Source: Paraburkholderia tagetis (GTDB lineage: Bacteria; Pseudomonadota; Gammaproteobacteria; Burkholderiales; Burkholderiaceae). From it: a stretch of DNA of 64,000 bases. Positions 1 through 64,000 of the stretch are shown piece by piece. A model generated the notes under the pieces. The model saw only the letters and a program-made list of their open reading frames with translations, ran no database searches and was not told the DNA's origin. The DNA lies in contig NZ_JAKLJA010000001.1 of NCBI RefSeq assembly GCF_022213065.1, positions 558,001-622,000 on the forward strand, read 5' to 3'. Position numbers and translations under genes: made by a program. How positions within the stretch are numbered: the first letter of the stretch is position 1; each line of letters begins with the position of its first letter.

Positions 1-11
1 GGCCTCCGCGC

Positions 12-671
12 TCACGCGCTTTGGCACAACCGGTAGCCAACGCCTCTCACCGTCACGACCTTCTCTGCGCCCAGCTTGCGCCGCAAGCCGTGGACGACCA
101 CATCCACGGCGTTACCCAGCGCCGCGCGCGGGTGCCCATCGAGGTGCAATGCCAGCTCCGAGCGCGTGAATACCCGCGTGGGCTCGTTGACCAGCGCAAT
201 CAAAATACGGTATTCGCTGGGCCTCAATGAAACTGGCAAGCCATCGAGCAATACCGAACTATCGAGCGAATTCACCGACAAATTCCCGAGCGCCACCCTG
301 CCTTGAACGCGGTGCGGACGCCGCATCGAAAGGCGAACCCGGGCCCGCAGATCCTCCAGCTCGAACGGCTTCATGAGGTAATCGTCGACGCCGGTGTCCA
401 GCACGACCATGGGGCTCGCCAATAGACCTTGAGGGATCAGGGCAACGACAGCCGCGTGCCCTCCGCGCTTGCGATAGCGTCGCAAGAGATCGAACGAGTC
501 CAGGCGGGCGCCCCCGAAGTCGAGAAGCACGAGATCGTGCGATTGCGATTGCAAACTCAGTTCGGCTTCGTATGCACTGCTCGCCCAGTCGACGTCATGT
601 CCCATGAGATGCATCATTGAAACGATCTGCAGTGCGATTGAATCGTCATCTTGAACCAGTAGCACCCGCAC
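12..671 (-). CDS. OmpR-family response regulator
   Basis: A 219-residue two-domain regulator that should receive phosphate from a sensor kinase and bind DNA through a winged helix. The receiver domain (about 1-115) has the acidic cluster D8-D10, phospho-acceptor D51 in LVLLDF and K101 in the YLMKPF motif. The C-terminal half (about 125-217) has the Trans_Reg_C pattern ending in VRGVGYRL. The usual Thr/Ser before the alpha4 helix is not evident (VALIPQG), so switching may be atypical. It lies directly downstream of a paralogous regulator on the same strand. No histidine kinase is visible next to the pair. Family assignment is firm; the regulated genes are unknown. Confidence 0.9.
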   Translation of the reverse strand: MRVLLVQDDDSIALQIVSMMHLMGHDVDWASSAYEAELSLQSQSHDLVLLDFGGARLDSFDLLRRYRKRGGHAAVVALIPQGLLASPMVVLDTGVDDYLMKPFELEDLRARVRLSMRRPHRVQGRVALGNLSVNSLDSSVLLDGLPVSLRPSEYRILIALVNEPTRVFTRSELALHLDGHPRAALGNAVDVVVHGLRRKLGAEKVVTVRGVGYRLCQSA

Positions 672-719
672 GTTGGTCTCCAGTCATTCAGATGGTTTGC
701 CCCTGCACCAGTCGTCGAG

Positions 720-1382
720 CTATGCGAGCGTCCCGATGCGATAGCCCACGCCTCGCACGTTATGGATGGCGTCGCTTCCCAGCTTTCGGCGCAGATTGTG
801 GACATGTACCTGGATGGCGTTACTTTCGATCTCCTCGTTCCACCCGTACAGGCGCTCCTCGAGCTGCGAGCGCGTGACGACGATTGCCGGGTCGCGCATG
901 AGCTCCTGCAACAACGCGAACTCACGCGTCGTCACGGGCACCTCCTGGTCGCGCAACCATAAGCGGTGTTGCGCAGGGTCGAGCCGCAGCGCGCCGACTT
1001 GCAGCAACGGTTGCACGCGCCCCGCCTGGTGCCGGTTCACCACGCGAATACGGGCCAGCAACTCGTCGAGCGCAAACGGCTTGACGAGGTAATCGTCGGC
1101 GCCGCCGTCGAGACCCGCGACCCCATCCGGAACAGCATCGCGAGCGGTAATCACGATCACGGGCGTCGCATCGTTTCGCTGCCGCAGCCTCGCGAGCAGC
1201 ATGAGCCCGTCCTTTCCGGAGCGGCCGATGTCGAGCAGCACCAGGCCATACGAAGTCGTTCCAAGCGCCAGCATGGCCGACTCCCCGTGCTCCGCCCAGT
1301 CGACGGCGAAGCCCTCCTTGTGCAATTCGCGCTGCAATTCACCGTCTGTCGACGCGTCATCTCCCACGAGCAATATGCGCAT
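720..1382 (-). CDS. OmpR-family response regulator, QseB/TctD-like
   Basis: A 220-residue regulator with a canonical receiver domain: D8/D9 acidic pocket, phospho-acceptor D51, T79 in VIVITA and K101 in YLVKPF. It has a winged-helix DNA-binding domain ending VRGVGYRI. It is clearly related to the next gene (12-671), suggesting tandem duplication. It is the first gene of this leftward pair and faces a long intergenic region that contains a PmrA/QseB-type box at 1607-1623, so autoregulation is plausible. The partner kinase is outside the window or encoded elsewhere. Confidence 0.92.
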   Translation of the reverse strand: MRILLVGDDASTDGELQRELHKEGFAVDWAEHGESAMLALGTTSYGLVLLDIGRSGKDGLMLLARLRQRNDATPVIVITARDAVPDGVAGLDGGADDYLVKPFALDELLARIRVVNRHQAGRVQPLLQVGALRLDPAQHRLWLRDQEVPVTTREFALLQELMRDPAIVVTRSQLEERLYGWNEEIESNAIQVHVHNLRRKLGSDAIHNVRGVGYRIGTLA

Positions 1383-1598
1383 GGTGTTCCCCGTATTTCA
1401 TTTCATTGCCTGCCAATGATTTCGATACGCACGTTGTTTCCGGCGCATTAATTGAATGTGTTGAGAAAAGCGTCTCACAAAACAACCGCCACACAATCGA
1501 GTAGCGCGTTGCTGTCGTCGTGAACACCCGCTTCAAATGGCTGCGATCAACGAGGCTAGTGCACTGCGAACCCCGGACACAAACGGAAAAGGCTAGTG

Positions 1599-1668
1599 CC
1601 GCAAACCTTAAGGGACCATTAACGCTCGTATCCACCGCGACCGATTTGCAACAGCTTAAGGTTTGCGG
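1599..1668. repeat. 14-bp perfect inverted repeat with CTTAAG ends
   Basis: The left arm CCGCAAACCTTAAG (1599-1612) and the right arm CTTAAGGTTTGCGG (1655-1668) are exact reverse complements separated by 42 bases. Arms this long by chance are unlikely. The position upstream of the regulator pair suggests a protein-binding site for a dimeric regulator or a looped operator. It is not a typical terminator because no T-run follows closely on either strand in the right place. Confidence 0.6.
1607..1623. promoter_or_regulatory. Candidate PmrA/QseB-type response-regulator box
   Basis: CTTAAG-GGACC-ATTAAC matches the hexamer-N5-hexamer direct-repeat layout used by PmrA/QseB-group OmpR regulators (YTTAAK-like hexamers 11 bp apart). 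It lies about 225 bp upstream of the regulator gene starting at 1382. Binding is inferred from the pattern only. Confidence 0.4.
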
Positions 1669-2203
1669 AATTTTTTAAGGCGGACAAGCGCCTAGTGAAT
1701 TCCCTGGCCAGCGGCCCGCTCCGGCAAATCCTTGTGCCGATACCTCTCTTGTCTCTTTACGTTTTCCTTTATGAAGATCGCATGAAACTCCGCGCTGCGC
1801 GCCGCCCGCAGCAATCGTCAAGAACGGGCGTCAGCCTCTCCACACGGCCCTCTCCGGTACGCGACCTGGTTATAGGCTCCCGAGGAAGACGGCGGCGCAG
1901 CATCCGGATCATAACCCTCCATCATTTAAATGGCTTACAGCCATAAGCTCTCTTTTATCGTCCGCATAAAATTATTCGATTGTCCTTAAGCTGGGCGCGC
2001 CGTCAAAGTTCGTTCCGGAACAGTTGATGCCCACTGCGTAGTCCCCGGCGAGCCGGGTTCAACGCAACGCCAAATCCGACCGCCGATGTGGCAGCGGAAC
2101 GTTGGAGCTGGAGCACTTCCATGCGTTCCCATGCATCAAACTTCGCACCGAATTCTGCTTCAGAAATTCGCACCATAAACTACTACTAATGCAAGGAGAT
2201 GTT

Positions 2204-3352
2204 GTGAGCAACTTCAGGTATCGTGAAATTTTCATCGGAGTACTGATCGTCTCCGCGTCGGCCGCAGCGCATGCACAGAGCAGCGTCACGCTGTACGGGT
2301 CGATCGACGAAGCGGCGGCCTACTACAACAACACGGGCGGCCATTCCCTCGTGGCGATGCAGAACGCCGACAACGGATCGTCGTATTGGGGCCTCAAAGG
2401 CAAGGAGGACCTCGGCGGCGGTCTGAATGCTGTCTTTACTCTGGAGAGCTCATTCGACATCACACACGGAACGCTGTCGAACAATCGCATTTTTGCGCAC
2501 CAGGCGACGGTCGGCCTCTCCGGCGAAGCCTACGGCACGCTGACGATGGGACGACAGTTCGATCCAACGGTCGATCTGATTCAGCCGATTACCGGCGACA
2601 GCTTTGCAGGACCGGCTTTCACCACCCCAGGTGACGTCGACAACAACGACAACTCGGCGTGGATCAATAGCTCCATCAAGTACGCGAGCCCGACCTACGC
2701 CGGCTTCCAGTATGAACTGATGTACGGGGTTGGCGGCATCGCCGGCAATACCACCGGCGGCCACTCGTACGGTGCGGCCGCGTCGTACAACAACGGCGGA
2801 TTGACGATCGCCACCGGCTATCTGTTCACGAAGAACGATGTGAACGGCACCGGCGCAGCGGACCTTAACCAGGATAACTCGGTCGTTCCGCTCTTCGGCG
2901 CGACGCCCATGTTCGGCTCACGGCAGATCGTCCAGGCCGCGGCGCAGTATGTCATCGGCAGCCTGACCGCCAATATCCGTTACAGCAACGCGCAGTACAA
3001 GCCATACACGAACTACGGCGCATTCAACCGCACCGAGACATACAACGTTGGCGGCGCGGCGCTTCAGTATCAGTTCACCCCGGCGCTGTCCGGCGCGCTC
3101 AATTATGTGTACACGCACTCGAGCGGCGCGTCTTCGGCCAATTACAACAACTTCGGTGTGAACGCAACTTACTCGGTGAGCAAGCGCACGAGCTTCTATG
3201 CGGACGTCGCGTATTCCCACGCGAGCGGCACGACGTTCAGCGAAGACGGCTCCGCCATCGTCGCGGCAGGCGGCACGGTGGGCGATCTTGCCGCGAGTTC
3301 GAGCACGCGCTCGCAGGTCGTGGCGATCATCGGCATCACGCACAAGTTCTGA
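2204..3352 (+). CDS. Outer-membrane general porin (Gram-negative porin family)
   Basis: A trimeric beta-barrel diffusion porin of the Burkholderia/Neisseria type. From the GTG at 2204 the protein is 382 residues. It starts with a signal peptide (hydrophobic IFIGVLIVSASAAAHA, cleavage before QSSVTLYG) and continues with the family hallmarks SSVTLYGSID, GLKGKEDLGGGL and a C-terminal Phe in the last strand (GITHKF). The GTG start is chosen because AAGGAG lies 5 bases upstream and the signal peptide then begins correctly; an upstream in-frame ATG would add an unlikely N-terminus. It probably belongs with the YncE-like and MFS genes that follow. Confidence 0.93.
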   Translation: MSNFRYREIFIGVLIVSASAAAHAQSSVTLYGSIDEAAAYYNNTGGHSLVAMQNADNGSSYWGLKGKEDLGGGLNAVFTLESSFDITHGTLSNNRIFAHQATVGLSGEAYGTLTMGRQFDPTVDLIQPITGDSFAGPAFTTPGDVDNNDNSAWINSSIKYASPTYAGFQYELMYGVGGIAGNTTGGHSYGAAASYNNGGLTIATGYLFTKNDVNGTGAADLNQDNSVVPLFGATPMFGSRQIVQAAAQYVIGSLTANIRYSNAQYKPYTNYGAFNRTETYNVGGAALQYQFTPALSGALNYVYTHSSGASSANYNNFGVNATYSVSKRTSFYADVAYSHASGTTFSEDGSAIVAAGGTVGDLAASSSTRSQVVAIIGITHKF

Positions 3353-3417
3353 TGTTGGATTCACGTAGTCGATCAAACCCAGTAAAAAAAACGCGTTCAT
3401 TTCCTTTTGGAGGCAAC

Positions 3418-4410
3418 ATGGCATTTTTCAGGCACAAGGCGTTGACGCTCAGTCTCGCCGCAATGGGGTTGTGCGCCGTCGCGACCTACGCTCAAGCGTC
3501 GCAGTACCAGCTCGTCAAGACGATCGATCTGCCCGGAGCCAAGGGCGGTCACGGCGACTGGGTCACCTACGACAAGGACACCCATGCGGTCTGGCTGGCC
3601 CAGTCGCCCAATCACAATGTGGTCGTGATCGATGCGAAGACCATGGCGATCAAGAAGACGCTCACGGGTGTCGATTCCGGCAACGGCATCGATTTCGACG
3701 CGAACCATGCCTACGTCACGGATGCGACCACGGGCAAGCTGATCGTCTATGACAAGCACTCGTTCGACCGCATCGCCGCTGTCGACAGCGGCGGCAAGAC
3801 CCCCGACGGCGTGAATGTCGACACGAAGACAGGCGCCATCCTGCTCGCCAACGACGACAGCAACAACGAAGCCGTTTTTGAGCCGAAAGCGCCGTACAAA
3901 CTCACCACGACGTTCAAGCTGAAGCCCGAAGACGACAAGGACGGACCGGACGTCGCGCTTTACGTCGCCGCTACCGACCGCCTGTATCAGCCCGTTGGCG
4001 GCAAGATCGACGTGATCAATCCGAATACCCATGAGATCGAGGCGGTGTGGGACTTCGGCGTGAAGGGCGCGGCCAAGGGCGGTGTCTACGACAGCAAAAC
4101 GCATCACCTGATCTTCGGCACCAGCGACAAGAAGATGCTCGTGGTGGACCCGGCAACGGGCAAGCTCGTCACGACCATCGGCGTCGCGGGCGCCGTCGAC
4201 CAGACGGCCATCGACACCGACAAGCGCCGCGCGTTTATCGGCGACAAAACCGGCAACCTCGAAGTGGTCGACCTGGACACGAACCAGATCGTCGATCACA
4301 TCCAGACCGAGCCCAAGGTTCACACGCTGACAGTCGACACGGCAACCCATCGCGTCTACGTCTATCTCAACGAAAGCAACAAGGTTGGAGTGTACGAGCA
4401 GAAGTCCTGA
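3418..4410 (+). CDS. YncE-like periplasmic beta-propeller protein
   Basis: A 330-residue protein with a Sec signal peptide ending near YAQAS, followed by repeated propeller blades (for example KLIVYDKHSFDRIAAVD, KMLVVDPATGKLVTTI, NLEVVDLDTNQIVDHI). This is the YncE/PQQ-propeller-type fold found in periplasmic binding or redox-associated proteins. The start ATG has GGAGG 5-6 bases upstream. It sits between a porin and an MFS carrier, so a role in handling a substrate or sensing at the envelope is plausible, but no catalytic residues can be named. Confidence 0.85.
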   Translation: MAFFRHKALTLSLAAMGLCAVATYAQASQYQLVKTIDLPGAKGGHGDWVTYDKDTHAVWLAQSPNHNVVVIDAKTMAIKKTLTGVDSGNGIDFDANHAYVTDATTGKLIVYDKHSFDRIAAVDSGGKTPDGVNVDTKTGAILLANDDSNNEAVFEPKAPYKLTTTFKLKPEDDKDGPDVALYVAATDRLYQPVGGKIDVINPNTHEIEAVWDFGVKGAAKGGVYDSKTHHLIFGTSDKKMLVVDPATGKLVTTIGVAGAVDQTAIDTDKRRAFIGDKTGNLEVVDLDTNQIVDHIQTEPKVHTLTVDTATHRVYVYLNESNKVGVYEQKS

Positions 4411-4565
4411 TATCGCACGCCGGTTTCGGGTGGCGCAGCGGCATGACTTTCTGCTTCACCCGGACGGTGCCTACGCTGCATGAAACACGGTGCGGCGCGC
4501 AGGATCGCGGAAGATCGCCTCCACGTGCGCCGTCACCCGACCTTTAATTTGTGGGAGAAGTCGTC

Positions 4566-5858
4566 ATGTCATCCGCTGCCTCGCCAGCAGGCAAGCCCCT
4601 GTTGGGAAACCGGTGGACTCAATTGTTCATCGGCATTGCCTGTATGGCACTCGTCGCCAATCTGCAATATGCGTGGACACTCTTCGTTGTCCCGATGAAA
4701 ACGCAGAATTCCTGGAGCGCCGCCGAAGTTCAAACGGCATTCTCCATCTTCATTCTGGTCGAAACCTGGCTCGTGCCGGTCGAGGGCTGGCTGGTCGACC
4801 GCTTCGGCCCGCGCCCCGTCGTCATGGCTGGCGCGGTATTCGTCGCGCTTAGCTGGGTGATCGATTCGGTAGCCACCACGCTGCCCGTGCTCTACTTCGC
4901 CTCGGTCATTGCGGGCCTCGGCGCGGGCTGCGTGTACGGCACCTGCGTCGGCAACGCGCTCAAGTGGTTCCCGGACCGCCGCGGGCTCGCCGCCGGCCTG
5001 ACCGCTGCGGGCTTTGGCGCCGGCGCCGCGCTGACGGTCATTCCGATCGCGAACATGATTCACAATTCGGGGTATCGGCAAACGTTCTTCGTGTTCGCCA
5101 TCATTCAGGGCATCGCGATCTTTATCCTGAGCATCTTGTTGATTCGCCCGAATCCGGGTCCGGGCATCAAGCCGGTCGCGCGCGTCGTGACGAGCAAGGT
5201 CGACTACACGCCGGGCCAGATGGTCAGAAAGCCGCTCTTCTGGATGATCTATCTGCTATTCGTGCTCGTGGCGGCCGGCGGCCTGATCGCCACCGCGCAG
5301 CTCGGCCCGATTGCGAAATCGTTCGGCTTCGCGAAACTTCCCGTGCAATTCTTCGGTGCGACATTGCCCCTGCTTACGCTGGCGCTGTCGATCGACAATC
5401 TGCTCAACGGGCTGACGCGTCCCCTCTGTGGTCTCCTCTCCGACAAGATCGGCCGCGAGAACACCATGCTGATCGTGTTCATTGGCGAAGGGCTCGCATT
5501 GCTCGGGATGAATGCCTACGGCCACGATCCCTATGCATTCCTGATCTTTGCGCCGATGATCTTCCTGTGCTGGGGTGAGATTTACTCGATCTTCCCCGCG
5601 ATCTGTGCGGATACGTTTGGCAGCAAATACGCGTCGTCGAATGCTGGCACGCTTTATACCGCCAAGGGCACGGCGTCGTTGCTCGTTCCGATCGCGTCGC
5701 TGATGGCTGCGGGTGGATCGTGGGAGCACGTGCTGATCGGCTCCGCCGTGGTGTCGATCGTCGCGGGCGTGTCGGCCAAGTTCATTCTCGCACCCATGCG
5801 CAAGCGCTGGTTCGCAGGCATGGATGAAGGAGTTGCTCCGGTCCTCCAGACTCAATAA
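4566..5858 (+). CDS. MFS transporter, oxalate/formate antiporter (OxlT) type
   Basis: A 430-residue major-facilitator protein with about twelve hydrophobic segments. The MFS signature after TM2 is present as VDRFGPRP, and a weaker repeat LLSDKIGREN lies in the second half. The tryptophan-rich start and NALKWFPDRRGLAAGL are typical of the OxlT/OFA subfamily, which exchanges small carboxylates. The ATG at 4566 is chosen over an upstream in-frame GTG (4551) because GGGAGAAG lies just before it. It is probably co-regulated with the porin and YncE-like gene. The substrate is inferred from the family. Confidence 0.88.
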   Translation: MSSAASPAGKPLLGNRWTQLFIGIACMALVANLQYAWTLFVVPMKTQNSWSAAEVQTAFSIFILVETWLVPVEGWLVDRFGPRPVVMAGAVFVALSWVIDSVATTLPVLYFASVIAGLGAGCVYGTCVGNALKWFPDRRGLAAGLTAAGFGAGAALTVIPIANMIHNSGYRQTFFVFAIIQGIAIFILSILLIRPNPGPGIKPVARVVTSKVDYTPGQMVRKPLFWMIYLLFVLVAAGGLIATAQLGPIAKSFGFAKLPVQFFGATLPLLTLALSIDNLLNGLTRPLCGLLSDKIGRENTMLIVFIGEGLALLGMNAYGHDPYAFLIFAPMIFLCWGEIYSIFPAICADTFGSKYASSNAGTLYTAKGTASLLVPIASLMAAGGSWEHVLIGSAVVSIVAGVSAKFILAPMRKRWFAGMDEGVAPVLQTQ

Positions 5859-5867
5859 GCGGCACCG

Positions 5868-5948
5868 CCAGCTACGCGCTGGCGAATATTCCAGCACCCT
5901 TGGGGCGCCCGGCGACGCGGTGTTTTCTACCGCGATTGCCTGGCGCCC
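5868..5948. terminator. Strong hairpins between host MFS gene and prophage
   Basis: There are two structures: GCCAGC-TACGC-GCTGGC (5867-5883), and a longer nested hairpin with outer arms GGGCGCC/GGCGCCC (5903-5909, 5942-5948) and inner arms CGCGGT/ACCGCG (5916-5921, 5929-5934). There is no clean T-run. Because the MFS gene and the prophage leftward operon converge here, a two-sided transcription stop is the likely role. Confidence 0.45.
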
Positions 5949-6013
5949 GTCAGCCGTTAACCTTTCCTTAAGTCGTCGCTAGCGGGCGATCCTTGTCTGG
6001 CGCAGGTTTGCGG

Positions 6014-6223
6014 CTATTCCTTCCCGCCATTTTGGCCCGTAGCTACCATCCTGGCTACCACAAACGCACGGATGCTCTCGTCAGTGATCCGGGACGAATT
6101 CTCCCCGATCTGGACCCTGGCCAGCTTCCCTTCGCGGGCAAGCCGGTAGATGGTGGGGCGCGATACGCCGAGCGCGGCCGCCGTGGCGTTAATGGTGTGG
6201 AGTTTCGGGAGAACGGTGCTCAT
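6014..6223 (-). CDS. Small HTH DNA-binding protein, excisionase/AlpA-like
   Basis: A 69-residue protein with a MerR/excisionase-type helix-turn-helix: TINATAAALGVSRPTIYRLAREGKL. Such proteins are excisionases or small phage regulators. The ATG at 6223 is chosen because GAGGA lies 9 bases upstream; an in-frame ATG at 6247 has no ribosome-binding site. It is the last gene of the leftward operon and the one closest to the presumed left attachment site, the usual place for xis, yet no integrase is next to it. Confidence 0.7.
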   Translation of the reverse strand: MSTVLPKLHTINATAAALGVSRPTIYRLAREGKLARVQIGENSSRITDESIRAFVVARMVATGQNGGKE

Positions 6224-6277
6224 TGTGCTGGGTCCTCGATTTTTCATGGATTGCGACGAGCGCGGCGGCGTTTTCAG

Positions 6278-6811
6278 TCAATTCGGTTCGTACAGCTTCG
6301 GCCGCGTGCTCGCGGCGATGTAAAGCGGGTGTTTGGGGCTGCCATCCTTGTTCAGGCCAAGGTGCATCAGACGGTTACGCCAGCCGATCATCCGGATCAG
6401 GTCCATGACGGCGGCAGCGCGGTCCGCGGCGGCAGCGTGCGCACCCCACGCGCAAATCACCGTGTCCGCGCGTTCGATCGCGTCGAGAATCGCACCATCG
6501 GCACTGATGCCACCGCCCTTCGGGCCGATGGGATCCGGGTGCTTCAGCAGCTCGTCGGGATCGGTCGCACGCAACGGGAACAGGTTCACGACGTCCAGGC
6601 GGCCGAACTTGCCCGCGACCGCGCGCGACATGCAGCGAGTAATCGTCGCGTCGTCGGTCAGGTGGTCAGCAGTGCTGGGGTTGAGCATCAGGAAGGCGAG
6701 CGTCGGCAGCGTGCGGTCCCATTCACGCCAAAGGCGATAGCGGTACGCGCCGCAGTCGCTCAGGATGCAGCCGCGCTCGCCGGCGAGATCGTTTTCGGTC
6801 AGGTATTGCAC
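6278..6811 (-). CDS. DUF1643 family protein
   Basis: A 177-residue protein that matches the DUF1643 pattern: ILSDCGAYRYRLWREW, then FLMLNPSTAD with DDATITRC, VVNLFPLRATDP, and a closing GxPKHPLYI motif. DUF1643 is common in phages and plasmids; its biochemical role is not established. The GTG start at 6811 follows AGGAGG and overlaps the ASCH gene by 13 bases, so the two are co-translated. Confidence 0.75.
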   Translation of the reverse strand: MQYLTENDLAGERGCILSDCGAYRYRLWREWDRTLPTLAFLMLNPSTADHLTDDATITRCMSRAVAGKFGRLDVVNLFPLRATDPDELLKHPDPIGPKGGGISADGAILDAIERADTVICAWGAHAAAADRAAAVMDLIRMIGWRNRLMHLGLNKDGSPKHPLYIAASTRPKLYEPN

Positions 6812-7230
6812 GCTGCCTCCTTCGGGCCATGCAGCGCGAGTAGGTGCGCGGCGATCTCCTTCGGCACGTCGAAGAACCCGAGCGCGCCTTTGCACGCGAC
6901 AAATGGCAGCGGCTTGGCGTCGGCAATCTGGAAGCCGAACTGGCCTTCCATATGCCACAGCGACGCACGCATATCTGAAGGCGCGCAATGCGTAATGGTC
7001 GCCACGCCTACGATGCCGCCGCGCTCAATCACATCGAATGCGGGAAGTGTGATCTGCGTGAAATCATCAAGGAAGTCTTCGACATCCTCATACTCAGCAC
7101 GCGTCATACCCTTGCTGGCGTGAATTAGCACGCGCCCGCGAAACTTCGTCGGCCACGTCCGGTTCTCGATGTCCTTGTATCCGTTGGCGATGAGCCAAGC
7201 CCAAGGCTGGCGAATGGATAGGGCCTTCAT
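6799..7230 (-). CDS. ASCH-domain protein
   Basis: 143 residues beginning MKALSIRQPWAWLIANG, followed by DIENRTWPTKFRGRVLIHASK. This is the classical ASCH N-terminal signature (RQPWA, ENR, RG, IHASK). ASCH domains bind RNA or modified nucleosides, and some members are amidohydrolases acting on modified cytidine. The ATG overlaps the stop of the DUF5131 gene (ATGA). Here it sits in a block of nucleotide- and nucleic-acid-related genes, so a role in RNA or nucleoside modification is an inference. Confidence 0.8.
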   Translation of the reverse strand: MKALSIRQPWAWLIANGYKDIENRTWPTKFRGRVLIHASKGMTRAEYEDVEDFLDDFTQITLPAFDVIERGGIVGVATITHCAPSDMRASLWHMEGQFGFQIADAKPLPFVACKGALGFFDVPKEIAAHLLALHGPKEAACNT

Positions 7231-8321
7231 GCCGCACCTCGCGGGAATTCGTCGTGCGTGCGGCCGTCGAGAACGCGTCCCGCGTTTTTCTTGCCCACGC
7301 GATCCATGAGCATGCGGCCATCAAGTCGCACGTTTCCTGCTGCCGCAAGCCGTGCGCCGTCGTCAAACGGCGGCACATAGCCTTCGGTTGCGAGCAGAAA
7401 ATCTCCGTTGGGCAATACGCCGGCAGTATCGCGCAGGCCCGCACGCTCGCCCCAATCCTCGTCGGTCCATTCGCCCCACTGCTTGTAGAGGAACGGCACG
7501 CCAGCAGCAGCGCACTGGTCGCGGAGAGCGCGTGGCCACGTTGGATGCATCGGCCGCGCGCCGGCCCCACTCTCGCCGCCGACGATCACCCAGTCGATCA
7601 TGCCGGCATTGTCGGGATAGTGATGGTCGCGACCATCGAAGTGCAGAGGCTTAAGAAATACCTCCGGAAGGTTCACAGGACCAAGCAATGGCTCCATGCT
7701 GAGAAAGTGAACACGCGCCGGAGTGCAGAGCAGCTTCGGAATGTCCCGATCCGCTTCCTCCTGATTGACGATCGTCGCGCCGAGCCATACGTTCGACCAC
7801 GGCCACGGCGTATTGATGCCGCGTCCAGAGAGTTCGAGCGCGCGCGAGATCATCTGACTGGCGTTGCCGATCCGTTTCGTGAGCAACAGCCAATCGAGAT
7901 TCGGGGTTTTCCAGATCAGCTCGAACAGGTCAGCGCGCCACTCGTCTGGTACAGCATTGTCGAACACGTCGGCGAGCGACGAACAGAACACGCGCGGTCG
8001 CGCGCGCACGAGATCGAACGATGCGCAATGCCTGTTCGGGCATGCTGGCACGTCATTGACATTCGCCGGTCGCGCGCCGCGCCAACGGCATGCACGGCAC
8101 TCGAAGAACCATTGGGCGTTCCACTGAAGTGGCTTACGCCAGTTGGGCGCCGACGTGCGGCGCCGGGGCGCACCGGGCCCCCAGTTGACCGCCGCGCCGC
8201 CGCTGAAGCGCGCGTTGCGCGTTTCAGCGTAGCAGTGGTCGCAGCCGGGCCCGACCTTCTGGCATCCTTCCCACGGATTGAACGTGTGATCGGTCCATTC
8301 GATTTTGCTGTTCTCGCTCAC
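7227..8321 (-). CDS. Phage Gp37/Gp68 family protein (DUF5131)
   Basis: A protein of about 364 residues with the DUF5131 signature at the N-terminus: KIEWTDHTFNPWEGCQKV followed by GPGCDHCYAE. Further family motifs are LLLTKR, VWLGATIVNQEE, FLSMEPLLG and DWVIVGGESGAGARPM. The cysteine arrangement recalls radical-SAM-like or metal-binding folds, but the reaction is unknown. The GTG at 8321 is preferred over the adjacent GTG 8324 for spacing from GGGAGG. Start and stop overlaps with its neighbours show a tight operon. Confidence 0.85.
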   Translation of the reverse strand: MSENSKIEWTDHTFNPWEGCQKVGPGCDHCYAETRNARFSGGAAVNWGPGAPRRRTSAPNWRKPLQWNAQWFFECRACRWRGARPANVNDVPACPNRHCASFDLVRARPRVFCSSLADVFDNAVPDEWRADLFELIWKTPNLDWLLLTKRIGNASQMISRALELSGRGINTPWPWSNVWLGATIVNQEEADRDIPKLLCTPARVHFLSMEPLLGPVNLPEVFLKPLHFDGRDHHYPDNAGMIDWVIVGGESGAGARPMHPTWPRALRDQCAAAGVPFLYKQWGEWTDEDWGERAGLRDTAGVLPNGDFLLATEGYVPPFDDGARLAAAGNVRLDGRMLMDRVGKKNAGRVLDGRTHDEFPRGAA

Positions 8322-8611
8322 CACTCACCTCCCAATCCGTTCAGTTTCAGCAGCACGTACCGGATATTCGCGAGGCTCGACTCGCGATATGTGATGCATT
8401 TGATTGCGCCGACTAGGTACAGCAGGTAGATGCGCTGCGTCTCGCGCGTCCAGGCGTCAAGCTCGGGCTGCTTCGTTGGCATCGGCGCCGCGGGGTCGCA
8501 TCTGGGGCGCAGGACTTCAGGGAGGGCAGCGATACGGTCTGCGTGCGTCTGGCCAACCGTCGCAACAGGGGCTTCGACAGGCGCCTCCGCGAACATGTCA
8601 AACTGCATCAC
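8318..8611 (-). CDS. Hypothetical phage protein
   Basis: 97 residues beginning MMQFDMFAEA, with a proline/alanine-rich first third and a helical C-terminal half (WTRETQRIYLLYLVGAIKC). No family recognised. It overlaps both neighbours by a few bases and is certainly part of the leftward operon. Coding character and operon packing support it being real. Confidence 0.6.
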   Translation of the reverse strand: MMQFDMFAEAPVEAPVATVGQTHADRIAALPEVLRPRCDPAAPMPTKQPELDAWTRETQRIYLLYLVGAIKCITYRESSLANIRYVLLKLNGLGGEW

Positions 8612-10016
8612 TGGCTCCAGCGCGGTCGATGCGTTCGATCTCGGCGAGGATCAGCGCGCCGGCTTTGATGAGGTTTCGGCGATGCGTCGTCGGCTTCCAC
8701 CAATCAGTGGCCCACGGCCATGCCGGCGGCGGATCGCCAGCGGGGTACGCGAGCGTGTACATGGCATAGCACCCTGCAGCGCAGGACATTTCGTGGTCGC
8801 GGTACTTTTCGTCATGCGCGGCCGTCCAGCCTTCCACGCTGACCTGCCGTGCACGCTCGGCGAGCACATCATGTGCGGCATCGCTCATGCGCTCGTCGAG
8901 CTTCGCGATCGCCTTGGGCAGCGGCGAGTGTTTCGGCTTCGCGGCCTGCTTCGCGCGGATCTTAGCGACCGTCTCGGACACGCTGATGCGCGCGAGCTCA
9001 GTCTCACCGGCGGCGTGCATATCCAAGCCGTTCGCGAGGCACAGCGCGGCCAGCGTCACCATCACCCCGCCCACCTCCTGTAAAGGCTCGCCAACCGGAC
9101 GCCCGAACGTGTAGTCGACCAGTTGATGCGCTTCGCTCGCGGACATGCCGCAGGCCTGCACGAGCTCGGTCGCCTCTTCGAAGAAGCGGTGATTGCGCTC
9201 CATGCGGTCAGCCGCGATCTCGGCGCCGAAGCATTCAAGCATCCATGGCTGCACGCGCTGCTGAAACGGCGCTGCCACAGCAGGGGCGAAGGGGGCGGCA
9301 AGGAGCCCGGTATTCAAGCGATTGCAGACGCGCTGCGCCTCCGTTTCTGATTTCCATCGTTTAAGACGGCCGTCAGGCGCGTAGCAAACGGTGCAGCCGG
9401 TCTCTTCCCGCTGAAGAACAAACGGACGATGAAAAGCCAATCCGCCACCGGCTTGCGGATGGTTCACTACGCGCCACGGCGTATTTGCTCCGTCACCGAT
9501 CAGCTTCGGCGCTTGCGCTGCGAAGGGAGCGGCGCGGAGCACCTGGTTCGCTTCTTTGCGTGCATCGTCCAGTTCGTAGAGTGCTTCTCGCATGCCGGGA
9601 ATGGTCTCTGCCGCGAGATACGCTTCGGATGTGAGGAGTGCGGCGCGGCTTTGGCACGCATTTTCGAGGCGTTGAAGTGCGCGAATAGCCGCGCGCTCAT
9701 CCGTCAGCGGCGCTTGCGCTGCGACGGGGGCGGCGAGAACGGTGTGGATCGCGCGCGCCGCGTAGCCGCAGGCCGGGTGATGCTTCTCGATCAGCTTGGC
9801 AGCGTCCAGCAGGTGCGAGCGCGCCTCACTGGTCAGCAGCGCTTGTGCTGCATCGGAAGGGGCGAGAGCGGCGAGCGCATCACGCGACGCGCGCCAGTAG
9901 TCCCACGGCTCTTGAATGAATGGGTTCCGGTAGTTGCCGAACTCGTCGAGCTCGAAATCCTTTTTGCCCAGCTGCGCGGCGTACTGCTCGAACTGCTCTC
10001 GGTGGTATTCCATCAT
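8598..10016 (-). CDS. Multidomain phage protein with MazG-like segment
   Basis: 472 residues built from modules. The N-terminal 230 residues are alanine-rich, with repeated phrases such as AALAPSDAAQALLTSEA and LAAPVAAQAPLTDERAA. A segment around 270-340 (RFFEEATELVQACGM, then GEPLQEVGGVMVTLAALC) has the E-rich helices of MazG-like nucleotide pyrophosphohydrolases. The last 95 residues (DVLAERARQVSVEGW, AAGCYAMYTLA, WKPTTHRRNLIKAGALILAE) are a module seen in many phage nucleotide-metabolism proteins. A role in trimming nucleotide pools is inferred from the MazG-like segment. Confidence 0.6.
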   Translation of the reverse strand: MMEYHREQFEQYAAQLGKKDFELDEFGNYRNPFIQEPWDYWRASRDALAALAPSDAAQALLTSEARSHLLDAAKLIEKHHPACGYAARAIHTVLAAPVAAQAPLTDERAAIRALQRLENACQSRAALLTSEAYLAAETIPGMREALYELDDARKEANQVLRAAPFAAQAPKLIGDGANTPWRVVNHPQAGGGLAFHRPFVLQREETGCTVCYAPDGRLKRWKSETEAQRVCNRLNTGLLAAPFAPAVAAPFQQRVQPWMLECFGAEIAADRMERNHRFFEEATELVQACGMSASEAHQLVDYTFGRPVGEPLQEVGGVMVTLAALCLANGLDMHAAGETELARISVSETVAKIRAKQAAKPKHSPLPKAIAKLDERMSDAAHDVLAERARQVSVEGWTAAHDEKYRDHEMSCAAGCYAMYTLAYPAGDPPPAWPWATDWWKPTTHRRNLIKAGALILAEIERIDRAGASDAV

Positions 10017-10026
10017 TTCCCCGTTG

Positions 10027-10281
10027 TCAGAAGAGATCGCCCTGCTTCTTGCCGCTCGACTCCGCGAGGTGCGCAGGACAGAAGTGAACGTCGGCGCCGA
10101 CCTGATGCGCGTGCACTGCGCACAGGTGCCGGTCGCAGGTCTTTCCCGGCTTCATCTGGTAGTCGCACTGGAAGCCGCTTGGCGCGTTGCAGCCTTCGAC
10201 CGAGCAGCGCGATGTGCGCTTACGTCCGGTGCAGACGATTCCGTTGATGCCGCCTGGAAAGCGAAAGGGTGTGCAGGGCAT
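10027..10281 (-). CDS. Cys/His-rich small zinc-binding protein
   Basis: 84 residues containing CSVEGCNAPSGFQCDY, CDRHLCAVHAHQ and HFCPAHLAE, an arrangement of paired Cys/His expected to bind two zinc ions. The ATG at 10281 lies one base after the stop of the preceding DndC-like gene, indicating translational coupling. No function can be assigned; a small protein-protein or nucleic-acid adaptor is possible. Confidence 0.6.
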   Translation of the reverse strand: MPCTPFRFPGGINGIVCTGRKRTSRCSVEGCNAPSGFQCDYQMKPGKTCDRHLCAVHAHQVGADVHFCPAHLAESSGKKQGDLF

Positions 10282-10282
10282 A

Positions 10283-11509
10283 TCAATCGCTCCCGAAAAG
10301 CAGCGGTTGCACAGCGCCATTCGCATACACCGTTTCGAGCACCACGTCGCCAGTCGGCTCGTCGCCTTCCCAGCCTTGTGGCCATGTCTCGGCGTCGATG
10401 AGTTCGCGTATGCGTGCCTCTTCCTCCGCGTCGATCAGGTTGATGAGCGGGCGCCCGGTTGCACGCGCGACGCGGTTGCATTCGTCCTGGATGGAAAGGA
10501 TTCGATCGAGGCCCATCAGGCGTGCTTCGAAAACGAGCGGCCCGAGGCGTTGCGGATTCTTGGCGATCGAGCCGTCTTTGAGCCGCTCGAGACCGGCTTT
10601 GCGGAGGCGATGCTGCGGCTCGCGCAGCTCACGCCACAGCGGCTTGATGCCGCGCAGCGGCGCAAGGTATGACCACTGCGGATTGCGAAGTACCGTTTCC
10701 AGCGCCGTTTCCTCTTGCGCCAGCGCGCAGCCGATGCAGCCCGTGCGCGCGTTCAGCTCTTCCGCCTCGTCGCCGCCGTAAGCGTCCGCGATCGCCGCAG
10801 TCGACCAATCGCCGAACTCTTCCTCCGGCGCCCAATGCCGCAGCCATTCCCACACGTGGCAGACGCGCCAGTGAAGCAGCGGTGCGAGCGTCGCGATGCG
10901 GCCGCGCAGGCCTCGCGCATTCGGTAGCACCTGCTGATACCAGCCTTGGCCGCACTCGGCGCCGTCTTTTCCGCAGCTCATCTCGATGCGTCGGTCGCGA
11001 ATTGCGCTCTCACCCTGGCGCACGCCGGTGATCATCAGGATGTTGCCGCCGAGTCCTTCGATGCGCTTCCGCAGCGCTTCCTCCATCGGATCGATCTTGA
11101 TCTGGCGAGTGCACCAGCGCAACGTGTTGTTGTTCGGCGGCGGCACGCCGCGGCCGAGGATATACACCATGAAGCGCTTGTCGAGCGGCGCGCGCACGAC
11201 CTCGACGGCGATGCCGCGCTCGCGCAGCTCGTCCATGATCTGCTCGGCGGAGATTGCGAGCGGCGTGAGCTCTTGCCGAGTATCGGCGTAGAAAACGGTC
11301 AACGTCTTCGGGCGCGCGAGCTTGCCGGTGTCGAGCAGCCAGCAAATGATCGTCAGTGTGGCCGTGCTGTCCTTGCCTCCCGACCACGCTACGCCCCAGT
11401 GATCGTGCGAAGGGCCATAGGCCTGCATCGACTGGATCGTCAGCTCAATCGATTCGTTCATCTGCAGACGCTGGGCTCCCGCAGCGAAGATGTCGATCTG
11501 GTGGCTCAT
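10283..11509 (-). CDS. DndC/PAPS-reductase-like ATP pyrophosphatase
   Basis: 408 residues of the adenine-nucleotide alpha-hydrolase superfamily. The PP-loop SGGKDS is at 43-48. Other hallmarks are FYADTRQE, RWCTRQIKIDP, ITGVRQGES and a late paired-cysteine GCIGC. This combination is seen in PAPS reductases and in DndC, which provides sulfur chemistry in DNA phosphorothioation and carries an Fe-S cluster. No other dnd genes are visible, so a stand-alone phage role (sulfur metabolism or DNA/RNA thio-modification) is possible but unproven. The start at 11509 is chosen because an upstream ATG would overlap the previous gene. Confidence 0.75.
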   Translation of the reverse strand: MSHQIDIFAAGAQRLQMNESIELTIQSMQAYGPSHDHWGVAWSGGKDSTATLTIICWLLDTGKLARPKTLTVFYADTRQELTPLAISAEQIMDELRERGIAVEVVRAPLDKRFMVYILGRGVPPPNNNTLRWCTRQIKIDPMEEALRKRIEGLGGNILMITGVRQGESAIRDRRIEMSCGKDGAECGQGWYQQVLPNARGLRGRIATLAPLLHWRVCHVWEWLRHWAPEEEFGDWSTAAIADAYGGDEAEELNARTGCIGCALAQEETALETVLRNPQWSYLAPLRGIKPLWRELREPQHRLRKAGLERLKDGSIAKNPQRLGPLVFEARLMGLDRILSIQDECNRVARATGRPLINLIDAEEEARIRELIDAETWPQGWEGDEPTGDVVLETVYANGAVQPLLFGSD

Positions 11510-11525
11510 GTTTCGTCTCACGAGA

Positions 11526-11708
11526 TTAAAAAAGTTCGCCCTGCGCGGGCTGCTGTTGTTCATTCATCGACGCAGCTTGCAATCGGCGCTTTGCTGCCCA
11601 CTTCAGAAGCGTCGCGTGCCATCCGTGGTGAATGCCCTGCAGGCGCACGACCATCGCCTGATGCAGGTAGGTCTTCGCCATGCGGATGTGCCACTCGCGC
11701 TCGCTCAT
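11526..11708 (-). CDS. Small hypothetical protein coupled to the reverse transcriptase
   Basis: 60 residues, MSEREWHIRMAKTYLHQA, with basic helices and a C-terminal QGELF tail. Its ATG overlaps the stop codon of the reverse transcriptase (ATGA), so the two are translationally coupled. No known family. It may be only the next early gene rather than a DGR component. Confidence 0.55.
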   Translation of the reverse strand: MSEREWHIRMAKTYLHQAMVVRLQGIHHGWHATLLKWAAKRRLQAASMNEQQQPAQGELF

Positions 11709-12829
11709 GATGTGGAACGTCGGAACGTCTTCGTCATTGATCCGTCTACGGCATGGCCGCGAGAGCGCACGACATTCGCCAGACGCGCGCGGTCCTGATG
11801 GCTGGCCGTCGCCTGTCGCATCAGCCCGAAGTAACTGTTCGCCATTTCGTGGACGTCATCGGCGGCCGCGTGCGCAACACGGCGCAGCGCTTCATTGAAC
11901 GTGCGACGGCGCGTATGGCGCCGCCACGGCTTGATCACCTGGCCGACGAAATCGATTCCCATGTCGACCGGCTGCAGGATCGTCTTGCGCGGGTTCAGAC
12001 GCACGCCGAGGCACGCGGGCAGGAAAGCGTCGACGTCACGCAATGCCGCGTTGAGCCAATCGGCCGACTCGTGCAGAAACAGGAAGTCATCTACGTAGCG
12101 GATGTAATGCCGCGCGCGCAGCACGTGTTTGGTGCGCTGGTCGAGCACGTCCAGATAGACGTTGGCGAAAAACTGCGACGAGAGATTCCCGATCGGCAGC
12201 CCCAGGTGCGTCGGCTGGTTCATCAGCCGCTTGTGCGGCGGCACGAGGTCCGTCAAGCGCGGATCGCCGCGCATTTCGAAGTCGGTGCGCGGGTCGTGCA
12301 TCAGCACCTTGTTGGTGAGATCCATCCACCACTGATCACCGATCCGCTCGGCAAGCAGATCGCGCAAGATGAGCTTGTCGATGCTGACGAAGAAGTTCGC
12401 CAGATCGCACTTCAGGTAGTACGCCGGGCGGCTCCAGTTCTGCGTGATACTGCGCACCTTGGCTTCGAGGCGTTGCGCAGCGTAGAGCGTGCCGCGCCCC
12501 TTGATGCAGGCGCAGCTATCGGCGATGAACGAGCGCTCAAAGCGCGGGCCGATGCGGTTGTACAGCAGATGGTGAACGATGCGATCGCGGAAATCAGCCG
12601 CCCACACTTCGCGCGGCTTCGGCCGGGTGACGACGAAGCAGATCGACCGGCGCGGCTGATAGCTGCCGTCGCACAGCTCATCGAAAAGCTCGCGCAGATT
12701 GCGCTCGAGGCTCACCTCGAACGCGAGCGCGCTGGGACGGTTGCGCTTGGTGCGCCGGCAGTCGAAATAGGCGGCGACGAGATCGCCGAAATTCAGGTCA
12801 GCATGTCCGGATAAATCTGCGGACGGCAC
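11705..12829 (-). CDS. DGR reverse transcriptase
   Basis: The mutagenic reverse transcriptase of the diversity-generating retroelement. It copies the template-repeat RNA into cDNA with adenine-specific errors. Counting from the GTG at 12829 it has about 374 residues, normal for DGR RTs. Motifs seen: CDLANFF (catalytic Asp about 142), the DGR-type LPIGNLSSQFFANVYL (213-226, IGNxxSQ where group II intron RTs have QGxxxSP), and the active-site YVDD (245-248). There is no maturase or endonuclease domain. The frame stays open upstream through the template repeat to 13108, so the exact start is uncertain. The GTG lies inside the repeat, which would make TR RNA and RT mRNA overlap. The stop overlaps the next gene. 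Confidence 0.93.
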   Translation of the reverse strand: MPSADLSGHADLNFGDLVAAYFDCRRTKRNRPSALAFEVSLERNLRELFDELCDGSYQPRRSICFVVTRPKPREVWAADFRDRIVHHLLYNRIGPRFERSFIADSCACIKGRGTLYAAQRLEAKVRSITQNWSRPAYYLKCDLANFFVSIDKLILRDLLAERIGDQWWMDLTNKVLMHDPRTDFEMRGDPRLTDLVPPHKRLMNQPTHLGLPIGNLSSQFFANVYLDVLDQRTKHVLRARHYIRYVDDFLFLHESADWLNAALRDVDAFLPACLGVRLNPRKTILQPVDMGIDFVGQVIKPWRRHTRRRTFNEALRRVAHAAADDVHEMANSYFGLMRQATASHQDRARLANVVRSRGHAVDGSMTKTFRRSTS

Positions 12830-12906
12830 GCGCGCGGCAATTGTTGTTGTCCTTGTGGTTGTTGTTCTGGTTGCCGTTGTTGAAGTTCTGATACCAGGCG
12901 AACGCG
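12814..12906 (-). repeat. DGR template repeat (TR), 93 bp
   Basis: On the minus strand it reads like the end of a target gene packed with AAC/AAT codons (NNGNQNNNHKDNNNC in the target frame), the usual adenine-loaded template. It aligns without gaps to 13457-13549, 13943-14035 and 22177-22269. Every one of the 42 differences (15, 13 and 14) lies at a TR adenine; all G, C and T positions are identical. The 3' 27 bases, ending in a GC-rich stretch, are invariant and should serve as the initiation-of-mutagenic-homology region. Confidence 0.97.
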
Positions 12907-13049
12907 TACCAATCGTGCTTTCTACGTCGCCCGGTCGATTGCTCAGCTGGGAAACTGCGCCGGACGAAACCGGCTCTATGCCGGTGGTTTCCGTGATGCG
13001 CATGGCGTTGGCCTTGTGGGCCAGCGGCACGACCAGATTTAAAAGTCGC
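12907..13049 (-). ncRNA. avd-TR spacer, probable part of the DGR RNA
   Basis: 143 bases between the avd stop and the template repeat without a credible gene. In studied DGRs the RNA used by RT-Avd includes the avd-TR spacer. A clear hairpin is present: ACCGGC-ATAGA-GCCGGT on the minus strand (12969-12985), followed by a second self-complementary GCCGG/CCGGC pair (overlapping alternative). The assignment as a structured DGR RNA segment is inference from position and pairing. Confidence 0.5.
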
Positions 13050-13424
13050 TCAGTCATGGCGGCCTTGACCTCCATGAAGCGGGCGAAGTGCGGACCTGCG
13101 CCACCCATTGGCCTGCTTTCCGATGCTCGTCGTGAGTTCGATCGCCTTCGCGTATCCGCGAGTCGAAAGGAAGCCCTTGTCGCGGGCGAGCCGAAACATC
13201 AACTCAACGACCTGCTGGCGTTCGATCAACTCCATCAGATGAGGCGCCTTGTCCTGCGCGACGTTGGCCCGGAAGATCAGGATCGTGATCTCGACGCATT
13301 CGTTGGTGATCTTGTCACCGATGGAGCGCTTGAAATCGCGTTGCATGTTCTTCACGAGACTCGTTGCAAAATCGAGCAGGTCATAAGCGACCTTGTAAAT
13401 CGGAAGATGTGTATGGGTGGCCAT
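13050..13424 (-). CDS. avd: Avd-type four-helix-bundle DGR accessory protein
   Basis: 124 residues, helical and basic throughout, matching the bAvd/four-helix-bundle family: PIYKVAYDLLDFATSLVKN, then MQRDFKRSIGDKI, then ANVAQDKAPHLMELI and ARDKGFLSTRGYAKAIELTT. Avd forms a pentameric barrel that binds the reverse transcriptase and the template RNA and is needed for mutagenic retrohoming. The gene order target, avd, TR, RT is the same as in the Bordetella BPP-1 element. Its ribosome-binding site is weak; it starts 20 bases after the target 1 stop. Confidence 0.92.
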   Translation of the reverse strand: MATHTHLPIYKVAYDLLDFATSLVKNMQRDFKRSIGDKITNECVEITILIFRANVAQDKAPHLMELIERQQVVELMFRLARDKGFLSTRGYAKAIELTTSIGKQANGWRRSALRPLHGGQGRHD

Positions 13425-13443
13425 GCTGATCTGAATAATTAAA

Positions 13444-13905
13444 TTACTGAATTTCTAATCTGCGGACGGCACGCGCGCGGCAACCGTCGTCGCCCTTGCG
13501 GTCGTAGTACTGGAGGCCGTCGTAGAAGCTCTGAGACCAGGCGAACGCGGCATTCGACTCGTGCTCTTCGGCAGACCAGTACCAGGTCTTTTCGAAGTAC
13601 TGCTTCAAATTCGCGAACAGCAGCGATTGCTCGCGCCGCGTCGGCAGTTCTCCACCATGCTCCGCTGCCCACGACTTTGCTGCGGCCCACGTGCTGCCTT
13701 CCGCATCGCCCGGCAACAAAATCAGGTGATGGCTCGGCTTTCCGTCATCGCCGAGGAGAATCCCCGCGTAGGCCTCGCCACTGGCGAGGTTCATGGTCGC
13801 GGCCGCGATCGAGATCACAGTGGTTTCATGCTGTCGCTTGAACTGCGCGATCAACCCTGCGAGTTCCGACTGCTTTTCTTCGAGTACTTCTAGCGTGAGC
13901 GTCAT
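13444..13905 (-). CDS. DGR target protein 1 (DUF1566/CLec-like)
   Basis: 153 residues. The N-terminal 45 residues are a predicted helix rich in E/Q (TLEVLEEKQSELAGLIAQF). The rest resembles the DUF1566 C-type-lectin-like fold: YAGILLGDDGKPSHHLILLPG, ELPTRREQSLLFANL, WYWSAEEH, FAWSQSF and a C-terminal CRARAVRRL. The last 31 codons are the variable repeat. No signal peptide or membrane segment is present, so the protein is expected in the cytoplasm or as a virion or secreted passenger. RBS AAGG lies upstream. Its ligand is unknown; diversification implies variable binding. Confidence 0.9.
   Translation of the reverse strand: MTLTLEVLEEKQSELAGLIAQFKRQHETTVISIAAATMNLASGEAYAGILLGDDGKPSHHLILLPGDAEGSTWAAAKSWAAEHGGELPTRREQSLLFANLKQYFEKTWYWSAEEHESNAAFAWSQSFYDGLQYYDRKGDDGCRARAVRRLEIQ
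13457..13549 (-). repeat. DGR variable repeat 1 (VR1)
   Basis: A 93-bp copy of the template repeat ending 10 bases before the target 1 stop codon. It differs from TR at 15 positions, all opposite TR adenines (for example AAC to TAC, GAC or CTC). The encoded variable positions are in the FAWSQSFYDGLQYYDRKGDD segment, a Tyr/Asp/Gly-rich surface typical of selected DGR binding sites. Confidence 0.97.
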
Positions 13906-13932
13906 GGCTGACCTTGTGAAATTGATGAATGA

Positions 13933-14295
13933 TTAAATGGGCAATCTGCGGACGGCACGCGCGCGGCAATCGTCGCTGCCCTTGCGGGTGAGGTCCTGGT
14001 AGCCGGTGTTGAAGTGCTGACACCAGGCGAACGCGTCGTTGCGGTGATACGTCTCGTTGCTCCAGTACCAGTCCTGTTCGAACTGGTCGCGATGGTTCGC
14101 CCACAGCATCGCTTGCTCGATGCGGTTCGGCAGATCGCCGCCGATGCTCCTGGCCCATTCGGTTGCGGACGCGTGCGTATCGCACTTGTGGTCGCCGGGC
14201 AGCAGAATGACGTGGTGGAAGTCGCCGTTCTTGTCGCCGATCGCACCGATGTAGATCTCGCCTTCAGCGAGCGGGGGAAGCTGGATCTGTTGCAT
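13933..14295 (-). CDS. DGR target protein 2 (DUF1566/CLec-like)
   Basis: 120 residues, homologous to target 1 from residue 15 on: IYIGAIGDKNGDFHHVILLPG, DLPNRIEQAMLWANH, DWYWSNETYH, FAWCQHF and a C-terminal CRARAVRRL. It lacks the long N-terminal helix of target 1. GAGGA lies upstream of the ATG. It is the promoter-proximal member of the target pair and ends 27 bases before target 1 begins. The C-terminal 31 codons are VR2. No signal peptide or transmembrane segment. Confidence 0.9.
   Translation of the reverse strand: MQQIQLPPLAEGEIYIGAIGDKNGDFHHVILLPGDHKCDTHASATEWARSIGGDLPNRIEQAMLWANHRDQFEQDWYWSNETYHRNDAFAWCQHFNTGYQDLTRKGSDDCRARAVRRLPI
13943..14035 (-). repeat. DGR variable repeat 2 (VR2)
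   Basis: A 93-bp gapless match to TR with 13 differences, all at TR adenines. It has a different substitution set from VR1 and VR3, showing independent mutagenic events. Some adenine sites are unchanged. It is followed downstream (minus direction) by an AT-rich motif shared with the other variable repeats but absent after TR. Confidence 0.97.
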
Positions 14296-14336
14296 TTTTA
14301 TCCTCGGAAAAAACGGGGCCTATGCGAGCACCCCTT

Positions 14337-14364
14337 CAAAACCGGCGCGCGAGACAGGCGCCGG
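14337..14364 (-). terminator. Weak intrinsic terminator upstream of the DGR targets
   Basis: CCGGCGC/GCGCCGG arms (14342-14348, 14358-14364), 9-base loop, followed on the minus strand by TTTTG. It lies between the coiled-coil gene and target 2 and may reduce or regulate read-through into the DGR cassette. Confidence 0.45.
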
Positions 14365-14375
14365 ACGGGAGCAAA

Positions 14376-15050
14376 TCAATTGGGACGCCACTCACTGCCG
14401 CGTACCACCCTGCCAACCGGTTCGCACACCAGTACTTCAGACTCCTTTTCGGATCGCACGAGTTGCGATGCACGGCGCTGCGCCTTCTCGATGGTCTTGT
14501 GACGCTTCGGCTTCGCATAACGGCCGACGGTCACGTAGACCTCGTTCGGCTTGAACTCGGCATCGACGATCGTGAGCTCGTCGATGCGCCGCTCGAGCGC
14601 CGAGTTGTTCTCGCGCAGTTTCGCGACGGCCCGTTTCAGTGCATCGTTTTCGACCTTGAGCTCGTCGCGCTCGGTTTCGATCTGCAGGCGCTCAGCCGCG
14701 GCGGCATCGCGCCGCGCGGTGAGATCATCGACATGGTTCTGGAGCGCGGCGATCTGACGTTCCATAAACTTGTGTTCGACCGGGTCGATGACTGTTGCGG
14801 GTGCCGAGTCAGTCTTCGCTTCGAGAGCGACAGGCTGGCTCTGCGTTTCCGGCGCCCGCTCCGTACGAGAAAGCCAGTAGTAGTACTCATTTCCAGCGCC
14901 ATGCTTTTTCTCGCGTTCGACAAGACCGTCATTCAGCATGTGATTGAGCTCACGGGCCACGTCCAGATGATCCATGCCGACTTTCAAAGCGATGACCTTG
15001 GCGGTCGATTGCTGAACTGTGCCAAGGTACTTGACGATGTCTTCTCTCAC
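14376..15050 (-). CDS. Winged-helix plus coiled-coil phage protein
   Basis: 224 residues from a GTG preceded by GGAGG. The N-terminal 65 residues look like a winged helix-turn-helix (DIVKYLGTVQQSTAKVIALK, VARELNHMLNDGLVEREKK). A coiled coil follows at about 100-175 (MERQIAALQNHVDDLTARRD, AKLRENNSALERRIDEL) and a small C-terminal domain with YVTVGRYAKPKRHKTIEKAQ. Probably a DNA-binding accessory protein of the early operon; function unknown. Confidence 0.65.
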   Translation of the reverse strand: MREDIVKYLGTVQQSTAKVIALKVGMDHLDVARELNHMLNDGLVEREKKHGAGNEYYYWLSRTERAPETQSQPVALEAKTDSAPATVIDPVEHKFMERQIAALQNHVDDLTARRDAAAAERLQIETERDELKVENDALKRAVAKLRENNSALERRIDELTIVDAEFKPNEVYVTVGRYAKPKRHKTIEKAQRRASQLVRSEKESEVLVCEPVGRVVRGSEWRPN

Positions 15051-15544
15051 GATGCCTCCACATATCCCCAGATGACCAGATCCGGCGCGATACCATCGTG
15101 GTAGACGGCCTCCACAATCCGGTCCATGTCGTGCGCCGGAACGTCCCGGGTCTTCGCGACCTGATCGATCGTGCGCTGCGCGATCACGCGGGCGCGATCG
15201 CGGGTCATGTCGATCCACATGCGCTGGCCAGTCGCCGGTTGATGATTCGGCGCGTAGGTATCACGGTTCCAGTCGACATGCTGGAGCTTCGGTTCCTTAC
15301 ACGACGGGCAGGCGCATCCGAACGGCGTGACGCCGTCGCGGCTGTTCCAGATTTGCTCGCGGTGGCCGCACTCGCACGCGTACCACATGAGGCAGAAGGC
15401 CTCGGTATGTCTATGGCCATAAGGCGTCAACAGAACTGGATCGGCGATCGCTGGTGCGACCCTCTGCTGCTTCGCCGCCGCGCGTTCGTCAGCGCGCCGC
15501 TGCTCGCGGCTGCTGGGTTGAGATTGCTTGTAGGGAAGGCTCAT
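15047..15544 (-). CDS. Hypothetical zinc-binding phage protein
   Basis: 165 residues. A basic, disordered N-terminus precedes a probable zinc site, CECGHREQIW with CACPSCKEPK. The C-terminal half is helical (DRARVIAQRTIDQVAKTRDV). It overlaps both neighbours by 1-4 bases. No family recognised. Confidence 0.6.
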   Translation of the reverse strand: MSLPYKQSQPSSREQRRADERAAAKQQRVAPAIADPVLLTPYGHRHTEAFCLMWYACECGHREQIWNSRDGVTPFGCACPSCKEPKLQHVDWNRDTYAPNHQPATGQRMWIDMTRDRARVIAQRTIDQVAKTRDVPAHDMDRIVEAVYHDGIAPDLVIWGYVEAS

Positions 15545-16254
15545 CAGTCGACCTTTCCGCGATAGCTATCGGACGTCAGATCGAACTGGTTCGACGGACG
15601 CGGAAACCACTGCGACAGTTGCTCGAACGAGTCGCGCACCTTCATGATCCCGCCGAACACTTCGAGATCTCCCAGGCCACCCACGACGAACATCAGCGGG
15701 CTGTCGGCGTCCTTCGTGAAGAATCGGATGCTTCCGAAATGCTGGCCGAGCAGCAGCGCGTCCTTCAAGTATGTCGGGTTGATCGCTCCCGAGATGCCCT
15801 CGCGGTAGCCGATAGCCGACGCGACGTTCTCGATACGCGGGAACGTGCCTTCGATCAGCGAGCGGCCCGGCTGAATGAACTGCGGCTGCCCCAGTTCGTC
15901 GTTGATCATTGAGGCGCCGTTCGACATCACGTCCAGGGTGCTCTTTGCGTTGCAACTCTTCAGCGAGTCCTTCTTCACCGAGACGATGATCTCGTTCTCG
16001 ACGTAGCCGTGCTGATCGCGGATAACGATGTAACGGTGGCCATCCGTCGCGACGATCATTGCCGTGTCGTCTTCCAACGGCCGAATGTTCATGCCGTTGA
16101 GGTAATAGCGAATGTCGTTCTGCGGCATGAAGGGGAATGCCAGCTTGATCGTCATCGAGTTGACACGCGCGACCATGCGCGCGGGCGCGCTGAAATCGAC
16201 GTCGGCCGGCGGCATGCCTTCGATCGACATCTGAGCCTCGTTCGGTACGTTCAT
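15544..16254 (-). CDS. Clamp-like (DnaN-type) phage protein
   Basis: 236 residues. The central part, YYLNGMNIRPLEDDTAMIVA followed by TDGHRYIVI, resembles the beta-clamp signature (NGI...L..VATDGHRL), and the later GTFPRIENV resembles the PDF/YP-type strand of clamps. The protein is shorter than a bacterial clamp (about 366 residues), as in phage clamp-like proteins. Adjacent genes encode an exonuclease and recombination proteins, fitting a replication/recombination role. AAGGA precedes the ATG. Confidence 0.65.
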   Translation of the reverse strand: MNVPNEAQMSIEGMPPADVDFSAPARMVARVNSMTIKLAFPFMPQNDIRYYLNGMNIRPLEDDTAMIVATDGHRYIVIRDQHGYVENEIIVSVKKDSLKSCNAKSTLDVMSNGASMINDELGQPQFIQPGRSLIEGTFPRIENVASAIGYREGISGAINPTYLKDALLLGQHFGSIRFFTKDADSPLMFVVGGLGDLEVFGGIMKVRDSFEQLSQWFPRPSNQFDLTSDSYRGKVD

Positions 16255-16288
16255 CAGGGTTCCTTCTGGTGCGGGTGACGGGGATGAA

Positions 16289-16906
16289 TCAGGCTGCTTT
16301 CACGGCGTGGCGCTTGATGCCGTAGTACACGTCGCGGCAGGCGGCCAGATCGACCGCGGCGTTATGCGCGCCCACAAGATCGTTGCCAGTGAAAAACTTG
16401 TACGCCTCGCCGAGGTTCGGCGACTTCGCGTGCTTGCGGCCCGCGGCAAGCATCTTGGCCGTCGGCGGCAGGTTGATGATCTTCGTGCTGCGACCCTGGG
16501 TGCAGAACGCGGCGCCGGCCTTCCACTCGTCATGGAACGGATCGTCGGCATCGAGCTCGCGGAAGTACTCGATGCGCAGCATCCGCGCGTCGAACGATTC
16601 GTTGTGCGCGACGCGCATCGTGCAGCGCTTCCAGAGGTCGGTGAACTGGCGCAGCGCGTCGGTGAGCGGAATGCCTTCGGAGACCGCCCGAGCCGTGGTG
16701 ATGCCGGTCAGCTCCTCGAGCTCGGCCGGGATCGTCCAGCCGGTCGGCTTGATCAGCACATCCATGGACGCGATCACATTGCCGTTTCGCTCGTCGCATA
16801 GCTCGGCCGCGAGTTGCGTAACATGCGGCTGCGACGGATCCTCGGACGGCAGATTCCATTGCGGGACGCCATTCGTCTCCGTATCGTAGAAAAGGATGAG
16901 TTCCAT
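16289..16906 (-). CDS. DnaQ-like 3'-5' exonuclease
   Basis: 205 residues with the DEDDh exonuclease motifs: Exo I DTET (8-11), Exo II AHNESFDARML, and Exo III HNAAVDLAACRDVYY. It is the size of a stand-alone exonuclease or epsilon-like subunit and probably removes 3' ends during phage recombination or repair. It lies between the SbcC-like ATPase and the clamp-like gene in the same operon. Confidence 0.9.
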   Translation of the reverse strand: MELILFYDTETNGVPQWNLPSEDPSQPHVTQLAAELCDERNGNVIASMDVLIKPTGWTIPAELEELTGITTARAVSEGIPLTDALRQFTDLWKRCTMRVAHNESFDARMLRIEYFRELDADDPFHDEWKAGAAFCTQGRSTKIINLPPTAKMLAAGRKHAKSPNLGEAYKFFTGNDLVGAHNAAVDLAACRDVYYGIKRHAVKAA

Positions 16907-16939
16907 GCGTATGCCCTTTGTTGGTTTGGGTTGCGACAG

Positions 16940-18757
16940 TCAAGCGGCTTCGGCGAGCCGGGCGGCGAGCAACTCGCCGTTTTCAATCCAGTGCGCGCGC
17001 GTCGTGGCGGGCAGGCCTTCGGGCACTTTCTTGAGCGTGCCGAACACCAGCGCCGTGCAGATCTCGCCCTGCGTGGCCATGTCATCCAGCAACGCGAGCA
17101 GATCGCCGCGGCCCTTCAGGTCGAGCACGTCGAAGCGATCGAAGAAAGCGATGCGCGTCTCGGACAGCACCGCGATCGTCAGCGCGATCAACGCGTCGAC
17201 CCGGTACTTTTCGGACTCGCTCAGGAGCGAATAGAGGCGGCCGCCGGCGCGGATCGTCATATCGGAATCGAGTGAGGGCACAGCCCACTCGGCAAAGGCG
17301 GCAAGTTCGGCGAGGCGCCCGTTTATGGGAGCAATCGCCTGGGCGAGCATCTCGCCGGGGATTCCGTCCGGTGCCAGCGCGCCGGCGATTTCGAGCCACT
17401 GAATGATGTCGACGTGGTGCGCGGCCGCGGCCTTCGTCTTGTCGGCTGCAGCGTCGGCGGCGCGCTTGGCATTGTTCAAGCGGTCGAGTTCGGTGCGCAG
17501 CGCGTCACGCTGGGCGGTGGCAGCGGTCACCGTCGTGCGCGCGCCGCTCACCTGCTCTTCCGTGACGGCCTCGACGTCGGACTTCAGCTTGAGCGCCTCG
17601 GTGGCCGCGCGCGCCGCGGCGAGATCGCGCTCGTCGTTCTCGACGGCACGCTTCATCATGTCGCGCGCTTTCGTCAGCTCGGGCAGACGGGCGCGCGTCT
17701 CGGCGTCGCCACCGGTCTGCGCCAGCGGCCCGTACTGCTCTTCATAGGCCTGCAGCGCATCGGCGATCGCCGTCAGGTCGAACTCATCCCATTTCGCGAT
17801 TTCACCGTTCAGGTGATAACCTGCGACGCCGTCGGAGTCGGCCATGATGTTCGCGAACTCGCCGACGCCGCGCGCCAGATCGTGCACAAGGCCCTCGCGG
17901 GGCGCCACGCCGGCGCGCTGCTGCGCTTCGGTCAGTGAGGCCTCTGCGGCTTCGAGATGCAACTTGTCGGTGGCCAGCTTCGCTTCGATGCGCGTCACGC
18001 TCTCGGCCAGGTCAGCGCTGCGCGTCGCAGCCTCGCGCGAAGCCTGGTACGTGCGGTGCTTTTCCTGCAGGGTGCCGAGTTGAGTGTTCGCTTCAGCGAC
18101 GCGCCCCTCGACCGCCTTCAGCTGCTCGCTGATGTCGGCGTGCCGTTTCGCGTCGAACTGCGGTATTTCCGCTTGCCAGTCTTCGCCTTTCTCGCTGCCC
18201 CACTGCTCACCGGTCACCGATTTCCACGCGCCCTTCGCTTCGCGCGCCTCGTCCTCTGCGAACTTGACCGCCGCCGGGAATCCAGAGCGCAGCATCGGCA
18301 GTACCTTCTCGACCTTCTTGCCATCGAGCTTGCGCGCGGCCAGGAGAGCCTTGATCTTTTCCGGCGTGGCGCGCAGACCGGTGAGGTCGAACAGGAATGT
18401 GCGACGCTCGTCGGCCTTCATCTGCGCGAAGCGTTCCGGAGTCGTGAGGTACGGCAGCGCGCCAACGTAGGCCTGAACGGCTACATGTTTGCCGTCCGGC
18501 AGTGTGAGGCTCGCGGGACCCGCGTCAGTGTCCAGCGACACCACGGCCTTTTTGGCGCCCTCGCTGACCATCGACGGATATTCCTTCTTGTATTCGACAC
18601 GCGAAACGTCGCCGGTGAGCGCCGCAATGATGGCCTCGCGAAGGCTGCTCTTGCCCGCGCCATTCAGGCCGGCGAACAAGGTGACAGGCGTGTCGATCTC
18701 GACGTCGATTGAGCGCGCGCCGGCGAAACTCTTTGCAGTGATGTGCTGAATCTTCAT
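16940..18757 (-). CDS. SbcC/RecF-like AAA ATPase
   Basis: 605 residues. Walker A GLNGAGKSS is at 30-38. Long coiled coils cover the middle (for example AEASLTEAQQ, ERDLAAARAATEALKLK), and the C-terminal ATPase half has LLSESEKYRVDALIALTIAV (ABC-signature region) and FFDRFDVLD (Walker B region). This is the SMC/SbcC/RecF organisation used in DNA-end processing. The start at 18757 gives the typical MKIQHITAKSF opening. It is co-transcribed with RecT-like and nuclease genes. Confidence 0.85.
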   Translation of the reverse strand: MKIQHITAKSFAGARSIDVEIDTPVTLFAGLNGAGKSSLREAIIAALTGDVSRVEYKKEYPSMVSEGAKKAVVSLDTDAGPASLTLPDGKHVAVQAYVGALPYLTTPERFAQMKADERRTFLFDLTGLRATPEKIKALLAARKLDGKKVEKVLPMLRSGFPAAVKFAEDEAREAKGAWKSVTGEQWGSEKGEDWQAEIPQFDAKRHADISEQLKAVEGRVAEANTQLGTLQEKHRTYQASREAATRSADLAESVTRIEAKLATDKLHLEAAEASLTEAQQRAGVAPREGLVHDLARGVGEFANIMADSDGVAGYHLNGEIAKWDEFDLTAIADALQAYEEQYGPLAQTGGDAETRARLPELTKARDMMKRAVENDERDLAAARAATEALKLKSDVEAVTEEQVSGARTTVTAATAQRDALRTELDRLNNAKRAADAAADKTKAAAAHHVDIIQWLEIAGALAPDGIPGEMLAQAIAPINGRLAELAAFAEWAVPSLDSDMTIRAGGRLYSLLSESEKYRVDALIALTIAVLSETRIAFFDRFDVLDLKGRGDLLALLDDMATQGEICTALVFGTLKKVPEGLPATTRAHWIENGELLAARLAEAA

Positions 18758-18855
18758 GTCAGGTTCTCGGGTTGGGTGGGACTCGCCGACAGCGGGGGCG
18801 TAGATCAACGCTCGGGGGCTAAATACGCCGTTGCCACCGGGAGTCCCATAGACGG

Positions 18856-20073
18856 TTACTCAACGCTCGGCGCGGCGCCGCGCGCGCGGCGAGCGGTGCG
18901 TTCGAACTTCTGGCGAAGTGAAACGGCGATGGCAGTCAGCCGCTCCTCGGCATCCGGATCCGGCACATCGGCGATCAGCGCGATCGCGGCGTTGAGTTCG
19001 TCGCTGTTGCTCGCGGCATTCAGGCGCTCGGCGATCTTCGCCTCGGGCAGCGGCTCGGACTTCGCGACGGTCTGCGCAGGAGCCGCGCTCTGGCCATCCG
19101 GGCTGGTCGTTTCGCCATGCTCGGCGCCCTGCTGATGGACTTCGCTTGCCGGATCGGGCTGCTCGGTGCTTGCCGCAGTTTGCTGCGCCTGTTCGGCGCG
19201 CTGCGCTGCGGGCGAGATGTTTGAGCGGCGCAGCGATTCAACGTCAACGGCATAGGAGCCATCGGGCTGCTGCGTCACATCGATCGTGTCGACCGCTTCC
19301 TCGGTCGTGTGACCCATGCCCATGACGATGTCGGGCGCGTGAATGTTTCCGAAGAACGAGCCGGCGCGGTACTGCAGCATCAGGTACTTCATTTCCGTCT
19401 GCCACTTGCTGCCCGGCTTCGCATACCAGCCTTCCTCGACCGCCATCTTCATGCTGACGGGCGCGGACTCGATGATCGGCAGCTGGACGTTGCGCGCCTG
19501 CGCGAGCGTCTGCACATTTGCGGGCAGCGCGATCGAACGCGGGATCGTCCAGGCGACGCACACGAGGTTCTCAATCTCGACCTCGTGCTCGGTCATGTCA
19601 TAGCGACGCTGCTGTTTGTTGTAAGCGCCCTTTTCCTTGTATGTGGCCTTGATCATCCCCTTGTTGACGATGTCGAAGCGCAGCGGGTGGAAGCGGCCCG
19701 AAGCATTGATCGCGGCGATGACGAACTTGCCGGACCAGCGGAGCTTGCCCTCGATCACGTCGGCGTTTTGCATCACCGCGGTCACGGACATGCGCACGGC
19801 CTGCGCAACTTCGAGCGCGACCAGACCGTTGCCGACTGCTGACGGGTTGGGGACTTCGACGTCGACGTAGTCTTCGCCTCGACGCTCACGCTTGATGATG
19901 GTCGAACGAAACTGCGCAGGCACAGCGTTGCTCGATGCGAAAGCCGTCGCGATACGCTGCGCGAGCGCGAAGCCCTGCGCGGAGAACATGTCGACGCTGA
20001 CATCCGTGGCGCCGAGCCCATGCGGCTTCTGCGCTACTTCGGCCAGCGGCCGCGATTGATTCGGTGCGTTCAT
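18856..20073 (-). CDS. RecT-like single-strand annealing protein
   Basis: 405 residues. The conserved part spans about 20-270: FSAQGFALAQRIATAFASS, VGNGLVALEVAQAV, VMQNADVIEGKLRWSGKFV. This matches a RecT-type recombinase layout found in Burkholderia phages. The C-terminal third is a low-complexity Q/A/E linker plus a small helical domain (IAERLNAASNSDELNAAIAL). Its partner nuclease is encoded immediately downstream (20085-20885 lies upstream in transcription). Family call is by pattern, so moderately sure. Confidence 0.65.
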   Translation of the reverse strand: MNAPNQSRPLAEVAQKPHGLGATDVSVDMFSAQGFALAQRIATAFASSNAVPAQFRSTIIKRERRGEDYVDVEVPNPSAVGNGLVALEVAQAVRMSVTAVMQNADVIEGKLRWSGKFVIAAINASGRFHPLRFDIVNKGMIKATYKEKGAYNKQQRRYDMTEHEVEIENLVCVAWTIPRSIALPANVQTLAQARNVQLPIIESAPVSMKMAVEEGWYAKPGSKWQTEMKYLMLQYRAGSFFGNIHAPDIVMGMGHTTEEAVDTIDVTQQPDGSYAVDVESLRRSNISPAAQRAEQAQQTAASTEQPDPASEVHQQGAEHGETTSPDGQSAAPAQTVAKSEPLPEAKIAERLNAASNSDELNAAIALIADVPDPDAEERLTAIAVSLRQKFERTARRARGAAPSVE

Positions 20074-20084
20074 GGATTGCCTCG

Positions 20085-20885
20085 TTATTCGTGGTAGATG
20101 CAGGTTTCCCAGCGCGAGCAATATGTCTTGCTGCACAGGTACGACTGCGGATTCGGTGGGAACAGCCCCGCACGGAACATCTCGGCGGCCAGATGGATCA
20201 GGCCTGGCGTCTCGTCATTGCCGATCAGCACGCGCCGCGCATCGAAAACCCGGCTCACTGCGATCGGCGTCTTCGAGGTCGTGCCCAGCCCGATGATTTG
20301 CGCGCCGACCGTGCGCTCGCCGGTCGTCTGCTCGTACATCAGCTGGTACGTGCCGGTCTGCGCCGAGCGCGCCTTGATGTTCGCCTCACCGTTTGTGACG
20401 ACGCGCGCGCCCGTCTTGACGTCGGGGATGATCGAACCATCGAGCGACGACGCAACGCGCGCTCGGTCCATCGTGCCGGTCAGTGTGATCGTCGTGCCGC
20501 CGCCGCAATCGATCGTCAGCGGCTCGAGCGGCATCTCCACCGCCGTGTACGTGAACAGCGGCGCGATCTCCGTGCAATACTTCGAAGTGAGCGCCAGACC
20601 GATGCGCTCGGCTTCCGCGAACTTGATGTTGTCGTTCGAGAAATCGACGTCGTATTCCGGGTGGTGAAGCGTGTCGACGAACGCGCCAGCGGCTTCGTCC
20701 GGCGTGATTTCATTGCCGTTCAGGCGCGCCGAGTCGAATGCGGCCGTGCCGGCGTGCACGCTCGTGCCGAGCAGAGCGCGAAGGCCTGCGGGCTTGCGCT
20801 TGCCGAGGAGATGTTCACCCTCCCACGAATATGCGCAGTCGAAAAACTTGCCGAACGACGAGGCCCGGATACGAAGGTCGCTCAC
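20085..20885 (-). CDS. PD-(D/E)xK (Cas4/RecB-like) nuclease
   Basis: 266 residues from a GTG with GAGGAG upstream. The core has GTSVHAGTAAFD, the catalytic IPDVKTG (D and K of the PD-(D/E)xK motif), a QLMYEQ helix motif, and a C-terminal cysteine set CSKTYCSRWETC likely to hold an Fe-S cluster as in Cas4/AddB nucleases. It pairs naturally with the RecT-like annealing protein encoded next, as an exonuclease-annealase recombination module. Confidence 0.85.
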   Translation of the reverse strand: MSDLRIRASSFGKFFDCAYSWEGEHLLGKRKPAGLRALLGTSVHAGTAAFDSARLNGNEITPDEAAGAFVDTLHHPEYDVDFSNDNIKFAEAERIGLALTSKYCTEIAPLFTYTAVEMPLEPLTIDCGGGTTITLTGTMDRARVASSLDGSIIPDVKTGARVVTNGEANIKARSAQTGTYQLMYEQTTGERTVGAQIIGLGTTSKTPIAVSRVFDARRVLIGNDETPGLIHLAAEMFRAGLFPPNPQSYLCSKTYCSRWETCIYHE

Positions 20886-21049
20886 GTCGTGCTCCTCGAG
20901 GTGGCCATCTGCATGCGAAGCGCCTGCGTATCGCTCGCGCCCCAACCATGAGCTACGAGTAGCAGCGCGAAGCAAATTACGATGCCGAGCCAGTACGCGA
21001 GCAGCGTGTTGCGCGCGACCCAGCGGTCGAAAGCGCGGAGAAACTTCAT
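20882..21049 (-). CDS. Small single-pass membrane protein
   Basis: 55 residues: a basic N-terminus (MKFLRAFDRWVARN), one transmembrane helix (LLAYWLGIVICFALLLVAHG), and a short polar tail. It overlaps the nuclease start by 4 bases. Function unknown. Confidence 0.55.
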   Translation of the reverse strand: MKFLRAFDRWVARNTLLAYWLGIVICFALLLVAHGWGASDTQALRMQMATSRSTT

Positions 21050-21276
21050 GCCAGACCTCGCACATTCGAATGGGTGAAGACGCGTGCGATGCTCGGCGGC
21101 ACGTAACCGGTGCTGATCGGCGTGCACGGCAACACACCGCGACGCACAAGTGCCTCCTTCGCCTCGCGCTGACGACGCGCTGTGCGCGAGCACAACGCCT
21201 CGTACTGCAGCTCGCGCACTCGCTCACGGGTGATGCTCGGCGCACGATGGCGGAAAATGGTCAGTCGCAGTTTCAT
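21046..21276 (-). CDS. Small basic hypothetical protein
   Basis: 76 residues, very Arg-rich (TRERVRELQYEALCSRTARR). ATGA overlap with the following gene. No recognised family; the basic character suggests nucleic-acid contact. Confidence 0.5.
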   Translation of the reverse strand: MKLRLTIFRHRAPSITRERVRELQYEALCSRTARRQREAKEALVRRGVLPCTPISTGYVPPSIARVFTHSNVRGLA

Positions 21277-21277
21277 G

Positions 21278-21427
21278 TCAGTTCCAGAAAGGAAACAGCA
21301 CATTGATCAGAGGCTGCCCAAGCACGTTGATCAGCACTGCAACGGCGAAAAGCACGCCGAAGACAATGCAGATTGCCGTGCGAATCGCGTGGGCCATCTC
21401 AAAGTCCGATTGGGTATAGGTATTCAT
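21278..21427 (-). CDS. Small membrane protein
   Basis: 49 residues, MNTYTQSDFEMAHAIRT followed by a hydrophobic helix (AICIVFGVLFAVAVLINVLG). It is tightly packed between neighbours. A phage accessory membrane peptide; function unknown. Confidence 0.5.
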   Translation of the reverse strand: MNTYTQSDFEMAHAIRTAICIVFGVLFAVAVLINVLGQPLINVLFPFWN

Positions 21428-21555
21428 CACAGCAGGCACACTTGCTTCATCAAGTCGACCGTACGGCGGTAGACCGTCTTGTTGAGCCACGGAACAAAGC
21501 AGTACTCGTCGTATGCGTTGCAGCCGATCACGAGAAAGGTGTGAAGACGGTTCAT
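21427..21555 (-). CDS. Very small hypothetical protein
   Basis: 42 residues, MNRLHTFLVIGCNAYDEYCF to KQVCLL. It overlaps its downstream neighbour by one base and starts just after the zinc-ribbon gene. Support is only operon packing and an upstream GAGGTCTGA-like site, so it is tentative. Confidence 0.4.
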   Translation of the reverse strand: MNRLHTFLVIGCNAYDEYCFVPWLNKTVYRRTVDLMKQVCLL

Positions 21556-21556
21556 T

Positions 21557-21817
21557 TCAGACCTCGTCAAAGAGGCGAACGTGTCGAGCAACCGGCTCGT
21601 CAGCACCATCCTTCGGATCTTGCAGATCCTCGCCGCAGTTCGGGCAGACATCGCGCCAATCGTGATGTACACCCTTATTGCCCCAGTATTCGAATCTACC
21701 GATGCCGTGGTCCGCGCGAACTGCATGCACGTTGTGCTCGCAGTTCCAGCAGAAGCCGTAACGGCCTTCGACAGGTTCAACATCGGGCTCGGCAAACAAC
21801 ATGTGAAATGCGCTCAT
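21557..21817 (-). CDS. Small zinc-ribbon protein
   Basis: 86 residues with two Cys pairs, CWNCEHN and CPNCGEDL, plus several His, giving a zinc-ribbon-like site. No further assignment is possible. First gene after the structured gap 21818-22166. Confidence 0.55.
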   Translation of the reverse strand: MSAFHMLFAEPDVEPVEGRYGFCWNCEHNVHAVRADHGIGRFEYWGNKGVHHDWRDVCPNCGEDLQDPKDGADEPVARHVRLFDEV

Positions 21818-22166
21818 GATCTGCACTCCGAAATTAGTGCCGGGCATCCCACCCGAACAAGGCACTCTTGTGAGCCGTGCTGGCTTTGCGTTGCCACCCT
21901 CAGAAGTGATCGGTCAGCGCTCGTATAAGGCAACGTTGCGCCGCGCTCTCGTGTCCTGGAAGCGTTTCACCGGGGCCCGGCCGGTGACGCCAACCGATCA
22001 CTGCTGAAGGTGCCGGTTACCCTTCGTCCGGCGCCGCGTGTGTTCTCTCCTACTGCGGCGGGTGACCGACAGACCCCTCCTGTCGGCTAGAGGCCCACGC
22101 CTGCAACTTCCGCGTGGGTGCTGCGGGGAATCGCCCCTTTGAGTTCGATTGGAAATTGATAAATGA
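21818..22166. other. Structured gene-free gap downstream of DGR target 3
   Basis: About 350 bases without a credible gene but full of perfect stems. A 10-bp inverted repeat AGTGATCGGT/ACCGATCACT (21905-21914, 21993-22002) encloses the hairpin TCACCGG-N7-CCGGTGA (21967-21987). CCGACAG-N7-CTGTCGG (22066-22086) and CCCACGC-N11-GCGTGGG (22094-22118) follow. No T-run follows these stems on the minus strand. It could be a structured RNA in the leftward transcript, a processing region, or a remnant of an inserted element. Confidence 0.5.
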
Positions 22167-22547
22167 TTAAATGGGCAATCTGCGGACGGCACGCGCGCGG
22201 CAAAGGTTGAGGACCTTGTGGCTGATGAGCTGGTTGCCGTTGCCGAAGAGCTGACACCAGGCGAACGCGTCGCTGTATTCCTCAATCGACCAGTACCAGT
22301 CTTCCTCGAACTGCTCGCCCAGATTGGCGAACAAAAGCGATTGCTCGCGGCGCGTGGGCAGTTCGCCACCAATCGAAGCGGCCCACTCCTTTGCGTTGTG
22401 CCACGTGCCATCGTCGATGTCGCCGGGCAGGAGGATCACGTGATGGTTCGGTGCGCCATCCTTTCCGAGCAGAACGCCTGCGTAGTGCTCGCCCTCATCC
22501 AGCTTCGGAAAATTGATCGATACGGTCTCGCTAATTTGGTTTTCCAT
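22167..22547 (-). CDS. DGR target protein 3, remote (DUF1566/CLec-like)
   Basis: 126 residues, homologous to targets 1 and 2: YAGVLLGKDGAPNHHVILLPG, ELPTRREQSLLFANL, EDWYWSIEEYS, FAWCQLF and C-terminal CRARAVRRL. GGAGAAG precedes the ATG. The variable repeat occupies the last 31 codons. Two features of target 1 (PTRREQSLLFANL) and the 3' flank of target 2 are shared, so the three genes are paralogues. It lies about 9.3 kb from the template repeat in the same transcription unit. Confidence 0.9.
   Translation of the reverse strand: MENQISETVSINFPKLDEGEHYAGVLLGKDGAPNHHVILLPGDIDDGTWHNAKEWAASIGGELPTRREQSLLFANLGEQFEEDWYWSIEEYSDAFAWCQLFGNGNQLISHKVLNLCRARAVRRLPI
22177..22269 (-). repeat. DGR variable repeat 3 (VR3), remote
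   Basis: A 93-bp gapless match to TR with 14 differences, all at TR adenines. The invariant 3' 27 bases and the 5' FAW-coding bases are identical to TR. Encoded variable residues are more hydrophobic (L, I, V) than in VR1, indicating a different binding surface. Confidence 0.97.
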
Positions 22548-22599
22548 GACTTCTCCGTAGGACTACAAATCGAAATAGATAAAGCTCGGGGCGAATGCT

Positions 22600-22722
22600 T
22601 TAGAGACCGCCGAGTTCGGGAAAACAACCAGCTGCGATAAGGGACGCCGCGATGCGGCGAAGCTCAGGCGAGTTGGGTAGGTCGGCGCGTAGCTCGATCA
22701 GATCCCGTGCGTTCTGGCTCAT
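22600..22722 (-). CDS. Very small hypothetical protein
   Basis: 40 residues, MSQNARDLIELRADLPNSPE then LRRIAASLIAAG. AGGAGAG precedes the ATG, which overlaps the stop of the preceding gene (ATGA). Likely real because of coupling; function unknown. Confidence 0.5.
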   Translation of the reverse strand: MSQNARDLIELRADLPNSPELRRIAASLIAAGCFPELGGL

Positions 22723-22892
22723 GACTTCTCTCCTGCTGGAAGCTTGCGATAGACCTTTGCCTCGGGGTACGAATTCAGCAGACAGCGCTTTGCGGATTCG
22801 ATCTCACGTGGCGTATCGCGAACGGTGATCGAGCACACCAGCTTTCCGCTCAGGAACGCGCCGATCGTGACGATTTTTGGCTGCTCGTTCAC
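22719..22892 (-). CDS. Small hypothetical protein
   Basis: 57 residues from a GTG overlapping the upstream gene: NEQPKIVTIGAFLSGKLV and ESAKRCLLNSYPEAKVYRKL. A small alpha/beta protein; no family recognised. Confidence 0.5.
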   Translation of the reverse strand: MNEQPKIVTIGAFLSGKLVCSITVRDTPREIESAKRCLLNSYPEAKVYRKLPAGEKS

Positions 22893-23203
22893 GCTGCGAG
22901 CGCCTGGAGTCGTGCGCACACTGCAGCGTTCGCCGCGACACGCGCGACTTGAGCCTGCGCACGAGCTGCGCGCGCTGCGGTGATGCGCTTCGATTCTTCG
23001 CACATCTCGACGGCCTGCTCATCGCTGATCTTGCTCAGACCGTTGTGCGGGATGAACGCGTACAACTGCGTGCCGTTGGTGAGGATGTAGGCGCCGGGCT
23101 GGCCGTCGCCGGTTGCTTCGAGGCCGGCGATGACCGTGAGGCTCAGAAAGCCGACGCGCACTGCCTGACCGACTTCCCACGATTGCTTGCTGTTCTTGAC
23201 CAT
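22889..23203 (-). CDS. First gene of the leftward operon, hypothetical
   Basis: 104 residues. A beta-rich N-terminal half (VGQAVRVGFLSLTVIAGLEA, YILTNGTQLYAFIPHNGL) and an alanine/arginine-rich helix at the end. It follows the PL-like promoter by about 35 bases, in the position of the first leftward early gene. Its function is unknown; an N-like antiterminator is not supported by the sequence. Confidence 0.55.
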   Translation of the reverse strand: MVKNSKQSWEVGQAVRVGFLSLTVIAGLEATGDGQPGAYILTNGTQLYAFIPHNGLSKISDEQAVEMCEESKRITAARAARAQAQVARVAANAAVCARLQALAA

Positions 23204-23243
23204 GTCCCGCTCCCGCGTTGTGTTGTGTGCTGCCTTGGAACGA

Positions 23244-23272
23244 ACAATAGCAAATGCTTTTGCTTAACGCAA
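23244..23272 (-). promoter_or_regulatory. PL-like leftward early promoter
   Basis: On the minus strand: -35 TTGCGT, 17-base spacer, -10 TATTGT with an extended TGC just upstream. It overlaps operator sites and lies about 40 bases before the first leftward gene, so it should drive the whole leftward operon under CI control. Confidence 0.55.
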
Positions 23273-23281
23273 GCAAAAGCT
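23249..23281. promoter_or_regulatory. OL-like operator cluster
   Basis: One exact AGCAAATGCT (23249-23258) and two near copies, AGCAAAAGC-type sites at 23255-23264 (minus) and 23272-23281 (plus). The last two form a 25-bp palindrome with 10-bp perfect arms (23256-23265, 23271-23280) and a 5-base centre. It matches the operators upstream of cro, so the same CI/Cro pair should bind both regions. Confidence 0.65.
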
Positions 23282-23380
23282 ATCGTTCACGCGCAAATTT
23301 TTTTGCCTCTGGTCGGGATGTGGTCGTGGATATGAAAAAGTCCGCGCGCGGCGTACTGAGAAAAAAATCTAAGGGACGCG

Positions 23381-23602
23381 TTAGTGAGTGCTACAACTCG
23401 CGCTCACTAAGGTGAAGACAACAAGCATGGCGTATGCGCCGAGCGCAAGAGTGGCGAGCCCTATGATTCCTGCGATGAGCGGATGCCGCGAATAGAACGT
23501 CTTTGGCCAGCCGGCTTCTGGTTTGGCAGCGCCGCAACCCGGACAACTCGCGGCAGTCGAGGAAAGCTCTTTGCCGCAATCGGGGCATTTATGTTCGAGA
23601 AT
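23381..23602 (-). CDS. Zinc-ribbon membrane protein with probable ATT start
   Basis: About 73 residues: CPDCGKELSSTAASCPGCG (a double-CxxC zinc ribbon), then a linker and one transmembrane helix (IAGIIGLATLALGAYAMLVV). It directly follows the CI repressor. In this frame no ATG/GTG/TTG precedes the ribbon; an ATT at 23602 lies 7 bases after GGAGGG, so an ATT start or internal initiation is likely. The protein pattern is convincing, the start is not. Confidence 0.5.
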   Translation of the reverse strand: MLEHKCPDCGKELSSTAASCPGCGAAKPEAGWPKTFYSRHPLIAGIIGLATLALGAYAMLVVFTLVSASCSTH

Positions 23603-23603
23603 T

Positions 23604-24398
23604 TTAGTTCCCTCCAGCCATTGCCGACCCCGAGCGATAGATCACTTCGCCAACGATCTTGACGAGTTCCATACTCTCGGCCGGCACTTCCCGATCCGGG
23701 TACTTGCCGTTGTAAGAGTGCAGCACGATGCTGCCTCCGACCTGTTTGAAGACCTGCTTTACGAGTGGCTCGTCCTCGAAGTAGATCGCATAGACCTTAC
23801 CATCGCGCACGTGCGTCCTGGTGGAATCCACCATCATCATGTCACGGTTGAACAGGAAAGGCTCCATGCTGTCCCCGCGCACCGTCAGCAACTTGCAATC
23901 TTTGGGCTTTGAGCCGAGCGCTTTGAAGAACCCGATATCGAACGGCAGCGCCTTCTTCTGCCTGACTTCCCATTGGATCAAGCCTGTCCCCGCCGAAAAA
24001 TGATAGTCATAGCGGTCGATCCAGACTCGATCTTCATCGGGCTCTAGGTCTTCTGGCCGCTCCCATGTGACGACGTTACCCTTATCGTCTGGAAGCAAAC
24101 GCTTAATAAGCGACTGATCTTGACCTGTTACCTGGGCACCAGCCTGCGGCGAGTTGTGCTCTTCGATTGCGAAGCCGAAGTCGAAGTACATCTTCGCCAG
24201 CCCAAGCTCTTCTTCGAAGCGACGCGCGGCGCGCTCACCGAATGATTGCCCTTCTCGATAGTTGGGATTCAGCACCTGTCGGACGCGAGCCGCATCTTGG
24301 TTGTGGTTGCGGGCGAACTCGGCAACGTTCCCTTTAGCCGTCTCGTCGGCATCAATCAGCGCTCGCAGGCGCCGGCGGCGGTGCTCGTGAATATCCAT
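23604..24398 (-). CDS. CI-type phage repressor (S24/LexA family)
   Basis: 264 residues. The N-terminal part (1-65) is a DNA-binding domain. The C-terminal part is a peptidase S24 domain with catalytic Ser177 in RGDSMEP and Lys214 in PLVKQV. An Ala136-Gly137 pair in HFSAGTG lies 41 residues before the Ser and is a plausible self-cleavage site, so SOS-induced (RecA-stimulated) inactivation is expected. It is divergent from the Cro-like gene across operators at 24421-24490 and maintains lysogeny by silencing both early promoters. Confidence 0.88.
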   Translation of the reverse strand: MDIHEHRRRRLRALIDADETAKGNVAEFARNHNQDAARVRQVLNPNYREGQSFGERAARRFEEELGLAKMYFDFGFAIEEHNSPQAGAQVTGQDQSLIKRLLPDDKGNVVTWERPEDLEPDEDRVWIDRYDYHFSAGTGLIQWEVRQKKALPFDIGFFKALGSKPKDCKLLTVRGDSMEPFLFNRDMMMVDSTRTHVRDGKVYAIYFEDEPLVKQVFKQVGGSIVLHSYNGKYPDREVPAESMELVKIVGEVIYRSGSAMAGGN

Positions 24399-24420
24399 GG
24401 CGCAATTAGAACCGAAAACT

Positions 24421-24490
24421 AGCATTTGCTGTGATCGCAAAAGTTATCAATTGCGCAAGCATTTGCTTGCTCTTTGCGAAAGCAAATGCT
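24421..24490. promoter_or_regulatory. OR-like operator cluster (three sites)
   Basis: Three exact copies of the 10-bp pseudo-palindrome AGCA-WW-TGCT: AGCATTTGCT at 24421-24430 and 24458-24467, AGCAAATGCT at 24481-24490. The middle one lies in a 16-bp palindrome GCAAGC-ATTT-GCTTGC. The last overlaps the -10 of the rightward promoter, exactly as the matching site does at PL. This is a lambda-like three-operator arrangement. Confidence 0.75.
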
Positions 24491-24495
24491 ATCGT
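24467..24495 (+). promoter_or_regulatory. PR-like rightward early promoter
   Basis: -35 TTGCTC, 17-base spacer, extended -10 TGC-TATCGT. The predicted start falls at or within a few bases of the cro ATG (24503) and no Shine-Dalgarno is present, so the cro message may be leaderless. Confidence 0.5.
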
Positions 24496-24502
24496 TTTCG
24501 CC

Positions 24503-24856
24503 ATGGATACCTTTCACGCCTACTTCAAGTCGCTGGCCAAAGCCGAGCGCGAAAAGTTTGCAGAGGCTGTTGGTACGTCGGTGGCCTACCTCTGGCAAAT
24601 CGCGTACAAGCAGCGTCGCTGCAATGAGTCTTTGGCCATCGAAATCGAAAAGGCGTCTGGACAACAAGTCCGCGTCGAGGATCTTCGGCCCGACGTCGAT
24701 TGGGCCTATCTCCGCAATTCTGCAGAGTCGATTGCGAACAGCCCTCCGATCACGGCGAGGAATGGCGTGGCGAATCGCATCTCTTCCAGCGACGACACCC
24801 AACCTCCAGTCGGCGGCTCGAGTGGTGGGGAAAAGCTCTCGAAGATGGTGGCGTGA
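24503..24856 (+). CDS. Cro-like/YdaS-type repressor
   Basis: 117 residues. The first 65 form a YdaS/Cro-like helix-turn-helix: FHAYFKSLAKAEREKFAEAV, GTSVAYLWQIAYKQRRCNES, LAIEIEKASG. The C-terminal third is polar and disordered. It is divergent to CI and expected to bind the same AGCA-WW-TGCT operators to favour lytic growth. The ATG at 24503 sits directly after the PR -10 region. Confidence 0.8.
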   Translation: MDTFHAYFKSLAKAEREKFAEAVGTSVAYLWQIAYKQRRCNESLAIEIEKASGQQVRVEDLRPDVDWAYLRNSAESIANSPPITARNGVANRISSSDDTQPPVGGSSGGEKLSKMVA

Positions 24857-24867
24857 CGTGGGCTCAA

Positions 24868-25203
24868 TCACTTCCCGTATCGCGCGTACAGCGGCGCGAA
24901 TAAAAAACGTTGTATGGCCCACGTGGCTATCTTGCGGTAGCCCTTCAGATACAGAAGAAGCATGGCTCCAAAGCTTACGCCAACGAATGCAAGAAGCCGA
25001 AATGGCGCAGTTCGAGCGGTGGTTCGAAGAAACGAGGCGACGTCTGCAGGCTGAAGCCGCCAATACCAGATCGCCCAGAGCAACACCACGGCGACGACCA
25101 GGTGCAGCGCCGCGAAGATTGTCCAGACGAGCAATTCGGCAAGCTGCCGATGAATCGTAAATAGGACTTCGATGGCTTGCTGTGGTGTACCTGGATGGTT
25201 CAT
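24868..25203 (-). CDS. Two-pass membrane protein, antisense to the early rightward transcript
   Basis: 111 residues with two strong hydrophobic helices, LAELLVWTIFAALHLVVAVV and a second around LLAFVGVSFGAMLLLYLKG, and a basic C-terminus. It lies on the minus strand between cro and the next rightward gene, a place where phages often carry lysogenically expressed genes such as superinfection-exclusion membrane proteins. That role is an inference from position and topology. Confidence 0.55.
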   Translation of the reverse strand: MNHPGTPQQAIEVLFTIHRQLAELLVWTIFAALHLVVAVVLLWAIWYWRLQPADVASFLRTTARTAPFRLLAFVGVSFGAMLLLYLKGYRKIATWAIQRFLFAPLYARYGK

Positions 25204-25338
25204 GCGAGCCCCGCTGTGTGAGGGTTGAGAAGGTCAGAGAGCTTGATTCTCGCACGACGTGGGCTCGCTCCCGTTCCGGGGTGCTGTAAACGATATGCAG
25301 GCAGTTTGTGTAGCGCATAGCAGTCCTTTCTTTTTGTT

Positions 25339-25359
25339 GGCGTCCTTGTGACGCCTTTA
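25339..25359 (+). terminator. tR1-like terminator after cro
   Basis: GGCGTC-CTTGT-GACGCC hairpin followed by TTTATTT. It lies between the Cro-like gene and the CII-position gene, the same place as tR1 in lambda. Confidence 0.5.
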
Positions 25360-25398
25360 TTTGGCACTTTTTTAGCCTCTCAACACCACTCAACGAGG

Positions 25399-25791
25399 AT
25401 GGGCGCAGTTGTGAAACCCAATCAAATCAGCCTCCCGCTTGAGGTTCGCCCCGAAGAGGTCATGCGCAAGCAAAGCCTCGGCTCGGCGATTGAGTTGTGC
25501 GCTGAGCTCGGCGGATATGCTCTGGACAAGACGCTGCAGCAGGAGCTGGAAGTCGACAAGGCTCAATTTTCGCGCTGGCAATCCGGTACCGAAGGGATCG
25601 TCTGGCCGAAGTTCGTGCGGCTCATGGAACTGTGCGGGAACGATGCGCCCTTGCTCTGGATGCTCCATCAGCGCGGCTATGACTTGCACAGCATTCGCCG
25701 CCGAGAAACCGAGACGGAACGCGAAAACCGTCTGCTGCGCGAGGAAAACGCCGCCCTGCGTCGCGTGCTGAGCGGAGCGGCCACGGCATGA
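25399..25791 (+). CDS. CII-position DNA-binding regulator with coiled coil
   Basis: About 130 residues. The middle looks like a helix-turn-helix (ALDKTLQQELEVDKAQFSRW followed by QSGTEGIVWPKFVRLMELC), and the end is a leucine-rich coiled coil (ENRLLREENAALRRVL) suited to oligomerisation. In gene order it takes the place of lambda cII. The start is uncertain: ATG 25399 has GAGG immediately before it, GTG 25411 lies 12 bases further. It overlaps the next gene (ATGA). Confidence 0.6.
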   Translation: MGAVVKPNQISLPLEVRPEEVMRKQSLGSAIELCAELGGYALDKTLQQELEVDKAQFSRWQSGTEGIVWPKFVRLMELCGNDAPLLWMLHQRGYDLHSIRRRETETERENRLLREENAALRRVLSGAATA

Positions 25792-28484
25792 ACGCGCCAG
25801 ACTACACGTCTTTCCTGAAGTCGAAGGTCCGCATGGCGGAATCGTTCGGCTTCGAGATTGACGATTCGGAAATCAATCCCCTGCTCAAGCCGTTCCAGAA
25901 GGCCACCGTCAGGTGGGCGGTCGTCGGGGGGCGCCGCGCGATCTTCAAGCGCTTCGGTCTGGGCAAGACATTCGACCAGATCGAGGTCGTGCGCATCGTG
26001 CGCGAGCGCGCCGGCGGTATGGGTCTGATCGTCATCCCGCTCGGCGTGCGCGTCGAATTCATGCGCGACGCCAACACGCTCGCGACCGGCGACAGTCCGG
26101 TCATCACTGACGAGCAGCGGGCCCAACTGCGCGCGTGGCTCGTGGACCATCCGGAGCGCGCGCCGCGGCTGAAGTTCGTCCGATCGATCGAGGAATGCGA
26201 CGACCCGGAAGGCCTGTACCTCACGAACTATGAGACGGTGCGCGACGGCAAGCTGGATCCGCGCCACTTCACGGTGTCAAGCCTCGACGAGGCCGACTGC
26301 CTGCGCGGCTTCGGTGGCACGAAGACCTTCCGCGAATTCATGGCGCTGTTCGCGGGCGATGATCGCCGCGACATGAGCAACCGGATCGTGACCGAAGGCG
26401 TCCGGTACCGGTTCGTGGCCACGGCGACGCCCAGCCCGAACGAATACATCGAACTGCTCGCCTACTGCGCCTACCTCGGCATCATGGATGTCGGCCAGGC
26501 GAAGACGCGTTTCTTCAAGCGCAACAGTGAGAAGGCCGACCAGCTCACGATCCACCCGCACAAGGAACGCGAGTTCTGGCTCTGGATGGCCAGCTGGGCC
26601 CTCTTCGTCGAGCGGCCGTCCGATCTCGACCCGAGCTTTTCCGACGAGGGATACGACCTGCCGGCGCTCGATGTGCGCTGGCACGAGATCCCCGCGGACC
26701 ACTCGGACGCGGGTACCGATATCGGCGGCCAGTTGCGCATGTTCAAGCAACAGGCGATCGGCATTGTCGACGCGGCGCGCGAGAAGCGCGACAGCCTGGG
26801 CGTGCGGGTCGCGAAGATGCTCCAGATCCGCGCCGAGGATCCCGACGCCCACCGGATTGTCTGGCACGACCTCGAGGCCGAACGTCACGCGATCGAGCAA
26901 GCGATTCCCGGCATCACGACGGTCTATGGCTCACAGGAACTCGACGAACGCGAGGCCTCGATCATCCAGTTCTCCGATGGCGAGATTGCCGAGCTCGCAG
27001 GCAAGCCCGTGATGCTGGGCTCCGGCTGCAACTTCCAGCGCCATTGCCATTGGGAAATATTCCTCGGCATCGGCCACAAGTTCAAAGACATCCTGCAGGC
27101 GATCCATCGCGTTCACCGCTTCCTGCAGCGTCACCCCGTGCGCATCGACTTCATCTACACCGAAGCCGAGCGCGCGATCCGCCACAACATCGAACGCAAG
27201 TGGCAACAGGACACGGAGCTTCGCAAAAAAATGACCGAGATCATCCGGGAATTCGGGCTGTCGCGTGCCGCGATGGCGTCCGTGCTGACGCGATCGCTCG
27301 GCGTCGAGCGCGTCGAGGTGAGCGGCCGCGATTATGTGATCGCTAACAACGATTGCGTCGACGAGACGCGCCGCATGGAATCGGACAGCGTCGGCCTGAT
27401 CCTCACGTCGATCCCGTTTTCCACGCAATACGAATATTCGCCAAACTACGCTGACTTCGGCCACACAGACAGCAACGAGCACTTTTTCGAACAGATGGGC
27501 TACCTGACGCCCGAACTGTTCCGCGTGCTCGCGCCCGGCCGCCTCGCCGGCATCCATGTGAAGGACCGGATTGTGCCGGGCGGGATGACCGGCCTCGGCT
27601 TTCAGACCGTCTATCCGTTCCACTGCAAGACGATCGAACATTTCATGAAGCACGGCTTCGCCTATATGGGCATGAAGACCATCGTGACGGATGTTGTTCG
27701 CGAGAACAACCAGACCTACCGACTCGGATGGACTGAACAGTGCAAAGACGCGACGAAGATGAGCGTCGGCATGCCGGAGTACTTGCTGATATTCCGCAAG
27801 CCGCCCACCGATCGCACGAACAGCTATGCGGATACGCCGGTCCAGAAGCTCAAGCCGTTCAGCCTGGATGCCGACGGCAACATGATCCCGTTCGATCGTG
27901 AACTGCCAACGGCTGTCGGCACCGGCTATTCACGCGCCCGCTGGCAGATCGACGCGCACGGCTTCACGCGATCTTCCGGCCAGCGATTGCTAACGCCCGA
28001 AGAACTGCTCGCGCTGCCGCACGACGTGATCTTTAAACTTTTCAAGCAGCACTCTCTCGAAAACATCTTCGACTTCGAGCACGACGTGCGGATCGGCGAA
28101 GTGCTTTCCGCAGCAGGCAAGCTGCCGTCCAACTTCATGCTGTTGCAGCCGCAAAGCTGGTCCGAAGAAGTCTGGACCGACGTCACGCGCATGCTCACAC
28201 TGAATGGTGCGCAGTCTGCCAAAGGCAAGGAAATGCACCTTTGCCCGATGCAATTCGACATTGCTGACCGCGCGATCGCGCAGTGGTCCATGCCCGGCGA
28301 AGAGATCTATGACCCGTTCGGCGGCCTCATGACGGTCCCCTTCCGCGCGGTCAAGCTCGGTCGCCGCGGTCGCGCGGCTGAACTCAATCCAGCGTACTTC
28401 TTCGACGGTGCGGCGTATTGCAAGATGGCCGAGCAGGAACGCTCGACGCCGTCGCTGTTCGATGCATTCGAGGTGGCAGCATGA
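25788..28484 (+). CDS. SF2 helicase fused to a DNA methyltransferase
   Basis: 898 residues. The N-terminal half is a SNF2-like SF2 helicase: FGLGKT (Walker A, 57-61), LDEAD (166-170), ATATPSPN (about 211-217), and HRVHRFLQ (motif VI) in the second RecA domain. The C-terminal half (about 520-898) is an N4/N6 amino-methyltransferase of beta order: motif IV-like TSIPFS near residue 541 precedes motif I-like DPFGG near residue 842, followed by RAAELNP. The usual PP of motif IV is IP here. Such fusions could methylate phage DNA while translocating, protecting it from host restriction. No endonuclease partner is visible. Confidence 0.85.
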   Translation: MNAPDYTSFLKSKVRMAESFGFEIDDSEINPLLKPFQKATVRWAVVGGRRAIFKRFGLGKTFDQIEVVRIVRERAGGMGLIVIPLGVRVEFMRDANTLATGDSPVITDEQRAQLRAWLVDHPERAPRLKFVRSIEECDDPEGLYLTNYETVRDGKLDPRHFTVSSLDEADCLRGFGGTKTFREFMALFAGDDRRDMSNRIVTEGVRYRFVATATPSPNEYIELLAYCAYLGIMDVGQAKTRFFKRNSEKADQLTIHPHKEREFWLWMASWALFVERPSDLDPSFSDEGYDLPALDVRWHEIPADHSDAGTDIGGQLRMFKQQAIGIVDAAREKRDSLGVRVAKMLQIRAEDPDAHRIVWHDLEAERHAIEQAIPGITTVYGSQELDEREASIIQFSDGEIAELAGKPVMLGSGCNFQRHCHWEIFLGIGHKFKDILQAIHRVHRFLQRHPVRIDFIYTEAERAIRHNIERKWQQDTELRKKMTEIIREFGLSRAAMASVLTRSLGVERVEVSGRDYVIANNDCVDETRRMESDSVGLILTSIPFSTQYEYSPNYADFGHTDSNEHFFEQMGYLTPELFRVLAPGRLAGIHVKDRIVPGGMTGLGFQTVYPFHCKTIEHFMKHGFAYMGMKTIVTDVVRENNQTYRLGWTEQCKDATKMSVGMPEYLLIFRKPPTDRTNSYADTPVQKLKPFSLDADGNMIPFDRELPTAVGTGYSRARWQIDAHGFTRSSGQRLLTPEELLALPHDVIFKLFKQHSLENIFDFEHDVRIGEVLSAAGKLPSNFMLLQPQSWSEEVWTDVTRMLTLNGAQSAKGKEMHLCPMQFDIADRAIAQWSMPGEEIYDPFGGLMTVPFRAVKLGRRGRAAELNPAYFFDGAAYCKMAEQERSTPSLFDAFEVAA

Positions 28485-29416
28485 AGCGCGACCTCCTGAC
28501 GCCCGACGTCGACACCAATCTGCGCCGCTGGGCGCATGACGACCTCGCTCACGACCTTGCCGCCCACCTGCGCGGAATGACGGACCGCCGCGTCTGGGTC
28601 GACATGCAGCTCGGACCGGTCGGGAGCACGCGGCCCGACGTCTACACGATCCCGTGCAGCTTCACCCGGTTCACTCCCCTAGCCTATGAATGCAAGGTAT
28701 CAGTCTCCGACTTCCGGGCGGACGTGACGAAGGGCAAATACACCGATTACCTGGCGTACGCGAGCGGCGTCATCTTCGCGTGCCCCTCCGGGCTACTGCG
28801 GAAGGAAGATATTCCTGCGGGGGCCGGCTTGATGACGCGCGGCGGGGACGGCTGGCGCACGGTGAAGGCGCCAACGCTGTCGAAGTGCCCCGATCTGCCG
28901 CGCGCTTTCTGGCTGAAGCTGCTGATGGACGGTGAGCGTCGCGACCACGAACGCGAAGCACACATGCTTCAAGCAGCTCGTCGTGACCTCAACGAATGGC
29001 GTGCGGCTGCAAGGATCCGTGAGCAATACGGCGAGGTCGTCGCAGCAGCCGTGCAGCAGCATCGAGACCAGACAACCGGTCGGCTCGAGCGCCTGCGCGC
29101 CAATCTCGAACTCGAGATCGCACGCACGGAGGGCGATCTGAAACGCGAGCGTGACCGCCGGCGCGCGGAGCTTCAGTCGGCGGACAAACTAGCCACCGAA
29201 GCGCTGTGCAAGCTAGCTCTCGCCGTCGGCGCTGCGCCTGATTGCGAAGACGTCTATGAGATGCGGGCTCAGCTCGACAAGCTCATCACGCTCGCGCAGC
29301 AGGACTCCACGGTTAAGGAACTGATGAACATCGTCCGCAATATCTCGTGGGGTGTGAAACAGTTCAACGAAATTGAAAAGGCGCTCGCGCCGAAGGACCA
29401 GCGGGAGGGCGCTTGA
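28481..29416 (+). CDS. MmcB-like PD-(D/E)xK nuclease-fold protein with coiled coil
   Basis: 311 residues from the ATG that overlaps the preceding stop. Residues about 40-130 follow the MmcB pattern: RPDVYTI, LAYECKVSVSDFRADVTKGK, YLAYASGVIFACPSG and EDIPAGAGLM; D, E and K in RPD...ECK are the expected active-site residues. A coiled coil follows (TTGRLERLRANLELEIARTE). It may act with the helicase-methyltransferase on DNA, but the activity is not demonstrated. Confidence 0.7.
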   Translation: MKRDLLTPDVDTNLRRWAHDDLAHDLAAHLRGMTDRRVWVDMQLGPVGSTRPDVYTIPCSFTRFTPLAYECKVSVSDFRADVTKGKYTDYLAYASGVIFACPSGLLRKEDIPAGAGLMTRGGDGWRTVKAPTLSKCPDLPRAFWLKLLMDGERRDHEREAHMLQAARRDLNEWRAAARIREQYGEVVAAAVQQHRDQTTGRLERLRANLELEIARTEGDLKRERDRRRAELQSADKLATEALCKLALAVGAAPDCEDVYEMRAQLDKLITLAQQDSTVKELMNIVRNISWGVKQFNEIEKALAPKDQREGA

Positions 29417-30396
29417 AAGATTTACCCGCACCACTGACGACAGCAGATTGCGACCTGCGTGATTTTCCATTCATGCCGGTCGACATCGCGCGTCTGTTCA
29501 ATTCCGAGTTTCACGCTCGCAGCGATGATCCCGTGTGGCGCGCTGGCGTCACACTGTGGTTGAAGTCGTTCCACCAAGTACCGGCGGGTTCAGTGCCTGA
29601 CGATGACGTGGCGCTTGCACGCCTGGCAGAACTGGGCCGGGACGTGAAGACGTGGAGGAAGCTGCGCGCTGGCGCGCTCTATGGCTGGGTGCAATGCGCC
29701 GATGGCCGCTGGTATCACCCCGTCGTGGCAGAGAAGGCTGTCGAGGCGTGGAACGGCAAGAAGGCCCAGCGCGCTCGAACATCCAAGGCTCGACTTCAGG
29801 CTCTCATTTCCCGTCTGTCACAAGCTAAGGACTCCTTCGACGCGGCTTCTATCGAGGCCAGCATACAGACTCTGTTGGGATCTCTGTCACACCTTCTGTC
29901 ACAGAATGAATTTCGCTCTGTCGAAGCTTCTGTCACAGAGTCGACGACAGAAGCCAAGAGAAAGAGAGAGGGAGAGAGAAAGGGAAAGGGAGAGGGAAAA
30001 GTAAACCTACAACCTTCCGTTCCTGACGGAACGGGCGCTGACGCGCCTGACGATCCGCCTCCAGCCAAGACCGTCGACCAGCTCACGAAAGACGAGCTCT
30101 GGGCTGCCGGAAAATCCCTGCTCACGCAGGGCGGCCTACCTGCCGCACAGTGCGGGAGCTTCGTCGGCAAGCTCGTCAAGGACTACGGCGACCGGATCGT
30201 GATCGACGCCGTGCGGACCGCCGTTGTCGAGCGTCCAGCCGATCCAACGTCGTTCCTCAAGGCCACGTGCCAAACCCTCGCTGGCCAACGCGGGCGCCGC
30301 GCCCCGGGTGCGCCAACCCAAGCCGATATCGACGCCGAAAACGCAAAGGCGAAGTCGATGCTCTTCGGCGATCCCTCGGAGGTTGTCGATGCTTGA
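29413..30396 (+). CDS. DUF1376-type phage replication protein
   Basis: 327 residues with a TTG start overlapping the upstream stop. The N-terminus matches DUF1376: FPFMPVDIARLFNSEF, AGVTLWLKSFHQVPAGSVPD, LGRDVKTWRKLR. A low-complexity K/R/E/G linker follows (encoded by a purine-only-like tract at about 29957-30000) and then a C-terminal helical domain. Such proteins sit in phage replication modules, often as initiator-like DNA-binding proteins. Confidence 0.7.
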   Translation: MKDLPAPLTTADCDLRDFPFMPVDIARLFNSEFHARSDDPVWRAGVTLWLKSFHQVPAGSVPDDDVALARLAELGRDVKTWRKLRAGALYGWVQCADGRWYHPVVAEKAVEAWNGKKAQRARTSKARLQALISRLSQAKDSFDAASIEASIQTLLGSLSHLLSQNEFRSVEASVTESTTEAKRKREGERKGKGEGKVNLQPSVPDGTGADAPDDPPPAKTVDQLTKDELWAAGKSLLTQGGLPAAQCGSFVGKLVKDYGDRIVIDAVRTAVVERPADPTSFLKATCQTLAGQRGRRAPGAPTQADIDAENAKAKSMLFGDPSEVVDA

Positions 30397-31180
30397 AGCC
30401 GATTTTGATCCCTTCGTCGAGCTGCTTGATGCGGCGTATTCGCTGCACGGCAAGACGCTCCCAGCGATGGCCAAGGCGCTTTTCTTCCGTGCCCTGGTTG
30501 CCCATCCCCTTCCGGTCGTGCGCAAAGCGATCGATGCACACGTGAAGGATTCGCAGCGCGGCCAGTACGCACCCAAGCCCGCCGACCTGATCGCGCAGAT
30601 CGAAGGCGCTGCGTCCAATGACATGCGCCCCGGTCCCGAAGAGGCGTGGGCAATTGCCGTACAGGCCTTCGACGAGGACGCGACGGTTATGCTGACCGAT
30701 GAGATCTCCGAGGCCCAAGGTATCGCACGGCCGATCTTCGAACTTGGCGACGAAGTCGGTGCGCGCATGGCGTTCCGCGAGGCATACGGTCGACTTGTGA
30801 CGCAGGCGCGCGCAGCGGGCGTGGCCGTCAAGTGGTGGCCGTCGCTCGGTATCGACCCTGATGGGCGCAAAGAGGTGCTTGAGCGCGCGGTCGCGCACGG
30901 ATTGTTGCCTGCGAATGCACCGGCTCTCAGCGCTCTTCCGCCACCCGCCGATGCTCCGCTTCTCGAAACCATGATCGAAGCCGCGGCGCCGACCAAGGCT
31001 GATGCTCGCGAGACCCTCGACAACCTCCGCAAGCTGCTCGAGCGCGATCCCGAGTCGATCGAGTGTGAGCGGTTGGCGCGCGTCCAGCGCGGGCACGACG
31101 CGACGGCCGCACGCAAGCAGCAGCTCCAGCGGCAGGCTGACAGCCGTGGCAACGACTCCGACTCGCAGGCGGCGGCATGA
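30389..31180 (+). CDS. Phage replication-module protein (helicase-loader position)
   Basis: 263 residues. Opens MLEADFDPFVELLDAAYS, helical throughout; QRGQYAPKPADLIAQIEG resembles the N-terminal part of lambda P-like/DnaB-loader proteins. It overlaps the DUF1376 gene by 8 bases and precedes RusA, the typical place of a replisome loader. Function is inferred from context. Confidence 0.5.
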   Translation: MLEADFDPFVELLDAAYSLHGKTLPAMAKALFFRALVAHPLPVVRKAIDAHVKDSQRGQYAPKPADLIAQIEGAASNDMRPGPEEAWAIAVQAFDEDATVMLTDEISEAQGIARPIFELGDEVGARMAFREAYGRLVTQARAAGVAVKWWPSLGIDPDGRKEVLERAVAHGLLPANAPALSALPPPADAPLLETMIEAAAPTKADARETLDNLRKLLERDPESIECERLARVQRGHDATAARKQQLQRQADSRGNDSDSQAAA

Positions 31181-31626
31181 CCACGATCAGTTTCGTCATC
31201 CTCGGCGAGCCGGCAAGCAAGGCGAACAGCCGGAAGCTCGTCACGATCGCTGGCCGTCCGTCGACGATCAAGAGCGACAAGGCGCACAACTTCGAGGCAA
31301 TGGCGCTGCCGCAGATTCCGCCGCGAGTGCGTGTTCAGCTGAAGTGCCCGCTACGCGTGACCCTGCGGATTTTCTACGCCAGCGAGCGACCAGACCTCGA
31401 TGAATCGGTCGTCCTCGATGTGATGCAGGACCGCTACAAGACGGTCGGCAAAGGCGATGCGAAGCGTCGCGAACTCGTACAGCGCGGCGTCTACGTGAAC
31501 GACCGGCAGGTGCGTGAAAAGCACGTCTTCCACGCCATCGACCGTGCGAACCCACGCACGGAGGTGACGATCGAGCCGCTCGCCAGCCTTACGCATCAGC
31601 CGAATCTTGACTTGGAGATAGCATGA
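31177..31626 (+). CDS. rusA: RusA-family Holliday-junction resolvase
   Basis: 149 residues with the RusA layout: N-terminal strand ISFVILGEPASKANSRKLV, the catalytic acidic motif RPDLDESVVLDVMQD, and the later VYVNDRQVREK. The conserved Asp residues bind magnesium at the four-way junction. It resolves recombination intermediates made by the RecT-type system encoded in the leftward operon. ATGA overlaps at both ends. Confidence 0.9.
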   Translation: MTTISFVILGEPASKANSRKLVTIAGRPSTIKSDKAHNFEAMALPQIPPRVRVQLKCPLRVTLRIFYASERPDLDESVVLDVMQDRYKTVGKGDAKRRELVQRGVYVNDRQVREKHVFHAIDRANPRTEVTIEPLASLTHQPNLDLEIA

Positions 31627-32183
31627 GAAATGATTGGCTGATGCCTGAAATCACCCTCCTGCGTGAGAATTACGCGACCGCACGGTCCTGTGAAGAGTTG
31701 ATGGCGCTCTTCCCGCGCCACACCCCCAACTCTGTCCGGCGCATGGCGCAGAAAGAGAGATTGTCGCGCCCGTTCGCTGGTGTCGTGAAATTCCGCCCAG
31801 GGCGTGATCGCCTCCTGAAGCTGCTCGAGAAGTATGGATCGCTGACTACTGAGCAAATCGCCGATCATCTCGATCTTACCCATCGCGGCGCTGCCAATAT
31901 CGTGCGCGAATACCGTGTCGATCTTCGCGTGGTTGGATGGGTACCGCCGCCGCAAAAGGGAAAGTGGGCCGCCAGGTTTGCCATCGCGAACGGTCTACCC
32001 GATGTGCCAAAACCGTTCGCGCCGAAGGGAACGAGAAGCGGCGGCGGTCGGCGGGCGAATCCATTCGCTGCTGCTGCCGGTCTGGTAACTGTACCAACTG
32101 GACAACCCGGTCGCATCTACGAGCAAGACATGACCGGAGAAAGTCTCCAGGGTCGATCCAGAAAGTTGACGGAGGCAGCATGA
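31623..32183 (+). CDS. HTH DNA-binding protein
   Basis: 186 residues. The N-terminal 55 (WLMPEITLLRENYATARSCE, LFPRHTPNSVRRMAQKER) resemble a Myb/SANT-like homeodomain fold common in phage regulators. A second winged-helix-like segment follows (KLLEKYGSLTTEQIADHLDL). The C-terminus is basic and disordered. Regulatory target unknown. Confidence 0.6.
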   Translation: MRNDWLMPEITLLRENYATARSCEELMALFPRHTPNSVRRMAQKERLSRPFAGVVKFRPGRDRLLKLLEKYGSLTTEQIADHLDLTHRGAANIVREYRVDLRVVGWVPPPQKGKWAARFAIANGLPDVPKPFAPKGTRSGGGRRANPFAAAAGLVTVPTGQPGRIYEQDMTGESLQGRSRKLTEAA

Positions 32184-32515
32184 ATACCAGATTCAAGTCG
32201 GGGTCCTTGGCAGTCGTGATCCAGGCCGGCGATCCGCACATCACGCCCGGGCTCGTTGACCGGATCGTGGAAATCGTCCGACCCGCAATCGATGGCGAGG
32301 AATTTATATCAATCGATGGCGTGGTGGTCACGTGCAGGGATAGCAGGTCGATATGGGTCGTAAAAAGCCGTTCACCGTTGCCGTGGATCTGCGTGCAGGG
32401 AGCGGATGCCGGGAAAGTTCGCCTGTTCCGCGAACGCGCAATCGCCGATCAATACCTTCGCCCGATTAGCGGCGTGCCGGTGACCAGAGATGTGAAAGAT
32501 GAGGTGACCGCGTGA
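32180..32515 (+). CDS. Hypothetical phage protein
   Basis: 111 residues from the ATG overlapping the preceding stop: TRFKSGSLAVVIQAGDPH, VTCRDSRSIWVVKSRSPL. A small beta-rich protein with no recognised family. Tight overlaps support its reality. Confidence 0.5.
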   Translation: MNTRFKSGSLAVVIQAGDPHITPGLVDRIVEIVRPAIDGEEFISIDGVVVTCRDSRSIWVVKSRSPLPWICVQGADAGKVRLFRERAIADQYLRPISGVPVTRDVKDEVTA

Positions 32516-32937
32516 GTACGAGCGTGTCGATCCATCAGGAATTCGTTCTCTGGGATGGCGGCGTCTGGTCGAAGCTAGTCGAGTTCGTCAAGGCTACCGC
32601 GCCGGATCTCGCCGACAAAGGCACGCCGCTTCGCGTAATCGTCACCGAAGAAGAAGCGGACCGTCTGGATGTGCAGATCCGCTACTACTTCGGCGTGACG
32701 GTGAAGACGATCGCCGAACAGGCGTGGATCAACGGGCGCCAGTTCGACAAGGATGCTTGGCACGAGGAGCTCGCGAAGATGTTCCTGCCGACGCGCGAGA
32801 TCGTCACGCCGAGCGGCGAGATTGTGCTCAAGCGCAGTTCGGTGGCGCGTGGCCACATCAGCGTGAAGCGGATGGCGAAGTTCACGCAAGAGGTCGAGGC
32901 GTACGCGACCTCCGAACTCGGAGTCGTTTTCGAATGA
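32512..32937 (+). CDS. ninB: NinB-like recombination protein
   Basis: 141 residues with the NinB arrangement: TPLRVIVTEEEADR, a QIRYYF segment equivalent to the conserved Q-N/R-Y/L stretch, WINGRQFDKDAWHEELAKMF and STAR-like RSSVARGHISVKRMAKFTQE. NinB binds single-stranded DNA and belongs to the RecFOR-type function in lambdoid phages. GTG start overlapping the upstream gene. Confidence 0.7.
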   Translation: MSTSVSIHQEFVLWDGGVWSKLVEFVKATAPDLADKGTPLRVIVTEEEADRLDVQIRYYFGVTVKTIAEQAWINGRQFDKDAWHEELAKMFLPTREIVTPSGEIVLKRSSVARGHISVKRMAKFTQEVEAYATSELGVVFE

Positions 32938-33278
32938 CTGCGCGACTGATCGGACTCCCGAAAGTTCTCACCTATCGCAACCAGCGCATCCGCGATTCGG
33001 CGCGCGACGAGGAATGTCTCGTGCGGCTGCCCGGCGCGTGCACGCACGATCCGCGCACGACGATCTGGAGTCACTACCGCGGCGAGGCAGGCGGCAAAGC
33101 GGGCGCCCTGAAGGCCGACGACCTCTGCGGCGCGTACGCGTGCACGGTGTGCGACGCGATCTACGACGGTCAGCGCAAGCCGCCGAAGGGCATGACCTAC
33201 GCCGACGTGGTGATGGCGTGGTTCGAAGGGCACATCCGTTCAATCGTGCGCTTGCACGCAAAGGGGATTCTCAAGTGA
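32934..33278 (+). CDS. DUF1364 putative nuclease
   Basis: 114 residues matching DUF1364: RNQRIRDSARDEECLVRLPG, CTHDPRTTIWSHYRGEAGGK, LKADDLCGAYACTVCDAIYD. The Cys/His pattern suggests a zinc-bound HNH-like fold. Often found near NinB and RusA in phages. ATGA overlap with NinB. Confidence 0.75.
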   Translation: MTARLIGLPKVLTYRNQRIRDSARDEECLVRLPGACTHDPRTTIWSHYRGEAGGKAGALKADDLCGAYACTVCDAIYDGQRKPPKGMTYADVVMAWFEGHIRSIVRLHAKGILK

Positions 33279-33490
33279 GCCAAACCATCACCTTCGAACG
33301 CTGGGAAGGCAACCATCCTCGCCTCCAGTGCGTGTGGAACGACGAACTGCGGTTCTTCCCGAACGAGGAAGCGGCGCGCGCGTGGGCGCATCGGCAGGGA
33401 TTCAGGGCGGTATTTCCCGAGACGGCTGTCGCCGAGCTGCGCGGCGTTGCGTATCAGTTTCTGGGCATAACTGGCGAGGAGCAGGCGTGA
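33275..33490 (+). CDS. Small hypothetical phage protein
   Basis: 71 residues with a GTG start overlapping the preceding stop: ITFERWEGNHPRLQCVWNDE, NEEAARAWAHRQGFRAVFPE. An alpha/beta fold is likely. No family recognised. Confidence 0.5.
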   Translation: MSQTITFERWEGNHPRLQCVWNDELRFFPNEEAARAWAHRQGFRAVFPETAVAELRGVAYQFLGITGEEQA

Positions 33491-33681
33491 GATTTGAGGC
33501 GCTCCTTCCGAAGCTGGAACTGAATCAGGGATCGGCCGGTGCGACGCGGCGCATCTGGAAGAACCGCGCCTATGTGGTGATGGGGTATAGCAGCCGACTG
33601 TACATCGTCGTCGGCGCCAGGAATCTGCCCTACGCCCTTTCTTTCGAGGACGCGATCGCAGACGACTGGATGCTGATCTGA
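33487..33681 (+). CDS. Short Tad2-like (DUF2829-type) protein
   Basis: 64 residues: MRFEALLPKLELNQGSAGAT, RRIWKNRAYVVM, LPYALSFEDAIADDWMLI. The pattern (a starting FxxALxxL, an R-W in the next strand, and a closing D-I-x-A-D-D-W) matches the DUF2829/Tad2-like fold used by phages to sequester Thoeris cyclic-nucleotide signals. A second member is at 35052-35624. Family call by pattern only; anti-Thoeris activity is inference. Confidence 0.45.
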   Translation: MRFEALLPKLELNQGSAGATRRIWKNRAYVVMGYSSRLYIVVGARNLPYALSFEDAIADDWMLI

Positions 33682-33726
33682 CTGAAAAAATACAACTCAC
33701 AATTCAAAGCGTGACCAAGGAGTGAA

Positions 33727-34317
33727 ATGAACGAGATCGAATTCAAATCGGCCTTTGATGCAGTGCGGTTCGCGCTTTCTTACTCGTCGCAGCAATACGG
33801 TGAGAGCCCGATGGCGAAACGCATGCGCGGGGAAGCGGCCGAGCCCGGCATGGGGCTGATTGGCCTCACCGGCGCCGGGCAGGCGGGCCTCATCCGTCGC
33901 GAGATGTGGGAATTGCCGGACCTGCATCTGTCCGTGCTCGTCGCGCGCGCAGCACCACACGATATCCCATGTTCCTGCGGCGCTGCGTGTTGTTCTGGCC
34001 GCGTGCCCAATGTCGAATGGGTGACCTCGGTCTCGTGGCTCACCGCTGCGTCGGCCGCGCACTGTTCCGGGTTCTCGCACTACCGCGTGCGTCGCGCAAT
34101 CATCGAACGCATATTTGGCGTGAAATGCAGCCTGGTCGATATCGCGAAGGAATATGAGGCGCACGCGAACACGGTGAGCAATCACAACACGGCGGTACGC
34201 CGCTGGCTCGAAGGCAACAAGAAAACCGGTGAGCAAGGTGTGTGCGATGTAGCATGGGCTGCGATGGAACGACGATTGGATGAATTGGGAATCCTTAAAG
34301 CTCCAGAAAACGCTTGA
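33727..34317 (+). CDS. Late-regulator candidate in the Q position (zinc-binding HTH)
   Basis: 196 residues. A cysteine cluster CSCGAACCSG lies mid-protein (zinc site), followed by YRVRRAIIERIFGVKCSLVD and IAKEYEAHANTVSNHNTAVR, a helix-turn-helix-like pair. It is the last gene before the late region, and a strong promoter plus terminator begin at its stop codon, the layout of lambda Q and pR'/tR'. Antitermination or activation of late genes is therefore the best guess; sequence identity to known Q families was not recognised. Confidence 0.55.
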   Translation: MNEIEFKSAFDAVRFALSYSSQQYGESPMAKRMRGEAAEPGMGLIGLTGAGQAGLIRREMWELPDLHLSVLVARAAPHDIPCSCGAACCSGRVPNVEWVTSVSWLTAASAAHCSGFSHYRVRRAIIERIFGVKCSLVDIAKEYEAHANTVSNHNTAVRRWLEGNKKTGEQGVCDVAWAAMERRLDELGILKAPENA

Positions 34318-34342
34318 CAATGTGATAAACACCCACAATAAT
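34314..34342 (+). promoter_or_regulatory. Strong late promoter (pR'-like)
   Basis: TTGACA (consensus -35), 17-base spacer, AATAAT -10. It is the best sigma70-type promoter in the prophage, overlapping the stop codon of the Q-position gene and reading into the late operon. Confidence 0.7.
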
Positions 34343-34375
34343 CAACGGTATTCGATACACGTCGAAGTTGCCTCT

Positions 34376-34408
34376 AAAGCCCGCAGCCCTCACCGGCGCG
34401 GGCTTTTT
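34376..34408 (+). terminator. Leader terminator after the late promoter (tR'-like)
   Basis: AAAGCCCGC/GCGGGCTTT arms (34376-34384, 34398-34406), 13-base loop and five T. It starts about 25-30 bases downstream of the predicted transcription start, so basal transcripts should end here unless an antiterminator acts. Confidence 0.75.
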
Positions 34409-34424
34409 GCATTGGAGCGTCGCG

Positions 34425-34523
34425 ATGCCGATCCTGCCGCTCCCCTACCTTGTGGTCAGCGTCTGCATCTGCGCGGCGATCCTCGGCGCCATCATCATTC
34501 GCGAATTCCTGCGGCATGATTGA
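34425..34523 (+). CDS. Small single-pass membrane peptide
   Basis: 32 residues, mostly one hydrophobic helix (LPYLVVSVCICAAILGAIII) with a short charged tail. TTGGAG precedes the ATG. First gene of the late transcript; could be a small holin-related or accessory peptide. Confidence 0.5.
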   Translation: MPILPLPYLVVSVCICAAILGAIIIREFLRHD

Positions 34524-34722
34524 GATGGGCGATCTCTCCGACGCCGAGCTCGCGAAGCTCACTGAATGGACGCGCGGCGCGTTCGACGCTGCCGTCGCCG
34601 CAGGCTACGTTGTCCCGCCATGGCGTCCGAGCGCCGGGATGCACGACGCGCTCGCCGGCTACTACCGCGCCGGCCTGACGCCTTCTGAGGGCGCCGAAGC
34701 CCTCTTCGCTACACGCCAGTGA
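34516..34722 (+). CDS. Small hypothetical protein
   Basis: 68 residues (or 65 from ATG 34525): GDLSDAELAKLTEWTRGAF, AAVAAGYVVPPWRPSAGMHD. Helical and acidic at the start. It overlaps the preceding peptide by 8 bases. Confidence 0.5.
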   Translation: MIEMGDLSDAELAKLTEWTRGAFDAAVAAGYVVPPWRPSAGMHDALAGYYRAGLTPSEGAEALFATRQ

Positions 34723-34729
34723 GCCGACC

Positions 34730-34837
34730 ATGAACCCGAACCACCTCGCCGCCCTCTGGTTCAACGAGTGGGCGCGCGCCGCGCACCTGTGGTCGAAGTG
34801 GTGCGATTCGATGGCGCTCGCCCTATGGGGCATGTGA
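34730..34837 (+). CDS. Tryptophan-rich small peptide
   Basis: 35 residues with five Trp (LWFNEWARAAHLWSKWCDS), an amphipathic helix. Follows the previous gene by 7 bases. Could be membrane-associated; tentative. Confidence 0.35.
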   Translation: MNPNHLAALWFNEWARAAHLWSKWCDSMALALWGM

Positions 34838-35011
34838 TCAACCCACGCCGATGGGAACTCGGCAGCTGCCCCTGCGACACGGGCACCCTTGCCGAAGCGC
34901 GAGACTGCCGTCGTGGATGGCCAAGCGGGCCCAATTAGCGGCCAACGGGTTGCGCGTTTCGGCGAGGGTTACCTCACCACGTCTCCTCCAGCGATGAGAG
35001 TCGCAGGATTC

Positions 35012-35036
35012 GCCCGGCTCCGCGCCGGGCTTTTTT
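35012..35036 (+). terminator. Hairpin plus T-tract before the long Tad2-like gene
   Basis: GCCCGGC-TCCGC-GCCGGGC followed by six T, only 15 bases before the next start codon. One of a series of such elements in the late region. Confidence 0.75.
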
Positions 35037-35051
35037 ATTCAAGGTGTGCCC

Positions 35052-35624
35052 ATGCGATTCGAAGAAGTCTTGCCCGCGCTGCGGGAAGGTAAATGCGCGC
35101 GGCAGGAAGGTCATCGCTTCCCATGGGCGTACATGAAGATGATCGATGGTGCGCTGCACTGGTGCAACTTCGGTCCATATCGTGAGCCGTTCAAGGCTCA
35201 TGATCTGCGCATGGAAGAGCTGCTCGCCGACAACTGGCAGGTCGTCGATGAGGCTGAGCAGCGTGCTGCCGCGCCGACTGGTACGCACTTCTGCGGGCGC
35301 CGCGGGGTCGACGACGGGAGCAAGCCCGATTACTTCCACAATCTCGGCGGCGAAGAGCGGTGCAGCTATTGCGGCTCGGTCTCGGGTGACAGCTTCCTGG
35401 CCTTCATCGAGGCCGGCGGCGAGGTCGGCCCGACCGACAAGAGCTACAAGGCGTATCTGCACGGCAATGATGCCGTCCGCGCGCCGGGCCTGAAGTTCTA
35501 TTTCCAGCACCTCTCGCCCGAACAGCGCACGCGCTTCATCGCGCTGCTGAACGAGCGCAAGGTGAAGATCGGCATGCCCGGTCACTTCTACGTGCTGCCC
35601 TACTTCGTCACGCGCGAGGTCTGA
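35052..35624 (+). CDS. Tad2-like (DUF2829-type) domain protein with C-terminal extension
   Basis: 190 residues. The first 70 (MRFEEVLPALREGKCARQEG, YMKMIDGALHWCNF, LRMEELLADNWQVVD) fit the DUF2829/Tad2-like domain, which in phages binds immune cyclic nucleotides of the Thoeris system. The remainder carries a possible zinc site (CSYCG) and an FYFQHLSPEQRTRFIALLNE segment common in phage small proteins. ATG at 35052 with AAGG upstream is preferred over GTG 35046. Anti-defence function is an inference. Confidence 0.55.
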   Translation: MRFEEVLPALREGKCARQEGHRFPWAYMKMIDGALHWCNFGPYREPFKAHDLRMEELLADNWQVVDEAEQRAAAPTGTHFCGRRGVDDGSKPDYFHNLGGEERCSYCGSVSGDSFLAFIEAGGEVGPTDKSYKAYLHGNDAVRAPGLKFYFQHLSPEQRTRFIALLNERKVKIGMPGHFYVLPYFVTREV

Positions 35625-35751
35625 GTTGGCTGGGTAGGCCGTGAGAGCCCTCACATCCACGGCAGCCGCTGACGTGGCGTAAGCCTCCACCTCCACCCGG
35701 GATGCTCGGGTCCAACGGGCGACGGGCGGCGGCAACCTCCCGGGATCACGC

Positions 35752-35976
35752 ATGAACAACAAGCGCTACCGAATCGTCAGCGACGGCACTCCGCGCGGTA
35801 CGAAGATTTACGAACCAGATGGCCGTGAAGTGGACATGAACTGGATCACGAAGGTGGAGTGGTCGGTTGACGCGGGCGGTATCGGCGTCGCGCGCCTGAC
35901 GTTCATCAATGTTGAGGTGGACATGGTTGGCGGTGAGGCAGAACAATCCGATCCTCTCACGGCGACCGGCGAGTGA
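35752..35976 (+). CDS. Hypothetical phage protein
   Basis: 74 residues, a small beta-rich protein (YRIVSDGTPRGTKIYEPDGR, VARLTFINVEVDMVGGEAE). It lies upstream of terminase, in a place where many phages carry small conserved proteins of unknown function. The 127-base gap before it contains hairpins but no gene. Confidence 0.55.
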   Translation: MNNKRYRIVSDGTPRGTKIYEPDGREVDMNWITKVEWSVDAGGIGVARLTFINVEVDMVGGEAEQSDPLTATGE

Positions 35977-36032
35977 AATTCGCTCCACGCCCGCGCCCCC
36001 GAAAGAAACGAATCACTCAAAAGGAAAGATTT

Positions 36033-36809
36033 ATGGCGCTGACCGACAAACAGCGCCGCTTTGTGGACGAGTATCTAGTCGATCTCAACGCCACGCAGGC
36101 GGCGATTCGAGCTGGATACAGTAGCAAGCGTGCTTCCGAGATCGGTCACCAATTGCTACAGAAAACTACAGTCCAAAAATTTTTGGCTGAGCGTCAGAGG
36201 TCACTCCAAGCGCGCACCGAGATCACGCAGGAGATGGTGCTCAAGCGGTACTGGGATATCGCGACGGCTGACCCGAACGAGCTCGTGCAGTACCGGCGCT
36301 TCTGCTGTCGCCACTGTTGGGGCAAAGGCCACGCCTACCAGTGGACCGAGACTGAGTTCGTGAAAGCCCAGCTTGAAGCTGGCGACGAGCCACTCGACGC
36401 GAGCGGCGGCTACGGCTTCGACATGAACCGCGAGCCCCATCCTGCGTGCCCCGAGTGCGGCGGCGTCGGCAAGGGGAAGGTCCATGTCACCGACACGCGC
36501 AAGCTGCGCGGCGCATCGCGGCTTCTCTATGCGGGCGTGAAGGTCGGCAAGGAAGGCCTTGAGGTGAAGATGCACGACCAGCTGAAGGCTCTGGACGCTG
36601 TCGCGCGCCACATCGGCTTTGACAAGTCGAAAGTGGAGATATCCGGGCCGAATGGTGGCCCCATCGAAACCCATGAGCTTTCAGACGCCGAACGAGCTGC
36701 GCGAGTTACTGCCCTTCTTGACGCCGCAAGAGCGCGCAGAGATGGACAGACTTCTGGCGGTAAAGGCCAAGTGGACCCCGCTTCCGGGCCCCCAGACACA
36801 GGCATATGA
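36033..36809 (+). CDS. terS: Terminase small subunit
   Basis: 258 residues. It opens with the Terminase_2 signature ALTDKQRRFVDEYLVDLNAT then QAAIRAGYS (helix-turn-helix that recognises the packaging site). A zinc site (CCRHCWGKGH and CPECGGVG) and a C-terminal segment with KAMDAVARHIG-like ALDAVARHIGFDKSK follow. The ATG at 36033 with AAGGAAAG is preferred to GTG 35973. It overlaps terL by 137 bases. Confidence 0.88.
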   Translation: MALTDKQRRFVDEYLVDLNATQAAIRAGYSSKRASEIGHQLLQKTTVQKFLAERQRSLQARTEITQEMVLKRYWDIATADPNELVQYRRFCCRHCWGKGHAYQWTETEFVKAQLEAGDEPLDASGGYGFDMNREPHPACPECGGVGKGKVHVTDTRKLRGASRLLYAGVKVGKEGLEVKMHDQLKALDAVARHIGFDKSKVEISGPNGGPIETHELSDAERAARVTALLDAARARRDGQTSGGKGQVDPASGPPDTGI

Positions 36810-38229
36810 ATGTCTGGCCGACGTCATCCTGTACGGCGGCGCGGCCGGTGGTGGTAAGACGGACCTCGCTCTCGGCAAATCACTCACGCAGCACCAGCGC
36901 GCGCTGATCCTGCGCCGGGAGTATCCGCAGCTCTCCGGCATCATCGACCGTGCCAACGACCTGTACAGCGACTATGGGATCTTTAATTCCGGCAAGGGTG
37001 TCTGGCGCTGCACATTCGAGGGAAAACGCCGCGTCATTGAGTTCGGCTCAGTCCAGCACGAGGACGACAAGCTTAAGTATCAGGGGCGCCCGCACGATCT
37101 GAAGGTCTTCGATGAGGCGGCCAACTTCCTCGAATCGCAGGTCGAATTCATCGCCGGTTGGAACCGGAGCGAGGATCCATCGCAGCGCTGTCAGGTGCTG
37201 CTGTGCTCGAACCCTCCGACCGACGCAACAGGCGACTGGTTGATCCGCTGGTTTGCGCCGTGGCTTGACCCGAACCATGCAAATCCAGCCAGGCCCGGTG
37301 AGCTGCGTTTCTTCGCCACGGTGGGCGGCCAGCAGTTCGAATGCCATGATGGGCGTCCGTTCCTGATTGTTGAGCAGGAGAACGGCGACCAGGTGATGGT
37401 GTACGACTTCGATCCGGCTACGGTCGATCCGGTCGATATCATCCGGCCGCTCACGCGCACGTTCATCCCGGCGCGCGTGACGGACAACCCGTTCTATTCG
37501 CAGTCTGGCTACGTGGCGAAGCTGCAGGCGCTGCCCGAGCCGCTGCGCTCCAAGATGCTGTACGGCGACTTCGCAGCGGGCCGCGAGGACGATCCATGGC
37601 AGATCATCCCGAGCGAGTGGGTTCGCCTCGCGCAGGAGCGCTGGCGCGTGCGGCCTCGACCATACATCCCGATGACAGCGCTTGGCGTCGATGTGGCGCG
37701 CGGCGGTGCAGACCAGACGATCCACACGCCGCGCTACGCGAACTGGTTCGATGAGCAGGTGTGCTTCCCCGGCACTGCGACGCCCGACGGGTTTGTCGTT
37801 GCACAGCAGATCTTCAACATGCGCGAGCCGACCACGCTGGTCAACATCGACGTCGTGGGCGTTGGAGCCAGCCCGTTCGATCTGGTGCGCGCGGCGATCG
37901 GCGACAAGATCTGGGGTGTGTCTGGATCAGCCGGTACCGACGAGCTGGACCGCAGCGAGCAGTTCGGCTTCATCAATCTGCGCGCGCTGCTGTGGTGGCG
38001 CATGCGCGAAGCGCTCGACCCTGTGAACGGTGAAGACCTCGCACTGCCGCCGGATGCCGGGCTGCTCGCCGACCTGTGCGCACCACGCTACAAGAAGGTC
38101 GCACGCGGCGTCCAGGTCGAATCGAAGGAAGAGATCAAGAAGCGCATCGGCCGCAGCCCCGACAAGGGTGATAGCGCCGTGTACGCGCTCGCAGAACGGA
38201 CTGGCGGCTTCGCCTTCGGCTCTATCTAA
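36673..38229 (+). CDS. terL: Terminase large subunit
   Basis: 518 residues, the packaging motor. Walker A GGAAGGGKT (55-63), Walker B-like LKVFDEAANF, and the RNase-H-type nuclease half with LGVDVARGGADQT, NIDVVGVGASPFDL and KGDSAVYAL, giving the expected acidic triad. The start at 36673 lies inside terS; the family N-terminus (TPNELRELLPFLTPQERAEM) supports it. Confidence 0.93.
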   Translation: MSFQTPNELRELLPFLTPQERAEMDRLLAVKAKWTPLPGPQTQAYECLADVILYGGAAGGGKTDLALGKSLTQHQRALILRREYPQLSGIIDRANDLYSDYGIFNSGKGVWRCTFEGKRRVIEFGSVQHEDDKLKYQGRPHDLKVFDEAANFLESQVEFIAGWNRSEDPSQRCQVLLCSNPPTDATGDWLIRWFAPWLDPNHANPARPGELRFFATVGGQQFECHDGRPFLIVEQENGDQVMVYDFDPATVDPVDIIRPLTRTFIPARVTDNPFYSQSGYVAKLQALPEPLRSKMLYGDFAAGREDDPWQIIPSEWVRLAQERWRVRPRPYIPMTALGVDVARGGADQTIHTPRYANWFDEQVCFPGTATPDGFVVAQQIFNMREPTTLVNIDVVGVGASPFDLVRAAIGDKIWGVSGSAGTDELDRSEQFGFINLRALLWWRMREALDPVNGEDLALPPDAGLLADLCAPRYKKVARGVQVESKEEIKKRIGRSPDKGDSAVYALAERTGGFAFGSI

Positions 38230-38239
38230 CGGACCTTTC

Positions 38240-39589
38240 ATGGATCACACGAAGCTGCATCAGCGACCGCCGCCTTCGCGCTGGACGCGAATGAAGCGTG
38301 CAGTCGCGGGCGCAGTGCGCGCGATCCGCGCCGGCCGCAAGCGCCACGAGCCCGAGCGCGAGACGACGAAGTACGCGCGCATGAAGCAGGTCGGCTCGTG
38401 GAACTTGCGCGACTCGCGGCCGCTGATCAAGCCGGTACCGGCGAACCTGCGCTACTTCTCGCGCACGCCATACGCCACGCGCGCGATCCAGTTCTATACG
38501 CGCTCGATCGGCTCACTCGAATGGGCCATCAAGGTCAAGAAGGACGTCACCGAGACGAGCGAGATCAAGCGGCAGATCGACGTCACATCGGCCTGCTTCT
38601 TCAGTCCGAACCACGAAGACACGTTCGCGACGCTGCTGCAGCAGATCATCGAGGACATCTGTGTGTGCGGCGCTGGCGCCGTCGAGCAGCAGATCGGCGG
38701 TGACAAGATCCGCCCGCTGTGGATGTGGCCCGTCGACGCTTTGTCGATCCAGATCTACGCGGACTGGGATGGCGACGAGTCGAAGCCACGCTACTGCCAG
38801 ACGTACGGCTACGGCAATGTGGGCGTCGCGCAAGGCAAGGACCTGCTCAATCGCGAGCTGGTCTACCTGCGCGATCGCATCACGACCGATTCGCCGTTCG
38901 CGTTCGGCATGCTTGAGGTGGCGTTCCAGTCGATCAACCGCCTGCTCGGCGTAGCCGAGTACGCTGGCGACATCGCGGCCAACGCGCACCCGGAGAACCT
39001 GATTTTCCTCCAGGAGGCGGATCAGACCACGATCGAGGCATTCCGCGGCTTCTGGCGAAACGACGTCGAAGGCCAAGGGCAAATCCCGATCGTCGGCGGC
39101 AAGAAGGCGGAAGTCCTGAAGCTGCGCGGCGTCAGCGACGAAGCGCTCTTCCTGAAGTATCAGGAGTTCGTGATTCGCGAGATCGCAGTGGCATTCGGCA
39201 TCAGCCCGCAGAACCTGGGTGTTGAGCAGAACATCAACCGCAACAACGGCGAGGTGGCCGAGGACCGCGACTGGGATCTGTCGATCAAACCGATGGCGAC
39301 GGCGATCGCGTCGTACTTCAACCGCGAGGTGATCTGGGGGCGGCTCGGCTTCTCGCAGATCGAACTCACTCCCGGCGGCCTCGATCGCGAAGATGAGAAG
39401 GCGACAGCCGACATCTACCAGATCGAATACAAGAACAACGCCATCACGCCGAACGAGTACCGCGCGCGCCGCAACATGCCGCCGCTGGAGAGCAAGTTCG
39501 GCGACATGGTGCAGGCTGACGCGCTGATCGCGATCGAAGCTGCGAAGGGCGCGAAGACTGCCAACCCCGCGCTGACCAGCATCGAATAG
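38240..39589 (+). CDS. Portal protein
   Basis: 449 residues of the HK97/PBSX-type portal family: YFSRTPYATRAIQFYTRSIG near the start, DRITTDSPFAFGMLEVAFQS, and VAFGISPQNLGVEQNINRNN in the C-terminal third. It forms the dodecameric DNA entry ring. It starts 10 bases after terL stop and precedes the protease and capsid genes in the standard order. Confidence 0.88.
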   Translation: MDHTKLHQRPPPSRWTRMKRAVAGAVRAIRAGRKRHEPERETTKYARMKQVGSWNLRDSRPLIKPVPANLRYFSRTPYATRAIQFYTRSIGSLEWAIKVKKDVTETSEIKRQIDVTSACFFSPNHEDTFATLLQQIIEDICVCGAGAVEQQIGGDKIRPLWMWPVDALSIQIYADWDGDESKPRYCQTYGYGNVGVAQGKDLLNRELVYLRDRITTDSPFAFGMLEVAFQSINRLLGVAEYAGDIAANAHPENLIFLQEADQTTIEAFRGFWRNDVEGQGQIPIVGGKKAEVLKLRGVSDEALFLKYQEFVIREIAVAFGISPQNLGVEQNINRNNGEVAEDRDWDLSIKPMATAIASYFNREVIWGRLGFSQIELTPGGLDREDEKATADIYQIEYKNNAITPNEYRARRNMPPLESKFGDMVQADALIAIEAAKGAKTANPALTSIE

Positions 39590-39655
39590 CAGGCCGAACG
39601 CCTGCATCTCGCCGCAAGGCATCCCTCTGGGCGTTCGCCCTCCACTGGAGCATTC

Positions 39656-39964
39656 ATGAACCTTCCCGTTCATACCCTCGACGTCGCACCGGGCAGCAAC
39701 CCGCTCGCGCAACCGGACCGCGTGCTCATCGCGCTGCTCGAAGGTGTCGCCACGGCGGCCGGCGGTAGTGCTGGCGCAGCTGTCGTGACGGCCATCGCCG
39801 GTTTGCAGTTGCCTGCCAGCTACGCCGTGCAGGTCACGCCGAATCAGGACGCCACCGCGTTCGTGAGCGGCAAGACGAACACGGGCTTCAATGTGACGCT
39901 GAATCCGCGGCTTGCGGCCAACACGCTCGCCGCCGGCACGGTCGACATCGCGATCTTCGCGTAA
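39656..39964 (+). CDS. Small structural protein candidate
   Basis: 102 residues, no charged patches, beta-rich C-terminus (TAFVSGKTNTGFNVTLNPRL, GTVDIAIFA). Size, position between portal and capsid protease, and composition suggest a head decoration or minor structural protein. Confidence 0.5.
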   Translation: MNLPVHTLDVAPGSNPLAQPDRVLIALLEGVATAAGGSAGAAVVTAIAGLQLPASYAVQVTPNQDATAFVSGKTNTGFNVTLNPRLAANTLAAGTVDIAIFA

Positions 39965-40019
39965 CCCCTCGCGCCTCGTGCGCACCTCGTAGTCCCATCA
40001 TCACGCACAGGAGAACGCC

Positions 40020-40229
40020 ATGGGCGTCCGCACCACTCTGCTCGCAATCACTCCGCTCGCGGCTGAAACGTCGACGTGCGCACAAAACGGTCAGGATCTG
40101 CCCGGCATGCTGAACTTCGCCGCGGAAAAGGTGGCTGACGCGATTCAGGTTCTCAACGCCATCGCCGACTTTCTGCCGGCCGGCTCGAACCTGACGTCCA
40201 TCAACGCCCAGATCACCGCGCTGACGTAA
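40020..40229 (+). CDS. Small hypothetical structural-region protein
   Basis: 69 residues, MGVRTTLLAITPLAAETSTC then helix AAEKVADAIQVLNAIADFLP. GGAG precedes the ATG. Function unknown. Confidence 0.5.
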   Translation: MGVRTTLLAITPLAAETSTCAQNGQDLPGMLNFAAEKVADAIQVLNAIADFLPAGSNLTSINAQITALT

Positions 40230-40282
40230 GCACGGATTCTGGCCACCGCCGCGCGTTCGATGCGCGGTTTCGAGGAGTACTC

Positions 40283-40537
40283 ATGGCGAAAGCTACCACC
40301 GACACGCTGAAGAGCGCCGCTCCAGAGGCAAAGGATGCCGAACAGGCACCGAGCCTCTATCACGCGCTCGATAAGGCTTCGGAAAAGGCGCTCGCGAGCG
40401 GCAATCACGCTGCGTACGCGGCGCTGCACCCGGTTGTCGTTGCATTGGCGGGCGTGAAGTTCGCTGCCAGCCAGGCCACGCACGAGCACGTGAGCGAAGA
40501 AGCACGCGAGCTGCTGGACCGCATCAAATCGCTGTAA
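40283..40537 (+). CDS. Small hypothetical helical protein
   Basis: 84 residues, all-helical and Ala-rich (LYHALDKASEKALASGNHAA, ATHEHVSEEARELLDRIKSL). CGAGGAG lies upstream. A CCGCGCG-type hairpin precedes it. Confidence 0.5.
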   Translation: MAKATTDTLKSAAPEAKDAEQAPSLYHALDKASEKALASGNHAAYAALHPVVVALAGVKFAASQATHEHVSEEARELLDRIKSL

Positions 40538-40547
40538 GGGGAACACG

Positions 40548-41972
40548 ATGCCGCTCTCGAAAGAGGAACGCGACAAGCTGCCAGCGGAGCATTTCGCCGT
40601 GCCCGGCAAGCGCAAGCTGCCGATCAACGATGAGACGCACACGCGCCTCGCGTGGGACATGGTCGATCGCACGCAGGGCCTGACGGAGACCGAGCGCAAG
40701 GAAGCGCGCACTCATATCCGGCGCCGCGCGAAGGAGCTCGGCATCGATACCTCGGACTGGGACAAGGTGCATGCCGCAGCGATGACGCTGTGGGGCATGT
40801 CGCTCAACGTCCCGGAAGTCGCGAACCATCCTAACCGCATGCCCTTCTCGGGTGTGCTCACGTTCGTGAATCAGCCGTCGGACCTGCCCCCGGGCGGATC
40901 TGGTGGCAAACGCACCTATCTACCGAAGGATGTCGCCGAGAAGGCCCTGGAAAGCCTGCTTGGCATGGCCGTCGACTTCTCCGACGACCTGAGCGCCCAC
41001 GATGTCACCCAGAAGATCGGCGTGATCACGGGTGCTGAGATCGTCGGCGATGAGGTGCGCATCGAAGGTTTTTTCTACGCCGCGGACTTTCCGCAGGAAT
41101 GCGCCCGCATTCAGACCGAGAAAGAGGACTTGGGCTTCAGCTATGAAGTCCGGGCTCAAACTCGTCCGATGGGTGACCTGCTTCAGATCGTGAGCTGCGT
41201 GTTCACTGGCGCCGCCGTCCTCTATAAGGACAAGGCCGCCTATCAGTCAACGTCGCTGGCCGCCCAGGCCGAACAGGATATCGAGATGACCAAGGAAGAA
41301 ATGGAAGCACTGCTCGCCGGCGCCCTCGGCCCGATCACGACGCAGCTCGCCGCTGTCACCACGCAGGTCAATGCGCTGAAGGCATCGACCGAGACCGCCG
41401 TGCAGGCTAACGCCGCGATGCGCGATCGTGTCGCGCCGCACGCCACCGCGCTGCGCAACTGCGCTGCCGCGATGGAAGCCGCTGGCATTGGCCTGCACAG
41501 CTCGCGCGGCCACGTGAAGATGCTGCACAACATGGCTGCATCGATGGAAGCGGAGGCTGCCGGCGGTCATCTGCCGCACATCTACCGCGATCACGACTGG
41601 TCGTTCGCCGCTGGTGCTGAAGGCACCCCATTCGCTGCCGCCGCCGCACCGGCCGCTGCACCTGCTGCCGCCGCTGGCGCCGAAAATCCTGCGATCAAGG
41701 CGCTGACGGATGCGGTCGCAGCGATCGGCACGCAGTTGACCGACCTGAAGGCCTCGGCGTTCACCAACGTGCAGGCGCCGCAGCGCAAGAGCATGTCGTC
41801 CGAAGTGATCGCGCTGCTCGCCAAGGGCAACCTCAAGCCCGAGGAAGTCAGCAAGGAAGGCATGACCGAAGACCAGATCGACACGATGCTCAGTGCAGCC
41901 GGCGTCACGAAAATCTCGGACCGCATTGCCGCCAAGCAGAAGATCGCCGCTGAAGGCCTGCTGCGCAAGTAA
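40548..41972 (+). CDS. Prohead protease/scaffold fusion candidate
   Basis: 474 residues with three parts. The N-terminal 70 residues fit DUF6582 (PLSKEERDKLPAEHFAVPG, RRRAKELGID). Residues about 95-235 look like a capsid maturation protease (MPFSGVLTFVN, AVDFSDDLSAHDVTQKIGVI, DLGFSYEV). The C-terminal part is scaffold-like: helices, an Ala/Pro linker (AAAAPAAAPAAAAGAE) and a closing helical domain. Location just before the capsid gene supports a protease-scaffold role; no catalytic Ser/His is certain. Confidence 0.65.
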   Translation: MPLSKEERDKLPAEHFAVPGKRKLPINDETHTRLAWDMVDRTQGLTETERKEARTHIRRRAKELGIDTSDWDKVHAAAMTLWGMSLNVPEVANHPNRMPFSGVLTFVNQPSDLPPGGSGGKRTYLPKDVAEKALESLLGMAVDFSDDLSAHDVTQKIGVITGAEIVGDEVRIEGFFYAADFPQECARIQTEKEDLGFSYEVRAQTRPMGDLLQIVSCVFTGAAVLYKDKAAYQSTSLAAQAEQDIEMTKEEMEALLAGALGPITTQLAAVTTQVNALKASTETAVQANAAMRDRVAPHATALRNCAAAMEAAGIGLHSSRGHVKMLHNMAASMEAEAAGGHLPHIYRDHDWSFAAGAEGTPFAAAAAPAAAPAAAAGAENPAIKALTDAVAAIGTQLTDLKASAFTNVQAPQRKSMSSEVIALLAKGNLKPEEVSKEGMTEDQIDTMLSAAGVTKISDRIAAKQKIAAEGLLRK

Positions 41973-42017
41973 GCGCAGCGCCAACGCCCTCCTCATTCAG
42001 CCTTCACAGGAACAGTC

Positions 42018-43076
42018 ATGACGAAAATCATTGCACGTTCGGCGGATACGTCGGACGACCTGGCGCTGCTCGCGCTCGGCAATACGCTCGGCGCGCGCGG
42101 CAGCAGCATGCAGGCGCTGACCGCCGCAGCTGACTACAGCGGCCCCGGCGCCCTCGAGGTGCCGCAGTTCGAACGCGAGATCGTTGACCTCATCCGTCGC
42201 ACGTCGGTCGCACTGGATCGCACCGAGCATGTGCCGGCCACTGGTCACCCGCACCGCTACTTCGAACAGATCGCGATCGCGCAGGCAAGCTCGAACGATC
42301 CGCGCAACCTCGCGGCCACTGCATCGGGCCCGACGCGCGTCGAGCGCGCCGCGTTCATCAAGGCCACGGTCGCCCAGTCGAATCTCTCGCTGTTCGACCG
42401 CGACGTGACCGAGCAGCAAGGCCAGTTTGAGACGCTGCAGGCGAAGGACGTCGAAGACATCATCACGGCGATCATCGTGCTGCGCGCGCACATGTACTGG
42501 AACGGCACCGACACGTCGCTGCTCGTTCCGACGACCCTCCAGTGGGTGGGCGCACTCGAGCAGATCACGCAGCAGGCGACGATCCCCTCCGGCTCGTCCA
42601 TCATCGACGGCCTGAAGACGATGGTCGCCACGATGATGGCGAACGTGACGTTCAAGCCGAAGCCCACGGCGATCTACATGAACCCGCTCCTGATCGACAA
42701 GATCGAGAAGGAAGCGAAGGCTTCGCACATCGAACTGAAGACGATGAACGTCACGGTCGGCGTGTCGGTGAAGGCCATCGCAACGCAGGCGGGTGATCTG
42801 CCGCTGATCCCCGATCCGTACATGCCGACCGACTCGACCGGCAAGTATGGCTTCGCGAACCCGGGCTCCGGCCTGAACAACTACTACGCGGCGATTGTGA
42901 CCGAAGACATGATCGAGATCGCGTATATCGGCAAGGGCACGAACGGCAAGCCGCGCATCTTCCAGCTCGGCCTGACCGGCAACCTGGCTGGCCAGTTCGT
43001 CGGCGTGCAGTTCGACGCGCTGATCTGTAAGGGCTACAGCTACGCCCACGCCGTTGTGGCCGTGGTGGGTACGTAA
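42018..43076 (+). CDS. Major capsid protein (HK97 fold)
   Basis: 352 residues, in the standard place after the protease/scaffold. Features: an E-loop/P-domain region with RVERAAFIKATVAQSNLSLF, a spine-helix region and the C-terminal AIVTEDMIEIAYIGKG and GQFVGVQFDALICKGYSY beta segments. Family identity is by position and general pattern. Confidence 0.8.
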   Translation: MTKIIARSADTSDDLALLALGNTLGARGSSMQALTAAADYSGPGALEVPQFEREIVDLIRRTSVALDRTEHVPATGHPHRYFEQIAIAQASSNDPRNLAATASGPTRVERAAFIKATVAQSNLSLFDRDVTEQQGQFETLQAKDVEDIITAIIVLRAHMYWNGTDTSLLVPTTLQWVGALEQITQQATIPSGSSIIDGLKTMVATMMANVTFKPKPTAIYMNPLLIDKIEKEAKASHIELKTMNVTVGVSVKAIATQAGDLPLIPDPYMPTDSTGKYGFANPGSGLNNYYAAIVTEDMIEIAYIGKGTNGKPRIFQLGLTGNLAGQFVGVQFDALICKGYSYAHAVVAVVGT

Positions 43077-43121
43077 GCCATCGCGCTGATCCAGTGAGCC
43101 GTCTGCGGGCGGCTTCGGACG

Positions 43122-43146
43122 AAGGGCACCTACGGGTGCCCTTTTT
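43122..43146 (+). terminator. Terminator after the capsid gene
   Basis: AAGGGCACC-TACG-GGTGCCCTT, a perfect 9-bp stem with tetraloop, then TTTTT overlap. Intrinsic terminator between capsid and connector genes, 25 bases before the next start. Confidence 0.8.
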
Positions 43147-43170
43147 CATTTCTCCAGCCAAAGGACAGGC

Positions 43171-43455
43171 GTGAATCTCTATCTCACCACCGGCAAGCGC
43201 GACCATCTCGTCATCTGCCAGCCCGGCCGGGATTTCCCGACGTCGGACTTCATGGGCGAAAACGGGGAGCCACTCACGTTCTCGGTCAAGTTCATCGACG
43301 GCAAGGCATCGAATGTGCCGAGCAACGTCGGGGAGTACTTGGTCGACAAGGGTGTGGCACAGCGCTCGCCGATCATGACGGACCTCGCGATGGCGAAGCG
43401 GCTCGAAGTGCATGACGAGCGCGTTCGCACGCACATCCTGCTGACCTCGCAATGA
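43171..43455 (+). CDS. Hypothetical head protein
   Basis: 94 residues with GTG start: LYLTTGKRDHLVICQPGRDF, VGEYLVDKGVAQRSPIMTDL. No family recognised; position indicates a head-completion component. Confidence 0.5.
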   Translation: MNLYLTTGKRDHLVICQPGRDFPTSDFMGENGEPLTFSVKFIDGKASNVPSNVGEYLVDKGVAQRSPIMTDLAMAKRLEVHDERVRTHILLTSQ

Positions 43456-43844
43456 CCCAACGATCCGATATCTCCGGCGCCGGCGGCGAGTTGGGCCCGG
43501 CGCTTCAGTGCCTGCAGAACGCGGCGCAGCTAGGCCTTAACGCGAGCGTGCCCGCGAGCGGCAACCTGCCTGGCAACGTCATCGTGTCGAACGGCTGGAA
43601 GCTGTTCTCGGTCGGCCTCAAGAGCACGCAGGCGGGCCAGATCAGCATCCAGCGGTTCCTCGATCTCGCCGGCACCGTGCCGCAGGGTGCCGCTGTGACC
43701 GCTGCGCTGACGGCCGGCACCGCCGCCTATGCCACGGTCGGCACCGATGGACTGCCGTTCGCGAGCGTGCAGGTCACTGTGAGTAACAGCGGCGCGAGCG
43801 CCGCGACGCTTTCGAACGTGCAAGGCCTCTTCCAGGCGTCGTAA
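43452..43844 (+). CDS. Small structural protein candidate
   Basis: 130 residues, beta-rich and low in charge (QISIQRFLDLAGTVPQGAAV, ASVQVTVSNSGASAATLSNV). ATGA overlap with the previous gene. Could be a decoration or head-tail joining protein. Confidence 0.5.
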   Translation: MTQRSDISGAGGELGPALQCLQNAAQLGLNASVPASGNLPGNVIVSNGWKLFSVGLKSTQAGQISIQRFLDLAGTVPQGAAVTAALTAGTAAYATVGTDGLPFASVQVTVSNSGASAATLSNVQGLFQAS

Positions 43845-43845
43845 C

Positions 43846-44784
43846 ATGCCCTCTTCCTATCTGACCTCCGCCGACTACGCGACCTACGGCCTGCCGACGT
43901 CGACGACGTCCGCGCAGGTCACGCAGGCCTCGACGCTAATCGACCTCTACCTGAAGCGCCCGGAAGGTCTGGTGTGGCTGCCGGATGGCAACGGCTCACC
44001 GGGCTGGATGGCCGCGCTTTCGCCGTCGAATACGTACCAGTGCGCCGGACCGATCGCACCCGGCCAGAACGTGGTGGTCGAACTCACCGGCGGCGTTGCA
44101 CCGATCAACGTTGGCGACGTGCTGATCCTCGATCGAGCGAATTCGGCCATCGCCGAGCCGGTCGCAGTCGTCTCACTCGGAAACGGGCTGCAGTCGATCG
44201 CTGGTGTTACGCCGCCCGTGCAGGTGACGCTGCAGAACGTGGTATTCAACCACCCGGGTCCGTGCACGCTAGACGCGGGCATGGTGATCAAGCAGCACAA
44301 GTTCATGCCTGATGGGCGCCCGGTGACAAATCTCGCGTTCACGCCGGTCGCGCGGCTGCTCGCCGGACAGGGCCGCTACGGATACGGGCGCCGCGGCGCG
44401 TCTTCGCGCTATCAGGTCGACGAGTTCAACCTGCTCGCGTCACTGTCGCACTTCGGCGGCCCGCCGGTCTGGGAATTCTTCCCGATGGTCAACACGGGTG
44501 TTGATTTCGAGACTGGGCAGATCTGGGTGCCGGCGGGCGTGATGCTCGCGTACTACAGCGAGATCAACATCTGGTACGTAGCTGGCTTTCCTGCTTCTGG
44601 CATCCCGCCTGCGATCAAGATGGCGTGTGCGAACGTCATTCAGGCGATGGGGATGGTGCCGCAGATGGGCGCTGTCAAGTCGTACAAGGCGGGCGACACC
44701 GCGCTCGAGCGTTTCTCCGCGACGCAACTCGATGACGACACGAAGGCGATGCTAGCGCCATTCCGCGCAAAGGCTTGGGCATGA
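43846..44784 (+). CDS. Head-tail connector candidate
   Basis: 312 residues. It opens YLTSADYATYGLPTSTTSAQ and ASTLIDLYLKRPEGL, like the N-terminus of connector (gp6-type) proteins that begin with a short helix pair. It ends with helices IKMACANVIQAMG and LDDDTKAMLAPFRAKAWA. A beta-rich insert lies between. Position supports the call. Confidence 0.6.
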   Translation: MPSSYLTSADYATYGLPTSTTSAQVTQASTLIDLYLKRPEGLVWLPDGNGSPGWMAALSPSNTYQCAGPIAPGQNVVVELTGGVAPINVGDVLILDRANSAIAEPVAVVSLGNGLQSIAGVTPPVQVTLQNVVFNHPGPCTLDAGMVIKQHKFMPDGRPVTNLAFTPVARLLAGQGRYGYGRRGASSRYQVDEFNLLASLSHFGGPPVWEFFPMVNTGVDFETGQIWVPAGVMLAYYSEINIWYVAGFPASGIPPAIKMACANVIQAMGMVPQMGAVKSYKAGDTALERFSATQLDDDTKAMLAPFRAKAWA

Positions 44785-45134
44785 GCTTTGTCTATCCGCG
44801 CACGGTCGCGGTCACGCGGCCGGCCAGCGACGTGGCAGTCGGCTACCAGCCGAACTACAGCGGCCTGAATCCGGCGGCGGAAACGGCTGTGGCGAGCGGG
44901 CTGCCGGCCTCGATCCAACTCAAGAAGGAACGCGGCAAGCCTGATCCTGGGCTGCCCAGTGACGCGGCGGCGAAGTCCTTCTGGACCGTGTTCATCCCGC
45001 GTGGCTCCGCGGCGCTAGGCCTGATCCAGGCCAATGACGTAGTGACGGATGACCTGGGTGTACGATACCAGGTCACCGCGCCCTACTGTAATTCACTCGG
45101 GCACGCGCTTCTCGTCGAGCGTCTGGAGCCGTAA
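44781..45134 (+). CDS. Head-closure or tail-completion candidate
   Basis: 117 residues from the ATG overlapping the previous stop: PRTVAVTRPASDVAVGYQPN, SFWTVFIPRGSAALGLIQAN, DDLGVRYQVTAPYCNSLGHA. Beta-rich, similar in style to head-closure proteins. Tentative. Confidence 0.5.
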   Translation: MSFVYPRTVAVTRPASDVAVGYQPNYSGLNPAAETAVASGLPASIQLKKERGKPDPGLPSDAAAKSFWTVFIPRGSAALGLIQANDVVTDDLGVRYQVTAPYCNSLGHALLVERLEP

Positions 45135-45955
45135 TGGCCGATATTTCCGATGTAATCAACACGTTGGGTAGCCTCGCGGGCGCCGCGATGTACCCCAACG
45201 GCAATACTCAGCCCAGTGTCGTGAACACGGCCGTCGTTGTGCGGTCAGGGTGGCCAGTGGCTCAGCAACTGAAGGCGCTGATGGCCGCTGGCGACGTCAT
45301 GGTCACCATCTACGGCATGCCCGGGATGGGCAAGAACACGACGCGCTTTCTCGGCGATGACGATGCGCAGGCAACCATCCCGGCGCCGAACCTCGCGATC
45401 ACGATCTCAGGCAATCAGGTCACGATCGGCGGTGCGATCAAGGCCGGTGAGGCCGCGACACTCAAGGTCAACTATCAGCCTTACAGCTACGCGATTCAGG
45501 CGAGCGATACGGTCAACACGATCGCGGCCGCGCTCGCCGCGTTGATTCCGCAAGCCACGGTGAACGGTGCCGTGATCACGCTATCCGCAGTGTTCGACAT
45601 CAAGGCGGCAATCTCCGTCCCGGTCGCCGTGCAGCAGGAAATCGGGCGTCAGGCGCAGGTCTTCATGATCGTCATATGGGCGCCGACAGAACCATTGCGC
45701 GACGCCGCGGCACGCGCGCTCGAACTCTCGTTCAAGCAGCAGCCGCGCATCGTGATGCCCGACAACACGTGGGCGCGGCTGCTGATGCGTGGCGTGACGC
45801 AGACGGATGGCTCCGAAAAGCAGCAAATCTACCGTCGCAACCTTCTGTATGAGGTCGAATACGCCCTCACGGAGACGGTCATCGAGAACACGGTGACGCA
45901 CCTCGGCGTGAACATCGCGCCAGCCAATGGCGCGTCATTCAACGTCAACATCTGA
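45134..45955 (+). CDS. Hypothetical virion protein
   Basis: 273 residues: VVRSGWPVAQQLKALMAAGD, TIYGMPGMGKNTTRFLGDD, VNYQPYSYAIQASDTVNTIA. The GMPGMGKNT stretch looks like a P-loop but no other ATPase motif follows, so it is probably chance. Conserved place between connector and sheath in contractile phages; exact role unknown. Confidence 0.55.
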   Translation: MADISDVINTLGSLAGAAMYPNGNTQPSVVNTAVVVRSGWPVAQQLKALMAAGDVMVTIYGMPGMGKNTTRFLGDDDAQATIPAPNLAITISGNQVTIGGAIKAGEAATLKVNYQPYSYAIQASDTVNTIAAALAALIPQATVNGAVITLSAVFDIKAAISVPVAVQQEIGRQAQVFMIVIWAPTEPLRDAAARALELSFKQQPRIVMPDNTWARLLMRGVTQTDGSEKQQIYRRNLLYEVEYALTETVIENTVTHLGVNIAPANGASFNVNI

Positions 45956-45962
45956 GGTCCTC

Positions 45963-46142
45963 ATGGCAAAGACGCAATCCGACGCGGCTGAAGAGCAGCC
46001 CGTGAATACGCTCGGCTACAGCCTGATTGTGCGCCACGCGTTCGATCAGTACCGCAAGGGCGACATGATCCGCGACCAGGCCGAGATCGAGCGCGTGCTC
46101 GGTGGCTTGAACCAGCACAACGTGCACAAGGTGGTCGGGTGA
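45963..46142 (+). CDS. Small hypothetical protein
   Basis: 59 residues, NTLGYSLIVRHAFDQYRKGD, DQAEIERVLGGLNQHNV. Helical; overlaps the next gene by 4 bases. Confidence 0.5.
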   Translation: MAKTQSDAAEEQPVNTLGYSLIVRHAFDQYRKGDMIRDQAEIERVLGGLNQHNVHKVVG

Positions 46143-46372
46143 ACCCGGGCCGCCACCGCGCCGCCGGCGCCGCTCTCAAGCTCGCCGTCGCACGGTTCGT
46201 TGGACAGGAAGCGACGCCGGCTGTGTGCGTGCGCATCAAGAAGGCATTTATCCAGATCATGCGTGAGCAGTTCGATGTCGACTGGAGCCGGGACGCCTGG
46301 CAGATTCAGGTCTGGTTCGTGAACGGCAAGACGCCGAACGTGAAGATCCCGCCGCGCCTGCTTGGCGCCTGA
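46139..46372 (+). CDS. Small basic hypothetical protein
   Basis: 77 residues from GTG, basic (NPGRHRAAGAALKLAVARF, IQVWFVNGKTPNVKIPPRLL). Last gene before a double terminator and the sheath gene. Confidence 0.5.
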   Translation: MNPGRHRAAGAALKLAVARFVGQEATPAVCVRIKKAFIQIMREQFDVDWSRDAWQIQVWFVNGKTPNVKIPPRLLGA

Positions 46373-46393
46373 CCGTTTTCATTGCCTGACACA

Positions 46394-46447
46394 GGGCGCC
46401 TTCGGGCGCCTCTTTTCATTTCTGGCCCGCCTTGTGCGGGCTTTTTT
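46394..46447 (+). terminator. Tandem terminators before the sheath gene
   Basis: The first hairpin is GGCGCC-TTCG-GGCGCC with TCTTTT (46395-46415). The second is GCCCGC-CTTGT-GCGGGC with six T (46425-46447). They lie 17 bases before the sheath ATG. Confidence 0.8.
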
Positions 46448-46463
46448 GCGACCGGAGCAAACG

Positions 46464-48446
46464 ATGCCCGTTTATCAAGCAGGGTCCCTGAACACGACCG
46501 CACTGCAGGCGCCGGACCTGTACGTGATCATTCAGCCGCCCGGCGTTGCCTACGTGAACGGCGTTCCGACGGACGGTCTCGGTCTGGTCGGCGTTGGCTC
46601 CTGGGGGCCGGTGAATGCGCCGATGCTGGGTATCGGCGGCAACACGCAGGCCCAGAACATGGTGGGCGGCATCACGTTTCGCCCGCACGACATTGCGACG
46701 GCCGTCGATATCGGCCAGCAGAACGGTGTGCAGAACTTCGCGCTCGTGCGCGTCTCGGACGGCACCGACACGGCAGCCAGTGCGCAACTGAAGGATACGC
46801 AAGGCTCGCCGGTGACCGGCATGACTCTGACTGGTCTCTACACTGGTATCGTCGGCAACACGATCACGTCGGCCATCACAGCCGGCACGGCCGCGAACAC
46901 CTACAAGCTGTCAGTGCAACGCGCAGGCTTCACGCCGGAGGTGTACGACAACGTCGGCATGGGCGTGAGCGCCGGCACTGTCACGGCGGGCACTGGCTAC
47001 ACGTCGGTGCCTGCGCTGTCGATCTCGGCACCGCAGAACGCCAATGGCGTGCAGGCGACCGGCACGATCAGCCTCAAGGCGCTGTCGGCCACGATCGCGG
47101 CCGCAGGCACCGGCTATACGACGGGCGACACGCTCACGCTGCCGAATGGCGTCATCCTCGGCGTCACGGCCACGTCCGGAGCGATCACGGCGCTGACTAT
47201 CCAGAACGCTGGCGCGCTCACGGGCGGCTCGGTGCCGACGAACCCTGTCGCACCCACGGCGACTTCCGGCAGCGGCACGGGCGCCACGGTCACCCTGACA
47301 TGGGGCCTTGGCGTCTTCACGGTGGTCAATCCGGGTAGCGGCTATACCAGCGCGACGGCGACGCTCACGGGTGGCGCCGGCACGGGTGGCGCGATCGCCC
47401 TGAACGTCAGCGTATGGCTGAATCTCGTCAACGCCGTGAACAACGGCCAGACGGGTCTGCGCGGTCCATCGCAGATCGTCATCGCGTCGCTCGGCACGTC
47501 GTCCAACGCGCCGAACATCACCGCGACCTACGCGCTTTCGGGTGGCACGGACGGCACCGCCGGCGTGACCGACAACACGCTGCTCGGCTCGGACGGTTTG
47601 ACGCGCACCGGCATGTACGCGCTGCGCAAGTCGGGCGCGCAAGTCGGCAACCTCATTGACTGCCAAACGTCGACCACATGGACCTCGCAGCTCGCGTTCG
47701 GGCTGCAGGAGGGCATCTACTTCCACAGCGCCAACCCGCCGGGCACCAGCATCACCAACAGCACCGCAGCGCTCGCCAGCGCGGGCGTCGACGGCTACGG
47801 CTTTGCGTGCCTCGTCGGCGACTGGTCGTATTACAACGACACGGTCAATGGCGTGCAGCGCATGGTGTCGCCTGCAACGTATTCGTCCGCAAAACAGGCC
47901 GCCACGAGCCCCGAGCAGTCGATCCTGAATGCGTCGATCAACGGCATCATCGCGACGCAGCGCAGCCTGCAGAACCTGCCATACAGCGATACCGAGATCG
48001 GGCAGGCCGCGCAGGCACGCCTCGAGGTGCTCACACTCGGGGCGCCGGCCGGTTCGATCTTCGCGTGCCGCACGGGCCGCAATGCGAGCAGCGATTCGAG
48101 CCGCAACGGCGACAACTACACGCGCATGACGAACTACATCGCGTTCACGATCGCGAGCGCGTATGGCTATGTCCCGGGCAAGGTGCAGACGATCAACCTG
48201 CGTCGCAACACGAAGGGCTCGATGGATGCGTTCTTCTCGAACCTCCAGACGAACAACATGATCGGCGACGTCAACAACCCGACGAAACCGGGCTGGTCGG
48301 TGCAGATCGACGCGAACAACAATCCGACGAGTCAGGTGGCGCTTGGCTACATGGTGGCGACCGTCAAGGTCGTCTACCTCTCGATCGTCCGGTACTTCCT
48401 CGTGAATATCCAGGGCGGCCAGACCGTCTCCGTCACGCCTCTCTAA
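46464..48446 (+). CDS. Contractile tail sheath protein
   Basis: 660 residues. N-terminal and C-terminal parts fit tail sheath: PVYQAGSLNTTALQAPDLYV at the start; QTINLRRNTKGSMDAFFSNL, and the closing VVYLSIVRYFLVNIQGGQTV. A large Gly/Thr/Ala-rich insert (about residues 160-320) contains three similar phrases (GTGYTSVPALSIS, GTGYTTGDTLTL, GSGYTSATATLT) and is probably a surface-exposed domain. The gene is followed by the tube gene, as in P2/Mu-like tails. Confidence 0.85.
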   Translation: MPVYQAGSLNTTALQAPDLYVIIQPPGVAYVNGVPTDGLGLVGVGSWGPVNAPMLGIGGNTQAQNMVGGITFRPHDIATAVDIGQQNGVQNFALVRVSDGTDTAASAQLKDTQGSPVTGMTLTGLYTGIVGNTITSAITAGTAANTYKLSVQRAGFTPEVYDNVGMGVSAGTVTAGTGYTSVPALSISAPQNANGVQATGTISLKALSATIAAAGTGYTTGDTLTLPNGVILGVTATSGAITALTIQNAGALTGGSVPTNPVAPTATSGSGTGATVTLTWGLGVFTVVNPGSGYTSATATLTGGAGTGGAIALNVSVWLNLVNAVNNGQTGLRGPSQIVIASLGTSSNAPNITATYALSGGTDGTAGVTDNTLLGSDGLTRTGMYALRKSGAQVGNLIDCQTSTTWTSQLAFGLQEGIYFHSANPPGTSITNSTAALASAGVDGYGFACLVGDWSYYNDTVNGVQRMVSPATYSSAKQAATSPEQSILNASINGIIATQRSLQNLPYSDTEIGQAAQARLEVLTLGAPAGSIFACRTGRNASSDSSRNGDNYTRMTNYIAFTIASAYGYVPGKVQTINLRRNTKGSMDAFFSNLQTNNMIGDVNNPTKPGWSVQIDANNNPTSQVALGYMVATVKVVYLSIVRYFLVNIQGGQTVSVTPL

Positions 48447-48464
48447 CCATCCCTGTCCAATCAG

Positions 48465-48485
48465 GCCACCCGTGGGTGGCTTTTT
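48465..48485 (+). terminator. Terminator between sheath and tube genes
   Basis: GCCACC-CGTG-GGTGGC hairpin and TTTTT, 18 bases before the tube start. It would let sheath and tube be made in different amounts, or be read through by an antiterminator. Confidence 0.75.
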
Positions 48486-48502
48486 CACTTCTGGAGTAAG
48501 CC

Positions 48503-48937
48503 ATGCCGCAAAACGGCTTGAACCTGGGGCGCGACTACAAGTTCGACATTTACACCTCGACTGGCCCCCTCGTGCTCCCGACGCTGCTGAACTTCAAGCG
48601 CCGGAAGATCAATCACCGGGTGACCGTCAAGCCGCTCAACGGTCTGCCGATCATGCTGAATTTCCAGGAGGGCGGCTGGGAAGGTTCTTTCGACGTCTCA
48701 CGCGCGGACGGCACGCTCGACTCGTACTTCGCCTCGAATGAAGCCGCTTACTACGCCGGCATCAATCTGCCCACCGGCGTGATTCAGGAAACGATCGAGG
48801 AAATCGCCGGCGTAGTGAGCACATTCCAGTATCAGGGCGTCGTTCTCTACTTCGACGACCCGGGCGAAGCCGAAGCCGAGAAGAACGTCATCCAGCGCGT
48901 CTCGTTCGCCGCTGCCACCCGCATCCAGCTCAATTGA
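48503..48937 (+). CDS. Tail tube protein
   Basis: 144 residues, right after the sheath gene. Beta-rich: RDYKFDIYTSTGPLVLPTLL, GGWEGSFDVSRADGTLD, IIEEIAGVVSTFQYQGVVLY-like VVSTFQYQGVVLYFDD. Size and place match the inner tube of contractile tails. Confidence 0.75.
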   Translation: MPQNGLNLGRDYKFDIYTSTGPLVLPTLLNFKRRKINHRVTVKPLNGLPIMLNFQEGGWEGSFDVSRADGTLDSYFASNEAAYYAGINLPTGVIQETIEEIAGVVSTFQYQGVVLYFDDPGEAEAEKNVIQRVSFAAATRIQLN

Positions 48938-48939
48938 TC

Positions 48940-49317
48940 ATGGACGAACTGAACGTTACCGAAACCAGTGGCGAGAAGCCGAACAACGAGCTCGTCATCA
49001 CCGGCGACACGCTGAGCGTGCCGGTTGGCGATGGCCGGACGCTGACGCTCACCTACCCCGGGCCGCTCGCGCAGTACGACCTTGTCGACGCAATGGGTCC
49101 CGCTGCTGCGGACAATGCACGCCTCGTGCGCATGTACCTGCCGATGATCTACCTGACCGGGATCGATGAGCAGAAGCTCACGCCGTGCACGTCGCTGCGC
49201 GAGATGCGCGGCCTCGTGACGCGCCTGGGTCACAAGGGCCTCGCCGCGCTCCAGCGTGGTGTCGCTGCCTTCGATCAGCGCGACGAGCAGGGGCTGGCCG
49301 AACAGGCAAAAAAATAA
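48940..49317 (+). CDS. Tail assembly chaperone (frame 0 product)
   Basis: 125 residues: SVPVGDGRTLTLTYPGPLAQ, YDLVDAMGPAAADN, GLAEQAKK at the end. Position between tube and tape-measure genes and the slippery heptamer at its 3' end (49308-49314) identify it as the short chaperone of a G/GT or E/E'-type pair. It starts right after the tube stop. Confidence 0.7.
   Translation: MDELNVTETSGEKPNNELVITGDTLSVPVGDGRTLTLTYPGPLAQYDLVDAMGPAAADNARLVRMYLPMIYLTGIDEQKLTPCTSLREMRGLVTRLGHKGLAALQRGVAAFDQRDEQGLAEQAKK
49308..49314 (+). promoter_or_regulatory. Programmed -1 ribosomal frameshift site
   Basis: A_AAA_AAA heptamer in the zero frame GCA-AAA-AAA followed directly by the TAA stop. A -1 shift continues into an open frame for 58 codons. 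This matches the conserved frameshift in tail-assembly chaperone genes of dsDNA phages. Confidence 0.75.
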
Positions 49318-49490
49318 GCCGGGACCCTGGCCTGCGTCAGGTTTTGATGCTGACTAAGGCTGGCGTCCCGTGGGAAGTCGCCACCAGTCTCTCGCGCGCG
49401 AAGCTGCTCGGCTTCTGCGTGGCCACAGGTGAGCTGGAAGGCCGCAAATGGTCGTGGTCCCGCATGGAATGGCTATCCCCTGAATCATGA
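49314..49490 (+). CDS. -1 frame extension of the tail assembly chaperone
   Basis: 58 codons read after the slippery site: GLRQVLMLTKAGVPWEVATS, LSRAKLLGFCVATGELEGRK, WSWSRMEWLSPES. The sequence is protein-like and ends 4 bases into the next gene. It should exist only as the C-terminal part of a 183-residue fusion with the preceding gene; no good separate start is present. Confidence 0.7.
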   Translation: MSRDPGLRQVLMLTKAGVPWEVATSLSRAKLLGFCVATGELEGRKWSWSRMEWLSPES

Positions 49491-49966
49491 AGACCTACAA
49501 GTCCTTCGGCGCATTCGCGCGCGCGATGGAGCGCGCCATCACCGAGCTGGAGCCGGCCTATGCGGCTGCCATGGAGACGGGTGCGCTGCTCGTCGCCACG
49601 GAAGCGCGTGCGGAGTTCGGCCACTACCAGCGCGAGGACATGGGACCGCTCGAACCGTGGGCGGAACTGAAGGACGAGACAAAGCAGCAGCATATTCAGG
49701 CGATCGTCGACGGTGAAGCGGCCGAAGACGCGGGCCCGAACACGCCGCTGCTGGTCAAGGGCGGTCTGCGCGACAGCATCGAACACGAGTTCGGTCCGCG
49801 CGAGTTCGTCGTGGGTAGCGAGTCCGAAATCATGGTGTGGCAGGAACAGGGCACCCCGACCATTCCGCCGCGCCCGGTGCTCTCGACCGCGATGTACCGG
49901 AACACGGACAACGTCGTGAACCTCGTCGGACAGGCCGTCGAAGATACTCTGGCAGGCAAGAAATGA
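49487..49966 (+). CDS. Tail-completion/virion morphogenesis-type protein
   Basis: 159 residues: FGAFARAMERAITELEPAYA, ALLVATEARAEFGHYQ, LLVKGGLRDSIEHEFG, PTIPPRPVLSTAMYRN. The pattern resembles HK97-gp10/virion-morphogenesis proteins (RPVLSxA near the end). ATGA overlap with the frameshift product. Confidence 0.65.
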   Translation: MKTYKSFGAFARAMERAITELEPAYAAAMETGALLVATEARAEFGHYQREDMGPLEPWAELKDETKQQHIQAIVDGEAAEDAGPNTPLLVKGGLRDSIEHEFGPREFVVGSESEIMVWQEQGTPTIPPRPVLSTAMYRNTDNVVNLVGQAVEDTLAGKK

Positions 49967-52170
49967 TCAACGCTTACGCGATCGGAGTCGGCGCGACGCT
50001 GGAGGACAATGTCACGCCCGGCCTGATGCGCATCGCCGAATGGGCCGACAAGGCGAACGCATCGCTGCTCAAGCTCAGCGAAAACGTGCGCGGGATGTCG
50101 TCGGGTTCGGCGGCTCTCGCGCGCAATCTGGAGAAGGCGGCTCGAGCAGCAACGGCTTTTGGTGATAGCGCTGGCGCCCTCACGCGCGCGAGCTATGTGC
50201 TCGATACGATGGTGGCGAGCAGCGAAGCCCTTGCACGCAATATGGCTGCCGCACGTGCCGAAGCAAATTCGATGCACCCTCCGCGCTGGGGTGGCGGGGG
50301 TGGAGGCGGAAGTGGCGGCAGCGGCGGTGGAGCGAGCGACGTTCCCCGCGGTGGCCCCCTTGTGGCCCGTCGTTCGGGCGGAGGAATCGTCAGGCAAGAT
50401 GTTCCTGGCGGAGCCCTGGTCGTTGGCAGCAGCGGCGAACGATTCCCCTCGGATGTCATTGATGGCGAGGGGCTGATTACCGAAGTCCCCTCTGGTGGTG
50501 GCAGGCCTCCCGCGGCTGGCGTATCGCCGCGCTCCGGCGGCAATACAGGCACCGCAACGGGTGTCGCAACGGCCGGGATGCTATTCGGCGCGTATGAGAA
50601 TGCACGCCTGACCGACCAGAACGTGAAGGCCGTTGCGACCTCGCAAGTTCCGTTCGACCAGTGGCAGCCGAGCATCGAGAACCTGCGCAATCGCGAGATG
50701 GAGTACGCGAGCAAGTATGCGTTCGCGACGGGCGGTCATATCGAGCCGTTCGGCGAATCGATACTCGAGGGCTCGCGCCTGCTGCGCACTCTGTCTGCCG
50801 CGAAGCAGAAGGAGATGATGGACTTCGCGATGCCGTATATCGCGCTGGAGTCCAAGCTGAAAGGCGTATCCATGCCCGAAGCGACTCAGGCATTTATCGG
50901 CCTCTCGCACATGGCTGGCGCCTACGATCCAAAGCAGGCCGAACCACTCTACGAGTCGATGCTTCAGGCGTCGCTCACCTCGCACGCGTCGCTCGGCCAG
51001 ATCGCGCGCGCCGCGAGCTATGCGTTGCCCGCCCTTCACGCTGCCGGCGCGAACTCCAGCGATGTGATGCTGCTCGTCGCGACGATGATGCAGGGCGGCA
51101 TCATGAACACGAAGAGCGGTACGTGGCTCAATGCCATGGCGATGAACTCGCTGCCGAACACGCTCGGCAGTGGGCTGTTTTCGAACAAGAAGCAGAACGA
51201 AGCGCTTCAGCAGCTCGGTCTCTATAAGGGCAACCAATCGCAGTTCTATGCGAATGGCAGCATGGACCTGATGAAGATCGTGTCGATCCTCGCCGAAGAC
51301 CGGCGGAGGATGGACCCGCTCAAGTTCAACGCGATGCTGAAGCTGGCTTTCGGCACGCAGGGTCAGCGCGGCGCATCATTCTTCAGCGAGGACTCGACCC
51401 TTTCGAATCTGCATGCCCTGTCGGACCTGAAGAACTTCTCGCAGGCGCCGATGGATGTCGGCCAGATGATGCGGCAGATGAGCACGGTCGCGCTCGCGGA
51501 CCAGACTATCGCGAACGCCAACATCACGCTGATGAACGGCTCGCAGACCTTGATGGGGCCAATCAACGCCGCGCTCAGCACGATGGGCTCATTCTTCGGC
51601 GCGACGGCCGGGTTCACGAAGAATCACCCAGTCGCCGGCGGCGTACTGGACTTCGGGATGCTGTTCGGTGGCGCGGTAGCCGGACTGGGCGCATGGAAAG
51701 GCGCGAAGTCCGCCGTGGGATTCGCAGAAAAGAGCATCGTCGGCCTGACCAAGTACCTCGCGCGCGGCGCGGCAGGTTTGATTGCCGAAGCGGCCACAGC
51801 CATCACCGGCGAAGCAATTGGCGCGGCCACCGTCGCGGCGATCGGCGGCGAAGTCGCGCTCGGCGCGGCGATCCTCGGCGGCATCGCGTACGTCATCCAT
51901 CACGCGATGGACAAGGTAACGTCGAAGATGTCGCCGGACGATCAGACTCGCTTCTATCAGGACGTCGCCGGCGGCGAGCCGCTGTTCGGCTCAGGCGTCA
52001 CGAAGCCCGCACCGGCGCAGAAGCACGACACGCACGTGACTGTGAAGGTCGATAGCCACGACGTCGCCGCGCACGTCGAAAAGAAGCTAGTCCCCGCCAA
52101 GACGACCGGGCCGACTGGCTTCAATCCTGATGCCGCAGCTTACTCACCAGGAATGGGCGTTTATCCATGA
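49963..52170 (+). CDS. Tail tape measure protein
   Basis: 735 residues after the chaperone pair, in the canonical tape-measure place. Ala/Gly-rich with long helices, a Gly-rich linker near residue 110, and C-terminal hydrophobic segments (SMTAGG-like VIHHAMDKV region, LGAAILGGIAYVIHHAMD). It should set tail length; tape-measure length here suggests a relatively short contractile tail. Confidence 0.75.
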   Translation: MINAYAIGVGATLEDNVTPGLMRIAEWADKANASLLKLSENVRGMSSGSAALARNLEKAARAATAFGDSAGALTRASYVLDTMVASSEALARNMAAARAEANSMHPPRWGGGGGGGSGGSGGGASDVPRGGPLVARRSGGGIVRQDVPGGALVVGSSGERFPSDVIDGEGLITEVPSGGGRPPAAGVSPRSGGNTGTATGVATAGMLFGAYENARLTDQNVKAVATSQVPFDQWQPSIENLRNREMEYASKYAFATGGHIEPFGESILEGSRLLRTLSAAKQKEMMDFAMPYIALESKLKGVSMPEATQAFIGLSHMAGAYDPKQAEPLYESMLQASLTSHASLGQIARAASYALPALHAAGANSSDVMLLVATMMQGGIMNTKSGTWLNAMAMNSLPNTLGSGLFSNKKQNEALQQLGLYKGNQSQFYANGSMDLMKIVSILAEDRRRMDPLKFNAMLKLAFGTQGQRGASFFSEDSTLSNLHALSDLKNFSQAPMDVGQMMRQMSTVALADQTIANANITLMNGSQTLMGPINAALSTMGSFFGATAGFTKNHPVAGGVLDFGMLFGGAVAGLGAWKGAKSAVGFAEKSIVGLTKYLARGAAGLIAEAATAITGEAIGAATVAAIGGEVALGAAILGGIAYVIHHAMDKVTSKMSPDDQTRFYQDVAGGEPLFGSGVTKPAPAQKHDTHVTVKVDSHDVAAHVEKKLVPAKTTGPTGFNPDAAAYSPGMGVYP

Positions 52171-53174
52171 ACCCTTTTGCGACCCTCACGCTGGACACGC
52201 CCAACGGCACGTTCACGTTCACTGGCGCAGAGGTTCCGGAGCGTATCGCGTTCGGCGGCGCGCAGTTGCTCGACGTGCGCAAGATGATCGGCGGCCGGCG
52301 ACGCATCAATGCGATGGGCGCAGACGATGCGCCGCTCGGTTGGTCTGGTCTCTTTCTGTACGCGTCCGCCGTTGATCGCGCACGTTTCCTCGACAGCGTG
52401 CGCCGCGAAGGCCTGCAGTGCACACTGTCGTGGGACGCGTTCCGGTACTCGGTCACGGTTGCGCAGTTCCATGCCGAGTACAAGTACCCGTTCAGGGTCC
52501 CCTACTCGATCCAGTTCGAGGTCATCGAGGACCAGACCGCGACCGTAGATTCGGTGCCGGCAGTCACGCCAGTACAGGCGTTGGCAACGGACCTCTCGCG
52601 GATGAATTCGCTGTCGAACTGCATCGGCGATTCGACGCTGAATGGCCTCATCGGCAGTCTGGGCACGGCACTCAGCGCGGTGCAGGCGGCCGCGCAACCG
52701 ATCGCGAATGGCCTGAAGGCGGTCACCTCGTTCGTCAGTGGCGTAGCCAACTGTGCTGACCAGGTCGTCAATACGGTGGAAGCCGCGGTGACGGCGGCGG
52801 CCACGCCGCTGCTTGCAGTGACCTCGCGCGTGCAGAGCATGATCACCACCGGCGAGAACGTGATCGCGAACACCGCCGGCGTTGTCGCGGGCGCACCGGC
52901 CGCGACCAACGTCTATAACTCGCTGGCGAAGATGAACTCGGCATTGCAGTTGCCCGAGCTGTACGAGCTGCGCAGCCTGTGCGGCCGCATGCAAACCAAT
53001 CTGCCGCTCGTGTCCACGCCGACCAGCGCGAAGACGATCACCGTGGGCGGCGGCAACCTGTATGCGATCGCCGCGCAGCAGTACGGCGACGCCCAGCGCT
53101 GGACCGATATCGCGAATGCGAACGGCCTTTCCGACCCGATGCTGACTGGCATCAACACGCTCATCATTCCCTGA
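52167..53174 (+). CDS. Mu gpN-like DNA-circularisation/baseplate protein with LysM
   Basis: 335 residues. The N-terminal 150 resemble DNA_circ N-like proteins (PERIAFGGAQLLDVRKMIGG, GLFLYASAVDRARFLDSVRR). A helical Ala/Val-rich centre follows, and the C-terminus is a LysM-type module (GGGNLYAIAAQQYGDAQRWT, DIANANGLSDP). Typical of the protein between tape measure and hub in Mu-like baseplates. Confidence 0.75.
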   Translation: MNPFATLTLDTPNGTFTFTGAEVPERIAFGGAQLLDVRKMIGGRRRINAMGADDAPLGWSGLFLYASAVDRARFLDSVRREGLQCTLSWDAFRYSVTVAQFHAEYKYPFRVPYSIQFEVIEDQTATVDSVPAVTPVQALATDLSRMNSLSNCIGDSTLNGLIGSLGTALSAVQAAAQPIANGLKAVTSFVSGVANCADQVVNTVEAAVTAAATPLLAVTSRVQSMITTGENVIANTAGVVAGAPAATNVYNSLAKMNSALQLPELYELRSLCGRMQTNLPLVSTPTSAKTITVGGGNLYAIAAQQYGDAQRWTDIANANGLSDPMLTGINTLIIP

Positions 53175-53175
53175 C

Positions 53176-54294
53176 ATGCTGAACCAGCTACCAACCGCAG
53201 GCACACTCGTTGCGCCGCGGTCGATCCTTATGGTCGGCTCGAAGGTGATCGACTGGACGGATTGGTTCGCAGGGCATAACGGGATCTATGAGGCTGGCAC
53301 GCTGCGCGTCGAGGTTCCCGCCACGTTCGCGGAATGGGCATGGTGGACGCAACAGACCGAGATCCTGATCGACGTCTATGTGGGCTTCCCGCAGGACCCT
53401 CAGAACTACTCGGCGAGCGACCTCACGCTGCTGCAAACCTATCGCGTCGATTCCATCCGTCTGGATGCGATGACGCAGGCGATCTCGCTGAGCTGTCGCG
53501 ATCTGACAGGACTGCTCACCGACAGGAAGGTCGACATCAAGTTCCAGAATCAGACCGCGAGCCAGGTGGCGACGTATCTCGCCGGGCTGGTCGGCTTGAC
53601 GCCCAACGTGCAGGCGACGAAGACCCTCGTCGGGCACTTCTTCACGCTGGACCACGTCAGCCTGCACCACCAGCAGAGCATCTGGACGATCCTGACCTAC
53701 CTTGCGCAGCACGAGGGCCTTCAGTGCTTTGTGCTGGGCCGCACGCTGTATTTCGGAGCATTCGGCAGCGCGCTGTCGAGCGATCCCTATGTGATCCAGT
53801 ACGACCCGCCAACGGCCGACCGCCCGTATCCGCAGTCGAACGCGACGAGCCTTGAGTTCGAGCACGACCTGACGCTGGCGAATGACGTGTCCGTGCGCGT
53901 GCGCAGCTTCCACGGCATGAAGAACGCCGTGTACACGTCCATCGCGACGTCCAGTAAGACGACGAAGCGCATCGAGCGCGACGCGGATCTGGCGCAGAGT
54001 CTCCAGCAGTATGACTTCACGTTCGCCGATCTCACGCAGGCGCAGTGCGACGCGAAGGCGCAGCAGTTGCTCGACCAGATCAGCAAGCACGAATTCAAGA
54101 TGGAAGCGAAGCTGCCTGGCGACGCGATCATCTACCCGTGGACGCCCGTGCAGGTTCAGGGAACCGCGACTCCTTACGACACGACGTACCAGAGCGCGCG
54201 CATCATGCGCCGCTGCTCTGTGAGTCCGCCCCGCTTCGATGTGACCGTGCACGGCAAGACGGCGACGGATGCACAGACGGTGACGCTCACATGA
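53176..54294 (+). CDS. Baseplate hub protein (gp44/gpD-like)
   Basis: 372 residues: IDWTDWFAGHNGIYEAGTLR, TYRVDSIRLDAMTQAISLSC, RDLTGLLTDRKVD, LGRTLYFGAFGSALSS. This is the pattern of Mu gp44/VgrG-like hub proteins in which barrel domains form the tail-tip ring. It is followed directly by the spike gene. Confidence 0.75.
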   Translation: MLNQLPTAGTLVAPRSILMVGSKVIDWTDWFAGHNGIYEAGTLRVEVPATFAEWAWWTQQTEILIDVYVGFPQDPQNYSASDLTLLQTYRVDSIRLDAMTQAISLSCRDLTGLLTDRKVDIKFQNQTASQVATYLAGLVGLTPNVQATKTLVGHFFTLDHVSLHHQQSIWTILTYLAQHEGLQCFVLGRTLYFGAFGSALSSDPYVIQYDPPTADRPYPQSNATSLEFEHDLTLANDVSVRVRSFHGMKNAVYTSIATSSKTTKRIERDADLAQSLQQYDFTFADLTQAQCDAKAQQLLDQISKHEFKMEAKLPGDAIIYPWTPVQVQGTATPYDTTYQSARIMRRCSVSPPRFDVTVHGKTATDAQTVTLT

Positions 54295-54917
54295 TCGACT
54301 ACATCAAGCGCGCCGTTTCCGAGTTCCTCGCGACGTTCGCGACAACGAAGCGCGGCCAGATCAGCGCGTACAACCCGAACGACTACACCGTCAAGGTGAT
54401 CCTCCTGCCGACAATGGAGGAAACCGGCTTCCTGCCTCTCTCGGCGCCGTGGGTCGGCAACAACTTCGGTGCGGTCTTCGGGCCCGCAATCGGCGACATC
54501 GTGCGGCTCGATTTCGTCGACGGGCGGATGCAGGCATGCCTCGCCGGCAGTCGCTTCTTCAACGACAAGGCGCGACCACCCGTCGTGCAGTCAGGACAGA
54601 TGGCGCTCGTCGACAGCAAGGGGGCCTACGTCAAGTTGAACAACGACGGAACGATCACACTCGGTGCGCCGACGGGCATCACGAGTACGACACCTCTGCT
54701 CAAGCAGGTCGGCAATTTCGAGGTCGACGGCAACACGACGCTGAATGGCGATATCACCCAGACCATCGTAAACGGGACCGGCACGGCGACGCTTGCGGGC
54801 AACCTGACGGCTCCAGGGACGATCACCGGCACCACGGATGTCGTCGGCGGCGGCAAATCGGTGAAAGGCCACACGCACCCCGATCCCCAAGGCGGCAACA
54901 CCCTCCCGCCGAACTAG
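54291..54917 (+). CDS. Baseplate spike protein (gpV/gp45-like)
   Basis: 208 residues. N-terminal OB-like part (AYNPNDYTVKVILLPTMEET, GWLPL-like FLPLSAPWVGNNFGAVFGPA, IGDIVRLDF), then a repetitive beta-helix (GNFEVDGNTTLNGDITQTIV). The C-terminus KGHTHPDPQGGNTLP carries the H-x-H metal site typical of spike apex domains. Punctures the outer membrane after contraction. Confidence 0.85.
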   Translation: MIDYIKRAVSEFLATFATTKRGQISAYNPNDYTVKVILLPTMEETGFLPLSAPWVGNNFGAVFGPAIGDIVRLDFVDGRMQACLAGSRFFNDKARPPVVQSGQMALVDSKGAYVKLNNDGTITLGAPTGITSTTPLLKQVGNFEVDGNTTLNGDITQTIVNGTGTATLAGNLTAPGTITGTTDVVGGGKSVKGHTHPDPQGGNTLPPN

Positions 54918-54925
54918 AGCAATCC

Positions 54926-55312
54926 ATGACCGACGCATTCCACTGGTGGGGCCAGGACATTCAGTTCTCGGCCTCAGGGGACGACTTGACCGCGAGCGGC
55001 GTGACCGAGCTGAACCAGCGCATTGTCCGCGCGCTGCTCACGCCACCCGGCACCTATCTATCGCATCCGGAGTACGGCGCAGGCCTCGGCAGGTTCGTCG
55101 GCCGCGCGCTCTCGTCCGAGCAGTTCACCGAGATCAAGTCGCTGATCCAGAGCGTGCTCAAAAACGAGCCTGACGTCCAGAAGCAGCCCGCACCAACCTA
55201 CACGTACCAGCACGACGCAACAGGCCTTCTGAGCGTGACGATCAACTACGTGTACGTGCCGACCGGCGTTCCGCAGACCCTCTCTTTCAACGTGCCCGCG
55301 TATGGCTCTTAA
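54926..55312 (+). CDS. Baseplate wedge protein (gpW/gp25-like)
   Basis: 128 residues: VTELNQRIVRALLTPPGTYL, SHPEYGAGLGRFVGRALSSE, QFTEIKSLIQSVLKNEP. The YLSHPEYGAGL motif is the gpW/gp25-type core that triggers sheath contraction. It overlaps the next gene by 11 bases. Confidence 0.82.
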   Translation: MTDAFHWWGQDIQFSASGDDLTASGVTELNQRIVRALLTPPGTYLSHPEYGAGLGRFVGRALSSEQFTEIKSLIQSVLKNEPDVQKQPAPTYTYQHDATGLLSVTINYVYVPTGVPQTLSFNVPAYGS

Positions 55313-56477
55313 CACGCAAAGCTTCACGAGAATCGTCCAGCAGCAGGTCGCCGCGATTCAGGCTGCGGTGACGGCCGTCGGTGGGCCTGTCCTGTCGTTC
55401 ATCGTGGGCTCGCTCGAGCTCGCGCGCGTCGAGGCAGTCGCGGCCGTTTCGATGTGGTTGCAGTACCTGATCATGGCGGTACTGAACATCACGCGCCTGT
55501 CCACGTCGAAAGGTAACGACGTCGACACGTTCATCGCCGATTTTTCCTGCCCGCCGCGTGAGGCGGCTGTGTCCGCTTCCGGCCAGGTGACCTTCTCGCG
55601 CTTTACGCCGACATCACAGGCGGTCATTCCAGCTGGCACCTATACGGCGAATGCGAATGGCTCAGGCGGCACATATGCCGGCGGCGCGGCGGTGCTCACT
55701 GCCGACGGCACGCAGCCCTTCCAGGTCATTCCGGATTCGACCCAAACCTACTGGAATGCCGCGCAAAACGCCTACGTCATCCCCGCCGGTGTGACGAGCG
55801 CGCAGGCGACTGTGCTGGCGCAGAACGCGGGCACCCAGGGCAACGTCGCGGCCAACACGATCACTACCATCTCGACGGCGATCCAGTACGTCGACACAGT
55901 GACGAACCCGAACGCTTTCTCGAACGGCGTCAACCAGGAGAGCGACACCGCCGTGCAGGCGCGATTCCAGACCTACGTGTCTGGCCTGCGCGCGGCGATC
56001 ATGTCTGCCGTTGAGTCGGCAATCGAAGGTGTCCAGCAGAACGTCCAGTACCAGATCGTTGAGAACCAGACGCTCGCGGGTGTGAGTCAGCCGGGCTTCT
56101 TCTACGTCGTCATCTCGCCCTACTCGAACGCGCTGCACGACGCGATCTACTCGGCCATCAACGCGATACGCGGACTGTCGATCACGTTCGCGGTGTACGC
56201 GGCGACCAACCTGACGGCCAACGTCACAGCGACGATCACGGCAGCATCCGGATACACGCTGGCCAATGTCGAAGCTGCAGTGCAGACGGCGATCCAGAAC
56301 TTCATCGCCTCGATTCCGCTCGGCGGCACGCTGTCATGGACCGAACTCTTTTCGGTGATCTGGGCAGTTCCGGGTGTGGCATCGGTGGCGAACACGATGA
56401 CGCTCAACGGCGGCAACGCTGACCTTGTAGCAACCGCGAATCAGGTGATCGTCGCGGGCACGATCATGGTGAACTGA
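55302..56477 (+). CDS. Baseplate J-like protein
   Basis: 391 residues of the baseplate_J/gp47 family: GNDVDTFIADFSCPPREAA, VPAGVTSAQATVLAQ-like AYVIPAGVTSAQATVLAQNA, GTQGNVAANTITTIST, NGVNQESDTAVQARFQTYVS. Connects wedges around the hub. Start and stop overlap neighbours, as usual in this operon. Confidence 0.85.
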   Translation: MALNTQSFTRIVQQQVAAIQAAVTAVGGPVLSFIVGSLELARVEAVAAVSMWLQYLIMAVLNITRLSTSKGNDVDTFIADFSCPPREAAVSASGQVTFSRFTPTSQAVIPAGTYTANANGSGGTYAGGAAVLTADGTQPFQVIPDSTQTYWNAAQNAYVIPAGVTSAQATVLAQNAGTQGNVAANTITTISTAIQYVDTVTNPNAFSNGVNQESDTAVQARFQTYVSGLRAAIMSAVESAIEGVQQNVQYQIVENQTLAGVSQPGFFYVVISPYSNALHDAIYSAINAIRGLSITFAVYAATNLTANVTATITAASGYTLANVEAAVQTAIQNFIASIPLGGTLSWTELFSVIWAVPGVASVANTMTLNGGNADLVATANQVIVAGTIMVN

Positions 56478-57136
56478 TGGCCATCGGCGACATCAACGAC
56501 ATTTTCACGAGGCTGAAGGCGCAGATCCCGGGATCGTGGTTCAAGCTCTCGCCGAACTTCGATGCGACGTTGCAGGGGCCCGCATGGGCGCTCTCGTCGA
56601 TCTATGCACAGATCACCTACGCGCAACTGCAGACACGCATCGCGACGGCGACCGATGGATACCTCGACCTTATTGCGAACGACTTCTTCGGCTCGAACCT
56701 GCTGCGGCTAACGAATGAGACAGACGGCGCGTACCGTGCGCGCATCCTCGCTAACCTGTTCGTGAAGGGTCCGACGCGAGCCAACATGTCCGCCGTGCTC
56801 AAGCTCATCACCGGACGCACGCCGGACATCTTCGAGCCCAGCAATACGACCGATTCGGGTGGCTGGGATGGCGGCTTCTACTGGGATACCGGCGTCGGCA
56901 AGTGGGGCGCGCCGATGCCCTACCAGAGCTACGTGACGGCCTACCGGCCGATCACGAACACGCAATCGCTGGGTGAACTCGATTCGTGGCGATGGTCGTT
57001 TGACTCGTACGGAGCGTGGTCCGAAGCGCCTGTGACCGCTGTCACCGACGCCGCAATCATCGCTGCAGTGGAATCGACGCGCATGACCGGGACCATCGTC
57101 TGGATGCGCATCGAGAACAACCCCGTTACGCCCTGA
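56477..57136 (+). CDS. Baseplate protein, gpI/gp48-like
   Basis: 219 residues: FTRLKAQIPGSWFKLSPNFD, ATDGYLDLIANDFFG, FVKGPTRANMSAVLKLITGR, MPYQSYVTAYRPIT. Typical of the last baseplate wedge/tail protein I before the fibre gene. Confidence 0.75.
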   Translation: MAIGDINDIFTRLKAQIPGSWFKLSPNFDATLQGPAWALSSIYAQITYAQLQTRIATATDGYLDLIANDFFGSNLLRLTNETDGAYRARILANLFVKGPTRANMSAVLKLITGRTPDIFEPSNTTDSGGWDGGFYWDTGVGKWGAPMPYQSYVTAYRPITNTQSLGELDSWRWSFDSYGAWSEAPVTAVTDAAIIAAVESTRMTGTIVWMRIENNPVTP

Positions 57137-57156
57137 CCTTCTCTCAATCTGCTTTC

Positions 57157-57184
57157 AAAGGCTGCCTTCAGGCGGCCTTTTTTG
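57157..57184 (+). terminator. Terminator before the tail-fibre gene
   Basis: AAAGGCTGCC-TTCA-GGCGGCCTTT with one G-U pair, then TTTG; 16 bases before the fibre start. Confidence 0.75.
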
Positions 57185-57199
57185 TTTTCTGGAGCCTGA

Positions 57200-58828
57200 A
57201 TGGATCGCGCAACCGTCTATACACAGGAACAGGGCCGCAGCGTCGACTTCCTGTTCGCGCAACGCGCCACGATGATCGGCCTCGCCAAGCTCTCGCAGGC
57301 CGCGTTCGGCAGCGGCACCGTGGTGCGCGGCCTCGCCGTCACGCCGAACTCACCAGCGGCGTTGAACGTATTGGTCGGCATCGGCGAGATCTATACGATG
57401 GCTGCCGTTGATGCGACGTCGTGGGGCGCGCTCCCCGCTGACACGACCGACATCATCCTGAAGCAGGGCCTCAACATGGCGGCCCAGACCATCTCGACAC
57501 CGGCGCCGTCGACGAGCGGGTACAGCATCAACTACCTGATTGAGGCGCAGTATCAGGATCAGGACAATGTCCCGGTCGTGCTGCCGTTCTACAACAGCAA
57601 CAACCCGCAGATTCCGTTGAACGGTCAGGGCGGCGGTGGCGCAACGCTGCCCACCGAACGTCAAGGCGTGTGCGTGATCCAGGCGAAGGCAGGAATCGCG
57701 GCCACGACCGGCACGCAGACCACCCCGTCCGTTGATGCAGGCTGGACGGCGCTCGCCGTGGTGACCGTGGCGAATGGCCAGACGACCGTCACATCCGGCA
57801 ACATCTCCGTGCCGGCCGGTGTGCCGCAGCTCACGAGCCTGCTGCAGATGATGCAGACCGGCTCGACCGAATACGCGGTTGACACCAGTACCACGGCGAA
57901 CGTCATCTCGATCGCACTCACGCCGGCAATCACCTCGTACTCCGATGCCCAACCGGTCACGTTCAAGGCTGCAAACAACAATACCGGCCCCTGCACGCTC
58001 AATTTCGGCGGCGGCGCCGTGAATCTGGTCGGCGCGGCCGGCGCGCTTCAGGGCGGTGAGATTGTCGCTGGAAACATGTACACCGGCCTCTACAGCGCAT
58101 CGCTCAACGAGGTCGTGCTGAACAGCCAGACGGCGGGAGCACTGCAGGTCAACCCTGCGACGAAGGGCCAGCATGCGGCACAACTGAGTCAAGTTGGCTT
58201 CCAGAATATCGCTGTGTATGAAATCATCGGCGGAGTTCAAAAAGTATCGGTCAACGGCGCAGCATTTACGACGACGGGCGCAACGACCTTCACGGTTCCG
58301 GTCTCAGGAAGATTCAAGGCGCGCGTCTGGGGTGGTGGGGGTGGAGGCGGTTCGGGAGTAACCTCCGCCGCAGCAACCGGTGGCGCTGGAGGCGGTTACA
58401 CCGAAGGGGTATTCTCTGTAGCGGGCGGCACTTCCGAGGCCATTACGGTCGGAGCGGGTGGCGCGAACGGCACCGGATCCGGGAATGGATCCGCAGGCGG
58501 TAGCTCGTCTGTCGGGGCACTGGCCACGGCAACGGGCGGCGGTGGCGGAGTTGGCTCTGCCAGCGGCACATCATCCGGCAGTTCAGTGGCTGGCGGCACT
58601 GGCTCGGGGGGCTCTTTAAATATTACCGGTCAAGGCCCTGCTAGCGCCTACGCAATTGGTAGTTCGCTGATTGCTTCTGGCGGTGGCGGGGCTTTTGGCA
58701 CTCCACCTTCCGCCATCAGCGTTGGGTCTGCCACTGGCGCAACCTTTCCGGGCGGTGCGGGTGGCGGCGGAGCGAACAACAATATCGGCGCACCCGGCGC
58801 GGGCGGTTGCGTCATCATCGAGTACTGA
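57200..58828 (+). CDS. Tail fibre protein with Gly-rich tip
   Basis: 542 residues. The first 130 residues are a baseplate-attachment-like domain; the middle is beta-rich (TANVISIALTPAITSYSDAQ); and the last 170 residues are a glycine-rich domain with many GGGG and GAGG runs, ending in VIIEY. Such Gly-rich tips form polyglycine-II-type bundles and serve as exchangeable receptor-binding ends in some phage adhesins. It carries no DGR variable repeat. Base composition becomes less GC-rich towards the 3' end. Confidence 0.78.
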   Translation: MDRATVYTQEQGRSVDFLFAQRATMIGLAKLSQAAFGSGTVVRGLAVTPNSPAALNVLVGIGEIYTMAAVDATSWGALPADTTDIILKQGLNMAAQTISTPAPSTSGYSINYLIEAQYQDQDNVPVVLPFYNSNNPQIPLNGQGGGGATLPTERQGVCVIQAKAGIAATTGTQTTPSVDAGWTALAVVTVANGQTTVTSGNISVPAGVPQLTSLLQMMQTGSTEYAVDTSTTANVISIALTPAITSYSDAQPVTFKAANNNTGPCTLNFGGGAVNLVGAAGALQGGEIVAGNMYTGLYSASLNEVVLNSQTAGALQVNPATKGQHAAQLSQVGFQNIAVYEIIGGVQKVSVNGAAFTTTGATTFTVPVSGRFKARVWGGGGGGGSGVTSAAATGGAGGGYTEGVFSVAGGTSEAITVGAGGANGTGSGNGSAGGSSSVGALATATGGGGGVGSASGTSSGSSVAGGTGSGGSLNITGQGPASAYAIGSSLIASGGGGAFGTPPSAISVGSATGATFPGGAGGGGANNNIGAPGAGGCVIIEY

Positions 58829-58836
58829 TCTGAACT

Positions 58837-59385
58837 ATGAGCGTCTATGTGAGAATTCAGAGCGGGATCGTTGCAGAAATCATCGCCCCAATGCTCGATG
58901 GATCTGGCGTGGAAATTCCAATTGCCAGCCGGTTCTACCCGCTCGTCGCGGCGACTCTCGTGGACGTCACCGCCTATGCCGTTGAGCCGCGGCCTGGGTG
59001 GGTCGCCACTGAATCTTCCGGGGCTTGGGCGTTTTCAGCGCCAGTCCCGGTAGCTCTCTCTGGCGCACAACAGGCGGCTGTCGCGTTCTCCGCAGGGATT
59101 CAGATCAAAAGCACGGCAACTGCTTCATTGAATGGCACGTACAGTATCGATACTCTCAGCCAGTCAGATATCATTGCCATTGAGACAGGTCTGAACGCGG
59201 GAAAGGGATTCCCCGATGGCTCAACGATGTTCAACTATCCTGACGCATCCGGGATCATGCATAGTTTTTCGGAGGCGGATTTTTCGAATTTTGCCGCAGC
59301 CGTAAGGGATTATGTATATGCGTTGCGGTCTGCGGTGGCTGGCATATCAACAAGCCTGCCGTCGCCTGCTGCAACAATCCCTTAA
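58837..59385 (+). CDS. Tail-fibre accessory protein, DUF4376-like
   Basis: 182 residues. The N-terminal half resembles short phage proteins placed after fibre genes (YVRIQSGIVAEIIAP). The C-terminal half (AAVAFSAGIQIKSTATASLN, GTYSIDTLSQSDIIAIETGL, FSEADFSNFAAAVRDYVYAL) matches the DUF4376-type layout of fibre assembly proteins. Its stop overlaps the stop of the opposite acyltransferase gene. Confidence 0.65.
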   Translation: MSVYVRIQSGIVAEIIAPMLDGSGVEIPIASRFYPLVAATLVDVTAYAVEPRPGWVATESSGAWAFSAPVPVALSGAQQAAVAFSAGIQIKSTATASLNGTYSIDTLSQSDIIAIETGLNAGKGFPDGSTMFNYPDASGIMHSFSEADFSNFAAAVRDYVYALRSAVAGISTSLPSPAATIP

Positions 59386-60509
59386 ACCGGATTCCGTGTA
59401 TTCGTCGTCGATCTGAACCGGGATGCGAGTCTCGCATAACTCAGGAGCGGCATTTCAATCTTTCGGTGCACGAAAATACCGATAACTGCACAAATTGCCA
59501 TGAAGAATGCGAACGCTACAGGTCTCATTAAACCAGACATTTCTGGATACCGTTTCAAGGTCGTCTCGACTATCACAGCGACAAAGGGATGCGTGAGGTA
59601 GATTGAGAATGAAGCCTCTCCGAGCAAAAGAATCGTTCTGGATGACGCGCACAGCCCCTTGTTATTCAGGAAAAGTGCAAAAAGAACCGTCGCGAACGGA
59701 AGCATGAAATAGAGAAACATTGCCGGAGCGTAGCCAATAAGCGCCTTTATTTCCCGGAGTGGGAAATAGTTAAAGGTGGAAAGAGCGATGGCGATGACGA
59801 TACCAATTGTCCAGCGATGAGTGACGACCCAATTCTCAAACGAAGCTGGACGAACATGCCAGATGTAGTACGTTGCTATGCCCAGCACGAAGAACCCCGT
59901 ATAACGATCGCCATAAAACATCAGGAGTTCGCCTGGGTCTATTGTAATCCAGACAGATAACTTCACGAATAAGATGACAATCGCGGTCAGAATAGGCGCC
60001 CACCGCGTGTTGATCATCAGGCATACGGCGAAGATGACGTAGAAGTACATCTCAAGGTTGAGTGTCCAGCCTACACCAAGCACGGGGAACATGAAGCCCT
60101 GATCGTTCCTGAAAGGAATGAACGTCAAACTACGGACGAGTTGGCCAACAAGCTGACCATCAGTGAAACCTGTCTTATGTTCTAGATACCATTGCAACGT
60201 GGTGCGATCATGTAATAGCCATCCCCATATCTGAGGGATCTTGTAGATGGGATTCATCAACTCAAGGTTGATCAACATGAAGAATGCGATCGTGCACACC
60301 CAATAAAGCGGTACAACGCGGGTAATGCGATTTACCATAAACCCATCAGCGCGCGATCGCGAGATGTGAGTCATGATGAATCCGCTCACTACGAAGAAGA
60401 TCGCCACCGCCTTAAGGTCAGTGTGCACACCACCAAAGATATAGCTGCCGTGGAAGTACACGACAGCCATCGCCGCCAGTGCGCGCAACAGTTGGATATT
60501 CGAGATCAT
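59382..60509 (-). CDS. Acyltransferase 3 family membrane enzyme (O-antigen acetylase type)
   Basis: 375 residues, about ten hydrophobic helices. Family motifs: QLLRALAAMAVVYFHG near the N-terminus (the conserved R and H), FFVVSGFIM, RITRVVPLYWV, and SFSIYLTHPFVA. These enzymes acetylate surface polysaccharide and cause phage-mediated serotype conversion. It is on the opposite strand to the late operon, AT-richer than its neighbours and next to the fibre genes, all typical of a lysogenic-conversion gene acquired by transfer. Confidence 0.88.
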   Translation of the reverse strand: MISNIQLLRALAAMAVVYFHGSYIFGGVHTDLKAVAIFFVVSGFIMTHISRSRADGFMVNRITRVVPLYWVCTIAFFMLINLELMNPIYKIPQIWGWLLHDRTTLQWYLEHKTGFTDGQLVGQLVRSLTFIPFRNDQGFMFPVLGVGWTLNLEMYFYVIFAVCLMINTRWAPILTAIVILFVKLSVWITIDPGELLMFYGDRYTGFFVLGIATYYIWHVRPASFENWVVTHRWTIGIVIAIALSTFNYFPLREIKALIGYAPAMFLYFMLPFATVLFALFLNNKGLCASSRTILLLGEASFSIYLTHPFVAVIVETTLKRYPEMSGLMRPVAFAFFMAICAVIGIFVHRKIEMPLLSYARLASRFRSTTNTRNPV

Positions 60510-60567
60510 GCGGATTGCATCGGATGGTAGAGGCTACTGGATTTTACCAGCCATGCCTAGCAACCCC

Positions 60568-61239
60568 TCAAAACCTCCACCGCGCCATCAGAACGTGGGT
60601 ATTCGACCAGATCGACGGGAAGTGATCCGAACTCGATACGGGCGTGCCGTTCTTGAAATACTGATACGACACTGAAAAGTTCTTGTAACCGACAGAGGCT
60701 CCGATAACCCAGCCCAGACGCCACTTCGGGTTGTTGTGGACGCTGACGTTCATCGGGGTGGCGTCAGGCGACGGAACCCAGCCGATCACGTCCTCGGTCC
60801 AGGTCGATCGGTGGATGTACGGTCCACCTTCTACTCCAAATCGCCAGCCGCCATAGTCGTAGTGCGGCTCAAGTGTGAGCAGGATGCCCATGTCGTGCCC
60901 GGACCCGAGATAGTTCGCGAGTGGCCAGCACTTGCCATTGCAGCCCTTCGTGACAGGGTTGTAATTGGCATCGTCTGGTGTGGCGAGAGCCTGGGTGTGG
61001 ATCGTCCCAAGCCAAGCCCAGTCAGCGTGCCATGAGATGCCCCAGTGCTCCGACTGGTAGATATCGCCAGTGAACCCGGCTTCGATGGCCGGCGCGGTGA
61101 GGTCAAATCGGTGTTGGAATCCGTCCTGAAACCACAAACCATTGGCCCCGTGCTGGTAAGCTGCCCCACCGATGCCGGCTTCGACCTGAAAGAAGTCTTC
61201 GGCGTGCGCTTGGGAAGCCGCCGCGCAGCCGAGCGTCAT
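60568..61239 (-). CDS. Outer-membrane beta-barrel protein
   Basis: 223 residues with a short signal peptide (TLGCAAASQAHA, cleavage before EDFFQVE). The rest is alternating beta strands rich in Trp/Tyr (HWGISWHADWAWLGTIHTQA, YDYGGWRFGVEGGPYIHR) and ends in Phe (LMARWRF), the outer-membrane insertion signal. The start ATG at 61239 lies just past the stop of the HTH gene (61242), so the two are coupled. A phage-encoded barrel could block receptors or alter the envelope; the exact family is not recognised. Confidence 0.75.
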   Translation of the reverse strand: MTLGCAAASQAHAEDFFQVEAGIGGAAYQHGANGLWFQDGFQHRFDLTAPAIEAGFTGDIYQSEHWGISWHADWAWLGTIHTQALATPDDANYNPVTKGCNGKCWPLANYLGSGHDMGILLTLEPHYDYGGWRFGVEGGPYIHRSTWTEDVIGWVPSPDATPMNVSVHNNPKWRLGWVIGASVGYKNFSVSYQYFKNGTPVSSSDHFPSIWSNTHVLMARWRF

Positions 61240-61241
61240 CG

Positions 61242-61523
61242 CTATGGCTGCTGCTCTCCATCGGTATCCGGGTCGACAACCGCGCCGACACTTCGGCACC
61301 AGTCGAACACCTGATCGACGGTCGCGGTGCGATTGAGGAGCGCGCCCGCAAGGAACAGCATCGGCAGACTCATGGCGCGCGGCTCCTGACCGCCCGTGTA
61401 CTTGCGCCATTGATTGTTGCCGGCCAACCCGAACAGGCTGGCCATCTGCTCGCCGGTGTAGCCGAGCTCGATCTTGAGGTTCCGGAGATCTTCCGGAGTT
61501 GGCGGCGTATATCGAATGGACAT
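61242..61523 (-). CDS. Helix-turn-helix regulator of the conversion cassette
   Basis: 93 residues with an XRE-like helix-turn-helix: TPEDLRNLKIELGYTGEQMA, SLFGLAGNNQWRKYTGG. It sits downstream of a good minus-strand promoter with a palindromic operator in its spacer and upstream of the barrel gene, so autoregulation and control of the barrel gene are likely. Its ribosome-binding site is weak. Confidence 0.7.
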   Translation of the reverse strand: MSIRYTPPTPEDLRNLKIELGYTGEQMASLFGLAGNNQWRKYTGGQEPRAMSLPMLFLAGALLNRTATVDQVFDWCRSVGAVVDPDTDGEQQP

Positions 61524-61619
61524 GCCCGAGAGCGCGCAGAACGCGCGCGCGAAATGTGGTCTTCATGGTCTTCCTTTCGGAGGTAGCAGGCTGCGCGCAA
61601 TGCGCTACCCAACGCCTTC

Positions 61620-61648
61620 AATTTAGCCCCTTAAGGGCTATTAGTCAA
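61620..61648 (-). promoter_or_regulatory. Promoter/operator of the conversion cassette
   Basis: Minus strand: -35 TTGACT, 17-base spacer, -10 TAAATT. A perfect palindrome TAGCCC-N5-GGGCTA (61624-61640) fills the spacer. It lies about 100 bases upstream of the HTH gene and points into it. Operator assignment is inference from position. Confidence 0.65.
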
Positions 61649-61660
61649 GAACAATCACCT

Positions 61661-61681
61661 GCCGCCTCCGGGCGGCTTTTT
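61661..61681 (+). terminator. Terminator before the first lysis gene
   Basis: GCCGCC-TCCG-GGCGGC hairpin followed by TTTTT, 17 bases before the next start codon. It also sits just behind the divergent conversion-cassette promoter. Confidence 0.75.
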
Positions 61682-61697
61682 CATTTCCGGGGCCCCA

Positions 61698-61958
61698 ATG
61701 AACCAGATCGACCCGATCGAATTCGGTCGCGTGCTCGCACGCCTTGATGAACAGGATCGACAGAGCGCGGACATGCGCGAGGAAATGCGGAGGAACCAGA
61801 AACAGGCGAATGACGAGATCGCCAAGCTGCGAACGGACATTCAAGCGCTTCTGGCTCTCGCCAACCGTGGCAAGGGTGCCCTCTTCACGCTGACATCTAT
61901 CGGAGCCGCAGTCGGGGCTGTGCTGGGTGCGCTGGGGCATCACATTTTCGGGAAGTGA
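61698..61958 (+). CDS. Holin-like (XhlA-type) membrane protein
   Basis: 86 residues: an N-terminal coiled coil (VLARLDEQDRQSADMREEMR, ANDEIAKLRTDIQALLAL) and one C-terminal transmembrane helix (LFTLTSIGAAVGAVLGALG). This matches small XhlA-like lysis proteins. It precedes the endolysin by two genes. Confidence 0.65.
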   Translation: MNQIDPIEFGRVLARLDEQDRQSADMREEMRRNQKQANDEIAKLRTDIQALLALANRGKGALFTLTSIGAAVGAVLGALGHHIFGK

Positions 61959-61960
61959 CG

Positions 61961-62317
61961 ATGAAATACGAAATCAAGTGGCTTCGTGAGCCTGAGGAGC
62001 ACGACTTTCCTGCGGCTGAGTCTTTTCTCGCTCTTGTGTTCGACGAGAGCGATGCGGCCGTGCTGGTGAAGAAGCTGCGCGATGCGCGACTGTCGCACTT
62101 CAAGGCCAAGGACATTGCGCGCGCATCCGGCCTGACGCTGCTCGGCCGCGACAACCGGCACGTCGCACACAACCTTGAAAAGATTCACGAAGGCAAGCAG
62201 CTTTCGCCGCTCCTGCTCGTGCGCGGTCAAACGCTCATCGTGGCAGATGGCTTCCATCGGCTCAGCGCGGTCTATTCACTCGACGAAGATGCCGAGATCC
62301 CCTGCAAGATCGTCTAG
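61961..62317 (+). CDS. ParB/Srx-like small protein
   Basis: 118 residues. The C-terminal LLLVRGQTLIVADGFHRLSA matches the ParB-nuclease-like DGxHR signature seen in ParB/Srx-fold proteins. ATG 61961 is used; GTG 61955 is an alternative. Its role in the lysis region is unclear. Confidence 0.55.
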   Translation: MKYEIKWLREPEEHDFPAAESFLALVFDESDAAVLVKKLRDARLSHFKAKDIARASGLTLLGRDNRHVAHNLEKIHEGKQLSPLLLVRGQTLIVADGFHRLSAVYSLDEDAEIPCKIV

Positions 62318-62319
62318 CC

Positions 62320-62874
62320 ATGAACCTCACACCCGAGATCGTCGCCGCTGGAACCGGCGCGACGCTGGCGCGCGCCACGATGTTTGCGCCGTTCATGCAG
62401 GCTGCGTGCGAGACCTATCACATTCTCGATCCGCGCGACATCGCGGCTTTCCTCGCGCAGACCGGTCACGAATCTGGCCACCTGGTCTTCACGAAAGAGA
62501 TCTGGGGGCCGACGGCTGCGCAGCGCCAGTACGAGCCGCCATCGCAGAAAGCGAAAGGCCTCGGCAACACGCAGCCCGGTGATGGTGAACGCTTCTGCGG
62601 TCGCGGCCTGATCCAGATCACCGGCCGGCGCAACTACACGCTTGCCTCGATCGGACTGGAGCTCGACCTGCTTAACCACCCCGAGCTGCTCGAGGATCCT
62701 GAACACGCCGCGATGTCCGCCGGCTGGTTCTGGTGGAACAACAAGCTGAGCGCGCTCGCGCTCGCTGGACAGTTCACGACGCTCACTGAGCGCGTCAATG
62801 GTGCCTTGAGCGGCCTCGCCGATCGACAGGCGTTGTATGCCATGGCGAAGAAAGCGCTCGGCGCTGCCACATAG
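62320..62874 (+). CDS. GH19-type endolysin
   Basis: 184 residues of glycoside hydrolase family 19, which cleaves peptidoglycan in phage endolysins. The catalytic Glu pair is seen as E51 in QTGHESGHL and E60 in FTKEIWG. Further signatures: GDGERFCGRGLIQITGRRNY, and AGWFWWNNKLSALA. There is no signal peptide, so it needs a holin. It starts 3 bases after the previous stop. Confidence 0.92.
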   Translation: MNLTPEIVAAGTGATLARATMFAPFMQAACETYHILDPRDIAAFLAQTGHESGHLVFTKEIWGPTAAQRQYEPPSQKAKGLGNTQPGDGERFCGRGLIQITGRRNYTLASIGLELDLLNHPELLEDPEHAAMSAGWFWWNNKLSALALAGQFTTLTERVNGALSGLADRQALYAMAKKALGAAT

Positions 62875-62910
62875 CTTTCAGATTTCCGAATTTCGAAATT
62901 TCGCAACTTG

Positions 62911-62930
62911 CCGCCTTCGGGCGGTTTTTT
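62911..62930 (+). terminator. Terminator after the endolysin gene
   Basis: CCGCC-TTCG-GGCGG hairpin with six T, 18 bases before the next start codon. A perfect 12-bp palindrome AATTTCGAAATT (62889-62900) lies just before it. Confidence 0.75.
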
Positions 62931-62947
62931 CGTTTCTGGAGCAACGA

Positions 62948-63574
62948 ATGACCCGATGCAGTCATGACGTACCGCTCGAGCAGCCATGCAGTAAGTGCAC
63001 CGCCGAAGGCCTCGCGCGCGTGCCGGCGCATGAGCATCTCATGAAAGAGACCGTGGTCGAGGTGGAGTATTACCCGGACCACGAAGCGCGCACCGAGTCA
63101 GCAACCTTTCGGCGCACGAAGGCCGCTGGCCACAAGGCAGGTCTGCGTTGCTCTATCAGTGGCCAGCCGAATCCGGAATACCACCACTTCTGGTGCGAAT
63201 GGGCGGATGCCGATGCCGTCGACTGGACCGTCGTGAAAGCGATCGCGGTCGGCGAGATCACCGAGATTCCGGTGCTTGACGAAATCACCGACCAGCCGAC
63301 GGGCGAAACTTTCCCGGCCGAACAGTCGGCCATCTGGATGATCTGCCAAATCACAGCGCTCCGCGGCTTCGACTGGCACGCCTTTGACCCAGCCAAGCCC
63401 GAGACCTTCATCGACAGCCCGCAAAACATGCTGCAGCTCTCGATCAAGTTCCATCGCTCGTCGACGCACGGCATCCACCACCGCACTTTCCCGACCTTCG
63501 TGTTTCAGGGCTACCCCCGGCGCGCGGGCTTTGTTTTTTCACCGGACGAGATCGTCCAGAAGGAGAAGGCATGA
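62948..63574 (+). CDS. Hypothetical lysis-region protein
   Basis: 208 residues from an ATG 7 bases after TGGAGC. Cys/His-rich start (MTRCSHDVPLEQPCSKC), then YHHFWCEWADADAVDWTVVK and SIKFHRSSTHGIHHRTFPTF near the end. No confident family. It lies between endolysin and a second holin candidate. Confidence 0.55.
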   Translation: MTRCSHDVPLEQPCSKCTAEGLARVPAHEHLMKETVVEVEYYPDHEARTESATFRRTKAAGHKAGLRCSISGQPNPEYHHFWCEWADADAVDWTVVKAIAVGEITEIPVLDEITDQPTGETFPAEQSAIWMICQITALRGFDWHAFDPAKPETFIDSPQNMLQLSIKFHRSSTHGIHHRTFPTFVFQGYPRRAGFVFSPDEIVQKEKA

Positions 63575-63783
63575 ACCAAACCTCCAGCATCCAAACCGGC
63601 GCGATCACGCTCACCGCTGCCTCTCTCGTGCCGATCATCGATTGGGCAGCGCAAGCGATGAACATCAAGATCCCGATGGAAGCGCAACTCCAGATCGCGG
63701 CCTTCCTGATCACTGGTGGTCACGCTGCCTACAACTGGCTGATGGCGCGCGCGGCCGCGAAGAAGGCCACGGCGACGCAATGA
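63571..63783 (+). CDS. Small holin candidate
   Basis: 70 residues with two hydrophobic stretches (AITLTAASLVPIIDWAAQAM, AQLQIAAFLITGGHAAYNWL) and a basic tail (ARAAAKKATATQ). Short size, two potential membrane helices and a charged tail fit a class II holin. It overlaps the next gene (TGATG). Confidence 0.65.
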   Translation: MNQTSSIQTGAITLTAASLVPIIDWAAQAMNIKIPMEAQLQIAAFLITGGHAAYNWLMARAAAKKATATQ

Positions 63784-64000
63784 TGCGTGCCGCGCTGCTG
63801 CTCTCAATGCTGCTCGCTGGCTGCGCCGGTCAGGCGACCTACGACATCCGCCCGTTCTATGACGAAGCTTCGAAGCAGGTCCTCTGTTGTGCCGCGACCA
63901 TCACGAACGGCAAAGACATCGCCACCGTCAGTGTGCACGCCAAGAAGACAGCAGACGGCTACACCCTCGACTTCACCGAAACCGGCGTCGGCGCGACAGC
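63783..64000 (+). CDS. Prophage lipoprotein, cut by the window end
   Basis: The first 72 residues are visible. Signal peptide with lipobox LLAGC (acylated Cys at position 14), then QATYDIRPFYDEASKQVLCC and ATVSVHAKKTADGYTLDFTE. The frame stays open to the window edge, so the protein is partial. An outer-membrane spanin-like or other envelope role is possible; the globular domain does not look like the short proline-rich Rz1 type. Confidence 0.6.
   Translation, partial: MRAALLLSMLLAGCAGQATYDIRPFYDEASKQVLCCAATITNGKDIATVSVHAKKTADGYTLDFTETGVGAT

Follow-up and report, generated by a model that had tools for sequence, protein, structure and literature searches.

The DGR (diversity-generating retroelement) of Bordetella phage BPP-1 (NC_005357) combines a reverse transcriptase (RT), Avd, a TR and a C-terminal variable repeat (VR) that changes only at TR adenines. 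In that element the TR abuts avd and is separated from brt by a 144-nt gap holding the RF03022 RNA 3′ of the TR, an 8-bp GC hairpin follows the VR, and the target gene, mtd, sits among tail genes. DGR variable regions usually adopt a C-type lectin fold, and viral DGR targets are reported mostly as tail proteins (Roux et al.). A DGR syntenic to the one described here has already been reported in Burkholderia phage Magia (MT701587), with potential target sequences in genes 47 and 57, to which we add a VR in gene 46. The Magia paper suggests adaptation or a change of host range; the text consulted mentions neither RT-15 nor a TR inside the RT frame.

We analyzed a 64-kb stretch of DNA from Paraburkholderia tagetis (the window), whose minus strand carries, in order, target 2, target 1, avd, TR and RT, as a preliminary description had correctly laid out; all feature coordinates below refer to that strand. 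Judged by its sequence, the element is a complete DGR in a tailed prophage with adenine-only TR-VR variation, a reading supported by a BPP-1-like RT, Avd family matches and the adenine-only differences themselves. The RT (11705..13003, with a predicted start at ATG 13003 within the RT-15 RNA considered below) contains the YVDD and IGNLSSQ motifs noted earlier, and the profile check proposed at that time returned phrog_1423 (E 6e-114) and RVT_1 above cut-off. Its best match among solved structures, and hence its closest solved RT, is the bRT of phage BPP-1 (8ub7, E 1.7e-30). We rejected its assignment to group II intron or retron RTs given the values of 1.9e-8 for a group II intron maturase and 0.05 or weaker for entries named retron RT (1e-4 for 'retron-type') among the same structures, and by these structural and profile matches we class it as DGR-type. 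The bAvd-like Avd (13050..13424) matches Pfam bAvd at 45.2 bits (cut-off 40) and the PHROG Avd family phrog_3206. The reading frames of RT, Avd and the targets are all intact, and no sigma-70-like promoter was found between 11500 and 25900 (shuffles, 3.1).

The 93-nt TR (12814..12906; 29 A, 31 C, 20 G, 13 T) is open both in the RT frame, where it ends VPSAD, and in the target frame, where it ends RARAVRR, and its IMH-like 3′ end (12814..12840) comprises 27 nt identical across the TR and all three VRs. A scripted recount bore out the gapless alignment of the TR to VR1 (13457..13549), VR2 (13943..14035) and VR3 (22177..22269) as well as the earlier hand counts: the VRs differ from the TR at 15, 13 and 14 positions, respectively, with all 42 differences at TR adenines and all 192 non-adenine comparisons matching. 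The span first given for the element, 11705..14295, holds VR1 and VR2 and needs amending for VR3, which lies outside it in the open reading frame at 22167-22547. Across the three VRs, 42 of 87 adenine comparisons differ, and one or more of the VRs show a change at 22 of the 29 TR adenines. The probability of 42 random differences all falling at adenines (log10 P about -21) is a guide only because the limits of the TR-VR segments were set by the end of G/C/T matching. A search through all 119 contigs (8.52 Mb) of the host genome recovered the TR and three VRs at E <=4e-22, with the next match at 0.069. The suggested check across relatives agrees, since 2187 of 5290 adenine sites differ versus 41 of 11884 other sites among 170 unique TR-VR pairs, a ratio biased towards adenine because the scan penalizes non-adenine mismatches. 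The inverted repeat that lies just 3′ of the VR in BPP-1 was not found here: the best stems in the 60 nt 3′ of VR1, VR2 and VR3 are 5, 4 and 4 bp. A hairpin after the VR as a wider feature was likewise rejected, with stems of at least 6 bp in 21 of 168 flanks versus about 10 expected from shuffles, and none in the window.

Each of the three prophage proteins named as targets carries a VR with adenine-only differences at its C-terminus. Target 2 (13933..14295, 120 aa) is predicted to be a small binding protein of C-type lectin fold, its model (pLDDT 93.6) having been matched to that fold. Target 1 (13444..13905, 153 aa), with a weak Lcl_C match below the Pfam cut-off, and target 3 (22167..22547, 126 aa) are placed alongside it by sequence only, sharing 51% and 58% identity with it, respectively. 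Automatic calls put 141 of 156 target reading frames at 116-218 aa. Target 3 lies about 1 kb downstream of a repressor-like Peptidase S24 gene (23604..24440), and between targets 3 and 2, on the same strand as the DGR, are genes for a RecT-like single-stranded DNA annealing protein (18856..20073; phrog_561, E 2.2e-49) and a phage exonuclease (20085..20885; phrog_69). The targets are sited with recombination genes rather than, as mtd is in BPP-1, with tail genes, which in the window occupy the opposite strand, although position is no proof of absence from the virion. This location, the RT-15 RNA and a frame lock between TR and RT are what our analysis adds to the preliminary description.

Immediately upstream of the TR we identified RT-15 (Rfam RF03018; 12906..13088), a structured RNA scoring 174.8 bits against a gathering cut-off of 82, whose 3′ end abuts the 5′ edge of the TR. 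Its name denotes an association with reverse transcriptases. RT-15 exceeded the gathering cut-off in all seven further loci scanned, its 3′ end falling 1-4 nt from the TR start, and in 144 genomes of the same genus all 17 matches above cut-off sit 86-125 nt upstream of an RT match. Two genomes with degenerate RTs (G017 and G059) gave no RT-15 match. At the level of the class only the window's own genome among 369 had a match, a sample that is uninformative on spread. No other Rfam family was detected at E <= 1 between 11000 and 15000, including RF03022, the RNA expected 3′ of the TR in a template of the BPP-1 type. We infer that RT-15 serves the template RNA as its 5′ module. Its position next to the 5′ edge of a DGR template repeat is new relative to the BPP-1 arrangement; our literature search found no paper naming RT-15, and its link to DGRs may already be in print (Weinberg 2017, Wu 2018).

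To describe how the TR relates to the RT gene we used 101 loci, leaving out seven that had no TR-VR pair of at least 80 nt (L024, L036, L045, L048, L063, L127 and L128, with fewer than 600 nt upstream of the RT in L036, L045 and L063). Removal of identical RT cores reduced the remaining 94 to 78 unique loci, eight of which had no exact IMH anchor, leaving 70 for the distance measurement. In all 70, the TR 3′ end is frame-locked to the RT: the distance from the IMH to the RT core takes nine lengths between 39 and 66 nt, every one a multiple of three. The RT frame runs through the TR without a stop in 78 of 78 unique loci, versus 41 of 78 for the frame used by neither protein, and when the first TR codon is counted it is open past the TR start in 93 of 94 loci (the exception being L087). 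An AUG within RT-15 is in frame and open through the TR into the RT in 60 of the 78 loci and out of frame in eight, counts obtained with a landmark pattern tuned on these sequences. Loci without a usable RT-15 AUG have an in-frame ATG inside the TR in 17 of 18 cases, versus 31 of 60 for the others (Fisher p 0.0008, uncorrected for kinship). Alternative starts for the window RT are ATG 13057, which overlaps the avd stop, and GTG 12829, which lies inside the TR and could serve as the start.

Amino-acid selection on the leader preceding the TR was sought and not found: dN/dS there was 0.81 when read in the RT frame and 0.84 and 0.89 when the frame was shifted, compared with 0.13 for the RT core. 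In the RT model, residues 1-15 and 19-66 fall below pLDDT 50, and because of this low confidence and the lack of amino-acid constraint the peptide encoded by the leader may arise as a by-product or go untranslated. We also rejected the idea that a long RNA constraint within the RT gene replaces the BPP-1 spacer, as divergence at fourfold sites runs at 0.46-0.69 throughout the RT core, with reduced values confined to the TR (0.06-0.34) and linker (0.30-0.45).

We searched for recent activity among close relatives of the element. L035 and L037 differ at 15 positions in 2,235 bp, of which 14 fall in one VR and all 14 at TR adenines; all 28 VR differences between L069 and L051 are at TR adenines; and the single difference in 3,700 bp between L055 and L059 occupies a TR-adenine site of a VR. 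Two further pairs (L074/L077 and L018/L019) are identical. Duplicate prophages in genome G120 were discarded as an activity test and show no activity because the near VR is identical and the rest widely different. The earlier suggestion that the element is or recently was active therefore stands for close relatives and would extend to the window copy by their example.

Taken together, these data make it likely that the window holds a complete prophage DGR, with a frame-locked TR and RT, in which RT and Avd would turn the 93-nt TR into cDNA mutated at adenines, to take the place of VR1, VR2 and VR3 in three small proteins. One leftward transcript across avd, RT-15, TR and RT would act as both messenger and template, the template's 5′ module being supplied by RT-15. 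The RT would be translated from the AUG at 13003 inside RT-15, or from within the TR where relatives have lost that AUG, which would set ribosomes in competition with reverse transcriptase for a single RNA. The RecT-like protein, whose gene neighbours those of the targets, may assist in placing the cDNA into the VRs. That the element is instead a decayed relic, with old adenine differences and no remaining function, is improbable. We found no near-identical copy of it (best RT 84%), and degenerate RTs without RT-15 do occur in relatives, but the element retains intact frames for RT, Avd and targets, and its VRs have not drifted, since every non-adenine comparison still matches the TR. An ordinary BPP-1-type DGR, with the RT beginning at the TR or directly behind it, a leader that is only 5′ flanking RNA and a start codon lying in the TR by chance, strikes us as unlikely. 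This explanation would accommodate a leader free of amino-acid selection, the GTG in the window TR and the in-frame ATG within the TR in 48 of 78 unique loci. Nonetheless, the contact of TR with avd and 144-nt gap, RF03022 and the 8-bp hairpin were not found in the window, and 11 of 70 loci have no in-frame ATG, GTG or TTG in the TR or linker, so that their RT must start upstream unless a rarer codon is used.

The targets could be receptor-binding virion proteins, either produced early or attached to the tail, through which the DGR shifts host range as in BPP-1, a possibility to which we give serious weight while stopping short of favoring it. It fits the usual fold and tail location of viral DGR targets (Roux et al.) and the adaptation or host-range change proposed in the Magia paper. 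Against it, all 11 VRs found in Magia, QDWS, Haboob and Cruim01, the four well-annotated phages of six records (LPPA56 and SC_8, with four VRs, are too poorly annotated), sit between the annotated repressor and integrase; the window targets adjoin recombination genes on the strand opposite the tail genes; and they are small, with no virion-anchoring domain recognized in any of the three by profile matches. A more speculative proposal, which we advance tentatively, is that these elements form a second branch of phage DGRs, aimed away from tail fibres and located in the early recombination operon of temperate phages, that keeps reshaping small free C-type-lectin proteins acting in the infected or lysogenic cell, in the manner of antibodies that the phage makes against rival phages or the defences of its host, with a single RNA as RT messenger and template, RT-15 as its recruiting element and RecT as a helper in laying cDNA. 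If correct, a named RNA family would gain a job, DGR template RNA would have two layouts, a widespread class of phage DGRs would diversify proteins that may not be receptor-binding, and what non-tail targets bind would become directly testable in isolated phages.

Compared with known systems, the window DGR shares with BPP-1 its RT, Avd, TR, adenine-only VR changes and C-terminal VR, and departs from it in having RT-15 upstream, on the 5′ side of the TR, in place of a gap with RF03022 on the 3′ side. Its targets are short stand-alone proteins, unlike the Legionella Lcl C-terminal domain/DUF1566. DiGReF group 3 is a recorded cassette class in which the TR overlaps the RT reading frame at its 5′ or 3′ end; that class rests on annotation, whereas the present analysis measured start-codon patterns and the conservation of frame across 70 loci. 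The Magia DGR has the same order of target, target, avd, RT-15, TR and RT, a third target near the repressor and an RT that is 77% identical.

Within the window, the 93-nt template repeat of the diversity-generating retroelement (TR; 12814-12906, minus strand) aligned without gaps to three variable repeats on the same strand, VR1 (13457-13549), VR2 (13943-14035) and VR3 (22177-22269), from which it differed at 15, 13 and 14 positions, respectively. The preliminary description had given these counts and placed every difference at a TR adenine, which our recount found to be exact: all 42 differences fell on TR adenines (42 of 87 adenine comparisons) and all 192 non-adenine comparisons were identical. 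No further TR or VR copy above noise was found in a search of the window's own genome. The reverse transcriptase (RT) carries IGNLSSQ, which we take, following the same description, to be a DGR-type motif; directly downstream of RT lies a PAPS-reductase-like gene (phrog_12882; 10283-11509, minus strand), also found near RT in two other loci (L029 and L072). From ~36 kb, the plus strand of the prophage matched terminase, tail sheath, baseplate and tail-fibre-assembly families. An acyltransferase-3 gene (59382-60509, minus strand), possibly a lysogenic-conversion gene, adjoins the tail-fibre end, and acyltransferases are likewise annotated close to the tail genes of phages Magia and QDWS, which carry related DGRs.

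We scanned 101 oriented loci, comprising the window, Magia, QDWS, the best 80 of 331 viral contigs and 18 same-genus stretches, and found a TR-VR pair of at least 80 nt in 94; at L048 no pair was found in the 10 kb scanned upstream, though its RT match is nearly full-length. Across 170 unique pairs, 2187 of 5290 TR-adenine sites differed compared to 41 of 11884 other sites, a ratio inflated by a scan that penalises non-adenine mismatches. Locus-versus-locus alignments of 11 pairs depend less on this penalty. L035 and L037 differed at 15 positions over 2,235 bp, 14 of them in VR1 and all 14 at TR adenines, and the single difference between L055 and L059 over 3,700 bp fell at a TR-adenine site of a VR. 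Adenine sites accounted for all 28 differences in two VRs of L069/L051 (207 differences in total), 7 of 8 in a VR of L024/L025 (31), 37 of 39 in the VRs of L035/L038 (752), all 23 in those of L009/L010 (1119), 15 of 19 in a VR of L021/L023 (860) and 49 of 72 VR differences in the diverged pair L065/L067, whose TRs differ. L074/L077 and L018/L019 showed no differences in their alignments. L120 and L121, both from same-genus genome G120, had no differences in the near VR; because 1196 of 3,700 aligned positions differ, including 46 second-VR sites (13 at TR adenines), the second-VR stretch is not the same target. These loci lie in two prophages (G120:C1 1293100-1312100 and 1433400-1452400) with identical RT, TR and near VR and widely different second-target regions.

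On the 5' side of TR, the structured RNA RT-15 (Rfam RF03018; 12906-13088, minus strand) matched at 174.8 bits against a gathering threshold of 82 and ends at the TR start, and all seven further loci examined matched likewise. Among 144 same-genus genomes, 17 RT-15 matches exceeded the cut-off, spread over 15 genomes, and all 17 sit 86-125 nt upstream of an RT match; in one of these genomes (G022) RT aligns as two pieces with a stretch absent between them. Four sub-cut-off matches occurred in other same-genus genomes, and no match was found in two with broken RTs (G017 and G059). The record of phage Cruim01 already annotates RT-15, placing it between RT and a small gene that occupies the Avd position. 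We found no naming of this RNA in the literature searched, which missed the papers likeliest to name it.

The distance from the unvarying TR 3' end to the RT AYxxCR motif took nine lengths from 39 to 66 nt, all multiples of three in the 70 measurable loci (8 of 78 were left out, having no exact anchor). Within TR, the RT frame was stop-free in 78 of 78 loci, the target frame in 77 and the unused frame in 41, and the RT frame was open as far as the first TR codon in 93 of 94 loci, L087 having a stop at that codon. Of 78 loci, 72 had no stop codon in the RT frame of the 96-nt leader preceding TR, compared to 1 and 6 for the other two frames, counts from loci that are not independent because the leader is a conserved RNA. 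In 60 of 78 loci, a conserved AUG within RT-15 shares the RT frame and reads into RT without a stop. An in-frame ATG within TR was present in 17 of the 18 loci without a usable RT-15 AUG versus 31 of the 60 with one (Fisher p 0.0008, among related loci); the exception, L031, has other in-frame starts upstream. In 11 of 70 loci, neither TR nor the linker contains an in-frame ATG, GTG or TTG. Frame conservation and these start-codon patterns therefore indicate a translation start for RT either at TR or upstream of it; in some members of the family, ribosomes would need to traverse the entire TR. The leader peptide showed no amino-acid constraint (dN/dS 0.81), and in the RT model its pLDDT stays below 50 at residues 1-15 and 19-66.

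Target 3 and an S24 repressor-like gene are encoded on the same strand, target 3 being ~1 kb downstream, and the interval between targets 3 and 2 contains exonuclease, RecT-like and SbcC-like genes; homologues of these three proteins were found in only 8 loci, window included, the others having different modules or a short flank. Scanning phage records (Magia, QDWS, LPPA56 and SC_8 whole; 50,000 of 50,033 bases of Haboob and 50,000 of 55,699 of Cruim01) recovered three VRs each in Magia, QDWS and Cruim01 and two each in Haboob, LPPA56 and SC_8, the third QDWS VR having one non-adenine mismatch. All 11 VRs of Magia, QDWS, Haboob and Cruim01 lie on one strand between the annotated repressor and integrase, a statement from which LPPA56 and SC_8 were left out for poor annotation. 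As a positive control, the script recovered the known VR in mtd of Bordetella phage BPP-1, with 17 of 23 adenines changed and nothing else. The BPP-1 record also annotates a 'variable region 2' (33229-33558) in bbp36, in the early region between cI and an exonuclease gene. Magia gene 46 (MT701587, 32316-32780) contains a VR with 11 of 27 adenines changed and no non-adenine change; the accessible text of the Magia announcement does not name it among DGR targets. From gene position only, we infer early expression of the targets. Two further phage records, OP650936 and OK094664 ('Tenericutes' phage, Shewanella phage), are both 47,902 long and match almost identically, which casts doubt on one of the two host labels.

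The window DGR is best explained by mutagenic retrohoming of the kind established for BPP-1 (PMC12875486). The recruiting RNA would likely lie 5' of TR, and the mRNA for RT would double as template; we further infer copying, homing, co-transcription, competition with ribosomes and a role for RecT. In BPP-1, by contrast, TR adjoins avd and lies 144 nt from brt, and that gap matches RF03022 (Phage_DGR, 104.7 bits) rather than RT-15. No equivalent of the 8-bp, all-GC hairpin that follows the BPP-1 VR was found in the window. A possible substitute is the sequence TTCATC, which occurs no more than 30 nt past the stop codon of the target in 40 of 148 flanks (e.g. window 13914-13932), compared to 1.7 expected from shuffles. 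DiGReF already catalogues DGRs in which TR and the annotated RT ORF overlap; to this we add the evolutionary evidence. Finally, according to Roux et al., viral DGR targets are mostly tail proteins and targets are typically multi-domain, and the family described here appears to depart from both generalisations.
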